A stretch of 55,154 bases of DNA, taken from assembly GCA_030682405.1 (NCBI GenBank), contig JAUXOF010000060.1:1-55154 (forward strand). Reading direction: 5' to 3'. Source of the DNA: Thermodesulfovibrionales bacterium (GTDB lineage Bacteria > Nitrospirota > Thermodesulfovibrionia > Thermodesulfovibrionales > JdFR-86). The notes below the pieces were generated by a model that saw only the letters and a program-made list of their open reading frames with translations, was not told the DNA's origin and made no database searches. This document shows, piece after piece, positions 1 to 55,154 of the stretch (the stretch's first letter is position 1; every line of letters starts with the position of its first letter). The translations under genes were made by a program, and so were the position numbers.

Positions 1-686
1 CCCGCCTCAATAAGAAGGGGCCACTCCGCCCTTCCGCAGCAATGTATGCCTGAGACCGCGCCCGATGCCTTTATGGCATCCGAGGTCTCGCGAAGAAGCC
101 TCAGGGCCTCCTGCCTGCTTACCCCCATATAGGTCGTGCTCCCAAGCGCAGAGAGTATCGGCTCGTCCATGAACATTATCAGCCCTTTTGCATGCGGCCT
201 CAGGGTCTCGGCCTGCCACCTCACCTTTGCCTTAAGGAGCATCAGGCATATCTCCCTCAGCTCCTCGTTGAAATAAACCGGCCTTCCATTTGCGTCGTTT
301 AAGCCTAAGGAGAAGGTAAGCGGGCCTGTAACATGGCCTTTGAGGAACTCAAAACCCCTGCCCTGTATCTCGCCCAAAAACGCATAAAGGCCCCTTGCAT
401 GGTTCTCTGAGACGGCTATTAAGGTGTTATCGTTATAGCCTTCGTAAAACCTCTCAAGCTCCTCGCCGCCGGAATCATCAAGCCATACGGAGCCCTTCTC
501 AGGGTCAGTCCTTATAAAAGGCATTCCCTCCGAGTACTGGGCCACCATGCCCTCCATGAAGGAAAGCCTCGGAAGCTGCGGCCAGAACGGGATGTCAAAC
601 GTCTCAAGCACGGCCCTCGATGCCTCTACCGGGTCTGTGTGTGGGAGACTGCCTATGCCTGTGGTTGAATAAGGTTTTATCCGCAC
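1..686 (-). CDS. Cobalamin-independent methionine synthase-like protein (MetE C-terminal type), partial
   Basis: The reading frame runs from a GTG at 686 off the left edge, so the C-terminus is missing. The N-terminus has the GIGSLPHTDP signature of short proteins related to the catalytic domain of MetE. Near the window edge is an IHCCG motif, whose H-x-C spacing matches the first two zinc ligands of MetE. The product starts directly with the catalytic-type barrel, so it lacks the N-terminal half of full MetE. Proteins of this form transfer methyl groups to a thiol, and some core MetE proteins are known to take methyl groups from corrinoid proteins rather than methyl-folate. The actual methyl donor here cannot be read from the sequence. 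The GTG start is supported by a promoter whose -10 lies 7 bases upstream. Confidence 0.75.
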   Translation of the reverse strand, partial: MRIKPYSTTGIGSLPHTDPVEASRAVLETFDIPFWPQLPRLSFMEGMVAQYSEGMPFIRTDPEKGSVWLDDSGGEELERFYEGYNDNTLIAVSENHARGLYAFLGEIQGRGFEFLKGHVTGPLTFSLGLNDANGRPVYFNEELREICLMLLKAKVRWQAETLRPHAKGLIMFMDEPILSALGSTTYMGVSRQEALRLLRETSDAIKASGAVSGIHCCGRAEWPLLIEA

Positions 687-693
687 TATGGAA

Positions 694-723
694 ATCTTAC
701 AGTATAAGAGGGCGGGTGGTCAA
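694..723 (-). promoter_or_regulatory. Leaderless-type promoter of the MetE-like gene
   Basis: On the minus strand TTGACC (718-723) is followed by 18 bases and TAAGAT (694-699). The GTG start codon begins 7 bases after the -10, where transcription would begin, and there is no Shine-Dalgarno sequence. Confidence 0.5.
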
Positions 724-931
724 TAAAGAGGGGTCTGCGACATAAAAGTGGGGCAAGGCTGATTAAGGCTTTTAAACCCCACAAATCTAACGCAGGCCCG
801 TGCCGGAAACGGGGGGTGTTGCTTTGATTGGATGGATAGTAAATAAACCTCGCCGGTTTCTACATTCGCCAATAATAGCTATTTATGCGCAACGTACTGT
901 ATTTCGTTGGTGATGAATCTCTGCGGGGGCT
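724..931. other. Intergenic region without a recognised gene
   Basis: About 200 bases separate the MetE-like promoter from the 3' end of the methyltransferase. It contains an imperfect GTGGGG / CCCCAC inverted pair around 748-782 with an AT-rich loop. A short stretch reading CCACAAATCTAACGCA resembles one at about 4656-4672. No ORF, RNA gene or complete mobile element is visible. Base composition shifts to AT-rich on approaching 932, which marks the left boundary of the restriction-modification island. Confidence 0.4.
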
Positions 932-1780
932 TTATTTTCCTTGTGCAAACAGGTCAAATGTCTGAGTAAGCGTCTTACCGTTTTTTTGCCGAATAAAATC
1001 TAATCTGTATTCGTCTTTTATTTTTCCATTGTTGTCTAACCGGTTCAAAATCATTTGATAATAGTCAGGATGGATTTCGCAACTAATAAAATTTCTTTTT
1101 AGATTTTTACACAAAACAATTTCAGAGCCGCTACCGCCAAAGAGAATAAATACATCGTCATCGTCTTGTGTGCAAGATTTAATAAGCATTTCAACGAGAG
1201 GCAATGGAATTTGACAAGCGTGAAATGTCTTATCCTTAGAAACATTTTTTACAAGGTCAAAATAAAACCAAGAATAAGGCATACGCCCTTTGTGTCCTTC
1301 CGCAATTCGTTGTAAAATTCTTTTGTCTATCGGATTAAGATACGGCTGTGCAACATTGTCTTTGTAAAAATGATTGTCTTTGCTTTTTGTTGCGTGAAGA
1401 ATAGAACGGTGTGCAGTAGTAAATCTTTTGGGGCTATGTCCGACATTCGTGTTGTATGTCCAAACATAATCTTGCACATCATAAGCATTGTCATCCAAAT
1501 ATTTTACTCTTAAATGAGCGTTTTGCTTTGGATAATTCATCATAAATAAATTTCCAGTTGGCTTCAACACACGCATACATTCTTTCGTCAATTCAATATA
1601 CCAGTCAATGTATTCGTTCCATTTAGTTTTGTAATTTTTCCCAGCGTAGTTAATGCCGACATTGTAATCAGGGTCGCCATATACCATATCCAAACTTTTG
1701 TCAGGCAGTTGTTTTAAGATTATCAAAACATCTTCGTTGAATACTTTGTTTCTGAAATTATTTATTTTCTCAATCCTCAT
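932..1780 (-). CDS. DNA methyltransferase of a type II restriction-modification pair
   Basis: This is a DNA (adenine-N6 or cytosine-N4) methyltransferase of the N4/N6 family. The catalytic motif reads DPDYN (usual form DPPY) near the N-terminus. The SAM-binding FGGSGSE motif lies in the C-terminal third, and this catalysis-first order fits the beta class. The ATG at 1780 is preferred because it falls 5 bases after the restriction gene stop. An upstream ATG at 1843 would overlap that gene by 58 bases. The gene is clearly AT-rich compared with the flanking housekeeping genes, which suggests horizontal acquisition. It presumably protects the target of the endonuclease encoded just upstream. The recognition site cannot be predicted. 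Confidence 0.85.
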   Translation of the reverse strand: MRIEKINNFRNKVFNEDVLIILKQLPDKSLDMVYGDPDYNVGINYAGKNYKTKWNEYIDWYIELTKECMRVLKPTGNLFMMNYPKQNAHLRVKYLDDNAYDVQDYVWTYNTNVGHSPKRFTTAHRSILHATKSKDNHFYKDNVAQPYLNPIDKRILQRIAEGHKGRMPYSWFYFDLVKNVSKDKTFHACQIPLPLVEMLIKSCTQDDDDVFILFGGSGSEIVLCKNLKRNFISCEIHPDYYQMILNRLDNNGKIKDEYRLDFIRQKNGKTLTQTFDLFAQGK

Positions 1781-1785
1781 ACGAT

Positions 1786-2595
1786 TCAACTTTCTAAATA
1801 TGGGTTTAAATCTTTCAACAATTTTCCATTTGAAAGCACACAAATACCTCTTGATTTTGCAAACATTTGAATTGTGGATGTAATTAACTTTACATCTATT
1901 ATTCCTTTCTTTTCTGTTTTATGGATAATGTCCAAAATGAAATTACTAATCATCAGCGGTGCGCTAATCACACTAAGTATTGTATTTACTCTGCCAACTC
2001 TTTTACCGTTTCTTTTGAAATCAGGTTTTCCCCTGACAGTGTGATATTTTACATCTTCATTCCAGCCAAGTAAATCTATAAAATGCAAATACTCCAGTAA
2101 TCCAATTTCTTTGGTTCTGAATTTATCCATAAATCCGTCTTTCAAGCCAAACTCAATTTTATCAATATAACTTGATAAATCCTTAGAAGGTAAATATCGG
2201 AATTTGCCTTCTTCAATTTCTTGATGGTCTATTAGAAAACAATTCCGATAAAGTATTACTAAAACTTTCTTGAAAGTAATTTGATTGATAATTGAAATCT
2301 TGATGAGATATTCCCAAATTTTTTCAAATGCCCAACTTTCAGTTTCGCTTATTCCGTTTGCGCCAACAGTGGGCGACATATCATATACATTTGGTCTTCT
2401 TCTTAAAATTTCCTTTCCAGGCTTAAAAAAGTATGCTTCTTTTTCGTTAGGCAAAGCGGATATTAAATGCTTTATAGGATTTTCTATTGTTCCACCTTCA
2501 AAAGCAATAGCTTCCTCAATCCTTTTTGTTCTTTTAGCAATAAACTCTTTATTGCTCTTAAAGATTTTTGTCGTTATTATGTCGTGTTCTGTCAT
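1786..2595 (-). CDS. Putative type II restriction endonuclease
   Basis: The product is about 269 aa, encoded immediately upstream of the methyltransferase in the same direction and with the same AT-rich composition. It has no motif that I recognise with confidence. A charged stretch containing GKPDF within an RGKPDFKRNGKR segment could be part of a PD-(D/E)XK-type site. The call rests mainly on the pairing with a solitary methyltransferase. ATG 2595 is preferred over the longer frame from 2694 because the extra 33 codons overlap a promoter/leader element also found upstream of another gene at 37.4 kb. Expressing the endonuclease gene first in the operon is less common and could matter for establishment. 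Confidence 0.6.
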   Translation of the reverse strand: MTEHDIITTKIFKSNKEFIAKRTKRIEEAIAFEGGTIENPIKHLISALPNEKEAYFFKPGKEILRRRPNVYDMSPTVGANGISETESWAFEKIWEYLIKISIINQITFKKVLVILYRNCFLIDHQEIEEGKFRYLPSKDLSSYIDKIEFGLKDGFMDKFRTKEIGLLEYLHFIDLLGWNEDVKYHTVRGKPDFKRNGKRVGRVNTILSVISAPLMISNFILDIIHKTEKKGIIDVKLITSTIQMFAKSRGICVLSNGKLLKDLNPYLES

Positions 2596-2601
2596 ATTAC
2601 T

Positions 2602-2699
2602 GATGTTGTCCCTTCCTTTTGTTGCCAAAGGCTCATAGAGAAGCAGGAAGGACTCCGTTACACATATCCTAAGCAGCCGCCTCCTTCCTGTCAAGATTT
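2602..2699 (-). promoter_or_regulatory. Promoter and structured leader, copy A of a repeated element
   Basis: On the minus strand TTGACA (2689-2694) and TAGGAT (2666-2671) are 17 bases apart and point at the restriction gene. The predicted transcript would carry a leader of about 60 bases. Within it GTCCTTCC (2646-2653) can pair with GGAAGGGAC (2608-2616). The arm AGGAAGGA is also repeated inverted across the promoter (TCCTTCCT at 2682-2689), so alternative pairings exist. The same element, in the same orientation relative to its gene, lies at 37379-37487 before the HNH-type gene. Copy A lacks the 28-base hairpin of copy B but has about 16 extra bases in the leader. Confidence 0.6.
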
Positions 2700-2720
2700 T
2701 TCTGCCCCAGATTTTTCTGC
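2694..2720. repeat. Short tandem repeat, 12-base unit twice
   Basis: AGATTTTTCTGC occurs at 2694-2705 and again at 2709-2720, separated by three C residues. It sits just upstream of the -35 of the restriction gene promoter, so it could be a binding site or simply repeat debris. Confidence 0.5.
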
Positions 2721-2774
2721 TGACGACAAACGAACGGCGGTCTTAGAAAACAAAACCCACTTTTATGACGCACA

Positions 2775-2824
2775 CCCAATAATGATTGGGTCATTGACCC
2801 TTGGTTTATCCGTTAAGTTATAAT
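2775..2824 (+). promoter_or_regulatory. parA promoter with two abutting palindromes
   Basis: TTGACC (2794-2799) and TATAAT (2819-2824) are 19 bases apart. The parA GTG begins 8 bases after the -10, so the transcript would be leaderless or nearly so. Two palindromes overlap the -35 region: CCCAAT-AATG-ATTGGG (2775-2790) and GGGTCA-T-TGACCC (2788-2800). Their position suits an operator, possibly for autoregulation of the partition genes, but no regulator can be assigned. Confidence 0.5.
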
Positions 2825-2832
2825 AAGACATT

Positions 2833-3606
2833 GTGGGCAGGGTCATAGCAATAACGAACCAGAAGGGCGGGGTCGGCAAGACCACCACGGCAGTCAATCT
2901 GGCGGTTTCCCTTGCCCTCGCAGAGGAGGATATACTGCTTGTTGACTCGGACCCGCAGGGCAATGCCACAAGCGGGCTTGGGGCAGAAAGGGAGGGAAGC
3001 GGCCTTTACGGCGTCTACTCCGGGGACTTAAGCGCCTCGGCTGCCATAAGAGAGACCTCTATCTCGCGGCTGAGCCTGATACCCTCCACAGTAGACCTCC
3101 TCGGCGTGGAGCTGGAGCTTGTTGAGAAGACAGGGAGGGAGGCGGTTTTGTTTGAGAGGCTTGCCGAGGTCAGGGAAAGGTTCCGCTACATATTCATAGA
3201 CTGCCCGCCTTCTTTGGGGCTTCTTACCCTAAATGCGCTTGTGGCCGCCGACTCGGTCCTTGTGCCTGTTCAGTGCGAGTACTACGCGCTTGAGGGAATC
3301 GGCATGCTCTCAAGGACACTGAGCCTCGTAAGAAGCTCCTTCAACCCGGGGCTTTCCATAGAGGGCGTGCTCCTTACGATGTATGACTCAAGAAACGCCC
3401 TTTCCCATCAGGTGGCAGAGGAACTGAGGAAGCATTTCGGGGAGAAGGTTTATAAGACCGTGATACCGAGGAACATCACCCTTGCCGAGGCCCCGAGCCA
3501 CGGAAAACCCGCGCTCCTCTACGATGCGCGCTCAAGGGGGGCGCAGAGCTATCTATCGCTTGCAAAGGAGATTCTGAGTGAAAATGGCATTGGGCAGAGG
3601 GCTTGA
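2833..3606 (+). CDS. parA: Chromosome partitioning ATPase ParA (Soj)
   Basis: The 257 aa protein is a deviant Walker A ATPase. KGGVGKTT lies at about residues 11-18, the Walker A' motif around DSDPQG and Walker B around FIDCPPS. It works with ParB to segregate replication origins and is full length for chromosomal ParA/Soj. GTG 2833 is chosen because the peptide then begins MGRVIAITNQKGG, the usual start for the family, and because the promoter -10 leaves room for no earlier start. parB follows with a 29-base overlap, which indicates translational coupling. A parS site (inverted GTTTCAC/GTGAAAC type) was looked for and not seen in the window. Confidence 0.96.
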   Translation: MGRVIAITNQKGGVGKTTTAVNLAVSLALAEEDILLVDSDPQGNATSGLGAEREGSGLYGVYSGDLSASAAIRETSISRLSLIPSTVDLLGVELELVEKTGREAVLFERLAEVRERFRYIFIDCPPSLGLLTLNALVAADSVLVPVQCEYYALEGIGMLSRTLSLVRSSFNPGLSIEGVLLTMYDSRNALSHQVAEELRKHFGEKVYKTVIPRNITLAEAPSHGKPALLYDARSRGAQSYLSLAKEILSENGIGQRA

Positions 3607-4414
3607 CGCCCTAATACCGAAAAAACAGGAAGAGATAGCAGAGATAGACATAGAGAGGGTGCAGCCGGGGCATGGGCAGCCCCGCAAGATTTTCAGGGAC
3701 GAGGCCCTCAGAGAGCTTGCGGCCTCAATAAAGGAAAAGGGCGTGCTTCAGCCTATACTTGTGTCCCGCGAAGAGGGAGGCGTCTTCAGGCTCATAGCCG
3801 GGGAGCGGAGGCTGAGGGCATCGAGGCTTGCCGGCAAAGGGAAAATTCCCGCAATCATAAGGAGCACGACCCCGGAGGACTCACTTGAGGTCGCGCTCAT
3901 AGAGAACATACAGAGGGAAAACTTAGGGCCCATGGAGACGGCAAACGCATTCCACAGGCTCATGAAGGAATTTAAGCTCACTCAGGAGGAACTCTCCGCC
4001 AAGGTCGGCAAGGAAAGGGCAACGGTTGCCAACTACCTGAGGCTGCTTAAGCTTCCGGATGAGATAAAGGAGTTGATAAACGAAGACAAACTGAGCATGG
4101 GCCATGCGCGGGCGCTGTTATCCATTGAAGGAAGGCAGGCCCAGATAAAGGCCGCAGGAGCTATCCTCGGCAAGGGATTGAGCGTCAGGGAGGCAGAGGC
4201 CCTTGCAAAAAGGCTCTCTCCCGGACAGGAGCACCCTCAGGGCAAAGCGGCTGCCCTTTCCAAAGACCCGCAGATAGCCTCTCTTGAGCAGAAGCTCATA
4301 AAAAGCCTTGCAACAAAGGTCAGGATACACGCAAGCGGCAAGAAGGGCAGAATTGAGATAGAGTACTACTCTCTCGATGAACTTGACAGGCTCTTAGACA
4401 TTCTCACAGCGTAG
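3578..4414 (+). CDS. parB: Chromosome partitioning protein ParB (Spo0J)
   Basis: ParB binds parS sites and acts as a CTP-dependent DNA clamp. The sequence contains the conserved N-terminal start ALGRGLDALIP, the GERRLRA motif of the CTP-binding ParB/Srx domain, the ENIQREN motif and the central helix-turn-helix. The C-terminal dimerisation segment follows. Length (about 278 aa) is normal. GTG 3578 has an AAGGAG Shine-Dalgarno 8 bases upstream. An ATG at 3584 would remove only two residues and remains possible. The overlap with parA and the shared promoter make this a two-gene operon. Confidence 0.96.
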   Translation: MKMALGRGLDALIPKKQEEIAEIDIERVQPGHGQPRKIFRDEALRELAASIKEKGVLQPILVSREEGGVFRLIAGERRLRASRLAGKGKIPAIIRSTTPEDSLEVALIENIQRENLGPMETANAFHRLMKEFKLTQEELSAKVGKERATVANYLRLLKLPDEIKELINEDKLSMGHARALLSIEGRQAQIKAAGAILGKGLSVREAEALAKRLSPGQEHPQGKAAALSKDPQIASLEQKLIKSLATKVRIHASGKKGRIEIEYYSLDELDRLLDILTA

Positions 4415-4498
4415 GCATTAGAGCTTCCACCCGACCGGAAACCGGACAGGCCGTCTTATTTCCGTATATGGCCCTGTGTGCGGTTCCCTTTTCATGTA

Positions 4499-4640
4499 AC
4501 TTGAGACCCCTGAAAAAGTAGGTTTTTCAAATCCCCTCTTTGTCAAAGAGGGGTTGGGGGAGATTTTCTAAACAAAAATTATTTTAGTTTTCAATGCGTT
4601 TTCAAATCCCCCCTCGCCCCCCTTTGCCAAAGGGGGGAAA
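4499..4640. mobile_element. Miniature inverted-repeat element, truncated copy
   Basis: The left end ACTTGAGACCCCTGAAAAAGT, preceded by TA (4497-4498), is identical to the right terminal repeat of the complete copy at 6943-7134. Two internal hairpins are kept: CCCCTCTTT/AAAGAGGGG (4533-4553) and CCCCCCTTT/AAAGGGGGG (4617-4637). The right terminal repeat is absent, so this copy has lost an end. No transposase is encoded. The 341-base gap between parB and the PAS gene is otherwise made of unremarkable sequence (4415-4496) and the promoter region from 4693. Confidence 0.75.
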
Positions 4641-4692
4641 TAAGAGGAAACAGTTAAACCCACAAATCTGACGCATAATTTAGACCTTTTTG

Positions 4693-4732
4693 TGGCATTT
4701 TTTTTGCATACATTATTGTAGGTTGCTATAAT
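4693..4732 (+). promoter_or_regulatory. Overlapping sigma54-like and sigma70-like promoters of the PAS/HD-GYP operon
   Basis: TGGCATTTTTTTTGCA (4693-4708) has GG and GC exactly 10 bases apart (4694-4695 and 4706-4707), as required for a sigma54 -24/-12 promoter. The same DNA offers TTGCAT (4704-4709), 17 bases, then a perfect TATAAT (4727-4732). The two would start at different points, giving leaders of roughly 37 or 17 bases, and a GAGG ribosome site lies near 4741. Which one is used cannot be told from sequence, and no sigma54 activator gene is in the window. Confidence 0.5.
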
Positions 4733-4755
4733 AATTTAACGAGGTATTAAGAACC

Positions 4756-5673
4756 ATGGAGATTAAGCCTTCAATATCCGGCAACCACTCCCTCTGTAAT
4801 TTCATCACAGACGGCATCCTGATAATCGGCAAAGACCTCAAAATCGTCTTTGCAAACAATGCGTTTCTGAAGTGGTGCGGAATGCCTGAGGACAAGGTGC
4901 TCGGCGCAAAATGCCATGAGATTTCCCACAAATCCCCCTCTCCCTGCAATGTCATATGCCCGCATGAAGAGGTCTTCTCAAAAAAAGAAGCCGTAAAGGT
5001 CACACACCAGCATAAATGCCCTGACGGAAAAGAGAGGTTTTTTGAGATAAATGCCTCACCTGTACTTGACGAAAAGGGCGAGGTGGCGCAGATGGTGGAG
5101 ATACTGAGGGATGTGACGGAAAGGGAAAAGGCCGAGGATGACCTGAAGAAAACCAGCGAGTTCTTCCACACGATAATAGATTCCCTTGCCGAAGGCGTTT
5201 TAGTCATAGACAGGGACATGCGCATCAGCATGGTAAACAAGGGGTATTTAGACCAGCTCCGGCTTGAAGACGCCATCGGCATGCACTGTTACAAGCTCTC
5301 GCACGGACTTGACAGGCCGTGCTATGAAGAGGGCGAGCCGTGCCCTGTGCATGAGGTGTTTGAGACCGGAAAGCCTGCCAAGGCCTTACACATCCACACA
5401 GACAAAAATGGGAATAAGGTCTACGTATCCATAGGCGCCCATCCGATAAAAGACAGCTCTGGAAGTGTGGTTCAGGTGGTGGAGACCATCAACGACGTAA
5501 CCGAGAGGAAAAAGGCAGAGATAGAGCTTAAGTTGAGGGTCAAGGAGCTTGAGGAGTTCTACGACATGGCAGTTGGAAGGGAGCTTAAGATGATGGGGCT
5601 TAAGGATGAGATAGAAAGGCTCAAAAATCTGGTCGGAAAACATGGAACCAAGGTTGACGAAAAAAACATCTGA
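4756..5673 (+). CDS. Stand-alone double PAS sensory protein with Cys/His motif
   Basis: The 305 aa soluble protein has two PAS domains (about residues 10-125 and 130-250) followed by a coiled-coil-like tail, and no kinase, cyclase or DNA-binding domain. Each PAS domain carries the pattern C-x4-H-x5-C-x(3-6)-C-P: CHEISH...C...CP in the first and CYKLSH...C...CP in the second. Three cysteines and one histidine in fixed spacing suggest a metal, haem or Fe-S ligand set, or a redox switch; this is inference. The stop overlaps the start region of the HD-GYP gene by 32 bases, so the sensor is probably co-translated with its output partner. Confidence 0.75.
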   Translation: MEIKPSISGNHSLCNFITDGILIIGKDLKIVFANNAFLKWCGMPEDKVLGAKCHEISHKSPSPCNVICPHEEVFSKKEAVKVTHQHKCPDGKERFFEINASPVLDEKGEVAQMVEILRDVTEREKAEDDLKKTSEFFHTIIDSLAEGVLVIDRDMRISMVNKGYLDQLRLEDAIGMHCYKLSHGLDRPCYEEGEPCPVHEVFETGKPAKALHIHTDKNGNKVYVSIGAHPIKDSSGSVVQVVETINDVTERKKAEIELKLRVKELEEFYDMAVGRELKMMGLKDEIERLKNLVGKHGTKVDEKNI

Positions 5674-6943
5674 GCACGGCTCTTTTTCAAGGCTCGCCCT
5701 TTACGTCTCACTCCTCGGCTGGGGGGTGCTCGGCCTGTATGCCCTATCTGTCTATACATTCGCATACGAAGAATTCACCCGGCATTTGGCGGAGTTCTGG
5801 TCTCCGGAGTACACCGGCTTCAGGGTCAGGGCGCTGATACTCTTTGCGCCTTTCATATCCACGGTGCTCGGCTATCTCGTTAACGAAAAGGCAAAGCTCA
5901 TCAAAGAAAGGCTCAGAAACGACGAAACCATAGAGAAGGCTATCGGCCAGTGGAGGGCGACATTTGACTGCCTGCCGTACGGCATGATGATTATAGACCC
6001 TGACTGCAATATCCTCAGGGCAAACGACTATATCGCAAGGCTCTACGGAGTCCCGCATGTAAAGGAGCTCATAAATAAAAAATGCTCGGACATCGTCCAC
6101 AAAAAAGACGGCAGGCCCGATGCCTGTCCCATGAAAAAATCCCTTCAGACGCTTGAGACCGAGACCCTTGAGTATCATGACCAATCCCTTGGCCGCTGGT
6201 TTCTGCTTTCCACCGCGCCCACGGTCAGCGATAGCGGCATGACATTCGTGCACTCCATAATAGACATAACCGAGATTAAGGAAAAAGAACGGAAACTTGC
6301 AGAGGGCAAGGCTGCATTTTACAATATGCTCAAGGACCTTGACGTATCCTATAAGGAATTGAAATCCCTTTACGACGGCCTGATATTTGCGTTTGCCAGC
6401 GCGCTTGATGCAAAAAGCCCGTGGACAAAGGGCCATTCCGAGCGCGTTACTGCCTATGCCGTCTCAATAGCAGAGGAGATGGGCCTAAGCGAAAAGGACA
6501 TTGAGACCCTGAGGACCGCCGCTCTCCTGCACGACATAGGAAAGATAGGGACTTACGATGTGATTTTAGATAAGCCCGGCAGGCTCACAGACGAGGAGTT
6601 CGCCCTCGTGATGCAGCATCCGGCAAAGGGCGCCGAGTTTCTGAAGCACATAGACCAGATGAGCAAGGTCATACCCATAATCAGGCATCATCACGAGAGG
6701 ATGGACGGAAGCGGGTACCCGGACAGGCTAAACAGCGGGGATATACCGCTTATGGCGCGCATACTCTGCATTGCAGACTCCTTTGATTCCATGACAGCGG
6801 ACAGGCCGTACAGACCGTCGCCCGGCAAAGACTACGCAGTCTCTGAAATCAAGCGCTGCTCAGGCACACAGTTTGACCCTGAGGTCGCCGCCGCATTCCT
6901 AAGGCTGCTTGAAGGGCAGAAGGCCCTGAGCGGGAGCCTATAA
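5642..6943 (+). CDS. Membrane PAS-HD-GYP cyclic di-GMP phosphodiesterase
   Basis: The 433 aa protein has two membrane segments (about residues 15-37 and 63-82), a PAS domain (about 100-210) and an HD-GYP domain (about 240-420). The catalytic signatures are present: HDIGKIG, a downstream HHHERMDGSGYP and the metal ligands between them. HD-GYP proteins hydrolyse cyclic di-GMP, so this gene probably lowers that messenger in response to the PAS signal. The PAS domain keeps C-x4-H and the final C-P of the motif seen in the preceding gene but lacks the middle cysteine. The TA of its TAA stop is the target duplication of the inserted miniature element, and the last A is the first base of that element. 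Confidence 0.9.
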   Translation: MEPRLTKKTSEHGSFSRLALYVSLLGWGVLGLYALSVYTFAYEEFTRHLAEFWSPEYTGFRVRALILFAPFISTVLGYLVNEKAKLIKERLRNDETIEKAIGQWRATFDCLPYGMMIIDPDCNILRANDYIARLYGVPHVKELINKKCSDIVHKKDGRPDACPMKKSLQTLETETLEYHDQSLGRWFLLSTAPTVSDSGMTFVHSIIDITEIKEKERKLAEGKAAFYNMLKDLDVSYKELKSLYDGLIFAFASALDAKSPWTKGHSERVTAYAVSIAEEMGLSEKDIETLRTAALLHDIGKIGTYDVILDKPGRLTDEEFALVMQHPAKGAEFLKHIDQMSKVIPIIRHHHERMDGSGYPDRLNSGDIPLMARILCIADSFDSMTADRPYRPSPGKDYAVSEIKRCSGTQFDPEVAAAFLRLLEGQKALSGSL

Positions 6944-7134
6944 GTTGAGACTGCTGAAAAAGTAGGTTTTTCAAATCCCCTCTTTGACAAAGAGGGGTTA
7001 GGGGAGATTTTATGAATAAAATTTCTTTTAGTTTTCAATACGTTTTCAAATCCCCCCTCGCCCCCCTTTTCTAAAGGGGGGAAATAATAAGGTTGTTTTA
7101 TATGATGAAAGGCACTTTTTCAGGGGTCTCAAGT
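6943..7134. mobile_element. Complete miniature inverted-repeat element (TA target type)
   Basis: The 192-base element is flanked by TA at 6941-6942 and 7135-7136. The right end read inward is ACTTGAGACCCCTGAAAAAGT and the left end is AGTTGAGACTGCTGAAAAAGT, giving inverted repeats of about 21 bases with few mismatches. It holds two perfect 9-base-pair hairpins (6977-6997 and 7061-7081), which could terminate transcription from both convergent neighbours. It encodes no protein. TA duplication and short inverted ends fit elements moved in trans by IS630/Tc1-mariner-type transposases, but none is present here. A truncated second copy lies at 4499-4640. Confidence 0.8.
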
Positions 7135-7454
7135 TAGGGCTGCTCCACAGGGGTCACAACCGCCATTACGACAAGCCTCTCTCCCTTGTCCGCACTAAAG
7201 CCGTGGGACACCAGCGGGTCGCAGAGTATGCAGGTCTTCTCGCCTGCCTCAATAGTCTCCTCGCCTACGGTAAAAGTCCCCCTGCCCTCAACGCAGTACA
7301 TCATAAGCCTGAGGGGCGCCTTGTGAGGAGGGAGGCTCTGCCCCGGCTCAAGGCACATGAGGGCAACCCTCATCTCAGGCTTATCAGACAGCATCTCCCT
7401 TCCTATCCTGTCGGGGTGAAATTTAATGAGTTTTTTTAAATCAAGTGTCTCCAT
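7134..7454 (-). CDS. Small cupin-domain protein
   Basis: This is a 106 aa single-domain cupin. The first motif is represented by the LEPGQSLPPHKAP stretch and the second by LCDPLVSHGFSA, which forms the usual beta-barrel metal pocket. One histidine from each motif is visible, but the complete four-ligand set is not obvious. Function is unknown; small cupins of this type include binding proteins and simple oxygenases or isomerases. Its start has an AAGGAGGG Shine-Dalgarno. The stop codon is completed by the end of the inserted miniature element, so the ancestral C-terminus may have been different. Confidence 0.7.
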   Translation of the reverse strand: METLDLKKLIKFHPDRIGREMLSDKPEMRVALMCLEPGQSLPPHKAPLRLMMYCVEGRGTFTVGEETIEAGEKTCILCDPLVSHGFSADKGERLVVMAVVTPVEQP

Positions 7455-7561
7455 TGAACCCTCCTTATAAGGAAACTATACCAAATAAGGAAGGCGATTG
7501 GGATGAGATAAATCATATTATTGGGGCATGCAAATCTAATGTCCTATATCGGTGCAATCTT

Positions 7562-7644
7562 GTCATTGTCCGGCTTGACCGGACAATCCAGTGTTTTCTG
7601 GATTCCCTCCTGCGAGCCAGTGGCCGAACAAGTCGGGGAATGAC
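7562..7644. repeat. Dispersed palindromic repeat unit
   Basis: The unit begins GTCATT and ends AATGAC and contains the inverted repeat TTGTCCGG/CCGGACAA (7566-7586) and a second pair CCAG/CTGG around a GTGTTTT loop. It resembles a widely scattered bacterial repeat family with GTCATTCC...GGAATGAC ends. It occupies the gap between the cupin and the toxin gene. I see no second copy in this window. Confidence 0.55.
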
Positions 7645-7695
7645 GGAAGGGAACATTACTTATGCGTGAGTCAATAGTGGTCGGCAAGGGCGCGA

Positions 7696-7950
7696 TTATT
7701 CCCCGTAATGGGTCTTTGCCCTGTGGATAAAGATAATCCGGCGCTTCTCGTCAACGCTATAAACAACCCTGTCTTTAAAGGAAAGCCTTAGTGAAAAAAA
7801 GCCCGCCAAATCTCCCATGAGTTTTTTCCCGGCATAGGGATTATGCGCAAGCCGGCCTTCTATCAGTTCCCGCAGTTTCTTTTTAAGCCTTGGGGATAAA
7901 TTCCCGACGTCCTTGAACGCTACTTTTGAAAATCGGACATCATAAGGCAT
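7696..7950 (-). CDS. RelE/ParE-family toxin
   Basis: The 84 aa protein has the RelE/ParE fold signature: a basic N-terminal helix region (LKKKLRELIEGRL), the central PYAGKKLMGDLAGFFSLR segment and the terminal HRAKTHYGE. Toxins of this family either cleave ribosome-bound mRNA (RelE) or poison gyrase (ParE). The C-terminal signature and the Phd/YefM-type partner favour mRNA cleavage. The start ATG overlaps the antitoxin stop by one base (TAATG), so the pair is translationally coupled. It is full length with no evident damage. Confidence 0.8.
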   Translation of the reverse strand: MPYDVRFSKVAFKDVGNLSPRLKKKLRELIEGRLAHNPYAGKKLMGDLAGFFSLRLSFKDRVVYSVDEKRRIIFIHRAKTHYGE

Positions 7951-8210
7951 TAACCCTTTTCTCCGAAGACTTCCTCAAGGGAGTATGTTTGTCCTTTTTC
8001 AATCTGTTTGAGCGATTTTTTTATGCTTTCCCTGAAGCCGGGAATCGAAAGAAGCTCCAACGTCTCCTGAAGGCTTTCATATTCCTCTTCGGATAGAAGA
8101 ACCACGTCCCCCTCCCGATGATGGATGCGGAAGATTTTGTGTCCGCCGAGCGCATCTTTTATAAGTTCGAAAAACTCCTTTCGCGCCCGCGTCGCGTTCA
8201 TCACCGTCAT
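7950..8210 (-). CDS. Phd/YefM-family antitoxin
   Basis: The 86 aa product beginning MTVMNATRARKEF has the Phd/YefM DNA-binding N-terminus and a charged C-terminal tail that would wrap the toxin. ATG 8210 is chosen over a longer frame from 8306 because it has a GAGAGGTGAG Shine-Dalgarno and the family begins there. The antitoxin gene precedes the toxin gene, the usual order. An inverted repeat 17 bases upstream (8227-8246) is a likely autoregulatory operator. Confidence 0.82.
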   Translation of the reverse strand: MTVMNATRARKEFFELIKDALGGHKIFRIHHREGDVVLLSEEEYESLQETLELLSIPGFRESIKKSLKQIEKGQTYSLEEVFGEKG

Positions 8211-8226
8211 TTTCTCACCTCTCTTA

Positions 8227-8246
8227 ATGTACGTTAATATGTACAT
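8227..8246 (-). promoter_or_regulatory. Probable operator of the Phd/RelE pair
   Basis: ATGTAC (8227-8232) and GTACAT (8241-8246) form a perfect inverted repeat around 8 AT-rich bases, just upstream of the antitoxin start. Phd/YefM antitoxins bind such palindromes with a TGTACA-like core, so autorepression is a reasonable inference. Confidence 0.6.
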
Positions 8247-8286
8247 AATAACTGATGGGGGGGATTTTGTAAAGAGGTTTCCCGTT

Positions 8287-8314
8287 TTGACAAGCTCCGA
8301 TTCCATGTTAATCT
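8287..8314 (+). promoter_or_regulatory. Leaderless-type promoter of the orphan-strand RelE-like gene
   Basis: A perfect TTGACA (8287-8292), 16 bases, TAATCT (8309-8314) and 5 bases before the ATG at 8320. It diverges from the Phd antitoxin promoter region. Confidence 0.55.
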
Positions 8315-8319
8315 AATCC

Positions 8320-8595
8320 ATGCGGAGATACAGGTTTACGTCGCGCTTTGAGAAATCCCTTGCCGGGCTGCCGGACGAGGCGGCGGCATTATTTGAAAAA
8401 AAGCTCTCCCTCTTTCTTGAGGATACGGCTCATCCGTCATTCAGGACAAAGAAAATACAGGGCGTAAGGAACCCTGAGATATGGGAGGCGTCCCTTACAA
8501 TGGACTACAGGTTTACTTTCCAGATGGAAAAAGACGGGGTAATCGTTTTCAGGAATATAGGGAAGCATTCGATTTTGGAGAAAAAGAAGTATTAG
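8320..8595 (+). CDS. RelE-like toxin, convergent with its likely antitoxin
   Basis: The 91 aa protein has the layout of YafQ/RelE-like cytotoxins: RRYRFTSRFEKSLAGLP at the N-terminus, a WEASLTMDYRFTF core and a terminal FRNIGKHSILEKKK. Proteins like it are usually encoded directly after an AbrB/MazE-type antitoxin in the same direction. Here the AbrB-type gene is on the opposite strand and the two 3' ends overlap by 4 bases. The gene has its own strong promoter. Expression of the toxin independent of the antitoxin promoter would be unusual for a type II pair. Confidence 0.72.
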   Translation: MRRYRFTSRFEKSLAGLPDEAAALFEKKLSLFLEDTAHPSFRTKKIQGVRNPEIWEASLTMDYRFTFQMEKDGVIVFRNIGKHSILEKKKY

Positions 8596-8906
8596 CGTTT
8601 TTTTGTCTTGTCTTTAAGTTCCTTGCGCCTTTTCCTTAGATATGAAATTCCTTTTTCGGCGGTAGAAAAAATCTTAGAGACGCGGCCCTTTCTAATATCT
8701 TCATCTGCCTCCTTCTCCGCCTCCTGCCAGTCCTTCTCCCAGAACCATGCCTGCTCGGCATCTATCAGTTTTTTGGCCTTGACGAGCACATTGCCCTCTA
8801 CGAACTCAAAATCAATGTAATCTCCGGTAGAGATTTTCAGCCTCTCCATAATCTCCTTCGGAATCCTCACCTGCCCGCCCGGGCTTATCTTAACGAGTGT
8901 TGCCAT
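8592..8906 (-). CDS. AbrB/MazE-type antitoxin
   Basis: The 104 aa protein begins with the swapped-hairpin AbrB domain (VKISPGGQVRIPKEIMERL, DYIDFEFVEGNVLVKA). The C-terminal half contains the AWFWEKDWQEAEKEADEDI segment typical of antitoxins paired with RelE-like cytotoxins. The final basic stretch (YLRKRRKELKDKTKKR) is longer than usual and may come from read-through into the overlap with the convergent toxin gene. A TAATAT box 6 bases before the ATG indicates leaderless translation. Confidence 0.8.
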   Translation of the reverse strand: MATLVKISPGGQVRIPKEIMERLKISTGDYIDFEFVEGNVLVKAKKLIDAEQAWFWEKDWQEAEKEADEDIRKGRVSKIFSTAEKGISYLRKRRKELKDKTKKR

Positions 8907-8912
8907 ATGTTT

Positions 8913-8941
8913 ATATTAAACAATTAAACAAATATCGTCAA
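8913..8941 (-). promoter_or_regulatory. Leaderless-type promoter of the AbrB-type antitoxin
   Basis: TTGACG (8936-8941), 17 bases, TAATAT (8913-8918), then 6 bases to the ATG at 8906. No Shine-Dalgarno. Confidence 0.6.
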
Positions 8942-8978
8942 TACCCCCGTGCGGAGCCAAAAATGCCAATAGAAACAG

Positions 8979-9959
8979 TCAGCGCTTAAAGCCCCCCTTC
9001 CTCTCCCAGTTCCAAGCGGTCTTTATTATGTAGGCGAGGTCGTCGTGCCGGGGCGTCCAGCCGAGCCTTTGCCGTATCTTATCGCTTGAGGCCACGAGCA
9101 CTGCCGGGTCTCCCGGCCTTCGAGCGGAATCCTCCACCTTAAAATCAATGCCGGTCGCGTTCCGGGCCGCATCCACGACCTCCCGAACCGAATAGCCGTG
9201 CCCGTAGCCGCAGTTAAAAACCTCGCTTCTTCCGCCCTCAAGGAGATGCCGGAGACTGAGGAGATGCGCATCCGAAAGGTCATCCACATGAACATAGTCT
9301 CTTATGCATGTGCCGTCAGGGGTCGGATAATCAGTTCCAAAAATCTTAATCCCCGGCAGTTCTCCCTTTGCAGCCTTAAGCACAAGGGGGATAAGATGGG
9401 TCTCAGGCTCATGGGCCTCGCCTATGCGGGCTTCGGGGTCTGCGCCTGCGGCATTGAAATACCTCAAAGAGACATATCTGAGGCCCGTCGCCGTTGAGGT
9501 ATCCTCAAGCATGTGCTCTATGCACGCCTTTGAGCGGCCATAGGGGTTTATCGGCCTTATCGGGGCGTCCTCTTTTATCGGGACGGCATCAGGCACGCCG
9601 TAGACGGCAGCCGTTGAGGAGAATATGAAGATATCCGTCTTGCTTTCAGCCATCGCCTCAAGGAGGTTCAATGTGTTGGCGGTATTGTTCCTGTAGTACT
9701 TTAACGGCTCCCGGACGGACTCCCCCACCTCTATGGACGCTGCAAAATGCATGACCGCATCCGGCCTGAAATCGGAAAAGACCTTCCCTACGGCATTCTT
9801 GTCCGCAAGGTCCGCTGTAACGAGCCTTCCCGAAAGCACCGCCTGCCTGTGGCCTGCGGAGAGGTTGTCGTAGGTCAGGACATCATAGCCTTTTTCGCCG
9901 AGCGCCCTTACGACATGGCTTCCGATATAGCCCGCACCGCCTGTCACAAGGACTTTCAT
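8979..9959 (-). CDS. galE: UDP-glucose 4-epimerase
   Basis: The 326 aa extended short-chain dehydrogenase interconverts UDP-glucose and UDP-galactose with bound NAD. It shows the GGAGYIGSH nucleotide motif at residues 7-15, the SSTAAVYG serine/threonine region and the Y-x3-K pair in YGRSKACIE. The C-terminal substrate-binding half is complete. The start overlaps the bioD stop by 4 bases (ATGA), so both are read from one mRNA. A galT gene at 40.0-41.1 kb could supply the companion step of galactose metabolism or envelope sugar supply. Confidence 0.94.
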   Translation of the reverse strand: MKVLVTGGAGYIGSHVVRALGEKGYDVLTYDNLSAGHRQAVLSGRLVTADLADKNAVGKVFSDFRPDAVMHFAASIEVGESVREPLKYYRNNTANTLNLLEAMAESKTDIFIFSSTAAVYGVPDAVPIKEDAPIRPINPYGRSKACIEHMLEDTSTATGLRYVSLRYFNAAGADPEARIGEAHEPETHLIPLVLKAAKGELPGIKIFGTDYPTPDGTCIRDYVHVDDLSDAHLLSLRHLLEGGRSEVFNCGYGHGYSVREVVDAARNATGIDFKVEDSARRPGDPAVLVASSDKIRQRLGWTPRHDDLAYIIKTAWNWERKGGFKR

Positions 9960-10666
9960 GCGCTCAAGTATCTTCTTATGACCTCAAGGTCAAGGTTCTT
10001 TCTGACCGCTCTCTCAAGGGTCTCTGTTTCCATGTCGTCAAGGTATGGCATCACCCCGATAAGCGGCACAGGCAGAAGCGCCCTCAGGGCATAGGCATTC
10101 GTCTCCTCCGCAAGCGAGCCATCGGGAGGGTTGCTGTAGTTTATTATAACGCCTGCCACATCAAGCCCTTCCCTAAGGGCATAGTTGACCGTAAGCAGGG
10201 TGTGGTTTATCGTGCCCAGAGAGGGCCTTGATACGACGACCACGGGCAGGCCGAAGTCGCGGGCCATGTCAAGCACAAAGTATCCCTTTTTAAGGGGCAC
10301 AAGCAGTCCTCCTATGCCCTCGACCACGGCAAACTCATATCTCTTTTTAAGCTCGTTAAACTCATGCATGACCCATAAGGGGTCTATTCTAACCCCCTCA
10401 ATCTCAGAGGCCGACATTGGCGAAAGTGGCGACTCAAAGCAGTAGGGCACTATGCGGTTTATCGCCTCTTCCATGCGGGATATTTTTTTCAGGAACGAGC
10501 CGTCCGCGGGGATGAGCACATCCCCCTGCCTTGAGCATCCGGTCTCAACGGGCTTCATCCCGCAGGCCCTTACGCCGAGCATGTAGGCGGCCCTTATAAG
10601 GCCGGCGGCAATGACGGTCTTTCCGACCCCCGTGTCAGTGCCTGTTATGAAGAAGCCTTTAGACAT
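9956..10666 (-). CDS. bioD: Dethiobiotin synthetase
   Basis: The 236 aa enzyme closes the ureido ring of dethiobiotin using CO2 and ATP, the penultimate step of biotin synthesis. The P-loop GTDTGVGKT lies at residues 8-16 and the substrate lysine motif KPVETGC at about 38-44. EGIGGLLVPL further on is the third conserved motif. Length is normal. No other biotin biosynthesis gene is adjacent, although a fabG-like reductase lies upstream in the same direction and birA is at 41.8 kb. A nucleotidyltransferase/HEPN pair is wedged 5 bases upstream. Confidence 0.93.
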   Translation of the reverse strand: MSKGFFITGTDTGVGKTVIAAGLIRAAYMLGVRACGMKPVETGCSRQGDVLIPADGSFLKKISRMEEAINRIVPYCFESPLSPMSASEIEGVRIDPLWVMHEFNELKKRYEFAVVEGIGGLLVPLKKGYFVLDMARDFGLPVVVVSRPSLGTINHTLLTVNYALREGLDVAGVIINYSNPPDGSLAEETNAYALRALLPVPLIGVMPYLDDMETETLERAVRKNLDLEVIRRYLSA

Positions 10667-10671
10667 GTTAT

Positions 10672-11004
10672 TTAGGGTGCGGTCAGGTGCTTCGAGTTCT
10701 CCAACGCCTCTTGGAGAAACTGGTTCTTGTCTTTAGATTCTATCTCATCCGGGGTATAGCCTTTAGACTGAATGGGCTGCATTATCCTTGCGGCTGCGAT
10801 TCCGAGGATTTCGAGCCTTTCTCTGAGGTTCATGCCCTCAAAGTCCCTTGATACGATAATCAGGTCTATGTCGCTTTCCTCTCTCGCAAGCCCTTTGGCA
10901 TAAGAGCCGAACAAGATAACCCTCTCTACGGCGATGCCCATCTCGCCTAACTTTGAGAGGTATTTTTTTATTACTTCTTCAACCTCGTGTCTTGTTTTAA
11001 CCAA
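10672..11004 (-). CDS. MNT-type minimal nucleotidyltransferase antitoxin
   Basis: The 110 aa protein has the nucleotidyltransferase signature LFGSYAKG...ESDIDLIIVS, with both metal-binding aspartates of SDIDL. Known MNT antitoxins modify or neutralise a partner HEPN toxin, in some systems by AMP-tylating it. The start lies inside the 3' end of the HEPN gene (34-base overlap), which marks the pair as one unit. It ends 5 bases before bioD. Confidence 0.8.
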   Translation of the reverse strand: MVKTRHEVEEVIKKYLSKLGEMGIAVERVILFGSYAKGLAREESDIDLIIVSRDFEGMNLRERLEILGIAAARIMQPIQSKGYTPDEIESKDKNQFLQEALENSKHLTAP

Positions 11005-11363
11005 CTCAGGGCCTCCTTTGTTCTGGCCAGATAGTCTTCAGCTATTTCTTTGGGATAAGCCGAAACGGCCATTGATAAGTCCTCGGGGTATCTTGTAACA
11101 ACGCTTGCGCTGTTTATTTTCCCTATAAAGTCCAGATTGCTTTCAGGGGGTTGAAGTTTTGCAAGGCTTGCAAGGTATATCAGGTCATGAGCCTTAGGAG
11201 GAAGCTTCCCGGTATCTTCGGAAATAATTGCCTTGAGCAATTTTTCTATAGACAAATGGCACACAAAAATCACATAGAGGTATCTGCCGCTTTTGAGCAT
11301 GTGCTCTGCCGTGTTCAGGTCATACTCTGAAGATGCGATCCAGTTTAAGGTTTCCTTTTTCAC
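10971..11363 (-). CDS. HEPN-domain protein, partner of the nucleotidyltransferase
   Basis: This is a 130 aa all-helical HEPN protein with the conserved core H-L-S-I-E-K-L-L-K-A and a KAHDLIYLA segment. The canonical RNase motif R-x(4-6)-H is not visible, so if it is a toxin it does not use the usual HEPN catalytic pair. Many HEPN partners of MNT proteins share this lack. The start is a GTG at 11363, with TAAAAT 7 bases upstream (11371-11376), so it probably has its own leaderless promoter. The pair lies between the fabG-like gene and bioD. Confidence 0.75.
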   Translation of the reverse strand: MKKETLNWIASSEYDLNTAEHMLKSGRYLYVIFVCHLSIEKLLKAIISEDTGKLPPKAHDLIYLASLAKLQPPESNLDFIGKINSASVVTRYPEDLSMAVSAYPKEIAEDYLARTKEALSWLKQDTRLKK

Positions 11364-11407
11364 AGTCTCTATTTTACATTAAAAATTACATTTCCTGAGT
11401 TATTAAT

Positions 11408-12112
11408 TCACTCCCGCGAGTCCAGCACAAAGACCTGTCCCGTCACGCCCCAGGTTGAAAGAAGCCATAGGATACACCCCGCTATCTCTCCCGGCTCGGA
11501 GAGCCTTCCAAGAAGGCTCTGTTCCTTTGCCCTCCTCATCGCCTCCCCTGCCTCTGCCCCCATCTCCGTAGGCATATATCCGGGAAGAATTGCGTTAACC
11601 CTGATGTTAAGAGGCGCAAGCTCCTTGGCAAGCGATACCGTGAGGCCGATTAACCCCGCCTTTGACGCGCTGTAGGCCGCCTGCCCTGTCTTCCCCCTCA
11701 GGCCGGTTCGGGAGGAGATGTTTATTATATGTCCCCCGCCGGATTCGGCAATCAGGGGGGCGAATGTCTTTATCGTATTAAAGCACCCCTTGAGGTTTAC
11801 CCTCAAAACCGAGTCCCAATCTTCCTCGGAAGTCTTTAGGAGAAGGCCGTCCTTAGTAATCCCGGCGTTATTAATAAGCGCATCGAGCCTGCCCCATTTT
11901 TTTCTAATATCCCTTTCCATCTCTATGACCTGTCTTATATCTCCCACGTCCGCCTTGATTGCCACGGCGTTTTTAAGGCTCTTTGAAAGCGCAAGGGCTT
12001 CATTTTCGGATGCGTGATAGTTGACGGCTACGGCCCATCCCTTTTCGCTTAGGGATACGGCAAGCTCCCTCCCAAGACCGCGCGAGCCGCCGGTTATGAG
12101 GACGGTTTTCAT
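11408..12112 (-). CDS. 3-oxoacyl-ACP reductase-like short-chain dehydrogenase
   Basis: The 234 aa classical short-chain dehydrogenase resembles FabG. It has the cofactor motif TGGSRGLG (residues 7-14), NNAG, a catalytic serine in NISS and the Y-S-A-S-K pair. FabG reduces 3-ketoacyl-ACP in fatty acid elongation. Being upstream of bioD it might act on the pimeloyl precursor of biotin, but that is inference from position only. Its ATG overlaps the stop of an AT-rich gene of foreign look by 4 bases, so its translation may be coupled to that gene. Confidence 0.85.
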   Translation of the reverse strand: MKTVLITGGSRGLGRELAVSLSEKGWAVAVNYHASENEALALSKSLKNAVAIKADVGDIRQVIEMERDIRKKWGRLDALINNAGITKDGLLLKTSEEDWDSVLRVNLKGCFNTIKTFAPLIAESGGGHIINISSRTGLRGKTGQAAYSASKAGLIGLTVSLAKELAPLNIRVNAILPGYMPTEMGAEAGEAMRRAKEQSLLGRLSEPGEIAGCILWLLSTWGVTGQVFVLDSRE

Positions 12113-13128
12113 TTAAGTAATGCCCGGAAAGGATGGTTTTTGTCAGAGGAGAACTTGACTATAGCTCTACCATTATTGATAACGGGTATCTCATCTATGC
12201 CGCAAGCCGTTAGGAATATGCCGTCGGCCTTTCCGAATTCAACGGTTGTAATAGGCAATTTTTTTAAATCTCTTTGCCTATTTAATCCCGTTTGGAAATC
12301 AGGGCTTAAAAGGTAGTTCACCGCAAGAATGTTGGGATGGTATTCTTCTAACTGGCTTTGCTTTGCTTTAATTGCTTCTCTAACAGCAACATCTAAATAT
12401 GCCTCCGGGTTGCCTTGGGCATTTGTGCTGGCAACATAATTGTCAGGGTTATTACCTTCCAAATAAATGCTAAAATTAAGTCCTCGATACAAAATTACAG
12501 GATATGCTCTCTCTGCCTCTTCCTTCATCTCTCTGAGAAATTCCTCGTTAAGAAACGGCTTGAATATTGTATGCAGAAAACATTCCACCTCATCTTTTTC
12601 ATTAGGGATACCGTGTTTTACATATTCTGAGCGCTCAATTCTCAGATTGCCGTCTATTTTACGAAGTAGTTCCCCTATGAAAAGTTCAACGGCAAAGGAT
12701 TTCCTGTAGCAAAAGTATTCGACGTAAAATTCCTTATTGTTGTAGGTGACTTTAAGGTCAGGCCCTTTTTCAGTCCATTCAACTTTTGCGCCAGAATTCG
12801 AAAGAGCCTTGGCCATTTGAAGTTCCCAAAGCAGGCTGAAAAACTCTGCATACTCGCATGTATTTAAAAGAGATTCCTTTTTGCTGTCCTTCCAATTTCG
12901 TAACGACATCGCATGTTCAAGAAGGTCATTGAAAAATTCAAAGATGTTTTCATTTATATATGTCCCAAGCCGCCAAGCAATATAGTGGCAGTAATAGGGA
13001 GGCGGACATTTTTTAAGTTGCTTCAATGTAAACGAATCCCTTATATGGGCATACGTGTTAAGGCGATTCTCAACTTTTTCCCAATCGAGGAATTTGTCAA
13101 CAAGTTGCTTATGAGCGGGTTGCTTCAT
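12109..13128 (-). CDS. Hypothetical protein, possible PD-(D/E)XK-like nuclease fold
   Basis: I do not recognise this 339 aa protein as a named family. A central stretch has an early helix with E (ELQMAKAL), then GPDLKV and a strand ending YVEY. This spacing recalls PD-(D/E)XK nucleases, but the expected lysine after the E is replaced (VEYFCYRK). The gene is markedly AT-rich, unlike fabG and murJ beside it, which suggests recent acquisition. It overlaps fabG by ATGA. Upstream are TATTAG 6 bases before the ATG and a TTGACT box. It could be a solitary defence or repair protein; function is unknown. Confidence 0.55.
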   Translation of the reverse strand: MKQPAHKQLVDKFLDWEKVENRLNTYAHIRDSFTLKQLKKCPPPYYCHYIAWRLGTYINENIFEFFNDLLEHAMSLRNWKDSKKESLLNTCEYAEFFSLLWELQMAKALSNSGAKVEWTEKGPDLKVTYNNKEFYVEYFCYRKSFAVELFIGELLRKIDGNLRIERSEYVKHGIPNEKDEVECFLHTIFKPFLNEEFLREMKEEAERAYPVILYRGLNFSIYLEGNNPDNYVASTNAQGNPEAYLDVAVREAIKAKQSQLEEYHPNILAVNYLLSPDFQTGLNRQRDLKKLPITTVEFGKADGIFLTACGIDEIPVINNGRAIVKFSSDKNHPFRALLK

Positions 13129-13238
13129 CTCAGTCTAATATCATGTCAAAGGGGATGATTAGTCAAGAGGGAAGATAGACCTGCAAGGCTTCCAGAAAGG
13201 CTTGTGCTTGCCCTCCAACTGAAAGCGTAAACCTTTGT

Positions 13239-13244
13239 TATAAT
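13239..13244 (+). promoter_or_regulatory. -10 box of murJ, leaderless arrangement
   Basis: A perfect TATAAT lies 6 bases before the murJ ATG at 13251. No convincing -35 is seen, and there is no Shine-Dalgarno. Confidence 0.45.
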
Positions 13245-13250
13245 CAACCG

Positions 13251-14831
13251 ATGACCGAGCGCCGCAAAATTGCCCGCGCCGCAGGGCTGATGTCCATTGC
13301 CACGTTCATAAGCCGCATCTTAGGCTATGGCCGCGACATGGTGCTTGCCTTTTACTTCGGCGCAACCGGCGTCTCCGACACCTTCTTTGTGGCCTTCCGC
13401 ATCCCCAACCTCCTCAGGGAGCTTTTCGCCGAAGGCTCTATGACCGCCGCAGTCATACCGGTTCTTACGGAATACCAAAACACAAAGGGGTTTGAGGAAT
13501 CAAAGAGGCTACTTAGGGTGGCCTTCACATTCGTGCTCATAGCAGCAGGGGCAATCACGGTTTTGGGTATTGTTTTTGCGCCGGCAATAGTCTCGGTGAT
13601 TGCTCCGGGGTTTGTGAAGTCTCCGGAGAAGTTTTCAACCGCAGTGCTTCTTACGAGGATAATGTTCCCGTTCCTTCTGTTCATAAGCCTTGCCGCGCTG
13701 CTGATGGGCGGACTGAACACAAGGAGGATATTCTTCATCCCTGCGCTTGCGCCCGCAATGCTCAACATAACAATCATAGGAACGGTTTTCATTCTGGCCT
13801 CCAGGATTGCCGAGCCTGTGGTTGCGGTCGCATGGGGCGTGCTCTTGGGGGGGGTTGTGCAGTTTGCCTTTCAAGTGCCCTCTGCCCTAAAGGAGGGCTA
13901 CAGCCTCAGGCCGGATTATGATTTCAGGCATCAGGGGCTTAAAAAGATAGGCAGGCTCGTGGCCCCTGCCACGCTCGGGATGGCGGCGAATCAGGTGAAC
14001 GTCCTTATAAGCAGCATCCTTGCCTCGTTCCTTGCAGGGGGGAGCATCACATATCTTTTTTATTCGATGCACCTGATACAGTTCCCTGTGGGGATATTCG
14101 GCGTGGCAATGGGCATGGCAGTGCTCCCATCCCTTTCAGGGCATGCCCTTGCCGGAGACACGGAGAGGCTGAGGGAGGATTTTTCTTTTTCCCTGAGGCT
14201 CCTTTTTTTCCTCACGGTTCCCGCAATGGCAGGGCTTATAGCCCTCCGTGAGCCGATAATAAGCACTCTCTTCCAGAGGGGAAGGTTCGATTATGCGGCA
14301 ACAAAAGGCACGGCAGACGCCCTTTTATTTTACTCCCTCGGCATATGGTCCATGGTCGGGGTGCGGGTGGTTGCGGCAACTTTTTATTCCATGCAGGACA
14401 CGAAGACCCCGGCGCGGGTTGCGGTTGCCGCGCTGACGGCAAATATCGTCCTCAGCCTTCTTCTTATGGGGCCTATGAGCTATAAGGGGCTTGCCCTTGC
14501 AAACGCCGCTGCCTCGATGCTCAACTTCTCGCTGCTTTTTTATTTCTTAAGAAAAAAACTCCGCCGGCTCGGCTCAAGGAAGATACTGAATTCGTTTCTT
14601 AAGGTCTCTCTCTCATCCGCCGTCATGGCCGTTTCAGTCTGGCTCCTTCTGAGGGGGGGGCTTTGGGCGCAGACCGGCATGGCGGCAAAAAAGGCCGCAT
14701 ACCTCGGAGGCGCCATTACACTTTCAATAGGCGTCTATTTTATTATAAATTTACTGCTTAAGAGCGAGGAGGCGGAGTTCGTAGTGGGGATGATAAGGGG
14801 AAGGCTTAAAGGCCGCTCCCATGAGGGATGA
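13251..14831 (+). CDS. murJ: Lipid II flippase MurJ
   Basis: The 526 aa polytopic membrane protein belongs to the MATE-like MviN/MurJ family and moves lipid II across the inner membrane for peptidoglycan synthesis. The N-terminal signature (ISRILGYGRD, then SDTFFVAFRIPNLLRELFAEG) is typical, and around 14 hydrophobic segments follow. The conserved arginines of the early motif are present. It leads a plus-strand group that continues, after a 114-base gap with its own promoter, with tyrS and the mgtC-like gene. Confidence 0.95.
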   Translation: MTERRKIARAAGLMSIATFISRILGYGRDMVLAFYFGATGVSDTFFVAFRIPNLLRELFAEGSMTAAVIPVLTEYQNTKGFEESKRLLRVAFTFVLIAAGAITVLGIVFAPAIVSVIAPGFVKSPEKFSTAVLLTRIMFPFLLFISLAALLMGGLNTRRIFFIPALAPAMLNITIIGTVFILASRIAEPVVAVAWGVLLGGVVQFAFQVPSALKEGYSLRPDYDFRHQGLKKIGRLVAPATLGMAANQVNVLISSILASFLAGGSITYLFYSMHLIQFPVGIFGVAMGMAVLPSLSGHALAGDTERLREDFSFSLRLLFFLTVPAMAGLIALREPIISTLFQRGRFDYAATKGTADALLFYSLGIWSMVGVRVVAATFYSMQDTKTPARVAVAALTANIVLSLLLMGPMSYKGLALANAAASMLNFSLLFYFLRKKLRRLGSRKILNSFLKVSLSSAVMAVSVWLLLRGGLWAQTGMAAKKAAYLGGAITLSIGVYFIINLLLKSEEAEFVVGMIRGRLKGRSHEG

Positions 14832-14908
14832 GAGTGGGGCAAAGAGGGCTTACGCTTATTAACAAAATAGGACATTTCTACTTTGGCTGTACAGTCATAA
14901 AAGAATCA

Positions 14909-14938
14909 TTGACCCGGCAGAACCCCGAGTTTTATCAT
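14909..14938 (+). promoter_or_regulatory. Leaderless-type promoter of tyrS
   Basis: TTGACC (14909-14914), 18 bases, TATCAT (14933-14938), then 7 bases to the ATG at 14946. There is no T-box or other leader. Confidence 0.6.
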
Positions 14939-14945
14939 ATAGCCT

Positions 14946-16157
14946 ATGCTTAACCCGGAAAAACAGCTTGAGATTATAAAAAGGGGCGCGGTAGAGATAA
15001 TCGTAGAAGCCGAACTCCTGCTGAGGCTCGAGAAGTCCCACAAGGAAAAAAAGCCTCTCAGGATTAAGGCCGGTTTCGACCCCACCGCCCCGGACATACA
15101 TCTCGGTCACACCGTGCTCTTGGAGAAGATGAGGCAGTTTCAGGAACTCGGGCACGAGGTCATATTCCTCATCGGAGATTTCACCGGCATGATAGGGGAC
15201 CCCAGCGGAAAGAGCGAGACCAGAAAACCGCTTACGAAAGAGGATGTTAGGGAGAACGCAGGGACTTACCGCGAGCAGATTTTCAAGCTCCTTGACCCTG
15301 AAAAAACAACGATAGAATTTAACTCGTCGTGGATGTCAAAGATGACGCCGGACGGGTTTATCAGGCTTCTAAGCAGCTACACCGTCGCCCGGATGCTTGA
15401 GAGGGAGGACTTCAAGGAAAGATACCGAAGCCAAAGCCCCATAGGCATACACGAGTTCATGTACCCGCTGATACAGGGTTACGACTCCGTGGTTCTTAAG
15501 GCGGATGTAGAGTTAGGGGGCACTGACCAGAAGTTCAACCTGATTGTGGGCAGGGAGCTTCAGAAGGAGTACGGCCAGAAGCCCCAGTGCCTTGTGCTCA
15601 TGCCCCTTCTTGAAGGCACGGACGGGGTCAAAAAAATGTCAAAGAGCCTTGGAAATTACATAGGCATTACAGAGCCTGCGAGCGAAATGTTCGGAAAGAT
15701 AATGTCCGTGACCGACGGGCTTATGCTCAGGTATTACGAGCTTTTAAGCCGCATATCTCTTAATGAACTCAGCGCCCTGAAAGAGGGGATTAAGGCCGGC
15801 AGCGTCCACCCAAAGGAGGCAAAGGAGGCGCTTGCCGTTGAGGTAGTGGAAAGGTACAGGGGCAGGGAGGAGGCCCTGAGGGCGAAGGAGGAGTTTGAGC
15901 ATATATTCAAGGGCAAGGGGCTTCCGGATGAAGTGCCGTGCTTTAAGCTACGGTGGGATGAGGATGAATTGTGGGCGCCTAAGATTATGAAGCTGTCCGG
16001 GCTTGCATCCAGCACCGGGGAAGCGATAAGATTGATTACGCAGGGCGGGGTGAGCGTGGATGACGAAAGGCTTACCGACCCTGAGGCAAGACTCAGGAAG
16101 GGGAGCTATCTCTTTAAGGTGGGAAAGCGGAAGTTTATGAGGATAGAGGGACTATGA
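14946..16157 (+). CDS. tyrS: Tyrosyl-tRNA synthetase
   Basis: The 403 aa class I aminoacyl-tRNA synthetase has HLGH (the HIGH motif) at about residues 57-60 and KMSKS in the [11 protein letters not shown] stretch. A C-terminal S4 RNA-binding domain ends in GKRKFMRI. It belongs to the TyrRS subgroup found in many non-enteric bacteria. The gene is complete. Its stop overlaps the next ATG (ATGA), so the mgtC-like membrane protein is co-translated. Confidence 0.95.
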
Positions 16158-16825
16158 TATCAGCACAAGAGATGATTATAAGGCTTCTTCTGGGCGCGGT
16201 TCTGGGCGGCATCATCGGGTTTGAGAGGCAGTCCCACGGAAGACCGGCGGGGTTTCGGACACAGCTTCTTGTGTGCGTTGCCTCTGTGCTTTTTATGATA
16301 GTCTCCGAGTATTATTTTTACCTCGGAAACATAGACCCCTCTTACATGAGAATAGACCCGGGGCGCATTGCGCAGGGCGCGATAACCGGCGTGGGGTTTT
16401 TGGGCGCAGGCGTGATACTTAAGACCGGCCTTACCGTACAGGGGCTTACAACAGCCGCATGCATATGGATTGTCTCTGCAGTGGGCATCGCAATAGGCGC
16501 GGGCTTCTATCTTGCGGGCACGGCGGCCTCTGGCATCACGGTTTTTGCGCTGTGGGTGTTAAGGAGGGTTGAAAGCAGGATACCGAGCCTTACGTTTAAG
16601 CGCCTGACCGTCACCGGCGGAGAAGGCGTCACTCTTGATGCCGTATCCTCGGTCCTCAGAAGGCACGGGGCATCGGTCGGCAATGTGGATTACGAAAAGG
16701 ACATCGCCAAAAAAGAGGTGACCTATAACCTCACGGTGAGCTATAAAGCGAGGGTAGAGCTTAAAGGCCTCCTTGATGAGCTTTCCTCTTTAGAGTCCGT
16801 CCTCAGGGTTACGATAAGGGGTTAG
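16154..16825 (+). CDS. MgtC/SapB-family membrane protein
   Basis: The 223 aa protein has four to five transmembrane segments in the N-terminal 140 residues with the family signature GGIIGFERQ...GFRTQLLV and [12 protein letters not shown]. An ACT-like C-terminal domain follows. MgtC proteins in pathogens modulate ATP synthase and Mg or phosphate homeostasis; in environmental bacteria the role is unclear. It is coupled to tyrS by a 4-base overlap and ends convergently against a small unknown gene. Confidence 0.85.
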
Positions 16826-16835
16826 CCGCGCCCCC

Positions 16836-17099
16836 TCAGAAACTCTTGCCCACGCCGAGGTCTACGTTTTTCTTCATGGTCGCGATTATCCGGTCTTCGG
16901 CCTCTTTAAGCGCTTTTTCCTTGTCGTCCGAGACCTCCACTTCCCACGTCTCGTTGTCCGCCCTGTTCAGTTCGGTCATTATGGCTGAATGCAGGTTCTG
17001 GGAAGTGTAATGAGGAATGCCGTCTTTTTTGGCTGTTATGCGCTCCTTGACCAGTTGCAGGTACTTATCCCTGTAGTCATTGACATCCACCCTTGCCAT
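16836..17099 (-). CDS. Small hypothetical protein
   Basis: The 87 aa charged protein has a strong AAGGAGGGG ribosome-binding site, so it is probably real. No family is recognised. It contains two amphipathic helical stretches and no cysteines or membrane segment. On the minus strand TTGACA (17206-17211), 17 bases and TAGCTT (17183-17188) form a promoter. The leader of about 80 bases contains a palindrome at 17127-17143. Confidence 0.55.
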   Translation of the reverse strand: MARVDVNDYRDKYLQLVKERITAKKDGIPHYTSQNLHSAIMTELNRADNETWEVEVSDDKEKALKEAEDRIIATMKKNVDLGVGKSF

Positions 17100-17126
17100 A
17101 GCCCCTCCTTTTCACCGTTATCATTC

Positions 17127-17143
17127 AGGGGTCAACGACCCCT
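17127..17143. promoter_or_regulatory. Palindrome in the leader of the small unknown gene
   Basis: AGGGGTC-AAC-GACCCCT is a perfect 7-base inverted repeat with a 3-base centre. Its core GGGTCA-AC-GACCC matches the parA promoter palindrome GGGTCA-TT-GACCC in all but the two central bases. It could be an operator or a leader hairpin. Confidence 0.4.
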
Positions 17144-17182
17144 AACTGACAGACCGATAGCCGCCCCTCGCTCCCTACGATA

Positions 17183-17211
17183 AAGCTATTACAGCCCGTG
17201 CGGTTTGTCAA
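17183..17211 (-). promoter_or_regulatory. Promoter of the small unknown gene
   Basis: TTGACA (17206-17211), 17-base spacer, TAGCTT (17183-17188) on the minus strand. Unlike most operon-leading genes here, a leader of about 80 bases with a Shine-Dalgarno would follow. Confidence 0.4.
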
Positions 17212-17289
17212 GCCATTTATTCGGGACGGTTTGTTCATTCAGGACAGAGGGGTTCGGCTATTTCAGGGGAACGAATTGCGCGGGCAGGC

Positions 17290-18819
17290 TTAGAAATGCC
17301 CCCTGTCAAGCGTCCTGTACTGTATCGCCTCTGAGACGTGGTGTGAGAGTATCTCCTCTCCTCCGTCCATGTCCGAGATGGTTCTTGAGACCTTCAGTAT
17401 CCTCGTATACGCCCTTGCCGAAAGGGCAAGCTTCTCTATGGCGGTCTCAAGGAGGCTATGGGCTTGGGGCCCGAGCCTACAGTGCTTTTTCATGTGCCGG
17501 GTCTTCATCCGGCCGTTTGAGTAGATTTTGTCGGCATTGAACCTCTCCTGCTGCCTCTGCCTCGCCTTAAGCACCCTGCCTCTTATGTCGCTTGATTTCT
17601 CTCCGGTATAGTCGGTTGAAAGCTCTTTATAGGGCACGGCAGGCACCTCGATGTGTATGTCTATCCTGTCAAGGAGCGGGCCGGAAACCCTTTTTCTGTA
17701 CCTGTGTATCTGGCTTGCCGTGCATGTGCACTGGTGCCTTCCGTCCCCGTAATACCCGCAGGGGCAGGGGTTCATGGCGGCAATCAGCATGAAGCCCGCC
17801 GGGTATGTCGCAGAGGCCGCCGCCCTTGAGACCATCACCTCGCCGACCTCTATGGGCTGGCGGAGCACCTCAAGCGCGCCTCTTTTGAACTCCGGGAGTT
17901 CGTCGAGGAAGAGCACCCCGTTATGCGCAAGGCTCACCTCTCCGGGCTTTGGCGTCTGGCCGCCGCCTATGAGGGCGACGTCCGAGATTGTATGGTGGGG
18001 GGAGCGGAACGGCCTTGTGGCAAGAAGGGGCTGCCGGTCCCTGAGGATACCCATGATGCTGTGTATCCTCGTGGTCTCTATGGCCTCGTCAAACGTCATC
18101 GGCGGAAGTATCGTGGCAAGCCTTCTTGAGAGCATGGTCTTGCCGGAGCCGGGCGGCCCTATCATGAGGACATTGTGCCCGCCTGAGGCCGCAACCTCAA
18201 GCGCCCTCTTTGCGTGCTCCTGACCCTTTACGTCCGAGAAGTCCTCCTCGTACACCGAGTTCTCGGACATCACGCCGCTGAGGTCTACGCTCGTCAGGGG
18301 CAGGGCGGATTTTCCGTTTAAAAAATCTATCACATCCGAAAGGCTCTCCGCTCCGCAAACCGGGACCCCCTCCACAACCGCGGCCTCCGGCGCATTTTCC
18401 GCAGGCAGGACTACCTTCAGCCCGAGCTGCCTTGCGAGAAGCGCAATAGAAAGCCCTCCGCGTATCGGCTTTATCCTTCCGTCAAGCGACAGCTCGCCGG
18501 TGAAAAGAAACCCCTCTGAGGAGCCGGGCGCAAGCACACCTTCGGCTGAAAGAATCCCTATTGCTATGGGCAGGTCAAAGGCAGAGCCTTCCTTTTTGAG
18601 GTCCGCGGGCGCAAGGTTTATGGTAACCGGCTTTAAGGGAAAGTTAAACCCTATGTTTTTGAGGCTGGCCCTCACCCTGTCCCTGCTCTCCTTGACCGCG
18701 GCATCCGGAAGCCCGACTATGGAGAAATGAGGAAGCCCCCTCGTAGCTATGTCAACCTCCACCTCGACCGGATGGGCGTCTATGCCTATCAGGCTTGCGC
18801 TTAGAACCTTTGAAAGCAT
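17290..18819 (-). CDS. comM: ComM/YifB-family AAA+ ATPase (Mg-chelatase-like)
   Basis: The 509 aa protein has an N-terminal Lon-protease-like (ChlI) domain, a Mg-chelatase AAA+ domain with Walker A GPPGSGKT and Walker B LFLDELPEF, and the C-terminal ChlI domain. ComM is a hexameric helicase that promotes branch migration when transformed DNA recombines, so its presence hints at natural transformation. No competence genes are nearby. It has a leaderless-type promoter. Confidence 0.93.
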   Translation of the reverse strand: MLSKVLSASLIGIDAHPVEVEVDIATRGLPHFSIVGLPDAAVKESRDRVRASLKNIGFNFPLKPVTINLAPADLKKEGSAFDLPIAIGILSAEGVLAPGSSEGFLFTGELSLDGRIKPIRGGLSIALLARQLGLKVVLPAENAPEAAVVEGVPVCGAESLSDVIDFLNGKSALPLTSVDLSGVMSENSVYEEDFSDVKGQEHAKRALEVAASGGHNVLMIGPPGSGKTMLSRRLATILPPMTFDEAIETTRIHSIMGILRDRQPLLATRPFRSPHHTISDVALIGGGQTPKPGEVSLAHNGVLFLDELPEFKRGALEVLRQPIEVGEVMVSRAAASATYPAGFMLIAAMNPCPCGYYGDGRHQCTCTASQIHRYRKRVSGPLLDRIDIHIEVPAVPYKELSTDYTGEKSSDIRGRVLKARQRQQERFNADKIYSNGRMKTRHMKKHCRLGPQAHSLLETAIEKLALSARAYTRILKVSRTISDMDGGEEILSHHVSEAIQYRTLDRGHF

Positions 18820-18824
18820 GATAG

Positions 18825-18853
18825 ATTATATTGGCCGTGGCGGAGAAATGCAA
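18825..18853 (-). promoter_or_regulatory. Leaderless-type promoter of comM
   Basis: TTGCAT (18848-18853), 17 bases, TATAAT (18825-18830), then 5 bases to the ATG at 18819. Confidence 0.6.
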
Positions 18854-18874
18854 CCACCGGCCTGCCCTTTTCTG

Positions 18875-20248
18875 TCAAGCCTTCCCTTTTACCTCTTTGA
18901 TGGCCGCAAATATCTCGTCAAGGTTTTGGTATCTCCTGCCCCTGTCCTTTTCCATGCATTTAAGCACAATGCCGTCAAGCCACGCCGGGACATCCACGCC
19001 TGTCTCCGAGGGCTTTTTAACCCCTGCGTTATCAAGGCTTCCGGTCAGCATCTCAAACAGTATTACACCCATCGAATATATGTCCGCCCCGGCATCAGGG
19101 CTTTTTCCTGATACCGTCTCCGGCGCGCTGTAAGCGAAGTCTATGAGTTCCGCTCTCCCCAACCGCACATTATTGTTTGCATCTATGAAAACAGCGTCTG
19201 GCTCTATACGGCCCATGAATATCCCGTTTTTGTGGCTTAAGGCAAGGGACTTAAGAGCCTGCACCCACAGCCTCATTGCGTGCCGCGGCTCCAGCCTGCC
19301 CTGTTGGATTATGCCCCTTAGCGAGGTCTCTCTTTTGCACGGCTCCTCCAAAGGAACTTCGGGGGTCCGGGCAGTGGCCTTCTCCACTTGGACTTCACCG
19401 GCCTCTGCCTGAGCCCCGGGAGGAGAGATGGCCTCAAGCCTTGCTCCTGCGTCCCTGTAATCCGGGGCTACGGCTATAATCCCCTTAAGCGCCTTTGCCG
19501 CCTCTTCCGTCTTTCCTGCGGCCTCAAGCAGCAAGGCATAGGCATAGTACTTGTCCGCATTGGACACGTCCACCTTTTTTTCTCCGGCAAGGGAAAGCCT
19601 GTACATCTCAGCCGCCTCTTTGGGCATACCCTCCTCCTTAAGCAGATACGCGGCCCGTGCATAATTGCCCGCCTCCCTGTATTCCCCGACCGCTGCAAGC
19701 CTGTTCCCTGAGTCCTCAAGCGCCTCCGCAGCCTTCATACCGTTTCCAAGCCGCTTATAAAACCTTGCGGCCGCGGCATAGTCTCCCACCATGACCGCAG
19801 TCTCTGCGGCATTGCCGAGGTCGCCCGCCTTCTCATACATCTCCATTGCCATGGCCGGCCTTTCTATGGCCTTATACAGGGCCGCGGCCCTCATGAAATC
19901 CCTTCCCTTCTCATAGAGGACTGCCGCCTGTTCAAGGTTTTTCAGTTTCTCATAGAGTAGCCCTGCGGAGACGAACTCGCCTGCGGCCTCGTATTGCTTT
20001 GCCTCGCTTTTCATCTCCTCTATGAGGCCCTTTTGCCTGCTCTCGGCAACCGCCCTCAATGTCTTTCTGATGACAAAAAACGCAACAGGCGCCCCGACGA
20101 TTGCAATCACACCCCAGAGGAGAGCGGAAAGTCCCCCTGAGGCATCCACAGGCCCTGCCGGCGGAGAGGGCATGAGAGGCTCCCCGGCAAAAATACTCAA
20201 TGCCCCGGCAGAAAGGGCGTAAAAGAATTTAAGGAGATGCATCTGCAT
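18875..20248 (-). CDS. Membrane-anchored TPR protein with a truncated pseudokinase C-terminus
   Basis: The 457 aa protein has a signal or first membrane segment (residues 1-25), a second hydrophobic segment (about 42-62), then tetratricopeptide-type helical repeats (about 75-275). The C-terminus is protein-kinase-like (about 310-455). The kinase part starts at the alphaE helix, with no glycine loop and no ATP-binding lysine. The HRD-x-K-x2-N loop reads MGRIEPDAV, and the DFG position reads GRA. The APE motif, the DIYSMGVILFEMLTG helix and the late arginine (RRYQNL) are kept, so the C-lobe fold should survive without catalysis. It probably serves as a scaffold or sensor. Confidence 0.75.
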   Translation of the reverse strand: MQMHLLKFFYALSAGALSIFAGEPLMPSPPAGPVDASGGLSALLWGVIAIVGAPVAFFVIRKTLRAVAESRQKGLIEEMKSEAKQYEAAGEFVSAGLLYEKLKNLEQAAVLYEKGRDFMRAAALYKAIERPAMAMEMYEKAGDLGNAAETAVMVGDYAAAARFYKRLGNGMKAAEALEDSGNRLAAVGEYREAGNYARAAYLLKEEGMPKEAAEMYRLSLAGEKKVDVSNADKYYAYALLLEAAGKTEEAAKALKGIIAVAPDYRDAGARLEAISPPGAQAEAGEVQVEKATARTPEVPLEEPCKRETSLRGIIQQGRLEPRHAMRLWVQALKSLALSHKNGIFMGRIEPDAVFIDANNNVRLGRAELIDFAYSAPETVSGKSPDAGADIYSMGVILFEMLTGSLDNAGVKKPSETGVDVPAWLDGIVLKCMEKDRGRRYQNLDEIFAAIKEVKGKA

Positions 20249-20253
20249 GGTTG

Positions 20254-20283
20254 ATTATATTTTGCAGGGAAAGGCAAATGCAA
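20254..20283 (-). promoter_or_regulatory. Leaderless-type promoter of the TPR-pseudokinase gene
   Basis: TTGCAT (20278-20283), 18 bases, TATAAT (20254-20259), then 5 bases to the ATG at 20248. Confidence 0.6.
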
Positions 20284-20327
20284 GGAAGCGCTTATTCAGG
20301 GGGGCTATGCAGAACCGGCAGACCGGT

Positions 20328-21293
20328 CTACGCATTTGGATGCGGCTTGGGGGATGCCTCGATATAAAAAAGAGGGCCCCTTGCGCCAATGAGCTTCAGG
20401 AGAAGCCAGAGGGGGAAGCTCAAGGCCATTACGAGGGCCATCTTTACCCTCCGCCTTTTGAGGAGTTCTTGCTCTTTCTCCGGGCTTGCCTCTTGCTTGG
20501 CCGCCTCTCCGCCCTTTCCCCTCATTGTGAGAAACGGCGCAAACTTGAGGGCATACTTATAGACAAGCCCGCGCATGTCCTGAAGAGGAAAGTTCTCCAC
20601 CTTGCACCGCCTGATATAAAACCCGTTGCGGTCAAGGAAATGCTCTACTGCCTTAAGCGACCACCTTGTCAGGTGGTGGGGGGGGTAATCTACCGACTCG
20701 CCCAGTATGTCCGGCCATCTATCTCTGAAGGGGAGCAATATCACCACGACAGAATCCCTATGCAGGAGCTCATGTATCTGCGACATCACTTCGTTTGGGT
20801 TTTCCAGATGTTCAAGGATATGGAACATCGTCACCACATGGAACTTCATATCCGGGAATTTTCTCCTGAGGCCCTCGCAGCTTGTCGCATAGAGGGTGTC
20901 CAGCTTGAAATGCTCCCTTCCCCTTTCAATGGCCCTCTCGCTAAAGTCAATCCCGTATGCATTAAACCCCAAGTCGGATGCCTTTTTCACGAAGAAGCCT
21001 GTCCCGCACCCTATATCGAGGAGGTTGCCTTTGCCTATGGGGTGATGCTTCAGGAACTCGTTTATGTCCCAGCGAAAGTCCCACTCGAGGGAATCCACTA
21101 CGACCGCATCCCTCAGGGCGTAATCCGCATCGGTAGAGTAAAATGCCTTGTCAGTCATCATCGGGTCGGCAAACACAAGGTCGCAGGCTTCGCAGAGATA
21201 CAGAGTGTAGTCCTTGTAGGTCTCTATGAATCTTTTCTTTTGCCCCAAGCACACGGGGCACCGGGCTTTATCGGGCGCACTCCCCACCGCCAT
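20328..21293 (-). CDS. SAM-dependent methyltransferase with N-terminal zinc ribbon
   Basis: The 321 aa protein starts with a Cys4 ribbon (CPVC...CEAC, residues 12-36) of the kind found before class I methyltransferases acting on small sugars or lipids. It continues with motif I LLDIGCGTGFF, the acidic strand YGIDFS and the HILEHLENP motif. A hydrophobic C-terminal segment (about 285-305) could tether it to the membrane. The substrate is unknown; relatives occur in polysaccharide and surface-glycan clusters. The promoter is strong (TTGACA-N18-TATAGT). Confidence 0.82.
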   Translation of the reverse strand: MAVGSAPDKARCPVCLGQKKRFIETYKDYTLYLCEACDLVFADPMMTDKAFYSTDADYALRDAVVVDSLEWDFRWDINEFLKHHPIGKGNLLDIGCGTGFFVKKASDLGFNAYGIDFSERAIERGREHFKLDTLYATSCEGLRRKFPDMKFHVVTMFHILEHLENPNEVMSQIHELLHRDSVVVILLPFRDRWPDILGESVDYPPHHLTRWSLKAVEHFLDRNGFYIRRCKVENFPLQDMRGLVYKYALKFAPFLTMRGKGGEAAKQEASPEKEQELLKRRRVKMALVMALSFPLWLLLKLIGARGPLFYIEASPKPHPNA

Positions 21294-21300
21294 AGCCTCA

Positions 21301-21330
21301 ACTATAGCAAGTCTAATTATTTCTTGTCAA
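21301..21330 (-). promoter_or_regulatory. Leaderless-type promoter of the methyltransferase gene
   Basis: Perfect TTGACA (21325-21330), 18 bases, TATAGT (21301-21306), then 7 bases to the ATG at 21293. Confidence 0.65.
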
Positions 21331-21398
21331 ACACGCGCGTAATTAAGGGTTAGACTAAAGTTCTCTTTTCCACGCTTTCTTTTTTTAGTCCGAATTTA

Positions 21399-21404
21399 TA
21401 TAAT
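21399..21404 (+). promoter_or_regulatory. -10 box of the ftsE operon, leaderless arrangement
   Basis: Perfect TATAAT with exactly 6 bases before the ATG at 21411. The -35 region is T-rich and unclear. Confidence 0.5.
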
Positions 21405-21410
21405 AATCTG

Positions 21411-21782
21411 ATGCTTGTCGGATATAATACGAATATCACGCACAAGGGCATGACTTACCATGTCCAGACCGAAGACAGCGGCCCGAAAAATCCGGTTATC
21501 ATCACGCTGCTTTATCAGAGAGGGGCGATACTTGCGTCAAAAAAGACCAGCTATGCGAACCTGCTTGAAGACGCCGACCTGAAGCAGAAGATAGAGGCCC
21601 TGATGAAAAACCAGCATAAGGGCATGATAAAGGAGTTGACATCCGGCCGGTATACCGGGACACAGGAGGCGCAGGCCGAAGACGAACCCGAGCAGGTCGG
21701 GGCATCTCTCAGGCAGCCGGAAAGAAGCCTCGACGACATACTCATAGACTTCATAATCGGGAAGGAGAAAACAGCGCGGTGA
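21411..21782 (+). CDS. Small conserved protein leading the ftsEX operon
   Basis: The 123 aa protein with YNTNITHKGMTYHVQTEDSG near the N-terminus resembles uncharacterised conserved proteins of Gram-negative anaerobes. The first 60 residues look like a small beta-rich domain, and the C-terminal half is charged and probably flexible, ending in LDDILIDFIIGKEK. Its stop overlaps the ftsE GTG (GTGA), so it is translated with ftsE and its product may work with the division ABC system. Function is unknown. Confidence 0.7.
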   Translation: MLVGYNTNITHKGMTYHVQTEDSGPKNPVIITLLYQRGAILASKKTSYANLLEDADLKQKIEALMKNQHKGMIKELTSGRYTGTQEAQAEDEPEQVGASLRQPERSLDDILIDFIIGKEKTAR

Positions 21783-22438
21783 TAGAGTTTCACGGCGTCA
21801 CAAAGGCATACGAAAACTCCACCGCCCTCCGGAACCTCAGCTTCTTAATCGAAAAAGGCGAGATGGTCTTCATAACCGGGCCGAGCGGCGCGGGGAAATC
21901 CACAATGCTTAAGCTCATGTACATGGCCGAAAGGCCCGACGAGGGCAGAATCGTAATCAACGGCACGGAGATTGAGACCCTTGGGGATTCCGACATCCCG
22001 TATCTCAGGAGGAACATCGGTGTCGTATTCCAGGACTTCCGCCTCCTCCCAAGGAAAACCGCGTTTGACAACGTTGCCCTTGCCCTGAGGATACGGGGCA
22101 TGGGGGAAAGCGACATTAAACCCCTCGTAAACGAGACCCTGAAGATGGTCAACCTGAGGCACAAGACCGACAGCCTGCCGGCTGCATTGTCCGGCGGGGA
22201 ACAGCAGAGGGTCGTTATCGCGCGGGCCATTGTTTCGGAGCCTGCCATAGTGCTTGCCGACGAGCCCACAGGCAACCTTGACCCGGACACGTCATCCGGA
22301 ATCATGAGGATACTCAAAGAGATAAATGCGCGGGGCACCACCATAGTGATAGCCACTCACAACAGGGAACTGCTTAAGGACACAGGCAGAAGAATTCTCA
22401 GGCTTGACGGCGGCAACCTGCTTGAAAGGGGTGACTGA
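21779..22438 (+). CDS. ftsE: Cell division ATP-binding protein FtsE
   Basis: The 219 aa ABC ATPase has Walker A GPSGAGKS, signature LSGGEQQR and Walker B IVLADEPTGNLD, with the FtsE-specific N-terminus (IEFHGVTKAYENSTALRNL). It powers FtsX to switch on periplasmic peptidoglycan hydrolysis at the division site. The GTG start overlaps the previous stop. ftsX follows after 4 bases. Confidence 0.95.
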   Translation: MIEFHGVTKAYENSTALRNLSFLIEKGEMVFITGPSGAGKSTMLKLMYMAERPDEGRIVINGTEIETLGDSDIPYLRRNIGVVFQDFRLLPRKTAFDNVALALRIRGMGESDIKPLVNETLKMVNLRHKTDSLPAALSGGEQQRVVIARAIVSEPAIVLADEPTGNLDPDTSSGIMRILKEINARGTTIVIATHNRELLKDTGRRILRLDGGNLLERGD

Positions 22439-22442
22439 CAGA

Positions 22443-23318
22443 ATGTCTGCGCCATATACGTTTAAGCTCGCCATGGACAGCCTCTGGAAGGAAAAATGGA
22501 TAAACCTGCTTTCCGCCCTGACCATTGCCACCGGCCTGCTGCTGATGGCTGTGGCATTGTCCGTGCTTTATAACATTCAGATTGCCACGCGAAAGCTGCC
22601 GGAGAGGTTCGTCATCACGGTTTTTCTCAAGGAAGGGCTCACCGAAGAAAAGATACGGGATGCGGTAAGCGGCATAAAAGCGAACCCGAAGGTAAAAAGC
22701 GCAAAATACATCTCCAAAGACGCGGCCATGAAGGAGCTGAAGGCCCTCATGAAGGATTCCGACTATATCCTTGAGGGCCTTGATGAAAACCCCCTTCCCG
22801 CATCGGTCGAGGTGGGCATTAACAAGGAAGCCGTCTCCGAACCGTCCGTGAGGGCCTTTTCGGACGAGTTGAGGGCCATAGAGGGGATAGAGGACGTCTC
22901 CTACGGGGAGAAGCTCCTTTCCTCCATACAGGCCATAAAGAGCGGGGCGGAAGGCATAGGCGCACTGGTCATAATCATCCTTTCGGCAGGCATCACATTC
23001 GTCTGCTACAGCACCGTGAAAATACTTTTCTACAGGAAAAAAGACGAGATAGAGACACTGCAGCTGCTGGGCGCGACAAAGGGATTCATAAGGGCGCCGT
23101 TCGTCCTTGAGGGGGGGCTAATCGGCCTTGCAGGCGGGCTTGCGGCGCTATCAGGCATTGCAGGGCTTAAGTACCTTATAAGCATAAAGCTCGCCTCTCT
23201 CGTGCCGGTACTGCAGTCATTCGCCTACCCATCGGCCGTAGCCGTTTACCTCCCTGTCGCCGGCCTTTTCGTGGGGCTTCTCGGCGCCCTGATAGCTATC
23301 GGCAGGCTGAGGTTTTAA
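22443..23318 (+). CDS. ftsX: Cell division membrane protein FtsX
   Basis: The 291 aa FtsX protein has one N-terminal membrane helix, a periplasmic domain (about 50-165) that contacts the EnvC-type activator, and three C-terminal helices. ATG 22443 gives MSAPYTFKLAMDSLW, a normal FtsX N-terminus, while the frame is open for 13 further upstream codons overlapping ftsE. It transmits FtsE ATPase cycles across the membrane. Confidence 0.94.
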   Translation: MSAPYTFKLAMDSLWKEKWINLLSALTIATGLLLMAVALSVLYNIQIATRKLPERFVITVFLKEGLTEEKIRDAVSGIKANPKVKSAKYISKDAAMKELKALMKDSDYILEGLDENPLPASVEVGINKEAVSEPSVRAFSDELRAIEGIEDVSYGEKLLSSIQAIKSGAEGIGALVIIILSAGITFVCYSTVKILFYRKKDEIETLQLLGATKGFIRAPFVLEGGLIGLAGGLAALSGIAGLKYLISIKLASLVPVLQSFAYPSAVAVYLPVAGLFVGLLGALIAIGRLRF

Positions 23319-23324
23319 CCGGGG

Positions 23325-24485
23325 ATGCCCCCTCTTGCCTTGCGCAGAAAACTTTCCATGCGGCTTTTCGTGCTTAGCATCCTTTTTGCCGCGCTTCTGC
23401 CGTCATCTCCGGCATCCGCAGAGGATGCCAAACAGGAATTAAAAGAACTCCAGCAAAAGATACAGACACAAAAGAAAAAACTCATCAAGATAGAGAAATT
23501 AGAAAGCTCCGTCCTCAGCGACCTTGAAAAGACAAACTCCGAAATCATGGGCGTTGAAAACAACCTCAGGAAACAAAGGTCCCTGCTTGCGGAGACGGAA
23601 AAGAAAACCTCCGCTGTAAAGGGCGAGGTCTCGGTCTTAGAGGCAAGGCTCGGCAAGCGGAAGGACTGGATGAAGAGAAAGCTCCGGGCAGTATACAGGT
23701 ATGGGAGGGTCGGGGACGTTATCCTCCTTGTCAACTCCGCGGAAAACATCTCCCAGCTCATGAGAAGGCTTGAGTATCTCCAGAGGCTGGCAAAATATGA
23801 GAATAAGATAATCGAGGGTTTTAAGGCCGACCTAAGCGCGCTGACCGACAAGCAGAAGTCCCTCGACAGCCTTTATGCCAAGCTGAGAAGGCAGGAGGCA
23901 GGCATCAAAAAGACTGCCGAAACCCTTTCCATAAAAAAGACCCAGAAAGAAGACATCCTTGCCTCTGCCAAAAGGGAAAAGGCATCTTACGAGCAGTTGA
24001 TAAATGAGATGGAGGCGGCCTCCGAAAGGCTCATTGATGTTATCAGGAAATCAGAGGAGTCCGAGGTCCTGAGCGGCGATTTCCGCTTGCAGAAAGGGAA
24101 ACTCGGGTGGCCCGTCAAAGGCTCGCTGGCCATACCCTACGGCAGGCAGAAAGACTCCCAGTTCGATACAACGATATTCAGAAACGGCATTTACATAAGC
24201 ACGGCCGCAGGGGCCTCGGCAAAGTCCATATACAGCGGCAAGGTGGTCTTTGCCGAGTGGTTCAAGGGCTACGGCCAGCTCGTCATAGTAAACCACGGGG
24301 ACGGATACCACAGCCTCTATGCAAATCTATCCGAGATTTTTTTGAGCGTTGGAGATATAATAAAAGAAGATACGGATATCGGCAGGGTCGGAGAGTCGGT
24401 CATGCTCAACACCCCGTCGCTTTATTTCGAAATAAGATACAAGGGCAAACCCCTCGACCCTGCTCAGTGGCTCGGAAAGAGATAG
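23325..24485 (+). CDS. envC: EnvC-like murein hydrolase activator (degenerate LytM)
   Basis: The 386 aa secreted protein has a signal peptide cleaved near ASA-ED, a long coiled coil (about 35-250) and a C-terminal LytM domain. All catalytic zinc residues appear lost. The H-x-G-x-D position reads RNGIYI, the YGHL position reads YANL and the final H-F-E position reads YFE. That matches EnvC, which does not cut peptidoglycan but activates amidases under FtsEX control. The position after ftsX supports this. The start may instead be the ATG at 23358, which keeps the signal peptide. Confidence 0.9.
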   Translation: MPPLALRRKLSMRLFVLSILFAALLPSSPASAEDAKQELKELQQKIQTQKKKLIKIEKLESSVLSDLEKTNSEIMGVENNLRKQRSLLAETEKKTSAVKGEVSVLEARLGKRKDWMKRKLRAVYRYGRVGDVILLVNSAENISQLMRRLEYLQRLAKYENKIIEGFKADLSALTDKQKSLDSLYAKLRRQEAGIKKTAETLSIKKTQKEDILASAKREKASYEQLINEMEAASERLIDVIRKSEESEVLSGDFRLQKGKLGWPVKGSLAIPYGRQKDSQFDTTIFRNGIYISTAAGASAKSIYSGKVVFAEWFKGYGQLVIVNHGDGYHSLYANLSEIFLSVGDIIKEDTDIGRVGESVMLNTPSLYFEIRYKGKPLDPAQWLGKR

Positions 24486-24501
24486 GCCCGGAGGTTAAAA
24501 A

Positions 24502-25800
24502 ATGCTCGGACACGGAAAAAAGCTCTTAGCCTTAACCCTGATATTGGCCATTGCGGCAACCGCGCTCTTCGTCGGCAGGTGGACGAATGCCGGCGCAGAG
24601 GCCGAATCGTACGAAGGGCTTAAGATATTCACGGAAGTCCTCTCCGTCGTCAAGCGCAACTATGTGGAGACTGCGGACACAAAGACGCTCATTTACAGCG
24701 CCATAAGAGGCATGCTCAGCTCGCTTGACCCTCACTCAGGCTTCCTCACTCAGGAGGACTACAAGGAGATGCAGGTTGACACCAAGGGCGAGTTCGGCGG
24801 CCTCGGCATCCAGATTGCAATTAAAAACGGGGTGCTCATGGTCATATCCCCGATAGAGGACACGCCCGCATGGGAGGCGGGCATTCAGGCCGGAGACAGG
24901 ATAATCAAGATAAACGGAGAGCAGACAAAGGATATGGGCCTCAACGACGCAGTCCGCAAAATGAGGGGGCCCAAGGGGACACCGGTGACCATCTCGGTGT
25001 TCAGGGAAGGGTGGAAGGAGTTGAAGGACTTTACCATCGTAAGGGACATCATAAAGATAAAGAGCGTAAAGTCCAAGGTGCTTGAGGGGAACATAGCATA
25101 TGTGAGGGTTATGCAGTTCCAGGAGGGAACCGCAGAGGAACTTGCCGGAGCCCTCAAAAAAATCTCGGCTGAGAACACTACATCCATAATCCTTGACCTC
25201 AGGAACAATCCAGGAGGTCTCCTACAGAGCGCGATTGACGTGACCGGACAGTTTATCCCGCCGGGCAAGCTCGTTGTCTACTTAAAGGGGCGGGTAGGAG
25301 ACAGGGTGGACTACAAAACAGGCGGAACCCGCCCGGTTTACTCCGACCCTATGGTAGTGCTCGTCAACCAGGGAAGCGCAAGCGCCTCGGAAATCGTGGC
25401 CGGAGCCCTCAAGGACTGGAACAGGGCAGTTATCCTCGGCATGCAGACCTTCGGAAAGGGCTCCGTGCAGAGCGTAATCCCGCTCAGCGACGGCGCCGGA
25501 TTGAGGCTGACCACCGCAAGGTACTATACGCCTAAGGGCACTTCCATCCAGACAACAGGCATTACACCCGACATCGCGGTGAAGATAGAGCCTAAAAACG
25601 GCCAGAAAGAGCATGTCATCATGAGGGAAAAAGACCTCGAAAGACATCTTGTAAACGAAAAGACCGGAGAGCCTGATGACAAAGAGGAGGCTGAAAAAGC
25701 CGTTATGTCCGAAGTCGAGGGAAAGGACGACACGCAGCTTCAGAGGGCCATAGACCTCCTTAAGACATGGCATGTCTTTAAAGAGCTTTCCAATAAATAA
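24502..25800 (+). CDS. ctpA: C-terminal processing protease (S41)
   Basis: The 432 aa periplasmic serine protease has an N-terminal signal anchor (about 8-28), a PDZ domain (about 90-175) with the GGLGIQI loop, and the S41 core. The Ser region NQGSASASEIVAGAL and the Lys region TFGKGSVQSVIPL are intact. CtpA enzymes trim or degrade periplasmic proteins, including peptidoglycan hydrolases and their partners. Location right after ftsEX-envC suggests control of septal hydrolases. A charged C-terminal tail follows the protease core. Confidence 0.94.
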   Translation: MLGHGKKLLALTLILAIAATALFVGRWTNAGAEAESYEGLKIFTEVLSVVKRNYVETADTKTLIYSAIRGMLSSLDPHSGFLTQEDYKEMQVDTKGEFGGLGIQIAIKNGVLMVISPIEDTPAWEAGIQAGDRIIKINGEQTKDMGLNDAVRKMRGPKGTPVTISVFREGWKELKDFTIVRDIIKIKSVKSKVLEGNIAYVRVMQFQEGTAEELAGALKKISAENTTSIILDLRNNPGGLLQSAIDVTGQFIPPGKLVVYLKGRVGDRVDYKTGGTRPVYSDPMVVLVNQGSASASEIVAGALKDWNRAVILGMQTFGKGSVQSVIPLSDGAGLRLTTARYYTPKGTSIQTTGITPDIAVKIEPKNGQKEHVIMREKDLERHLVNEKTGEPDDKEEAEKAVMSEVEGKDDTQLQRAIDLLKTWHVFKELSNK

Positions 25801-25801
25801 C

Positions 25802-26467
25802 GTGTCGAGAATTATTTTTGACATAGAGACAGTGGGCAAGGACTTCGAGCAGCTCGACGAGGCAACACAGGACTATCTCCTTAAATACGCAGAGAGCGAA
25901 GACGAAAGACAGGCGGTCAGGGACAGTCTGTCGTTCTATCCCCTCACAGGCGAGATAGTCGCCATAGGGATGCTGAACCCTGATACGATGAAGGGCGCCG
26001 TCTACTTTCAGGCCTCAGGCGACCTGATGCTGCCCTTCGAGGAAGAGGGCATAAGGTATGAAAGCGGCTCTGAAAAAGACATAATCGTTAAGTTCTGGGG
26101 CTCTGTCAAGGGGTATGAAGAATTCGTGACATTCAACGGCAGGGCGTTTGACTGTCCGTTCATACTCATCCGCTCCGCCATCCACAAGGTAAAGCCCACG
26201 AGAGACCTCATGCCGAACAGGTACAAAGACCAGCATATAGACCTCCTTGACCGGCTGACGTTCTTCGGAGCCTCAAGGAGGAAGTTCAGCCTTGACATGT
26301 GGTGCAGGACATTCGGGATTAAAAGCCCCAAGACGGACATCACGGGCTATGAGGTAAAAGACGTCTTCAAGGCGGGCAGGTATGCGGACATCGCAAGGTA
26401 CTGCGCAGGAGACCTCAGGGCCACAAAAGAGTTGCTGGATTGCTGGGAAAATTACATCAAGGCTTGA
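25802..26467 (+). CDS. RNase H-fold 3'-5' exonuclease (YprB/Pol B exo2-like)
   Basis: The product of about 221 aa begins with SRIIFDIETVG, where D and E are the first metal ligands of DEDD exonucleases. FVTFNGRAFDCPFIL carries the second aspartate, and YCAGDLRATKEL carries the final one. The family resembles the predicted polymerase B-type exonuclease domain, probably in DNA repair or RNA turnover. GTG 25802 is preferred, two bases after the ctpA stop. An ATG at 25772 inside ctpA is in frame and cannot be excluded. Confidence 0.8.
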   Translation: MSRIIFDIETVGKDFEQLDEATQDYLLKYAESEDERQAVRDSLSFYPLTGEIVAIGMLNPDTMKGAVYFQASGDLMLPFEEEGIRYESGSEKDIIVKFWGSVKGYEEFVTFNGRAFDCPFILIRSAIHKVKPTRDLMPNRYKDQHIDLLDRLTFFGASRRKFSLDMWCRTFGIKSPKTDITGYEVKDVFKAGRYADIARYCAGDLRATKELLDCWENYIKA

Positions 26468-26479
26468 CCAAAAGCGCAA

Positions 26480-26701
26480 TTACCCGCCCGTGTTCTTCTG
26501 CCTGACCTCAAGGCCAAGTCCCCTAAGCGCAAGGATTATCTTTTCCTCTTGGACCTCCACGGGGTCGTACTCCACATGCACAATGTTTTCCGCGTAATCC
26601 ACATCTGCCTTCAAAACACCGTCCATATTGCCGAGCACTGTCTCAATGTCCGTGGCGCAGCCAGCGCACGTAATCCCCTCCACGGTAAAATCAAGCGTCA
26701 T
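26480..26701 (-). CDS. Heavy-metal-associated domain protein
   Basis: The 73 aa single ferredoxin-like HMA domain has the metal site G-I-T-C-A-G-C. Such proteins carry Cu(I) or other soft metals to P-type ATPases. No ATPase is adjacent. ATG 26701 overlaps the stop of the TPR gene by 4 bases and gives the normal MTLDFTVEGITC start. Confidence 0.85.
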   Translation of the reverse strand: MTLDFTVEGITCAGCATDIETVLGNMDGVLKADVDYAENIVHVEYDPVEVQEEKIILALRGLGLEVRQKNTGG

Positions 26702-27150
26702 CTTTCGTTGCCAGAACCAAGCCTGCTGAGTATAAACCCAAGACACTTGTTGACGGGGTGTGCCCTGCTTAAAAAAGAGAAGGCAGGCTTTCTCCTCGCC
26801 CCAAAACCGTTCAATTCATCTATAATCTCCTGATTTTGTCCCCGGCTTAAACCCTCCCTGAATGCCAGTATCGCATCCTCCTTTTGCCGTGCAAGAAGAT
26901 ACACCCTGCCCATGTTCAGGTACAGCGCCGTGTTGTCCGGCTCTTTCTCTATGGCCTCCCTGCAAAGTTCTATGGCTTTTTTAATCTGCCCCCGTTCCCG
27001 TGCGATGAAGTAGGCGAGGTAGGAATTATTGCGGGGGCAGGGGTCAATGCCTGAGGCCCGCTCGAAAAAACTGAGCGCAGACGGCAGATTCCCCTCCCTG
27101 AAGGCCTTTAACCCTTTGTCAAAAAGTTCTTCCGCTTCGCCGTCTTTCAT
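26698..27150 (-). CDS. Small TPR-repeat protein
   Basis: The 150 aa protein has three to four tetratricopeptide repeats (ALSFFERASGIDPCP, AIELCREAIEKEPDN, AILAFREGLSRG) and no signal peptide. Such proteins mediate protein contacts. The gene lies 7 bases after the transaldolase gene and overlaps the metal-binding gene, so all three are probably one transcript. No specific function can be given. Confidence 0.75.
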   Translation of the reverse strand: MKDGEAEELFDKGLKAFREGNLPSALSFFERASGIDPCPRNNSYLAYFIARERGQIKKAIELCREAIEKEPDNTALYLNMGRVYLLARQKEDAILAFREGLSRGQNQEIIDELNGFGARRKPAFSFLSRAHPVNKCLGFILSRLGSGNER

Positions 27151-27157
27151 CTTGAGG

Positions 27158-27808
27158 CTACTTCCCCTTGGGCACCTTCTCCCAGTCCTTGAGAAACTTC
27201 TCGATTCCTATATCCGTGAGCGGGTGTTTCGCAAGCTGAAGTATCACGGAATAGGGTATCGTTGCAACGTGAGCGCCCATCTTTGCCGAGGCGACCACAT
27301 GCAGGGGGTTTCTTATGCTCGCCACTATGACCGAAGTGTCAAAGGAATAGTTCTCGTATATGTCGAGAATGTCTGCTACGAGGTCCATGCCCGTATGGCT
27401 TATGTCGTCAAGCCTTCCCACAAAAGGGCTGACGTAAGTTGCGCCCGCCTTTGCCGCAAGCAGGGCCTGCGTGGGGGAGAATACAAGGGTCACGTTCGTC
27501 TTTATTCCCATGCCTGAAAGCGTCTTTACCGCCCTCAGCCCCTCCTCGGTCATCGGCACCTTGACAACTATATTCTTATGGATGGAGGCAAGGGACCCGG
27601 CCTCCTTCACCATCTCATCGGCCTTCATGCTTACCGCCTCTGCGCTTACCGGGCCGTCCACTGCGGAGCAGATTTCCCTTAAAAGCCCCACCGGCTCCCT
27701 GCCCTCTTTTGCAATGAGCGAGGGGTTTGTCGTCACACCGTCTATCACTCCGAGTTCCGCAGCCTTTTTAATCTCCTCGAGGTTTGCGGTGTCAATGAAA
27801 ATCTTCAT
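27158..27808 (-). CDS. tal: Transaldolase (short, fructose-6-phosphate aldolase/TalC type)
   Basis: The 216 aa protein begins [15 protein letters not shown] and contains GVTTNPSLI and the Schiff-base lysine in [12 protein letters not shown]. It belongs to the short transaldolase class of the non-oxidative pentose phosphate pathway. The start has an AGGAGG Shine-Dalgarno. Telling transaldolase from fructose-6-phosphate aldolase needs residue-level comparison; the short class in bacteria of this kind is mostly transaldolase. Confidence 0.92.
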
Positions 27809-27900
27809 AAGGCGCCTCCTGAAATTATTTTAAGTGAATCTATTGCTAACGCGCTTTTTAGAGGAAACAATACATCCCCGAAGCCCGCTACGGGACAGGT

Positions 27901-28716
27901 TCAAATATTCTTATCCCCTCCGGCAGGCACTCCCATTTTACCGCTTCTGAACCCCTCAAGGTCAAGGGAAACGAACCTGTAGCCCAGAGACTTTAATTCC
28001 CTGACTATAGACCCCCTCACCTCAGGGTCGAGCGCACGGGCGATATCCTTTTCAGGAATCTCAATCCGGGCCTCATCCCCCAGATGCCTGACCCTCAGCT
28101 CCCTAAGCCCCAGAGTCTTTAGAAACCTCTCCGCCTGAGACACCCTCCTTAAGGCGCCCGCGGTTATCCTGACGCCGTAGGGGAACCGAGAACCTAAACA
28201 CGGGGAGGAGGGCTTATCCCATGTCGGCAGGCCCATGCGCTTTGACTCTTTCCGTATCTCCTGCTTTGTAAAACCCGCCTCCTGAAGGGGGCTTCTCACT
28301 CCGTGCCTGATGCCCGCGTCCCTGCCCGGCCGGAAGTCTTCGGTGTCATCCGTAGTGCTTCCGTCTATGACGAAATTATATCCCTCCATTAAGGCTATTG
28401 CCTTGAGCCTGCCAAACAGCATGTCCTTGCAGTGAAAGCACCTCATGGGCGTGTTCCTGAGGAAGTCCTCGTTCTTAAGCTCATCCGTCATTATCACCCT
28501 GTGATCCATGCCGCATCCGGATGCGACCGTGGCCGCATCCCTAAGGTCGTCAAAAGGCATGGTCTCCGAGTCCCCTGTAACCGCAAGGCTTTTTATGCCT
28601 GCAAGCTTTATGACCTTAAGGAGGAATGAGCTGTCAACGCCGCCGGAGTACGCAAGCACGGCGCTCCCCATGTCCCTGAGGATTCCCGAAAGCCTATCCA
28701 GTTTTCTTTTCTCCAT
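27901..28716 (-). CDS. larE: LarE-type ATP-dependent sulfur transferase
   Basis: The product of about 271 aa has the PP-loop AYSGGVDSSFLL, the MRCFHCK motif and SSPCLGSRFPYG. LarE inserts sulfur into the precursor of the nickel-pincer cofactor. The three cysteines (CFHC plus SPC) match the class reported to hold a 4Fe-4S cluster as sulfur carrier, rather than sacrificing its own cysteine; this is inference from the motif. ATG 28716, 35 bases after the rng stop, is chosen over 28824, which would lie inside rng. No larB or larC is nearby. Confidence 0.88.
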   Translation of the reverse strand: MEKRKLDRLSGILRDMGSAVLAYSGGVDSSFLLKVIKLAGIKSLAVTGDSETMPFDDLRDAATVASGCGMDHRVIMTDELKNEDFLRNTPMRCFHCKDMLFGRLKAIALMEGYNFVIDGSTTDDTEDFRPGRDAGIRHGVRSPLQEAGFTKQEIRKESKRMGLPTWDKPSSPCLGSRFPYGVRITAGALRRVSQAERFLKTLGLRELRVRHLGDEARIEIPEKDIARALDPEVRGSIVRELKSLGYRFVSLDLEGFRSGKMGVPAGGDKNI

Positions 28717-28751
28717 GCCCCTTTTAAAGCCCTGTATTCGAGTGGCCGCGC

Positions 28752-30266
28752 CTACAAGCTCGAAATCTCGTAGTTTTCCTGATGCAGGGAGTGGTCCTCG
28801 GTAACTATAATCTTCACCCTGCACTGGGCCTCAAGCTCCTCAAGCCCCGGCCTCTCCTCGTCCGAGAGAAGCTCAGCCACAACCGGGTGAGCCCTTATGA
28901 TTATCTTCTGGCCTCTGGGTGAGGCCATCTTTCTAATCTTACGGAATATCTCATAGCAGAGAGTGAGCGGGGACTTCACAAAGCCCTTGCCTTCGCAGTA
29001 AGGACACTGCTCGCTCAGAATCCTGCCGATGCTCTCCCTTACGCGCTTCCTCGTCATCTGTATGAGCCCAAGCTCGGATATCTGGGAGATGGTGTTTTTG
29101 GCCCTGTCCTTGGACATCGCATCGGTGAAGGCATGCAGCACCTTCTGCCTGTTTTCATGCCTCTCCATGTCTATGAAGTCTATGATGATAATGCCGCCGA
29201 GGTTCCTGAGCCTTATCTGGTAAGCTATCTCTTTTACGGCCTCAAGGTTTGTCTTTAAAATAGTATCCTCAAGGTCTTCCTTGCCCACGAACTTGCCGGT
29301 GTTTACGTCTATTACGGTCATGGCCTCGGTCTGGTCGGTAACTATGTAGCCGCCTGATTTAAGCCAGACCCTTCTTCCGAGGGCCCTCGATATGTCTACC
29401 TCTATCCCGTAGGCGTCGAATATGGGCTCCTCCCCTTCGTAACGCTGTATCTTGTCTATCAGCTTCGGGAAGTAGGCGTTGACAAAGTCCCTGATGCCCT
29501 CATACTCGGCAGGGGAATCCACGACCAGCGCTTCGACGTCCTGCCCCATAAGGTCCCTTACGCTTCTGAGTATGATGTCAAGGTCGCTGTAAAGAAGGGC
29601 AGGGGCAATCGCCTTTTCCCTCTTGCCCTGTATGTTCTCCCATACCCGCACGAGAAATTCGAGGTCGCTTCTCAGTTCCTCGGTAGAGGCGCCCTCGCTT
29701 ACTGTCCTCACTATCAGGCCGAAGCCCTTCTGCCGTATCTCCTCGACAATGGCCTTAAGCCGCGCCCTCTCCCCGTCGTTCTCTATCCTTCTGGAGACGC
29801 CTACATGCTCCACATTCGGCATCAGGACGAGGTAGCGGCCCGGAATGGTCACATACGATGTGACCCTTGCGCCTTTTGTGCCGATGGGGTCCTTTGCCAC
29901 CTGCACGAGGAGGTCCTGCCCCTCCTGAAGTAGCTCGTCTATGTGGAGGTCATGCCTGCCCATAATCCTGTTCCTGGGAGCCGGCAGCTCGAGGGCCTCA
30001 TTTTCCTCTTCAAAGAACTGGGAGAAATCGTCCACAATGTCCGTCCTTATATCTCCCACGTAGAGGAAGGCCGATTTCTCAAGCCCGATATCCACAAATG
30101 CCGAGCGCATGCCCGGCAGTATCTTTACGACCTTTCCCTTATAGATGTTGCTTACGCTGCTTTGGTCCCTCTTTCTCTCTACGTAGACCTCAACCACCTG
30201 CCCGCCCTCAAGCAGGGCAACCCTCGTCTCCTGCCTCGTGACGTTTATAAGTATGGCGTTTGTCAT
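28752..30266 (-). CDS. rng: Ribonuclease G/E family endoribonuclease
   Basis: The 504 aa protein has an N-terminal S1 domain (SNIYKGKVVKILPGMRSAFV), the RNase H-like and DNase I-like catalytic parts, the metal site in TVIDVNTGKFVG and a zinc-link CPYC. It matches RNase G in length and lacks the long RNase E tail. It processes rRNA ends and mRNA. It overlaps the stop of the radical SAM gene by ATGA, an arrangement common in several bacterial groups. Confidence 0.95.
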   Translation of the reverse strand: MTNAILINVTRQETRVALLEGGQVVEVYVERKRDQSSVSNIYKGKVVKILPGMRSAFVDIGLEKSAFLYVGDIRTDIVDDFSQFFEEENEALELPAPRNRIMGRHDLHIDELLQEGQDLLVQVAKDPIGTKGARVTSYVTIPGRYLVLMPNVEHVGVSRRIENDGERARLKAIVEEIRQKGFGLIVRTVSEGASTEELRSDLEFLVRVWENIQGKREKAIAPALLYSDLDIILRSVRDLMGQDVEALVVDSPAEYEGIRDFVNAYFPKLIDKIQRYEGEEPIFDAYGIEVDISRALGRRVWLKSGGYIVTDQTEAMTVIDVNTGKFVGKEDLEDTILKTNLEAVKEIAYQIRLRNLGGIIIIDFIDMERHENRQKVLHAFTDAMSKDRAKNTISQISELGLIQMTRKRVRESIGRILSEQCPYCEGKGFVKSPLTLCYEIFRKIRKMASPRGQKIIIRAHPVVAELLSDEERPGLEELEAQCRVKIIVTEDHSLHQENYEISSL

Positions 30267-32728
30267 CCGGCAGCCGCCATGTTGAGGTTGAGTCCGCTTT
30301 CAATCCCTATAGGCATGAGCCACTGCTCCTTGAACCCGTACATCGCAACCCTCCTTACCTCAAGCCCGGAGGCAGGCACGCCGAAGAGCTCTCTGAGAAC
30401 CTCATCGAGCCTCACCTTCTTCATGCCGGTATCCCCCAGAATTATGTTCACCCTCGCACCCCCATCCGCCTCTTCCGCCTGTTCCACCAGTTCCCATAGC
30501 CCGGAGGGCGCTTGGCCCATCCGCTCTTTCCTTTGGCGGAAATAAAGCAGCTCTTTTTCATCAGGGCATATTATCTCATATTCGTACCTCGATATAAAGC
30601 TCTGAAGCGACGGCTCGCCCGGCCTTACCGGAACGATTCTTGCAATGCCGACGCCTTCTTTGAGCTTTGAATTTATGGCCTCGGCAAGCGCCTCAAGGTC
30701 ATATGCGGCCATCACCTCCATGTCAAAGTACTCCCTCAGGCCCGAAACCCCCACATTAAGCGGAGGGCCGAAGGCAAGCCTCGGCGCAGGATGAAAGCCT
30801 TTTGAGTAATGAAGCCTTATGCCCGCCCTCCTTAATGCACGGGCAAAGAGGTTCATAACCTCCCTGTGCGAAAGATAGCAGAGGGCGCCGGTCTTTGAGA
30901 ACTCGGCCCTGAGCTTAAGAGGCCTCTCCAGAGGGGCGCCGGGCGGAACCGGCTGAGCGCCCGTGGCCGGCCTTCTCCTTAAAACAGCGGCATCTTGCTC
31001 CCCTACCGGCTTGGCCTCAGGACACCCAAGCCCGCAGCCCGCACACGCCTTCCGGCAGTCCTCGGTTATGACCGCCTTCCGCGCCGACTCGAATTCCTCC
31101 TTTAGAAATCTCTTCTCTATGCCTATGTCTATTTTATCCCACGGAAGCGCCTCGTCCGTCCCGTACTCCCTCATCGCATATGCCGCCGCATCCACGCCTG
31201 TCTTTTCCATCGCCCTCTGCCAGAGTTCAAAATCAAAGCACTCGGTCCATGCGTCAAGCCTTGAGCCTGCCTCATGGGCGGCCAGAAGAAGTGCGGAGAG
31301 TTTTTCGTCCCCGCGGGCGAATGCGGCCTCAAGCATGCTCATGCGCTCGTCATGCCCTTTGATGTTTATCCCCCTCATCGCGCCCCTGAGATAATCCTTC
31401 TTCCGCTTCATCTCACCGGTAGCAGCTTGGGCGCACCACTGAAAAGGCGTGTGGGGCTTGGGCACAAACGGCGAGACTGAGACATTGATGTTTACGAACC
31501 TCTTTGTGTAGGTCTTTGCGATTTTAAGTGCCTTCATCGCCATTTTAGGTATGGCCTCTATGTCCTCCTCAGTCTCGGTCGGAAGGCCTATCATATAGTA
31601 GAGCTTAAGGGTGTGCCACCCTTCCTTAAACAGCGACTGAACGGCCTGCTCGTAATCCTCTTCCCTGAAGTCCTTGTTTATCACCGTCCTGAGCCTCTCG
31701 GTTGCGGCCTCTGGTGCAATCGTAAACCCTGTCTTCCTTACGGACTTTATCTCCCTCAGTATCCCTTCGCTGACTGCCTTGACCCTCAGAGAAGGCAGCG
31801 AGACCGAGACCCTCTCCTCTCGAAACCTCCTGTTGAACTCCCTTAAAAGCGGGATGAGCGGGCCGTAATCTCCCGCGCTTAAGGACGTAAACGAGACCTC
31901 CTCGTACCCCGTTGCCTTAAGAGAAACCTCGGCTATCTCAAGCGCCCTCTCAGGAGACCTCTCCCTTACGGGCCTATAAATCATACCGGCCTGACAGTAC
32001 CTGCAACCCATAGAGCAGCCGCGGGATACCTCCACATTGACCCTGTCGTGCACAATCTGGGCGTAGGGAACTACCGGGGCCAGGGGATAAGGGGCATCGT
32101 CAAGTGAGCTTATAAACCGTCTCTTTGCGCCGGATGAGACCGAAGGGACATACAACCCCTCTACCCGCACAAGGCCGCGGAGAAGGGATTCCTTCCTGCC
32201 GTCCCCTCCGGTCTTCCACATAGAGACGGTCTCAAGGATTTCCTTTATCGCATCCTCTCCGTCTCCTATCAAAAAGGCGTCCATAAAAGGAGACATCGGC
32301 ATGGGGTTAACGGTGCACGGCCCTCCCGCGATTATCAGGGGGTGTTTCGCCGTCCTTTCTTCCGACATAAGAGGGATACCGCCGAGAGAGAGCATGTTAA
32401 TGACCGATGTAAATGAAAGCTCGTACTGGAGGCTGAAACCCACAACGTCGAAATCCCCAAGCGGCCTTCCAGACTCAAGAGAGCAAAGCCGTAGCCCCTC
32501 CTGCTTCATGTGCCCCTCAAGGTCAATCCACGGATGAAAGACCCTTTCCGCCGAGGCATACGGAAGGTCGTTGATTATCTTATAGAGTATTTTAAGGCCC
32601 AAATGCGACATCCCGATGTCGTAGATGTCCGGAAACGCAAGTGCCACGGAAAGGGTAGAGTCCCTCCTTATTGCGTTGAACTCGTTGTTTATGTACCTGC
32701 TCGGTCTTTCGAAGCGGGAAAGGTTCAC
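30263..32728 (-). CDS. B12-binding radical SAM protein fused to a DUF2344-type domain
   Basis: This is an 821 aa two-part protein. The N-terminal part (to about residue 550) combines a B12-binding-like region with a radical SAM core whose cluster motif reads CSMGCRYCQ. The C-terminal part (about 610-821) is the radical-SAM-linked DUF2344 domain that is a separate gene in other bacteria. The family is always linked to rng and suspected of RNA or ribosome modification, without proof. The start is GTG 32728, with TATTCT 6 bases upstream and a TTGCCA -35. Confidence 0.88.
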   Translation of the reverse strand: MNLSRFERPSRYINNEFNAIRRDSTLSVALAFPDIYDIGMSHLGLKILYKIINDLPYASAERVFHPWIDLEGHMKQEGLRLCSLESGRPLGDFDVVGFSLQYELSFTSVINMLSLGGIPLMSEERTAKHPLIIAGGPCTVNPMPMSPFMDAFLIGDGEDAIKEILETVSMWKTGGDGRKESLLRGLVRVEGLYVPSVSSGAKRRFISSLDDAPYPLAPVVPYAQIVHDRVNVEVSRGCSMGCRYCQAGMIYRPVRERSPERALEIAEVSLKATGYEEVSFTSLSAGDYGPLIPLLREFNRRFREERVSVSLPSLRVKAVSEGILREIKSVRKTGFTIAPEAATERLRTVINKDFREEDYEQAVQSLFKEGWHTLKLYYMIGLPTETEEDIEAIPKMAMKALKIAKTYTKRFVNINVSVSPFVPKPHTPFQWCAQAATGEMKRKKDYLRGAMRGINIKGHDERMSMLEAAFARGDEKLSALLLAAHEAGSRLDAWTECFDFELWQRAMEKTGVDAAAYAMREYGTDEALPWDKIDIGIEKRFLKEEFESARKAVITEDCRKACAGCGLGCPEAKPVGEQDAAVLRRRPATGAQPVPPGAPLERPLKLRAEFSKTGALCYLSHREVMNLFARALRRAGIRLHYSKGFHPAPRLAFGPPLNVGVSGLREYFDMEVMAAYDLEALAEAINSKLKEGVGIARIVPVRPGEPSLQSFISRYEYEIICPDEKELLYFRQRKERMGQAPSGLWELVEQAEEADGGARVNIILGDTGMKKVRLDEVLRELFGVPASGLEVRRVAMYGFKEQWLMPIGIESGLNLNMAAAG

Positions 32729-32734
32729 AGTTTT

Positions 32735-32764
32735 AGAATATCATCCGGCAGTGATATTTGGCAA
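32735..32764 (-). promoter_or_regulatory. Leaderless-type promoter of the radical SAM-rng operon
   Basis: TTGCCA (32759-32764), 18 bases, TATTCT (32735-32740), then 6 bases to GTG 32728. It lies in the 42-base gap after dgt. Confidence 0.55.
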
Positions 32765-32770
32765 GGAAGC

Positions 32771-33808
32771 CTAATACACCATCCACTGCTCCGGCAGGAA
32801 GAGCCTCTCGTAGGTCATGAGTGCGAACCTATCGGTCATGCCTGCTATGAAGTCACAGACCATGCGCCTTTTGTTGGGCCTTTGTTCTACCGGTATGTCT
32901 TTAAATACCTCTTCCGGGTGCTCAAGGTAATAGGCGTAGAGGTCAAGGAGTATCTTCTTTGCCTTCCTGAACTCCTGCTTGGCCCTTGCGTTCTCATACA
33001 CCCGCTCGTAAAGGAAGTCCCTGAGCCTGTTGACCTGCCCGTAAACCGCATCGCTCATCCTGAGTTCATTAAGGTCAGTCTTAAGGGATGTGTATATGAA
33101 GTCCCTGACCATTGTGTCTATGCGCCTTGAATGGGTGTCTCCCAGCACTTTTGTTATCTCCGAAGGGATGTCGGACTTTTTTATGACGCCCGCCCTCTGT
33201 GCGTCGTCAAGGTCGTGGTTGAGATACGCTATGATGTCCGAGACCCTGACGACCTGCCCCTCAAGTGTCTCGGCGGCATCGGCCTTGGACAAGGGGATTA
33301 TAAGCCCCTTTCCCTTTGAGTGCTTCAGTATGCCGTCTCTGACCTCACCGGTAAGGTTAAGCCCCCTCCCGTCGTTTTCAAGGAAGTCCACCACCCTCAG
33401 GCTCTGCCTATAGTGCTCAAAGCCTCCGGGATGTATCTCCCTCATCACATCCTCGCCTGCATGGCCGAACGGGGTGTGCCCGAGGTCATGGCCGAGGGCC
33501 ACGGCCTCGGTAAGGTCTTCGTTGAGCCTCAATGCCCTTGCCGCGGTGCGGGCTATCTGGCTTACCTCAAGGACATGCGTAAGCCTCGTCCTATAGTGGT
33601 CTCCCTTTGGGGCAAGGAAAACCTGTGTCTTGTGCTTGAGCCTTCTGAACGACTTAGAGTGTATAATCCTGTCCCTGTCCCTCTGAAAGCACGTCCGTAT
33701 CTCGTCCTCTTTCTCCGGCCTGAGCCTGCCTTTGCTCTTTGAGCTAAGGCGCGCCTTGGGATGAAGGGTTTTTCTTTCTATCTCCTCTGTCTGCTCGCGA
33801 ATGGTCAT
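32771..33808 (-). CDS. dgt: Deoxyguanosinetriphosphate triphosphohydrolase-like protein
   Basis: The 345 aa HD-domain enzyme has H...HD ligands in [13 protein letters not shown] and [15 protein letters not shown] and the family start of [13 protein letters not shown]. dGTPases hydrolyse dNTPs to nucleosides and tripolyphosphate, and some act in phage defence by depleting dNTPs. The shorter non-enteric class, as here, may accept several dNTPs. It probably heads the minus group leading into the radical SAM gene, which has its own promoter. Confidence 0.93.
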
Positions 33809-33855
33809 GTTATCACCAGTCTGAGTTTAAGTGAAAGGCGGCCTGATTTTCAATA

Positions 33856-34497
33856 TCAAGATATTTTCCTCAGCCTCGGCACAAACCCCGGCACTTCTTT
33901 CATGTACTTCCTGTACTCGTTCCCGAAGCGGCGGATGAGCCTCCTCTGTTCAATAAAAGCCCCAAAGATGAAATACATATCCGACAGGACGCTCACAGTG
34001 AGCCAGTTACGGGTGATTACGGGATTAAAAGAAAATATGATTATCCCGGCAAGATACAGCGGATGCCTTACTATGCCGTAAACCCCTGTTTTTATAAGCC
34101 CCTCTCCTGTCATGCCTTCGGCATCCCCTCCTGCCTGCCCTTTTACAATATACCTCCATGCCTGAGAAAAACCCATAAATTCAAACGGGTTTACGGCGCG
34201 GAGGGAAAGGATGCCTAATATGAAGCCCCCCGACTGGATGGCGTGCATGAGCAGCCTGAGCAGGAACGGGGCTTCATAGAGGGTGACATCAGGGATGCCG
34301 AGTATCAGATACACAGCGCCGAGTGTCGTAAGCGCACTAAAGCATGTGTATAGAAACCTGTAGAACGCCCTGACAAAGCCCCTGCCAAAAATCCTCCCTG
34401 TAAGGGCCTTGACGAAGCCTGCTGCAGAGAGGCTGTGCACAAAGGCAAATGAGAGGAATATGAGGGTTATGAGACCAACCGCTTCATGCCAGCCCAT
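33856..34497 (-). CDS. Isoprenylcysteine methyltransferase/NnrU-like membrane protein
   Basis: The 213 aa protein has five to six transmembrane segments. The C-terminal motif VYGIVRHPLYLAGII followed by RRLIRRFGNEYRKYMKEVPGFVP is shared by isoprenylcysteine carboxyl methyltransferases and phospholipid methyltransferases. The lipid or protein substrate is unknown. The gene is 8 bases after the siroheme synthase gene, which suggests a shared mRNA. Confidence 0.75.
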   Translation of the reverse strand: MGWHEAVGLITLIFLSFAFVHSLSAAGFVKALTGRIFGRGFVRAFYRFLYTCFSALTTLGAVYLILGIPDVTLYEAPFLLRLLMHAIQSGGFILGILSLRAVNPFEFMGFSQAWRYIVKGQAGGDAEGMTGEGLIKTGVYGIVRHPLYLAGIIIFSFNPVITRNWLTVSVLSDMYFIFGAFIEQRRLIRRFGNEYRKYMKEVPGFVPRLRKIS

Positions 34498-34505
34498 GCC
34501 GGTTG

Positions 34506-35129
34506 TCAGGCCTTCGCCTTTTTGGCCAATGCCCTTAACTTCTTCGTTACAGCAGGGGATGCCAATGACTTAAGCAGCCTCTCCTTGAGCTTTTTGTCCT
34601 TAATCCCGGAGACGGCTCCGGCCCTCAATTTTCCGAGCGAGCCAAGATACGTGCCGAAAATATCCGGATAAAGAGTCTCAAGCTCCATCCTTATCGTCTT
34701 TGCCATGGCAGGGCTTGTGCCTGAGGTGGAGACTGCAATTACAAGCGGCCCTCTCCGGACTGTGGAAGGCACTATGAAGCTGCAAAGAGAAGGCGTGTCC
34801 ACGACATTGACAGGGGTATTTCCGGCATCGGATGAAACCCTCTTGTTCTCCTCATAAGAGTCCGTGGCCGCTATGACAAGGAACGCCCCCCTGAGGTCCG
34901 ATTTCCTGTAAGGCCGGCTTATGTGCCTGAACCTGCCTTTTGTTTTTTCCTTCTGGAGATTTACGCTCAGCCCGGGGCTTATGACCCTGACGGAAGCCCC
35001 AGCCTTAAGCAGGGCCATGACCTTTCTTCCGGCAACCCTGCCTCCGCCGACGACAACGCAGTCCCTGCCCTTGAGGTCAAGGAATACGGGATAGTAGCAG
35101 TTATTTGTCACTTTCCTTTGGCGCGGCAA
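34506..35129 (-). CDS. Precorrin-2 dehydrogenase/siroheme synthase N-terminal protein
   Basis: The 207 aa protein has the NAD-binding motif VVVGGGRVAGRK and the siroheme dimerisation segment (SLCSFIVPSTVRRGPLVIAVSTSGTSPAMAK). Such stand-alone forms oxidise precorrin-2 to sirohydrochlorin and may insert iron. Siroheme serves sulfite and nitrite reductases, and the intermediate also feeds alternative haem synthesis. The start overlaps the bamD 3' end by 29 bases. A later start cannot be excluded because the conserved region begins at YYPVFLDLKG. Confidence 0.9.
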   Translation of the reverse strand: MPRQRKVTNNCYYPVFLDLKGRDCVVVGGGRVAGRKVMALLKAGASVRVISPGLSVNLQKEKTKGRFRHISRPYRKSDLRGAFLVIAATDSYEENKRVSSDAGNTPVNVVDTPSLCSFIVPSTVRRGPLVIAVSTSGTSPAMAKTIRMELETLYPDIFGTYLGSLGKLRAGAVSGIKDKKLKERLLKSLASPAVTKKLRALAKKAKA

Positions 35130-35868
35130 AGGCCTTTTTCGCCTCCTCCAATGCCTTGCTTTCCGGGTATTTTTCGGAAAGGAGCTTCATGTACCCGTCC
35201 GCCTTTTCCCCCTCGCCGAGTTCCCTGTATGAAACCGCAATGCGGTATAGGGCATCAGCCTCCTTTTTATATTCAGGGAATTGCTCAAGCAGCCCCAGAA
35301 ACCTTCCGAGCGCCCCTTTATATACCTTCTTCTTGAAATAAAAATTGCCGACCATGAACTCGTAGTCCGCCATTATATCCCTGCACCTTTGCATCTTCGG
35401 CGCCACGTCCTCTGCATACGGGTTCCTCGGGTGCTTCCGCATGAGGGCCTCAAACTCCGCAAGGGCCTTCACAGTAGCGGCATACCCCCTTTCCATGTCT
35501 TCTATCTGGCCGTAGTAGACCATGGCGATTTGGTACTGGGCGTAAGGCGCAAACTTGTAATCGGGATAAAGCTCAAGAAAGGCCCTGAACTCTTCAACCG
35601 CAAGGTCGGACTCCTCCTCCTTAAGATACGAATCCCCTATCCTGAGTGCGGCAAGCGGGCCGTAGACCCCCATTGCATCCTTGCCTTTGACCTCGTTCAG
35701 GAGCTTCCTTGCCTCTTCAAATTTTTTCTTCTCCATGAAATCGTTCGCCTTCGTGTACGCCGCCTCCGGGTCGAAACTGACGGGTTTCACGCCTTTCTTA
35801 GCGCACCCGGCAAAGACAACAATGTGGAGGATAAGCGCGGCATAGGCCAGTAAGCGTAATTTCCTCAT
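35101..35868 (-). CDS. bamD: BamD-like outer-membrane assembly lipoprotein
   Basis: The product of about 255 aa has a lipoprotein signal (hydrophobic run followed by the lipobox VFAGC) and five TPR-like repeats (AVEEFRAFLELYPDYKFA, LGRFLGLLEQFPEYKKEA and others) as in BamD. BamD helps BamA insert beta-barrel proteins, so its presence indicates a Gram-negative envelope. ATG 35868 is chosen because the signal peptide begins there and a promoter lies just upstream. A longer frame reaches 35979 but would add a basic tail before the signal. Confidence 0.88.
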   Translation of the reverse strand: MRKLRLLAYAALILHIVVFAGCAKKGVKPVSFDPEAAYTKANDFMEKKKFEEARKLLNEVKGKDAMGVYGPLAALRIGDSYLKEEESDLAVEEFRAFLELYPDYKFAPYAQYQIAMVYYGQIEDMERGYAATVKALAEFEALMRKHPRNPYAEDVAPKMQRCRDIMADYEFMVGNFYFKKKVYKGALGRFLGLLEQFPEYKKEADALYRIAVSYRELGEGEKADGYMKLLSEKYPESKALEEAKKAFAAPKESDK

Positions 35869-35874
35869 CCTGTT

Positions 35875-35904
35875 ATTAAAGCCTTTCAGAATTGTTTTCG
35901 TCAA
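35875..35904 (-). promoter_or_regulatory. Leaderless-type promoter of bamD
   Basis: TTGACG (35899-35904), 18 bases, TTTAAT (35875-35880), then exactly 6 bases to ATG 35868. Confidence 0.6.
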
Positions 35905-36061
35905 GGACACCCCGCCGTCCCTCATCTCCCTGATCCTGCCGTTTACTTTTCTCTCCATTTTGCGGTATCTTTTCCCCATAGAAAGCGACCTCCTTTTGAT
36001 TTGTTTTCAGCGAATCATTTTAATCGGGGGTCGCTTCCTACTTCAACAACTTACAGGGACA

Positions 36062-37351
36062 TCATCCATGACCTGAGAGCGAGAAACGTTGAAAGTTCTC
36101 CTTATCAAGCTCGTTATCTATCTTCATTAAAGGCTCCGGCTCAAGATTAAAGAGAAAAGCTACGCCGAAAATATTCATTATAAAAGGCGTGCCCGGATTT
36201 AATATAAAATGAGTTCCTTCTATATGACCGCAGGGAGTGCATTGCTTGCTAATAAAAAGATTGTTTGGAAAAGAACGTTTGCCAAGAATGAAATCTCGTG
36301 CGGTATCGTATCTGCAATCTAACGCCATAGGCAGACCATTGCGTATGCAGATTATTCCTAGTGCAATTTTATAAAGAGACCGCCCCAGAAGCTTAGGGTC
36401 GAATTTCTTTCTGCCTTGCATAGATAATGTGCCTCTAACATGTTCACCGGTTTCTTCCATGTTGAGTCCAAACTTAGGATTATTCTGCTTGATTATTATT
36501 TCCCTTGGACTAATTTTCTCAATAGCCATGTTCTGATACCGTGCTGTCAGAAATTTACCCGTCTTAGGATTGTAAGGTAGAACCAATGTCCTTAAGAAAG
36601 ATATAATGTCGTGTTCTACTAACTGCTGGTCTAATTCTGAAAGGACACCATTGTTACAATTATCACATACTTGACCTGGCGGAAGGATTACTTCAGTATT
36701 TCCCAAAGACTCGGGATAAACATGTTCTTCAGATTTAAAGCTTCCAGTTTTAGTTAAGCAATATATGCACTGATGAGATTTGACATTGTTGGGCTCTGGA
36801 ATGTGCTTCGTTTTTTCAGCTTCTCTTATAATGTTGTATAAATACTCACATAACTTGTAGACATCAAAGCAGTATGAATAAAATGCATATATCATATATT
36901 GAGGAATTATAAGATATCCGTGAAGGTCTTTAATTCTATTAGCTTCAATTTCTTTCTCGTCAAAAAACTCACCCTTAGAGTAAATAAGGTAAAAGTCCAG
37001 TCCACGTAATCGTTCGCCAGTTTTCTTGAGCTCTAATAGTATTGGCCCCGTTTCTAACAATTGAACTTCTTTATCGAAAAGTTCCTTATCCGATGAAGGA
37101 ATGAAACCATTTTCGAGTAAGAGAGTAGCAATATCTTTATAATTCAATCTGCTTCCTGGATCAGCTAATGGTTTAATGACTGTAGCAAAACGTGCAATTT
37201 CGTGTTTCGGGGGAAGCCGCAAATTTATATTCGCGCCCTTATTAATTTCGAAATTGAAACTAAAGCCAATGTCTTTCTTGGGCATAGCTTCAACCGCACT
37301 TCTCACAAGATGAAATTGGTTCTTGAATTTTTTTAATTTATCCCAATCCAT
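36062..37351 (-). CDS. AT-rich hypothetical protein with an HNH-type zinc site
   Basis: The 429 aa protein carries an HNH_5-like module in its middle: Cys195 and Cys198 (CIYC), EHVYPESLGN with His210, then Cys229 and Cys232 (CDNCNNG). This is the form of HNH nucleases with two CxxC zinc knuckles. The first 190 and last 170 residues are not recognised. The gene is strongly AT-rich against its surroundings and is probably imported. It is driven by copy B of the promoter/leader element. A defence or selfish endonuclease role is plausible but unproven. Confidence 0.6.
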   Translation of the reverse strand: MDWDKLKKFKNQFHLVRSAVEAMPKKDIGFSFNFEINKGANINLRLPPKHEIARFATVIKPLADPGSRLNYKDIATLLLENGFIPSSDKELFDKEVQLLETGPILLELKKTGERLRGLDFYLIYSKGEFFDEKEIEANRIKDLHGYLIIPQYMIYAFYSYCFDVYKLCEYLYNIIREAEKTKHIPEPNNVKSHQCIYCLTKTGSFKSEEHVYPESLGNTEVILPPGQVCDNCNNGVLSELDQQLVEHDIISFLRTLVLPYNPKTGKFLTARYQNMAIEKISPREIIIKQNNPKFGLNMEETGEHVRGTLSMQGRKKFDPKLLGRSLYKIALGIICIRNGLPMALDCRYDTARDFILGKRSFPNNLFISKQCTPCGHIEGTHFILNPGTPFIMNIFGVAFLFNLEPEPLMKIDNELDKENFQRFSLSGHG

Positions 37352-37378
37352 TTGATAATTCCTTCTTACGAGCGTTTG

Positions 37379-37487
37379 GATGTTGTCCCTTCTTTTCGTT
37401 GAAGTAGGAAGGACTCCGGCCTGCCTGTGCGATGCACGCAGACAGGTTACATTATACTAAGCCGCCTCCTTCCTGTCAGGAGATTTT
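37379..37487 (-). promoter_or_regulatory. Promoter and structured leader, copy B of a repeated element
   Basis: On the minus strand CTGACA (37474-37479), 17 bases and a perfect TATAAT (37451-37456) drive the HNH-type gene. The expected transcript begins in an imperfect 12-base-pair hairpin (about 37419-37446) absent from copy A. GTCCTTCCT then faces AGAAGGGAC in the leader. Flanks shared with copy A (2602-2699) include ATGTTGTCCCTTC, AGGAAGGACTCCG and CGCCTCCTTCCTGTCA. Confidence 0.6.
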
Positions 37488-37528
37488 TTGCTGCAACCGC
37501 CCGCGAATAGATTCATCCACAGGTCTCT

Positions 37529-37831
37529 TCACCCTCTTTTCCTGAAGACCTTCATGCCCGGCATAACGAGTTCAAGCCCGTTCATGAGACGCTGGGGTAT
37601 GGTCTCGGCCTCTCCGAGCACAAGGCAGCCGTTTTTGGAAAGGCAACCGGAGAGGTATTTCAAAACCCTTTCGTTGAGTTCCCGCTCGAAGTATATGAGG
37701 ACATTACGGCAGAGGATAAGATGATAATCCGAAAATATCCCCTCCCTCGGAGGAGTGCGGCTTGCAAGGTCGTGGTATATGAATGTCACCATAGACCGTA
37801 TCTCGTCCTTAAGCCTGCAAGCATCGCCATT
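37529..37831 (-). pseudogene. Remnant of a CheR chemotaxis methyltransferase
   Basis: The open stretch reads a CheR C-terminus: VTFIYHDL, FSDYHLILCRNVLIYFERE and LVLGEAETIP. This covers only about the last third of the methyltransferase domain; the N-terminal CheR domain and SAM-binding loop are missing. Upstream in frame the sequence meets a TAA at 37832-37834. The longest ATG-started ORF within it begins at 37792 and gives 87 aa, too short to work. It lies directly behind copy B of the promoter/leader element, so the loss may be linked to the insertion of the HNH cassette. No other chemotaxis gene is present. Confidence 0.75.
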
Positions 37832-37899
37832 TTACCTGATAAAATATTTATCCATCGGGCATATTCGTCTCCCCGCAGGCATCTTCGTCTCCCCGGTCG

Positions 37900-39012
37900 T
37901 CAGCTTAAAAACTCCCTGAAGATGTTCATGTATGAAAGCAGTGCCTTTCCGTCCATCTCCTTGTTAAGCCAGAGCCTCATGGATGCCTCTTTTACAGAGG
38001 GATTCCGGTGCATCGAGATGAACTTCTCTATCAGCCCTTCGCTATTGCCAAAAAGCGACCAGAGCTTTTTCATGAAGAGAAACCTTGCATAGAACCTCTT
38101 CCTCCAGAACTTTTTATATGCGTCCGGCCTTCCTGAGGCCACGGCCTCTGCTGCAAAACTTCCCGCCTTCATCGCATAATAAATGCCTTCAAAAGTAAAG
38201 GGCATCACCTGCCCTGCCGCATCACCTGCAAAGAGTATCCTTCCTCTGTTAAAAAGCCCGCCTCCCCATAGCGGCATCCTCCACCCCCGTAAGGGGGCGG
38301 CGACTGAACCCTGGTGGCCGGGTTCGTAACCCCTTCTTGAGAGGAAATTTTCAAGAAGGCCCCTGAGGTTTTCCGGCCTGACGCTTCCCGTGCCTATGGA
38401 TATTCCTCCGGCTGCGGGAAAGACCCATGAATAAAACTTAGGCGCATGGGACTGCCCGAACCAGAACTCGCATGCGTCCTGCTCGCCCGGAAGGATTTTT
38501 GAGAGCGTAAAGATGGAGGCAGGGGGTTTAAGCCCCAAGGATGCAAGGGACTTTGAGCCTGCCCCGTCTGCGGCGATAACATAATCCGAAGTTATCGTCC
38601 GTAAGAAACCGTTTATCACAACCTCGGAGACAACCTCATCCCCTGTCTCGGCAAATCCCTTGAACTCCGCCTCAATGACCTCTGCGCCCGCCTTTTTTGC
38701 CTCTTCCCTCAGGCAGGAGTCGAACCCCCCGCGCTCCACCATGGCCATGAAGCCGCCCTCAAGCTCAAGCTCCGCCTCTTTGCCCTTTGGAGAGACAACC
38801 CTGATTTTTCTGACCTCCCTTTTAATCAGATGCCTGGGCAGGTCGAGTTCATTAAATGCGCTTGAGGGCATTACCCCTCCGCAGGGCTTTACGAACGAGG
38901 GGTTTTTCTCTATGAGGATTGTGTCTATGCCGCTTCCTGCCAGATGCCTTGCTGCGGTGGAGCCTGAAGGCCCTCCGCCTATGACAAGGGCTTTTGTACG
39001 GATGGGCTTCAT
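37900..39012 (-). CDS. Geranylgeranyl reductase-family flavoprotein
   Basis: The 370 aa FAD-dependent oxidoreductase has GGGPSGSTAARHLA at the N-terminus, the PCGGVMPSSAF motif and GDAAGQVMPFTFEGIYYAM. Relatives reduce double bonds of isoprenoid chains such as menaquinone side chains or geranylgeranyl lipids. ATG 39012 gives MKPIRTKALVIGG; the longer frame from 39033 adds only seven residues. The substrate cannot be assigned here. Confidence 0.85.
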   Translation of the reverse strand: MKPIRTKALVIGGGPSGSTAARHLAGSGIDTILIEKNPSFVKPCGGVMPSSAFNELDLPRHLIKREVRKIRVVSPKGKEAELELEGGFMAMVERGGFDSCLREEAKKAGAEVIEAEFKGFAETGDEVVSEVVINGFLRTITSDYVIAADGAGSKSLASLGLKPPASIFTLSKILPGEQDACEFWFGQSHAPKFYSWVFPAAGGISIGTGSVRPENLRGLLENFLSRRGYEPGHQGSVAAPLRGWRMPLWGGGLFNRGRILFAGDAAGQVMPFTFEGIYYAMKAGSFAAEAVASGRPDAYKKFWRKRFYARFLFMKKLWSLFGNSEGLIEKFISMHRNPSVKEASMRLWLNKEMDGKALLSYMNIFREFLS

Positions 39013-39067
39013 AAATTCAGCGCCCCGGCCCATTGCTCAAGCGGACGGTAAAGGGGCACCGTGCCTC

Positions 39068-39577
39068 TCAGAACCCGGGCGGGAACGGGCAGTGTATACG
39101 CGCCTTTCTGGCGCTGAGGCTGCCGTTAAGGAAATAAGCCGAAATCTTGAAGAAAAACCTCCCCACGCTGCCTGAGACCGTTCCGTCCCTGTTTTCCCCC
39201 CAAATCATCGTCTTTTCGTTGTTGTTTATGGCGATTATGAGGTATATGTTTTCGGCCTTCATCCCCTTTATGTCCTCTTCGCTCGGGATGGACAGGCCCT
39301 TTGTATCTCCGAACTGGGTGTGAGAATGAAAATCCCCCACGATTTCAAGCTTGTCGAACTTATCAAGGATAGGCTCTATCTTCCTGTGGTTTTTGTGGTG
39401 GTATATGACCCCCTTGTGCCTCCTGCTTGCCGTCTGGAAACTAAAGGCATGCTCCACTATGAACCTGTCCTCGAGCCTGTAGCCGAGAAGATAGCCGAGG
39501 CACTCCCTCTTATAGACCTCAGCCGAGCTCAAGAGCAGGTCTATGAAGGCATTTTCGGAGACATACACCCTCTTCAT
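39068..39577 (-). CDS. JAMM/MPN-domain metalloprotease-like protein
   Basis: The 169 aa protein keeps the complete JAMM zinc site: Glu25 in ECLGYLLG, H84-S-H86 in GDFHSHTQF and S99-x2-D102 in IPSEED. JAMM enzymes cut isopeptide or peptide bonds after ubiquitin-like folds; bacterial ones also release cysteine from sulfur-carrier proteins. There is no ubiquitin-like, E1-like or sulfur-carrier gene beside it. ATG 39577 follows the usp stop by 11 bases. It is the last gene of the birA-coaX-galT-usp group. Confidence 0.8.
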   Translation of the reverse strand: MKRVYVSENAFIDLLLSSAEVYKRECLGYLLGYRLEDRFIVEHAFSFQTASRRHKGVIYHHKNHRKIEPILDKFDKLEIVGDFHSHTQFGDTKGLSIPSEEDIKGMKAENIYLIIAINNNEKTMIWGENRDGTVSGSVGRFFFKISAYFLNGSLSARKARIHCPFPPGF

Positions 39578-39588
39578 GGAAACAGCGC

Positions 39589-40038
39589 TCACTTTGCGGA
39601 AGGCACCCTCACCGTAAGCACCGGGCACGGAGCGTTTCTTACGGCCTTTGAGGCCGTGCTCCCGAAGAGCACCCTGTCAAGCCCCTTTCTGCCGTGAGTG
39701 CCCATCACAAGGAGGTCAATGCCGTTTCCCACGATAAATTTGACAATCTCCTCGTGAGGTATGCCCTTTACTGTAACGCGCTCGATGTCCTTATGTCCCC
39801 TCAGTTCCTCCACGCAGCACTTCTGAAGCTCCTTGCCCGCGGCAATCTCCATGTCCTTATAGACCTCATCCATGCTGGTATGAGGGACATACCAGCCCGA
39901 GGCCGTGGCGATGTCGTAAATCACGTGGAGGATATAAAGTTTTGCCCCGTACTTTTTCACGAGGTCGGCCAGCAAAGGCACAGCCACCAGAGAGCCCTCC
40001 GAGAAATCGGTCGGGTAAAGAATCCTTTTAATTTCCAT
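39589..40038 (-). CDS. Universal stress protein (UspA family)
   Basis: The 149 aa protein has the UspA start KRILYPTDFSEGS and the ATP-binding motif MGTHGRKGLDRVLFGSTA. Proteins with G-2x-G-9x-G(S/T), as here, generally bind ATP. A GGAGG Shine-Dalgarno is present. Located one base after galT in the same operon. Confidence 0.93.
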   Translation of the reverse strand: MEIKRILYPTDFSEGSLVAVPLLADLVKKYGAKLYILHVIYDIATASGWYVPHTSMDEVYKDMEIAAGKELQKCCVEELRGHKDIERVTVKGIPHEEIVKFIVGNGIDLLVMGTHGRKGLDRVLFGSTASKAVRNAPCPVLTVRVPSAK

Positions 40039-40039
40039 A

Positions 40040-41056
40040 TCAAGCCTCCTTCAAGTATTTTGCCGCGTCCTCCGGCGTTGTAGTCAGGACGTAGAAGTCC
40101 GAACCCCACTCAAAGCCCGATGACCTTACAAGCCTCGGCGTAACCTCTATGTGCCAGTGGAAATCGTCCCCGAGCGTATGCCAGTGGTCCCTTCTGGGAA
40201 TCCTGTTGGGCGCGGTGTGCACAACGTAATGAAAGGCCGGCTCATCCAACACCCCCCTGAGCTTCTTAAGCAGCGAGGTCATCAGCACGCTGAGGTCGTC
40301 CAACTCATCGCCGCTCATATCCTGAAACGCACAGCTATGCCTTTTCGGCATCACCCAGAAGTCGAACGGGAACTTCGGGGCATAGGGGCAGAAGGCTATG
40401 AAATGGCCGCTGTCGGCTATCACCCTTGCGCCTGCTCTCTGCTCCTCGGTCATTATGTCGCAGAATATGCACCGCTCCTTATAGGCGTAATAATGCTTTG
40501 CGCTGTCAAGCTCCTCCTTCAGAAGCTTTGGGATTACAGGGGTTGCGGTAATCTCGGAATGGGAATGGGAGTACATCGCCCCGGCGCCCCGGCCTGAGTT
40601 CTTGCAGATGAAGATGTATCTCATGCGCGCGTCTTTTTCAAGGTCCGCCATCCTTTCCTTATAAAGGGAAAATACCTTCTTCACCTGCTCGCTGCCCATG
40701 TCCTCGGCCCTTAGTCCGTGTTCCGGGGTCTCTATTAATATCTCGTTTGCGCCCACGCTGTTCATCCTGTCATACATGCCCACGCCCCTTCTGTCAAGGT
40801 CGCCCTCTATATGGAGAATCGGCTTGGGGTTCGGTATCACCCTTGCGGCCCAGCCCGGCGTATTGGGCTCGGTGCCGTTGGCCCTTATGGCCGCAATCTC
40901 CGGAGGTGTTTCAGCCTCCCTGCCGGCGCAGAAAACGCAGGACGCCTTTTCCTCGGCCCGGCGCGTCATCTTTCTCGCATAGTCCTCGGGCTTTAAGGAG
41001 TAATCAAGTATCGCCACCCACCTGTTTAACAGCGGGTCTTTTCTCAGCTCATGCAT
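40040..41056 (-). CDS. galT: Galactose-1-phosphate uridylyltransferase-like protein
   Basis: The 338 aa HIT-superfamily protein has CVFCAG and CIFCDI zinc-type cysteine pairs and the nucleophile histidine region SHSHSEITATP, then FHWHIEVTPRL. GalT moves UMP between UDP-glucose and galactose-1-phosphate. The canonical active site is H-P-H-x-Q; here the Q position is E. Related proteins include ADP-glucose phosphorylases and other nucleotidylyltransferases, so substrate choice is uncertain. It overlaps coaX by 8 bases. Confidence 0.85.
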   Translation of the reverse strand: MHELRKDPLLNRWVAILDYSLKPEDYARKMTRRAEEKASCVFCAGREAETPPEIAAIRANGTEPNTPGWAARVIPNPKPILHIEGDLDRRGVGMYDRMNSVGANEILIETPEHGLRAEDMGSEQVKKVFSLYKERMADLEKDARMRYIFICKNSGRGAGAMYSHSHSEITATPVIPKLLKEELDSAKHYYAYKERCIFCDIMTEEQRAGARVIADSGHFIAFCPYAPKFPFDFWVMPKRHSCAFQDMSGDELDDLSVLMTSLLKKLRGVLDEPAFHYVVHTAPNRIPRRDHWHTLGDDFHWHIEVTPRLVRSSGFEWGSDFYVLTTTPEDAAKYLKEA

Positions 41057-41813
41057 CGCTGGTTTCCCTGCATATAGACCTCAGGCCCTTGAGGACAAGA
41101 TGGGGCTCGATGAAATCGAACCTTCTCAGATAGGGCGCTATAAGGCCGCAATTGCCGCCGGTAAGCACAACCTTGTATGTCTCAGCCTCCATCTCCTCGG
41201 TCTCGGATATAATCCTCTCTACGGCTCCGGCAGTCCCGTATACGATGCCTGAAAGCATGGAGCCGGACGTATCCGTGCCGAGCACAGAGGACGGCCCCCT
41301 GAGGGGGATTTCAGGCAGCCCTGCCGTATGCTCGTAAAGACAGTCCCTCATAAGCCCGACACCCGGCAATATCGCCCCTCCCTTGAAAATATTCCCCAAG
41401 CCTATAAAATTAACCGTAGTGGCCGTACCGAAATCAACAACAGCCACAGGCGCGCCGTAAATCTCTATAGCAGCCGCAGCAGCCGCTATCCTGTCCGCCC
41501 CAAGTTTGTCCGGCTCACTAACGCCGAATTTAAGCCTCCCTGATAAGGCAGAACTTACAATCAGGGGCTCCATTTTGCACACCTGCCTGCATGCCTCCAT
41601 AAGGGCGGCAGTGTGTCCCGGAACCACAGTTGATATTATACAGGCTTCAGGGGTTTTTTCCACATTATTTTCTTTCAGAACCTGCCTGAAAATGCCTGCA
41701 TATTCCAAGGGCAACTTTAAGGGATATACGTCCATTTTATGGACAATGAGCTCCTCCCCGATAAAAAACCCCATATTTATAGAGGAGTTGCCTATGTCTA
41801 TTGTTAGAAGCAT
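41049..41813 (-). CDS. coaX: Type III pantothenate kinase
   Basis: The 254 aa ASKHA-fold kinase starts LLTIDIGNSSINMG (ATP site) and has GADRIAAAAAA and VDFGTATTVNFI. It phosphorylates pantothenate, the first step to CoA. It lies 4 bases after birA, a common neighbour in many bacteria. Confidence 0.95.
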   Translation of the reverse strand: MLLTIDIGNSSINMGFFIGEELIVHKMDVYPLKLPLEYAGIFRQVLKENNVEKTPEACIISTVVPGHTAALMEACRQVCKMEPLIVSSALSGRLKFGVSEPDKLGADRIAAAAAAIEIYGAPVAVVDFGTATTVNFIGLGNIFKGGAILPGVGLMRDCLYEHTAGLPEIPLRGPSSVLGTDTSGSMLSGIVYGTAGAVERIISETEEMEAETYKVVLTGGNCGLIAPYLRRFDFIEPHLVLKGLRSICRETSDA

Positions 41814-41817
41814 TCTG

Positions 41818-42777
41818 TCACCTGAGCACTGTCAAATCCCCTGCGCTTATCTTAAGAGGGCCATCCGCTGTGCTTAAAATGAGCCTCCCCTCCCTGTCTA
41901 TGTCCTCTGCAGTTCCCCTGATGGTAATATCACCTGTGGTGACGATGACATCACGGCCTAATGTTGATGAAAGCCCGCGCCACATCTGAAGAAGAAGAGA
42001 AATCTTGCCTTGTTTAAGCAGGTTCAGGTTATTCTCCATGCCGGTTAGTATTTCCGCCGCAATCGTCGTCCTTTTAGCCTGGTCTCCCGTCTCCTCAAGA
42101 ACCGAGGTTGCAATGTCCCTTATATCAGGAGGAAAGGCCGAAGACCTGATATTTACGTTTATTCCCACGCCGACGACTGCAAAGAGTATTCTGTCCGGCT
42201 CCGAGCGCATCTCAAGGAGTATGCCTCCGAGTTTTCTGCCTGAGACGATGAGGTCGTTGGGCCACTTTATGGTCACATCAAGCCCTGTGGTCTTCTTCAC
42301 CGCTTCTGCTACTGAGACTGCGCTCATGATTGTAAGGAGCGTGGCGTCCTTTGGGGCTATTTCCGGCCTCAGGATTACGCTCATGTATATGTTTACTCCC
42401 TGAGGGGATGACCATCTCCTTCCGAGCCTTCCCCTGCCATTTGTCTGGCTGTCGGCTATGACAACCGTTCCCTCTGGGGCGTGGTTCTGGGCCAGTTCCA
42501 TTGCAAGGTCGTTTGTGGAGGCGGTCTTTTTAAGGAAGATTATCTCTTTTCCGAAGCGGCCTTTGAGGAGCGCTTGAAGCTCCTCCACTGAAAACTCAGG
42601 GGCGCTCAAAAGCCTGTAGCCCTTGCCTGATGAGGCCTCGATGATGAAGCCTTTTTCCCTTAGGCTGCGGATTCTCTTCCAGACGGCAGCCCTCGTCAGC
42701 CCCAGTTCGCCGCTTATCTTTGCGCCCGAAACAAAGCCCTCCGCTTCTTTAAGAATCCCTATAATCCGCCCGGACAT
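41818..42777 (-). CDS. birA: Biotin-protein ligase and repressor BirA
   Basis: The 319 aa protein has an N-terminal helix-turn-helix (GAKISGELGLTRAAVWKRIRSL), the ligase motif GRGRLGRRWSSP and the KWPNDLIV motif. It attaches biotin to carboxyl carrier protein. The helix-turn-helix suggests it also represses biotin genes, for instance bioD at 9.96 kb, though no BirA operator was recognised there. GGAGGG lies just before the ATG, with a TTATACT-like -10 further up. Confidence 0.94.
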   Translation of the reverse strand: MSGRIIGILKEAEGFVSGAKISGELGLTRAAVWKRIRSLREKGFIIEASSGKGYRLLSAPEFSVEELQALLKGRFGKEIIFLKKTASTNDLAMELAQNHAPEGTVVIADSQTNGRGRLGRRWSSPQGVNIYMSVILRPEIAPKDATLLTIMSAVSVAEAVKKTTGLDVTIKWPNDLIVSGRKLGGILLEMRSEPDRILFAVVGVGINVNIRSSAFPPDIRDIATSVLEETGDQAKRTTIAAEILTGMENNLNLLKQGKISLLLQMWRGLSSTLGRDVIVTTGDITIRGTAEDIDREGRLILSTADGPLKISAGDLTVLR

Positions 42778-42886
42778 AACCCTCCATATAAGTATGGGTT
42801 TAGTATAACAAAAAGGGGGAGGGATGATGCGCCTGAGCCGTAAGGCCCGAAGGGGTTTGCCGAAGGCTCGTAGAGCGGAAACAGGC

Positions 42887-44110
42887 CTATCGGGGAGGCG
42901 TTAGAGGCCCCATCGCGATGGCCGCAGGCGCAATGGATGCGAGGGCCTCGTCCATCACGGATTTCAGTTTCTCAAACTCGGCCATGAGGGGCTTGGGCAC
43001 GCTCCTGCCGCGGGGCATCTTGAGCCTCAGCGGGTTTACGAACCTGCCGTTAAGCTTTATCCTGTAGTCCAGATGCGGCCCTGTAGAAAGCCCGGACGTG
43101 CCCACATAGCCTATGACCTGTCCCTGCCTGACCTTGGATCCCCTGCGCACTCCTTCTGCAATACGGGACAGGTGCCCGTAGTATGTCACATATCCGCCGC
43201 TGTGCCTCAGTGCCACCATCCTGCCGTTCTGTCCCTTATAGCCGGAAAACTCCACCCTGCCGTCGCCGACCGAGGAGACCGGAGTCCCCGCAGGCGCGGA
43301 GTAGTCAACGCCGAGGTGCGGCCTGAATATCCTCAAGATGGGGTGGAACCTCTTGTTTGTAAACCCCGAGCTTATGCTCCTGTAGCTTAATGGCGACTTG
43401 AGAAACGCCCTTCTTAATGAGTTTCCGCCTTCGTCGTAATAGTCCGCATCCCCGTTGTGTTGGAACCTGTAGGCATGGTATGCCTGCCCGTTGTTTCTGA
43501 ATTCCGCGGAAAGTATCCTGCCGTATTTCCTGAACTCCCCGTCGAGCCAGAGCTCCTCGACAAACGCCTTGAATGTGTCGCCTTCCCTGAGGTCGGTCGT
43601 GAAGTCTATGTCCCATGCGAATATGTCGGAAAGCTCAAGCGCAAGGGCAAGGTTATCCATGGCGGAAACGAGGTTGTCCTTTATTGTGCCGGATACATTG
43701 CCTGTCCTCATGTCGTAGACGATGTTGGTTTTCTCGGCCTTGAAGCCGTTTTCGGTCTTTGTGACGGTGAGCCCGGAATCGTCGTTTATGGAGTACCAGA
43801 ACGACTGAATACGGTTTGCGCTGTCCACGCAGAGGCTATAGGGCCGGCCAGGGATAAGCCTCCGCATTATATCCAGTCCCCTACAGGCATCGGTTAAAGA
43901 GACAAGCTCTTTCATGTCCAGCCCGCGCCTCTTGAATATCCCGGACAGGGTTTCCCCCTGTCCTATGACCCCTGCCATCTCTATCAGGGCGGACTCCTCG
44001 GCCCGCGCACGCCCGGAACTCATGCGGTCCATGATGCCTGTGTCCGTCAGAAAGAATGCCGCGGCTGCAATCAGCGCCGAGGAGACGGAGGCGAGAAGAA
44101 GTTTTTTCAT
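42887..44110 (-). CDS. M23 peptidoglycan endopeptidase (MepM/OapA-like)
   Basis: The 407 aa secreted protein has a signal anchor, a LysM-like or OapA-like middle and an active C-terminal LytM domain. All zinc and catalytic positions are present: HLGVDYSAP, YYGHLSR and HLDYRIK. It should cut peptidoglycan cross-links to allow wall growth. It contrasts with the degenerate EnvC-like protein at 23.3 kb. It has a leaderless-type promoter (TTGCCT-N18-TAAAAT-N6-ATG). Confidence 0.9.
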   Translation of the reverse strand: MKKLLLASVSSALIAAAAFFLTDTGIMDRMSSGRARAEESALIEMAGVIGQGETLSGIFKRRGLDMKELVSLTDACRGLDIMRRLIPGRPYSLCVDSANRIQSFWYSINDDSGLTVTKTENGFKAEKTNIVYDMRTGNVSGTIKDNLVSAMDNLALALELSDIFAWDIDFTTDLREGDTFKAFVEELWLDGEFRKYGRILSAEFRNNGQAYHAYRFQHNGDADYYDEGGNSLRRAFLKSPLSYRSISSGFTNKRFHPILRIFRPHLGVDYSAPAGTPVSSVGDGRVEFSGYKGQNGRMVALRHSGGYVTYYGHLSRIAEGVRRGSKVRQGQVIGYVGTSGLSTGPHLDYRIKLNGRFVNPLRLKMPRGRSVPKPLMAEFEKLKSVMDEALASIAPAAIAMGPLTPPR

Positions 44111-44116
44111 CGGTAT

Positions 44117-44146
44117 ATTTTATCTATTCGGCGGGCCTTAAGGCAA
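44117..44146 (-). promoter_or_regulatory. Leaderless-type promoter of the M23 endopeptidase gene
   Basis: TTGCCT (44141-44146), 18 bases, TAAAAT (44117-44122), then 6 bases to ATG 44110. Confidence 0.55.
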
Positions 44147-44188
44147 CCTCCGGGGCGGGCATTGAATTTTACCCGGATAAGATACTAC

Positions 44189-44194
44189 TATATT
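44189..44194 (+). promoter_or_regulatory. -10 box of yggS, leaderless arrangement
   Basis: TATATT lies exactly 6 bases before a TTG at 44201 that is in frame with yggS. The -35 is weak. Confidence 0.4.
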
Positions 44195-44200
44195 AGTATT

Positions 44201-44899
44201 TTGGTTAAGGCTGGGCTTATCGAAAACATAAGCGGCATTTATAAAAGGCTCTCTCATGCCGCCATGCGCGCGGGCAGAAATCCCGGGGACGTCCTGCTCA
44301 TTGCGGTCTCAAAAGGGGTAAGCGTTGAACTCATGAGAGAGGCCGCCGAGGCAGGACTGAGGGTATTCGGGGAAAGCAGGGTGCAGGAGGCCGTTAAAAA
44401 AGCGGCGGAGCTTGAAACCGCATCCTCAGGCATAAGGTGGCATATGATAGGGCATCTACAGAAAAACAAGGCCGGGGCTGCGGTCGGGCTTTTCGAGCTT
44501 ATCCACTCGCTCGATTCCGTGGAGCTTGCCTCCCTCATAAACAGGCACGCTTCGGGCAAAGGGAAGGTGCAGAGGGTTTTGATGGAGGTAAACCTTTCGG
44601 GAGAGCGGAGCAAGCACGGCATAGGAAAAGATGAAATCGGAAGCCTTATTAAGGCAGCGGCTAAGATGGAAAACATCAGTGTCGAGGGGCTGATGACGAT
44701 TCCCCCTTATTCGGATGACCCGGAGGCCTCAAGGCCGTATTATAAGGAGCTTAAAGAACTGGCCGATGGATACGGCCTCAGAGAGCTTTCAATGGGCATG
44801 ACCGGCGACTTTGAGGTCGCTGTTGAAGAGGGCGCGACTATGGTAAGGGTGGGGACGGCGATTTTTGGGGAGAGAATAAAGGCAAATATTGGAGAATAA
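44201..44899 (+). CDS. yggS: PLP homeostasis protein (YggS family)
   Basis: The product of about 232 aa is a PLP-binding TIM-barrel protein with the lysine in LLIAVSKG, GESRVQEA, WHMIGHLQKNK and the SMGMTGDFEVAVEEGATMVRVG phosphate-binding end. It balances free PLP and amino acid pools. TTG 44201 is preferred because of the -10 box 6 bases upstream. A TTG at 44162 would lie in the promoter. In many bacteria yggS is directly followed by proC; here two AT-rich genes intervene. Confidence 0.9.
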   Translation: MVKAGLIENISGIYKRLSHAAMRAGRNPGDVLLIAVSKGVSVELMREAAEAGLRVFGESRVQEAVKKAAELETASSGIRWHMIGHLQKNKAGAAVGLFELIHSLDSVELASLINRHASGKGKVQRVLMEVNLSGERSKHGIGKDEIGSLIKAAAKMENISVEGLMTIPPYSDDPEASRPYYKELKELADGYGLRELSMGMTGDFEVAVEEGATMVRVGTAIFGERIKANIGE

Positions 44900-44906
44900 A
44901 AATTAA

Positions 44907-45425
44907 GTGCGTATTTTAACCGACCAAGAAATTGCAGCCTACATCTCCGAACCAAAGGTAGTGCCTAATAACTGGTACTCCGGACTTGGATTAAAAGACA
45001 AATCACAATATCAGCATAGAGAAAAAGAGCTTGAAATTGAGGGTCGGGAAAAAAATCTTTTCCGGGTCATCATTAGACAAAATAAACTCAATATATTGGA
45101 TTTTTCTATCATCCTTACTTTAAGGGAAAAAGACTCAAATGTTGAATATAACTTATTAAGGGTAAATGGGAAGCACCCTTCAAGGCATACAAATAAATGG
45201 GAAAAGGAAAATAAATTGCCCGGCCATACTTTCTGGCCTCATTTCCATATCCACAAGGCAACACAACGGTATCAGGAAAGCGGCTATAATATCGATGGCT
45301 ATGCCGAGGTAACTCCACACTATTCGGATTTTCATTCGGCGCTTAACCAATTCCTGTTAGAATGTAATTTCAAGAGAGAAGATGAGGGACAGTTCTCTTT
45401 ATTTAAAGGAGGTGAAACGCTATGA
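44907..45425 (+). CDS. AT-rich hypothetical protein, partner of the DUF1828 gene
   Basis: The 172 aa protein starts LTDQEIAAYI and has a conserved-looking H-x-H-x6-Y-Q segment (HFHIHKATQRYQ). It recalls small proteins of the DUF6978 kind, with low certainty. No catalytic motif is recognised. The GTG start is 7 bases after yggS and lacks a Shine-Dalgarno. The stop overlaps the DUF1828 ATG (ATGA) with a perfect AGGAGG upstream. The strong AT bias marks the pair as foreign. Confidence 0.55.
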   Translation: MRILTDQEIAAYISEPKVVPNNWYSGLGLKDKSQYQHREKELEIEGREKNLFRVIIRQNKLNILDFSIILTLREKDSNVEYNLLRVNGKHPSRHTNKWEKENKLPGHTFWPHFHIHKATQRYQESGYNIDGYAEVTPHYSDFHSALNQFLLECNFKREDEGQFSLFKGGETL

Positions 45426-46195
45426 ATATCGAGCACATAGAAAAAGATTTTAAGAAAAAAATATGTGACGAAATCACTATTGAGCAAGAAGGATTAAATA
45501 GGTTTATTGTATTTAACCCTTTTATGTTTGATGACGGGGACCATCTCGTGGTTTTGCTGAAAGGCGTGGAAGGAAAATGGCTTTTCACCGATGAAGGACA
45601 TACATTTATGCATGTGAGTTACGATGATATTGATATTGACAAGGGAACAAGAAAGAAGATTATCGACAATGTTCTTTTGAGTTATGGCATAAAAAATCAG
45701 GAAGGAGAACTAATAGCGGAAATACTGGACAATCACTTTGGCGACGCATTGTACAGCTATTTACAGGGGTTGATAAAAATAACTGATATTAATTACCTGA
45801 CAAGAGAACGCGTCAGATCAACTTTTATGGAAGATTTCAAAGCTTTCATCGAAGACAAAGTGCCTTCTGAAAGGCGCATCTTTAATTATTATGATAAGCA
45901 CCACGACCCCGATGGTAAATATATTGTTGATTTCAGAATCAACGGCATGAAACGCCCACTTCTCGTATTCGGTGTCCCAAGTGATGCTCAGTGTCGTGAC
46001 GCAACCATTACTTGTCTGCAATTTGAGAAATTCAATGAGCCGTTCAGGTCAATGGCCATATTTGAAGATCAGGAATCTATTAATCGCAAGGTCTTGGCAC
46101 GATTCAGTGATGTTTGCGACAAACAATTCTCTTCGCTGGCGACAAATAGGGACAGAATTGATAAGCATCTCCATGAAATAATGGAAGAAAAATAG
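45422..46195 (+). CDS. DUF1828-domain protein
   Basis: The 257 aa protein fits the DUF1828 N-terminal pattern (FNPFMFDDGDHLVVLLKG, WLFTDEGHTF) and a DUF1829-like C-terminal part after about residue 120. The family occurs in phage, plasmid and island genes and is not functionally assigned. The frame of the N-terminal beta-rich region and the partner gene suggests a two-component defence or toxin-antitoxin module. The gene is AT-rich and ends 23 bases before proC, within what is usually a contiguous yggS-proC operon. Confidence 0.7.
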   Translation: MNIEHIEKDFKKKICDEITIEQEGLNRFIVFNPFMFDDGDHLVVLLKGVEGKWLFTDEGHTFMHVSYDDIDIDKGTRKKIIDNVLLSYGIKNQEGELIAEILDNHFGDALYSYLQGLIKITDINYLTRERVRSTFMEDFKAFIEDKVPSERRIFNYYDKHHDPDGKYIVDFRINGMKRPLLVFGVPSDAQCRDATITCLQFEKFNEPFRSMAIFEDQESINRKVLARFSDVCDKQFSSLATNRDRIDKHLHEIMEEK

Positions 46196-46218
46196 ATGAT
46201 TGCAATAGGGAAATTAAA

Positions 46219-47001
46219 ATGACCGGCTTTATAGGCGGGGGGAACATGGCGGAAGCCCTGATAAAAGGGATGGTCTCTCACGGCATGAGGGATATAATGG
46301 TATCCGAGCCGAGGGAGGAAAGGCGGGATTATCTTAAGAAAACTTACGGGGTAAAAACATCCGCAAGCAATCTTGATACGGTAAAGTCATGCAGGATAAT
46401 AATACTTGCCGTAAAGCCCCAGCAGATGGCCGCAGTGCTTGATGAGATAAAAGATTATGTCACTGAGGATAAGGCAGTCGTCTCCATAGCCGCGGGCATA
46501 ACCCTTTCTTTCCTTCAGTCAAGGCTTAGCACCAAAAAGATAGTGCGCGTCATGCCTAATGTGTGCGCCCTTGCAGGCGAGGGGATGTCCGTAATCTCGC
46601 TCTGTGAGTGTTTTTCAGACAAAGACATAGGTATTATAAGGGACATATTCATGTCCGTGGGGAAAGTCCTGACCCTGCCAGAAAGGCAGATAGATGCGGT
46701 TACGGCTCTTTCAGGGAGCGGCCCTGCTTTTATCGCCCTTTTTCTGGAGGCTATGATTGAGGCCGGTGTTAGGCTTGGACTCAGAGAGGATGACGCCTTT
46801 AGTCTTGCCTCCCAGACCCTTTTGGGGACCGCGGCTCTCATAGACGGCGGGATGCCGCCCCGGAGGCTGAGGGAGATGGTTACGTCCCCCGGCGGGACAA
46901 CCGCAGAGGGCTTGAAGGTGTTTAACGAAAAGGGGCTTGGGGCAATCGTGGCCGAGGCCATGGAAGCGGCGGAAAAAAGAGCAAGGGAACTGGCGAAATG
47001 A
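46219..47001 (+). CDS. proC: Pyrroline-5-carboxylate reductase
   Basis: The 260 aa enzyme makes proline from pyrroline-5-carboxylate. It has the NADPH motif GFIGGGNMAEALIKG, AVKPQ and the C-terminal signature DAVTALSGSGPAFIALFLEAM with VTSPGGTTAEGL. The gene is complete and in the normal order before yggT. Confidence 0.95.
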   Translation: MTGFIGGGNMAEALIKGMVSHGMRDIMVSEPREERRDYLKKTYGVKTSASNLDTVKSCRIIILAVKPQQMAAVLDEIKDYVTEDKAVVSIAAGITLSFLQSRLSTKKIVRVMPNVCALAGEGMSVISLCECFSDKDIGIIRDIFMSVGKVLTLPERQIDAVTALSGSGPAFIALFLEAMIEAGVRLGLREDDAFSLASQTLLGTAALIDGGMPPRRLREMVTSPGGTTAEGLKVFNEKGLGAIVAEAMEAAEKRARELAK

Positions 47002-47014
47002 CAGTGGAGGCAGG

Positions 47015-47323
47015 ATGTTCATATTAGGGAATCTACTGCTCGGCATAGCAAAGGTACTTGACATAGCCCTTGAGGCTTACATGTGGATTATCATCATAAG
47101 GGCGTTAATAAGCTGGGTCAACCCGGACCCCTATAACCCGATAGTAAGGTTCCTTCATGCCGTTACCGACCCTGTTCTAAGGCCGGTGAGGAAGGTCATA
47201 GGGTTCGGGATGGGCATAGACATCTCGCCGGTGGTGGTGATTCTCGGCATAATGTTTTTGAAATATTTCATAGTGGCGTCTCTATCAGAACTCGCTGTCA
47301 GGATTAAAGGAGGGGGCATTTAG
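47015..47323 (+). CDS. yggT: YggT-family membrane protein
   Basis: The 102 aa protein has two membrane helices and the motif SWVNPDPYNPIVRFLHAVTDPVLRPVR. YggT proteins sit beside proC or division genes in many bacteria, probably with an envelope or osmotic role. ATG 47015 is 13 bases after proC. Its stop abuts the divIVA ATG without a gap. Confidence 0.88.
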   Translation: MFILGNLLLGIAKVLDIALEAYMWIIIIRALISWVNPDPYNPIVRFLHAVTDPVLRPVRKVIGFGMGIDISPVVVILGIMFLKYFIVASLSELAVRIKGGGI

Positions 47324-47791
47324 ATGAGGATAACGCCTTTAGACATTCAGCAGAAACATTTTCCGATGAAGTTCAGGGGTTTCGACGTGGAGGAGGTGCT
47401 CGCTTTTCTTGAGGTGATAAGGGACGAGATGGAGGACCTCATGAGGGAGAACGCCTCACTGAAGGAATCCATTGCAAGGACTGAAACACAGGTAGGGGAG
47501 TACAGAGACATGGAGGGCACGCTCCGCGAGACCCTCATGACCGCCCAACTGATGGTCGAGGAGTACAAGACGAACTCAAGGAAGGAGGCCGAACTCCTGA
47601 TAAGGGAGGCGGAGCTGAAGGCCGACTCCCTGATGAAGGATGCGCAGGAAAAGGTCATTAAGATACACGAGGACATCACTGACCTCAAGGGCATAAGGCG
47701 ACACTTCAAGGAGGAGGTGAAAAGGCTCATAGAGTCCCACCTGAGGATGCTTGATTTCGACAAGGAGAGAGAGGAGTCGGAGGGCATTTGA
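47324..47791 (+). CDS. divIVA: DivIVA-domain protein
   Basis: The 155 aa protein has the DivIVA start ITPLDIQQKHFPMKFRGFD and a long coiled coil. DivIVA-type proteins bind curved membrane at poles or division sites and recruit partners. Association with yggT is conserved. It overlaps the hisS TTG start by 4 bases. Confidence 0.9.
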   Translation: MRITPLDIQQKHFPMKFRGFDVEEVLAFLEVIRDEMEDLMRENASLKESIARTETQVGEYRDMEGTLRETLMTAQLMVEEYKTNSRKEAELLIREAELKADSLMKDAQEKVIKIHEDITDLKGIRRHFKEEVKRLIESHLRMLDFDKEREESEGI

Positions 47792-49056
47792 GCCCCGCAA
47801 GATATCCCGGAGTAAAGGGGGTGGAGGACATCCTGCCTCCGGACACTTATTTGCTTCAGGAGATGGAGGCCGCCATGAGAGAGGCATTCTCCCTCTACGG
47901 CTTCAAGGAACTCAGGATACCCGTAATAGAGTTCACGGACGTCTTCACAAGGAGCATCGGCGAGACCTCGGACATAGTGGAAAAGGAGATGTACACCTTC
48001 CTTGACAGGGCCGGAAGGAGCATAACGCTCCGGCCCGAGGGCACGGCATCCGTGGTCAGGTGCTATGTGGAAAAACACCTCTACAACCTCCCGGCCCCCC
48101 AGAAGTTCTTTTATTCCGGCCCGATGTTCAGGTACGAAAGGCCGCAGAAAGGCCGTCAAAGGCAGTTCTATCAGATAGGCGCTGAGGCGTTCGGCGTTGA
48201 GGAGCCGAAGATGGATGCCGAGGTGATCTCCATGCTGGTGATGTTCCTTAAGGGGATAGGGCTTGAGGGTTTCAGGGTAGAGTTAAACTCCATCGGGTGC
48301 AAAAACTGCAGGCCCGCCTACAGGGAGGCGCTGAGGGGCGCCTTTGCTCCCGGTCTCGGCTCCCTCTGCCCGGACTGCCAAAGAAGATATGAGCTAAACC
48401 CCCTCCGCATACTGGACTGCAAGGTGGACAAATGCCGGGAGTTGCGCAAGGGAGCGCCCCTCGTTACGGACTCCTTATGCCCCGAATGCAGGGAGCACTT
48501 CAGGGAGCTTAAGTCCCTCCTCGATATGCTCGGCATCCGTTATGAGCTTAACCCGGAGATGGTCAGGGGGCTTGACTACTACAGCCGGACGACCTTTGAG
48601 GTGACGAGCGACCGGCTCGGAAGCCAGAGCGCGGTTGCCGCAGGAGGCAGATACGACGGGCTTGTGGAGGAGTTCGGAGGGCCGGCCACTCCGGCCATAG
48701 GATTTGCAATAGGCGTGGAGAGGTTGATTTATCTTCTGAAGGAAAGGGAGTTAGACATTCCCCTGCCGGATGTCTTCATAGCAGCGATAGGCCCTGCCGC
48801 AAACAGGGAGGCCGTCAGGCTGGCCGGGAGGCTCAGGGCGGAAGGGGCATGGGTTGAGCTCGGCTATGGGGGTGCGTCGCTTAAGAGCCAGATGAGGAGG
48901 GCCGACAGGCTCGGGGCGGCCTATGCCTTCATAATCGGCGACGATGAGCTCGGCGCGGGCGTGTTTAAATGGAAGTCACTTAAAGATGGAAGCGCCGGGG
49001 AAATATCCGGGGCCGATGCGCCCGGGTTTATAAAAAGCCGAAAAAATAGGCTATAA
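47788..49056 (+). CDS. hisS: Histidyl-tRNA synthetase
   Basis: The 422 aa class II synthetase has LRPEGTASVVRCY (motif 2 area), FRYERPQKGRQRQFYQIGAE, GLDYYSRTTFEV and the C-terminal anticodon-binding domain. It starts at a TTG (TTGA overlap with divIVA), giving MSPARYPGVKGVEDILPPD, the normal N-terminus. The TTG start and overlap suggest expression depends on coupling. Confidence 0.95.
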   Translation: MSPARYPGVKGVEDILPPDTYLLQEMEAAMREAFSLYGFKELRIPVIEFTDVFTRSIGETSDIVEKEMYTFLDRAGRSITLRPEGTASVVRCYVEKHLYNLPAPQKFFYSGPMFRYERPQKGRQRQFYQIGAEAFGVEEPKMDAEVISMLVMFLKGIGLEGFRVELNSIGCKNCRPAYREALRGAFAPGLGSLCPDCQRRYELNPLRILDCKVDKCRELRKGAPLVTDSLCPECREHFRELKSLLDMLGIRYELNPEMVRGLDYYSRTTFEVTSDRLGSQSAVAAGGRYDGLVEEFGGPATPAIGFAIGVERLIYLLKERELDIPLPDVFIAAIGPAANREAVRLAGRLRAEGAWVELGYGGASLKSQMRRADRLGAAYAFIIGDDELGAGVFKWKSLKDGSAGEISGADAPGFIKSRKNRL

Positions 49057-49069
49057 TAGGCATAATCCT

Positions 49070-50026
49070 ATGGGAAAACTGAAAGGCATATTTCCGGGTC
49101 TGACGGTAACGCTTCTTGTAGCGATAATATCCTTTCTGACGTCCTCCCTGCACCAGTCTTTTGACCTTCTGGTCATATCCATAGTATTCGGGATGCTTGT
49201 CTCAAGCCTGCTCGGTGAAAAGGAGGTGTTTTTGGACGGCATAAATGCGGCCCTCAGGTTTTTCCTGCCGATAGGCATAGGCATTTACGGGCTGCAGCTT
49301 GAATTCGGCGGTGCGGAGATGAAGTTCTGGCCGATAGTGGCCGGTGTTTTCATCGTTGCCTTCTTCACCACCTATTTCGTATCAAGGGCCTTCGGCCTTG
49401 ACAGGACGCTATCGGTGCTCTTGGGCTCGGGGATGTCCATATGCGGGGCATCGGCCATTGTCGTAGTGGCGCCGCTTCTTGATTCCAAAAAAGAGGATAC
49501 ATCCATAGCCCTCATATCCATACTTACGGTCGGGCTTACCGGCATGCTCATTTACAAGTTTCTTCCCCAGATGACGGGTATTTCGCCGCTGAAATTCGCA
49601 ATCCTTTCCGGCACGACGCTGCCCATGTTCGGTCAGGTAAAGGTCGCAGCAGCAGCCCTCGGCCCTGAGGTCCTTTCGCTTGCGGTAAAGCTGAAGCTCC
49701 TCAGAATATCTTTTCTCATATTTCTTGCCTGCGGGGTCCTCTTTTTTATGGGGAGGCGGAAAAAGAGGTTCTATATCCCGTGGTTTATGGTATTGTTTTT
49801 CGTGCTCGCGGCTGCGGTGAATTTTTCGGAAACGGTTGCCGGCATCAGGGGGGCAGTTGAGCCTGTCGGCAGGTTCTCCCTCGCCACGGCGCTTGCCGCC
49901 ATAGGGCTTTCCATAGATGTGGATTCAATAACCGACAAGGGCGCAAGTCCCCTGCTGGTTGTCTTCCTCTCATGGGGCATAATTGTGACAATGGTTTTCC
50001 TTATACTGAACGTAATCAATGTTTAA
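49070..50026 (+). CDS. YeiH/UPF0324-family membrane transporter
   Basis: The 318 aa polytopic membrane protein has about nine to ten helices and the family motif SGMSICGASAIVVVAP. The family is annotated as putative sulfate exporters, without direct proof in most cases. A TATAAT (49052-49057) sits 12 bases before the ATG. Its 3' end overlaps the sensor kinase start by 8 bases, so the transporter and the two-component genes are probably co-expressed. Confidence 0.85.
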   Translation: MGKLKGIFPGLTVTLLVAIISFLTSSLHQSFDLLVISIVFGMLVSSLLGEKEVFLDGINAALRFFLPIGIGIYGLQLEFGGAEMKFWPIVAGVFIVAFFTTYFVSRAFGLDRTLSVLLGSGMSICGASAIVVVAPLLDSKKEDTSIALISILTVGLTGMLIYKFLPQMTGISPLKFAILSGTTLPMFGQVKVAAAALGPEVLSLAVKLKLLRISFLIFLACGVLFFMGRRKKRFYIPWFMVLFFVLAAAVNFSETVAGIRGAVEPVGRFSLATALAAIGLSIDVDSITDKGASPLLVVFLSWGIIVTMVFLILNVINV

Positions 50027-53000
50027 AAACAGGCTGGCATATAAGCTCCTTGTGGTGTTCCTCGTGTTTGCGCTTGCGGTCATAGCGCCCCTCTCCCTTA
50101 TCCTCTATTACGATTCGGTCAGCATGATACAGGACATCGAGAGGGTTGCGTTCCTTCTGCCCGAGCAAAAGGCCATCCACGACGGCTTTGAAACTCAGGT
50201 GATAGACACCTTTGTTTCGCTCGTTTTTTACATATTCATCCTCTCCTTCATAGCCTCCCTTTTTCTTTCCCGCAGGTTCCTCATGCCGGTAAGAGAGCTT
50301 TACAGGGGGGCAAAGGCCATTGAAGAAGGCGTCCTCGATATGAGGCTCGATGTCAAATCCGACGACGAACTGGGGGCGGTGACAAAGGCGTTCAACGACA
50401 TGGCCGCCGGCCTTAAGGAAAAGACTAATGCGCTCATGAGAAAGGACATCTATGTCAATTCCATGCTGGACCCGCTCTGGGTCGTGGATATGGATAATAT
50501 AATAACCGACATAAACCCCGCTTTCACGAGGCTTTTGGGCTACACCATAGATGAAGTCATAGGCGCCTCTATATTCGATTTCCTCGACGAAGAAAACGAA
50601 AAGGTTATGAGGACCCAGCTTTCAAAAAGAGACGAGGGGATTTCTTCGAGCTACGGCATATCCATAATCTCCAAAAACGAGGGTCTCATTCCTGTGCTGA
50701 TAAGCGGCGCCCCTGTGGTGGAGAACGGGGAGGTGGTCGCAAAGATAGGGATAATCAAGGACTTCAGGGCGGAGGTTGCCCTTAGGGACGCCCTCAAGGA
50801 GGAGAAAGACCACAGCGAGGCAATCATGGACAGCCTCGTGGACGTGCTCGTTGTCATCAACAGGGACATGAGGATAATAAAGGCCAACAGGGCGGCCATA
50901 GCCACGGCCGGGGAGGATATTACCGGGAGGTTCTGCCACGAGATATTCCATAAGCTACCGGAGAGCTGCTTTATACGGGGCATGGACTGTCCCGTAAAGG
51001 TGGTGTTTGAGACCGGCCGGAGTTATAAAACCGTTCATGAGCATGTAGAGGCAGGAAATGTTAAGGTGTTCCACGAGATAACAGCCTTCCCGGTAAAAAG
51101 CAGCGGCAGCGAGATTATAAATGTCGTCGAACTTATAAGGGACATAACCGAAAAGAAGAGCTTCGAGGACGAGATAGCCCAGAGGAACAAAGAGCTTGTA
51201 ACCTTAAACAGCATCTCAAGGATGCTGAGCCATTCCCTGAGGGCGGAGGACATATTCAACAATGTCCTTGAAAAGGTGATTGACATGCTCCGCATGGACG
51301 GAGGCGGAATATACTTCCTCGACGAGGCAGGCAGGGAGCTGATATGCAGGTATCAGAAGGGCGCCTCGGAGGATTTCATGCGGGGCGTAGCGAGGGTCAG
51401 GGTGGGAGAGGACATCCCGGGCAGGGTTGCGGTCACGGGCCAGAGCATAGTCTCGCCCGATATACTGAAGGATGAGAGGGTGGAGAAGTCCATACTGAGG
51501 CATTCTGGCATCAGGGGGCTGGCCGCCATCCCGGTGAAGGGCAAGGAAAAGCTTATGGGCGTCTTTTATATATTCAGCTTCAGCCCGCGCATATTCACGC
51601 CTGAGGACGAGAGGATACTTGATTCCGTAGGCGAGATGGCGGGCATGGCGTTTGAGAACATCAGGCTTTATGAAAAGATGCGCGAGCTTTACGAGCACCA
51701 GAGGAAGCGCAGGGCCGCCGAACAGCAAAACCTCCTCATGTTTGCCTCGCTGCTTTCAGACACGCTGGATATAAATACCGTGCTTGATTCCGCGGTCTCG
51801 GCCATAAAGGATACGAGCAAGGCCGATTTTGTGTGGCTTCTTCAGGCGGATGAGACAGGGAATCTCCTCTTAAGCAGCGCCTCTCAGGAGGCCGGGGCAA
51901 AAGGGGGGATGGTATATTCCCGTGATACAAGCTCGATAGAGAGATATTCCATGGAAAAGAGAAAGCCCATCGTCTTTTCGGAGCTTGTAACGGAGTCGAG
52001 ATTCTATCTCTCGGAATACCTGAGCGGCTACAACACCGCGTGCTCCATCCCGGTGTACGTGGGCAATAAAACGCTCGGCGCCTTCACGCTTTATTTCAGG
52101 GGGTTCACCATACTGCCGGAGGAGGATATCTTTTTCCTTCAGACCGCCGGGAATATCCTTGCGGTCTCCATGGAAAGGGCAAGGCTCTACGAGGAGGTAA
52201 TAATAGAAAAGGGAATGGCCGATGCCATACTTCAGAGCATCGCCGACGGCATAATGACGGTTGATACGGACGGCAGGGTCGTTTCTATGAACAGGGCGGC
52301 CAAGGCCATGACCGGTCTTCCCTATGCCCTTGATGAACCGGTGGGGAGGCCGTGCTGCGATATCTTCGGCTACTCGCCCGAAAATACCGAGCTCAGATGG
52401 GCGCTCGGCGAGTGCCTTGAGGAGGCCGTCTTAAAGAGGGTCTCGGCGCGGGAGGCCGAACTCTTCACCGCGGGCGGGAGGAAGCTTCCCATAGAAATAA
52501 ACAGCGCGCCTGTGACGGACAAGGAGGGAAAGGTCGCGGGGGTCGTTTACGTCCTAAGGGACAAGAGCAGGGAAAAAGAGATGGACACGATGAAAACCGA
52601 ATTTGTCAGGGCGGTGTCCCACGAGTTCAGAACCCCGCTTTCCGCAATTGTGGGCATGGCCGAGATGCTTATGGATGGGGAGGTCGGGCGGGACCGGCAA
52701 AGGGAATACCTCAACACCATACTGCTTGAGGGCAGGAGGCTCTCCGATATGGTCTCCGAACTGCTTGATGTCGCAAGGATAGAAAGCGGCAAGGAGGTCT
52801 TCAGGGAAAGCGAGATTGACTTTAAGGCCGTGCTTGAGGACATAAGGGAGGCGTTCAACCCTGTTATACTCAAAAAAGAAATGAAATTTTCCACAAGGCT
52901 TGAGGAGGAAATAAAAGGCTACAAGGGAGACAAGGACAAGATAAAGCAGATGCTCATGAATCTCGTGGACAACTCGCTGACATACTCGGACGGGGGGTGC

Positions 53001-53267
53001 GCGGTAGAGGTGAACGTCGGAAGGCACGGCGATGCGGTCAGGATACAGGTAAGAGACGAGGGATGGGGGATACCCGACGAGGACATGGGGCATTTAGGCG
53101 AAAAGTTCTACAGGGGCAGACACGGCTTATCCACCAAGGGGACAGGGCTTGGGCTTTCCCTATGCAGGGAGATTGCAAAGATGCACGGCGGGGACTTGCA
53201 TATAGAAAGCGCTGCCGGAGAGGGCACCACGGTTACCGTGGAAATTCCATTAAGGAGGAAAGAGTGA
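50019..53267 (+). CDS. Large multi-sensor histidine kinase (HAMP-PAS-PAS-GAF-GAF-PAS)
   Basis: This is a 1082 aa protein. Two membrane segments (about 10-30 and 66-88) flank a short periplasmic loop and are followed by HAMP (88-140). Then come PAS (about 145-260), PAS (265-385), GAF (400-545), GAF (565-720), PAS (725-845), HisKA with phospho-acceptor His868 (SHEFRTPLSAI) and the HATPase domain. The second PAS has the motif C-x4-H-x5-C-x6-C-P (CHEIFH...CP) seen in the 4.8 kb proteins. The start overlaps yeiH, and the stop overlaps the response regulator start. Confidence 0.92.
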   Translation: MFKNRLAYKLLVVFLVFALAVIAPLSLILYYDSVSMIQDIERVAFLLPEQKAIHDGFETQVIDTFVSLVFYIFILSFIASLFLSRRFLMPVRELYRGAKAIEEGVLDMRLDVKSDDELGAVTKAFNDMAAGLKEKTNALMRKDIYVNSMLDPLWVVDMDNIITDINPAFTRLLGYTIDEVIGASIFDFLDEENEKVMRTQLSKRDEGISSSYGISIISKNEGLIPVLISGAPVVENGEVVAKIGIIKDFRAEVALRDALKEEKDHSEAIMDSLVDVLVVINRDMRIIKANRAAIATAGEDITGRFCHEIFHKLPESCFIRGMDCPVKVVFETGRSYKTVHEHVEAGNVKVFHEITAFPVKSSGSEIINVVELIRDITEKKSFEDEIAQRNKELVTLNSISRMLSHSLRAEDIFNNVLEKVIDMLRMDGGGIYFLDEAGRELICRYQKGASEDFMRGVARVRVGEDIPGRVAVTGQSIVSPDILKDERVEKSILRHSGIRGLAAIPVKGKEKLMGVFYIFSFSPRIFTPEDERILDSVGEMAGMAFENIRLYEKMRELYEHQRKRRAAEQQNLLMFASLLSDTLDINTVLDSAVSAIKDTSKADFVWLLQADETGNLLLSSASQEAGAKGGMVYSRDTSSIERYSMEKRKPIVFSELVTESRFYLSEYLSGYNTACSIPVYVGNKTLGAFTLYFRGFTILPEEDIFFLQTAGNILAVSMERARLYEEVIIEKGMADAILQSIADGIMTVDTDGRVVSMNRAAKAMTGLPYALDEPVGRPCCDIFGYSPENTELRWALGECLEEAVLKRVSAREAELFTAGGRKLPIEINSAPVTDKEGKVAGVVYVLRDKSREKEMDTMKTEFVRAVSHEFRTPLSAIVGMAEMLMDGEVGRDRQREYLNTILLEGRRLSDMVSELLDVARIESGKEVFRESEIDFKAVLEDIREAFNPVILKKEMKFSTRLEEEIKGYKGDKDKIKQMLMNLVDNSLTYSDGGCAVEVNVGRHGDAVRIQVRDEGWGIPDEDMGHLGEKFYRGRHGLSTKGTGLGLSLCREIAKMHGGDLHIESAAGEGTTVTVEIPLRRKE

Positions 53268-53641
53268 GCAAGGTTATTATCATTGACGATGAGCCGTTCA
53301 TACTGATGATGGTGGAGGACAAGCTCAAAAGGGCGGGGATTAAGGTCGTCACCCTCAGGGAAAGCGTAAATGCCGTAGATGTCATAAGGAAAGAGTCCCC
53401 TGACCTCATAATACTGGATTGGATGATGCCAGAGGTAAGCGGCATAGAGGTTTGCAGAAGGCTCAAGGCGGACCCCGACCTTGCGGCCATCCCCATCTTC
53501 ATGCTTACCGCCAAAGGGCAGGAGGAAGATGAAAAGCAGGGGCTCATCTGCGGGGTGGAAAGATACATAACCAAACCCTTCAGCCCCAAGGTGCTTCTTG
53601 ACCATGTGCTTGAGACGCTCGGCAGGCAGGGAAGCCGGTAA
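53264..53641 (+). CDS. Single-domain response regulator
   Basis: The 125 aa CheY-like receiver has the acidic pair D8-D9, phospho-acceptor Asp52 (IILDWMMPE), the threonine in MLTAKG and the lysine in TKPF. It has no output domain. The GTG start overlaps the kinase stop (GTGA) with AAGGAGGA upstream. It probably receives phosphate from the sensor and acts through protein contacts or a phosphorelay. The target could lie elsewhere. Confidence 0.92.
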   Translation: MSKVIIIDDEPFILMMVEDKLKRAGIKVVTLRESVNAVDVIRKESPDLIILDWMMPEVSGIEVCRRLKADPDLAAIPIFMLTAKGQEEDEKQGLICGVERYITKPFSPKVLLDHVLETLGRQGSR

Positions 53642-53661
53642 TCTCTCTTGATTTTCACCCG

Positions 53662-53688
53662 CGTGGGGACAGGGCTGGCTACCCCACG
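53662..53688. terminator. Possible bidirectional stem-loop between convergent genes
   Basis: CGTGGGG (53662-53668) and CCCCACG (53682-53688) form a 7-base-pair stem with a 13-base loop at the junction of two convergent genes. No T run follows on either strand, so intrinsic termination would be weak. Confidence 0.35.
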
Positions 53689-55058
53689 ATATCGAGTTTT
53701 CTAATCCTCAGCTTGACCCCGAGTTTCTCCGTAATCTCCCTGCACTTCCCTATGTCAACGCCTTCTCCTTCCACAACGCTTGCCTCGACATCGGGTATGT
53801 ACTGCTTTGCATCCTTTATGAATTCCACCACCGCATCGAATGCGCGGTCAAACACCGGCCTGCACAGCCTCTTGTAAGTCTCCTCGTCATGGGCATCAAG
53901 GCTTACGGATATGGCATCCACGATGCCCTTAAGCTCCGGGAGTATGTTTCTTTTGTGTATCAGGTTCCCGTGGCCGTTGGTGTTTATCCTCACCCTCCCC
54001 CCCGTCTTTTTAATCCATGCGGCCGTCTCCTTCACCGCATCAAGCCTCAGAAGCGGCTCGCCGTACCCGCAGAAGACAACCTCCCTGTATCTCTTCGGGT
54101 CGCCGATGGCTGCCTTAAGTTTTCTAACGGATGGCTCCTCCGCAAGCCTCAGGCGGTGTCCCTTTACGTAGTCCGAATGGAGACTGATGCAGAAGGAGCA
54201 CCGGTTCGTGCACCTGTTGGTGATGTTCAGATACAGGCTGTCCCGTATCCCGTAGGCTATCTCGCCCTCCTCAGGCATTTCCCCTATGCCGAAGAGCCTC
54301 CTTGCATTGAGCGTCGTAATGCGGGCGATGTCCCTTGCGCTTACTCCCCTGAGCCTTGCCAATTCCCCTGCTATGTGCATCACATATGAAGGCTCGTTTC
54401 TTTTTCCCCTCAGAGGCTCCGGCGTAAGATAGGGCGCATCCGTCTCTATCAGGAGATAATCGTCCGGTATCTCAAGGGCAATCTCCTTAAGCCCCTTTGC
54501 GTTTTTGAATGTGACCGGCCCTGCAAATGATATATAAAAGCCCATTGACATTGCCTCCTCCGCCGCCTTCATGCCGCCGGAAAAACAATGCATCACCCCC
54601 TTTGTCAGCCCGGATTCCTTGAGTATGGCCATGGTGTCGGCCTCGGCCTCCCTGCTGTGGACTATGACCGGAAGGCCCTTTCTAACGGCAAGGGCTGCCT
54701 GCCTTCTGAAGACCTCCTGCTGCTTTTCTTTGGGCGAGTGCATGTAGTGGTAGTCAAGCCCTGTCTCTCCAACTGCAACGGCTTTTTTGTGCGATGCCCA
54801 TTCCGAAAGCCGATTGAAGACGTCCTCGTTGAAGTCCTTTGCATCATGGGGGTGAAGCCCCGCGGAGCAGTATACAAAGTCGTGTTCTTCGGCAAGTTTT
54901 ATGGCAAGCGGGTTGCTTTGGAGGTCGGATGCGATTGTGATTACAGCCTCAAGCCCCGCATCCTTGGCCCTTTTTATGACCTCTCCGCGGTCAGGGTCGA
55001 ACTGCCCCATCTCAAGATGGCAGTGGGTGTCTATCAAAGATAATTCTTCATCGGGCAT
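53679..55058 (-). CDS. TatD-family nuclease fused to a radical SAM domain
   Basis: The 459 aa protein is a known fusion type. Residues 1-255 are TatD metal-dependent deoxyribonuclease (IDTHCHLEMG, GETGLDYHY, ETDAPYLTPEP). Residues 270-459 are a radical SAM domain with the cluster motif NRCTNRCSFC and a GYGEPLLR motif. TatD proteins remove damaged DNA ends or D-amino acids in some species. The radical SAM half matches the TatD-linked family of unknown substrate. Start ATG 55058 has TATAAT 5 bases upstream. Confidence 0.9.
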   Translation of the reverse strand: MPDEELSLIDTHCHLEMGQFDPDRGEVIKRAKDAGLEAVITIASDLQSNPLAIKLAEEHDFVYCSAGLHPHDAKDFNEDVFNRLSEWASHKKAVAVGETGLDYHYMHSPKEKQQEVFRRQAALAVRKGLPVIVHSREAEADTMAILKESGLTKGVMHCFSGGMKAAEEAMSMGFYISFAGPVTFKNAKGLKEIALEIPDDYLLIETDAPYLTPEPLRGKRNEPSYVMHIAGELARLRGVSARDIARITTLNARRLFGIGEMPEEGEIAYGIRDSLYLNITNRCTNRCSFCISLHSDYVKGHRLRLAEEPSVRKLKAAIGDPKRYREVVFCGYGEPLLRLDAVKETAAWIKKTGGRVRINTNGHGNLIHKRNILPELKGIVDAISVSLDAHDEETYKRLCRPVFDRAFDAVVEFIKDAKQYIPDVEASVVEGEGVDIGKCREITEKLGVKLRIRKLDIVG

Positions 55059-55063
55059 GAAAA

Positions 55064-55069
55064 ATTATA
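55064..55069 (-). promoter_or_regulatory. -10 box of the TatD-radical SAM gene, leaderless arrangement
   Basis: Perfect TATAAT on the minus strand, 5 bases before ATG 55058. No clear -35 at the expected distance. Nothing else is recognised from 55070 to the window end. Confidence 0.5.
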
Positions 55070-55154
55070 ACACGACAAAACCGCCTGAGTGGTTAATGAA
55101 TTTGCCAAGAAAGTTGCTCCTGTTCTATCCCCCTTTACACTTCCCTGAAATCTG

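Follow-up and report, generated by a model that had tools for sequence, protein, structure and literature searches.

A mobile DUF6978/DUF1828-type gene pair between yggS and proC of a Thermodesulfovibrionales bacterium as a candidate toxin-first anti-phage module

The window analyzed here is the whole 55,154-nucleotide stretch of DNA from a Thermodesulfovibrionales bacterium, whose assembly comprises 2.03 Mb in 87 contigs. The open reading frames (ORFs) of the window place two genes, P1 (44907-45425) and P2 (45422-46195), on the plus strand in an ATGA overlap. The yggS stop codon ends at 44899, 7 bases ahead of P1, and P2 is followed after 23 bases by proC (46219). These coordinates, the overlap, and both gaps had been given in a first-pass annotation and were all confirmed from the ORFs. 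The AT-rich, foreign composition reported there was likewise borne out, with a GC content of 0.386 in P1 and 0.380 in P2 (38-39%) versus 0.522 in yggS and 0.529 in proC (52-53%). The features of the locus are as follows.

44162..44899, plus strand: yggS, left border; longest ORF, with a TTG start; its true start is possibly more internal
44907..45425, plus strand: P1, 172 aa, GTG start; divergent DUF6978/PDC-M24A-type; proposed effector (toxin)
45186..45272, plus strand: P1 residues 94-122, H94-x-N96 ... H114-x-H116 ... Y122; five residues conserved in 79/79 sequences
45406..45415, plus strand: Shine-Dalgarno site of P2 within the end of P1, AAGGAGGTGA, a 10-base match to the consensus
45422..46195, plus strand: P2, 257 aa; DUF1828/PDC-M24B-type; proposed antitoxin or regulator
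45422..45799, plus strand: P2 N-terminal domain, residues 1-126; DUF1828, chaperone/YbjN-like predicted fold
45809..46192, plus strand: P2 C-terminal domain, residues 130-257; PD-(D/E)xK-like predicted fold without E-x-K
46219..47001, plus strand: proC, right border; ORF with a homologue in 41/41 genomes searched

Against six relatives (L012 to L017), P1 has a dN of 0.16-0.21 and P2 one of 0.09-0.13. Because dN is low with dS saturated or nearly so, this sequence comparison indicates that both are real genes under purifying selection. An Rfam search of the window gave no match, and a promoter scan returned 13 sites versus 5.1 expected in a stretch that is AT-rich. Elsewhere in the window, an AT-rich pair on the minus strand (932-2694; 302 and 303 aa) lies beside a ParA-like gene; its second member appears methyltransferase-like by eye, and the pair is probably a restriction-modification system. 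An AT-rich 429-aa ORF, also on the minus strand (36062-37351), has a stretch that looks HNH-like by eye (CxxC...H...CDNCNN) and is a possible second foreign insertion.

The strong internal Shine-Dalgarno site described in the first-pass annotation is indeed present ahead of P2 (see above), while the ribosome site of P1 itself is GGAG with a GTG start. Among 55 genomic pairs, the longer Shine-Dalgarno match belonged to P2 in 36 and to P1 in 8, the P1 start codons being chosen by rule. Over all 72 pairs the match was longer for P2 in 38 and for P1 in 20 (Wilcoxon p 0.008), and the 17 viral pairs showed the reverse trend (P1 in 12 and P2 in 2, by subtraction). The median gap between the two genes of these pairs was -1.

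The proC neighborhood was read in 39 of 40 relatives; the exception was G028, in which proC is split over contig ends. Neither P1 nor P2 was present in any of the 39 neighborhoods. In 26 of these relatives yggS and proC lie within 100 bases of each other and in 7 they are more than 200 bases apart; in the remaining 6 the stretch read contained no recognized yggS. In four of five genomes of the same family, yggS and proC overlap by 4 bases; in the fifth (G002) they are separated by a PIN-domain gene and a second gene, of 70 aa. The other separated junctions hold DUF4258, DUF2283, and HARE-HTH genes (G015; we take DUF4258/DUF2283 to be a toxin-antitoxin pair), DUF2283 with a PDC-M14B-like protein and DUF1016/PDC-S02 (G036), RHH with a Type IIG enzyme (G027), a Type IIG enzyme (G009), an Lcl_C protein encoded in the opposite orientation (G032), or no obvious gene (G025). 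Toxin-antitoxin, restriction, or PADLOC-candidate genes thus occupy 5/7 separated junctions, that is, 5/39 relatives (L192, L196, L219, L220, and L221).

Eight P2 relatives share 79-86% identity with the window protein (L011 to L017 and L046). Three of them lie before proC (L011, L012, and L016), one follows yggS on a contig that ends before proC (L015), three precede a kdsC-like gene (L013, L014, and L046), and L017 lies elsewhere; these neighbors were named by eye, except for proC-type genes in the window's own family. The varied sites of this mobile cassette, together with its absence from the relatives, indicate that the yggS-proC junction is a recurrent landing place rather than a conserved home, and the junction is possibly a defense-gene hotspot. 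Within the literature searched, no paper treats yggS, proC, and "defense island" together.

The two families travel as a pair, with the P1-type gene directly before the P2-type gene in relatives generally. Across 395 genomes of the phylum, all 27 DUF6978 places (26 genomes; four places below the curated cutoff) adjoin a DUF1828 place on the same strand, as do 18/19 places matched by the P1 profile, the exception being a broken P1 (G344:C28). Conversely, 43/58 DUF1828 places have a P1-type match alongside; 10 of the 15 unpaired places match only weakly, and at least eight of these belong to a single genus (g14). Two of the unpaired places (L298 in G128 and L299 in G210) are weak matches in single genes of ∼225 aa beside gapA-like genes in one genus and are apparently resident. 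A DUF1828 match also occurs in the E. coli control genome. In named genomes, P2 relatives were found in 107 stretches; the best 80 of 107 come from Nitrospirae, Planctomycetes, Bacteroidetes, Chloroflexi-type bacteria, archaea, and others. Viral loci retrieved by P1 alone carried P2 downstream in 40/40 cases, several of them near-identical, and in Pseudomonas phage 5399 (L010) the pair sits directly after cI. A plasmid collection gave no match to P1 and five plasmids with DUF1828 stretches. P1 and P2 distances correlate at 0.78 over 72 loci, a value reached by 0 of 2,000 permutations. Thus, the foreign two-gene cassette of defense or toxin-antitoxin type proposed by the first-pass annotation is supported on both counts, as the pair is absent from the junction in 39/39 relatives and its families co-occur elsewhere.

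The surroundings of these loci give a hint of enrichment in defense islands. A set of 143 of the 147 next-neighbor genes of the 80 genomic loci (the four longest being left out for their size) matched 378 PADLOC models at E ≤ 1e-10, and 101 distal genes of the same loci matched 95, a comparison in which the models are redundant, the counts are of models and not of genes, and the distal genes are shorter (on average 243 versus about 346 residues) and may share the islands.

The sole profile match of P1 was phrog_27326 (E 9.7e-16); no Pfam, NCBIfam, or PADLOC model matched at E up to 1, including Pfam DUF6978 (PF22398), for which G000 was also without a match. Two homologues exceed the DUF6978 cutoff of 29.6 bits, namely that of L009 (viral contig, 42% identity; 30.4 bits) and that of L010 (phage 5399, 29% identity; 46.2 bits). 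The L010 protein also matches the PDC-M24A model (E 1.2e-8), and the L009 protein does so only at E 0.053. Alignment of the P1 family to 18 DUF6978-type proteins with hhalign gave 95.8% and E 7.7e-9; 18 of the 19 loci tried yielded a protein. Because these members were picked for having H-x-H, that motif is common to both sets partly by construction, and R85, H94, and N96 are shared without being so. Taken together, these comparisons indirectly support P1 as a divergent relative of DUF6978/PDC-M24A.

Among 78 of 82 nonredundant relatives plus the window sequence, S67, R85, G88, H94, N96, H114, H116, and Y122 are conserved in 79/79 and R57 and N87 in 78/79. The invariant polar residues resemble an enzyme-like set. 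The motif earlier given as H-x-H-x6-Y-Q proved to be H-x-H-x5-Y-Q (HIHKATQRYQ). The predicted structure of P1 is confident (mean pLDDT 91.4, pTM 0.84). Foldseek returned no PDB match at E ≤ 0.001, with low probabilities; the best VIA-align Z was 5.7 (Rad50), and the sequence profile found nothing in the PDB better than E 0.87. The one BFVD match was an uncharacterized siphovirus protein (A0A8S5NGZ0; E 7.3e-3, probability 1.00). With no confident match among solved structures, assignment to a known fold was dropped and a new fold is not claimed; no enzymatic activity can therefore be named.

P2 is assigned readily by its N-terminal part. It matches Pfam DUF1828 (PF08861; E 3.6e-23, 82.1 bits, curated cutoff 22), phrog_5059 (E 9.5e-33), and PADLOC PDC-M24B (E 2e-22 and 1.2e-13, over residues 3-145 only), with no NCBIfam match. 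The "DUF1828/1829-like" label it had received holds for DUF1828 and fails for DUF1829 (PF08862), which P2 does not match at E up to 1 but which canonical relatives in G039 and G054 do match. The predicted structure has a mean pLDDT of 90.3 and a pTM of 0.52, so the arrangement of its two domains is uncertain. No Foldseek match reached E ≤ 0.001; its candidates were aligned with VIA-align. Residues 11-126 aligned with Spa15 (Z 8.5, rmsd 3.0 over 100 residues), InvB (8.1), CesT (7.2), and YbjN (6.5), and residues 130-257 with Cdn1 (Z 9.4, rmsd 3.5 over 117 residues), VC1899 (8.8), and Can2 (8.7); PspGI scored Z 10.3 but at rmsd 6.5. These are middling scores for the predicted likenesses to chaperones and to PD-(D/E)xK proteins. 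The sequence profile of the C-terminus also gave a weak match to CRISPR-associated structures (8y75, 8y6z, and 8y7g; E 0.0016).

In an alignment of 90 of 91 P2 relatives plus the window sequence, D170 is present in 90/91 and D138 in 82/91 sequences. Residues 182-184 are V/I/L, F/Y, and A/G in nearly all of them, with no (D/E)-x-K there. P2 as an active PD-(D/E)xK nuclease is disfavored by this missing E-x-K on the third strand, although a displaced residue might still serve. The C-terminal domain thus resembles nucleases of the Can2/Cdn1 kind in predicted fold and differs from them in having neither E-x-K nor CARF and in an N-terminal domain that resembles secretion chaperones and YbjN.

Gene loss in this family is asymmetric. 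The best 80 of 107 genomic loci, many of them from metagenome-assembled genomes, were retrieved by P2 patterns; four had no room upstream, leaving 76 scored. Both genes were intact at 58/76, and 16/76 kept an intact P2 with P1 broken (n = 10) or absent (n = 6). P1 was absent and P2 broken at 2/76, and no locus (0/76) had an intact P1 with a broken P2. Damage to P1 takes the form of frame breaks (L020 and L046), in-frame stops (L082 and L089), and an internal deletion (L019). Since a search that begins with P2 favors intact P2, this asymmetry is suggestive and not proven. The phylum search, in which both families were sought separately, found six further places with a damaged P1 and an open P2 frame (G174, G200, G218, G219, G278, and G380; G278 and L046 are possibly one genome), and intact P1 with damaged P2 only at contig ends (G183 and G197). 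Both genes look damaged in G246:C173, and P2 fragments without P1 occur in G050 and G338. The opposite loss, an intact P1 with a broken P2, was found at 2/40 viral loci (L120 and L144), which speak against a strict toxin role of P1 unless they reflect sequencing or assembly faults.

P2-type genes also exchange partners. In G174 (L288 2685-4235, minus strand), a GmrSD-type gene directly precedes the DUF1828 gene; the end of its product shows a sub-cutoff match to the final 36 positions of DUF6978, and the arrangement looks like an effector replacement. Three further P2-type genes, none with a whole P1, follow a DUF4062 gene (G007), follow MNT and HEPN genes with DUF3037 behind (G084), or end a directly consecutive row HipA_2-DUF3037-DUF1828 (G267; L295 1204-3642). 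At L011 (3706-5989), two unrelated genes (417 and 347 aa) replace P1 directly upstream of a P2 relative that is 86% identical to the window protein. Neither product matched Pfam or PADLOC; the 347-aa protein has a D...E-C-K-K stretch that by eye is suggestive of a PD-(D/E)xK nuclease.

The pair, for which the first-pass annotation knew of no shown function, does carry a name, the PADLOC candidate PDC-M24 (A, DUF6978; B, DUF1828/DUF1829). The window shares with this candidate two adjacent genes in the same order and a P2 that matches PDC-M24B; the P1 homologue in L010 matches A, and the canonical pairs in G039 and G054 match both. It differs in that P1 has no PDC-M24A match and P2 no DUF1829. 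Because P1 is linked to the family by way of L009, L010, and hhalign, we classify the window pair, on sequence grounds, as a divergent relative of PDC-M24 and not a strict member. The literature searched included no paper that names PDC-M24. Two papers treat PADLOC candidates in general as uncharacterized, DUF6978 and DUF1828 are each named by one paper in tables only, and one further paper mentions DUF1828 (PMC7970244).

One of the closest known systems is DS-6/HipAD, described in the DefensePredictor paper as a phage-validated HipA-type kinase with a DUF3037-DUF1829 protein that is predicted to bind kinase and DNA (PMC13092281). The row in G267 resembles it with an added DUF1828 protein, and DUF1829 is the C-terminal region that canonical DUF1828 proteins also have. 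In contrast, the window has no kinase or DUF3037, P1 and P2 being flanked by yggS and proC, and the gene in first place is DUF6978-like. As DUF1829 is undetected in P2, it is family relatives that provide the link to DS-6.

The type II class of toxin-antitoxin systems includes modules in which the toxin gene comes first. P1 and P2 share with these two small, coupled, mobile genes, a stronger second ribosome site, and asymmetric loss; they differ in that no known toxin or antitoxin family is recognized in either. Antitoxins are usually smaller than P2 (257 aa).

That P1 and P2 form a defense or toxin-antitoxin module of some kind is very probable from the sequence evidence. The best reading, at a probability of about 0.5, is a mobile toxin-first, toxin-antitoxin-like anti-phage module with P1 as the effector and P2 as the antitoxin or regulator. 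Next in rank, and possible though tentative, is a two-component defense complex in which P2 acts as sensor or adaptor and P1 as effector, both being needed and neither toxic alone. Such a complex would account for the strong co-inheritance (correlation 0.78 over 72 loci), the translational coupling (median gap -1), the tolerance of P1 loss where P2 remains, and the two viral loci that lost P2 and kept P1. It has a precedent in DS-5, a two-component defense system for which it is reported that both components are needed and neither is toxic alone (PMC13092281). However, the retention of P2 where P1 is broken or absent and its association with other partners suit a keeper at least equally well. 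The polarity that the first-pass annotation proposed to test, with P2 as a toxin (here an active nuclease) and P1 relieving it as antitoxin, is improbable. The likeness of the P2 C-terminal domain to Cdn1 and Can2, the conserved D170 and D138, and the viral loci with a broken P2 would fit it, but the following strand has no E-x-K, P2 persists without an intact P1 at 16/76 genomic loci, and the invariant His/Arg/Asn set belongs to P1. The predicted structures and the patterns of gene loss and partner exchange suggest the opposite, a toxic P1 held by P2.

A role as a restriction-modification accessory, or as a prophage anti-restriction or immunity pair, acting on neighboring systems or superinfecting phages, is unlikely. 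In its favor, the next neighbors often include Type I or III restriction genes (of the 143 flanking genes, 6 are matched by PADLOC models for Type III methyltransferases and 5 by those for Type I specificity subunits), genes that appear by eye to encode specificity subunits directly precede P1 in L012, L014, and L016, and the pair follows cI in phage 5399. Yet no restriction gene adjoins the window copy or many of the others, such genes are commonplace in defense islands, and the comparison with distal genes is not clean. A resident housekeeping pair of the yggS-proC operon, as the shared strand, tight spacing, and purifying selection might suggest, is scarcely credible and was rejected on the absence from 39/39 proC neighborhoods and the foreign GC content; relatives of the pair also occur elsewhere in chromosomes and on viral contigs.

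For the toxin-first module, we infer the following scheme of activity, binding, inhibition, trigger, and protection. P1 would be an enzyme that harms the cell once released, a nuclease being the first guess, with an active site formed by R57, S67, R85, N87, H94, N96, H114, H116, and Y122. P2 would keep P1 inactive by means of its chaperone-like N-terminal domain, and its C-terminal domain, a catalytically dead nuclease fold, may sense nucleic acid or some signal from the phage. The strong ribosome site of P2, together with translational coupling, would maintain an excess of P2. Infection would then upset P2 and free P1, resulting in abortive infection.

More speculatively, P1 may represent a new toxin family with a previously unrecognized active site (R85, H94-x-N96, H114-x-H116, and Y122) and possibly a new fold, and DUF1828/DUF1829 may be a general, exchangeable antitoxin, a secretion-chaperone-like clamp joined to a dead nuclease sensor, that checks DUF6978, HipA kinases, HEPN/MNT, and GmrSD in bacteria, archaea, and phages. 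The yggS-proC junction is a spot at which to seek defense genes in this bacterial order. If the proposal is right, a database candidate would gain a hypothesis with named active-site residues and a predicted polarity. DUF1828/DUF1829 would be linked to several effector types, and a single control mechanism could explain several systems.
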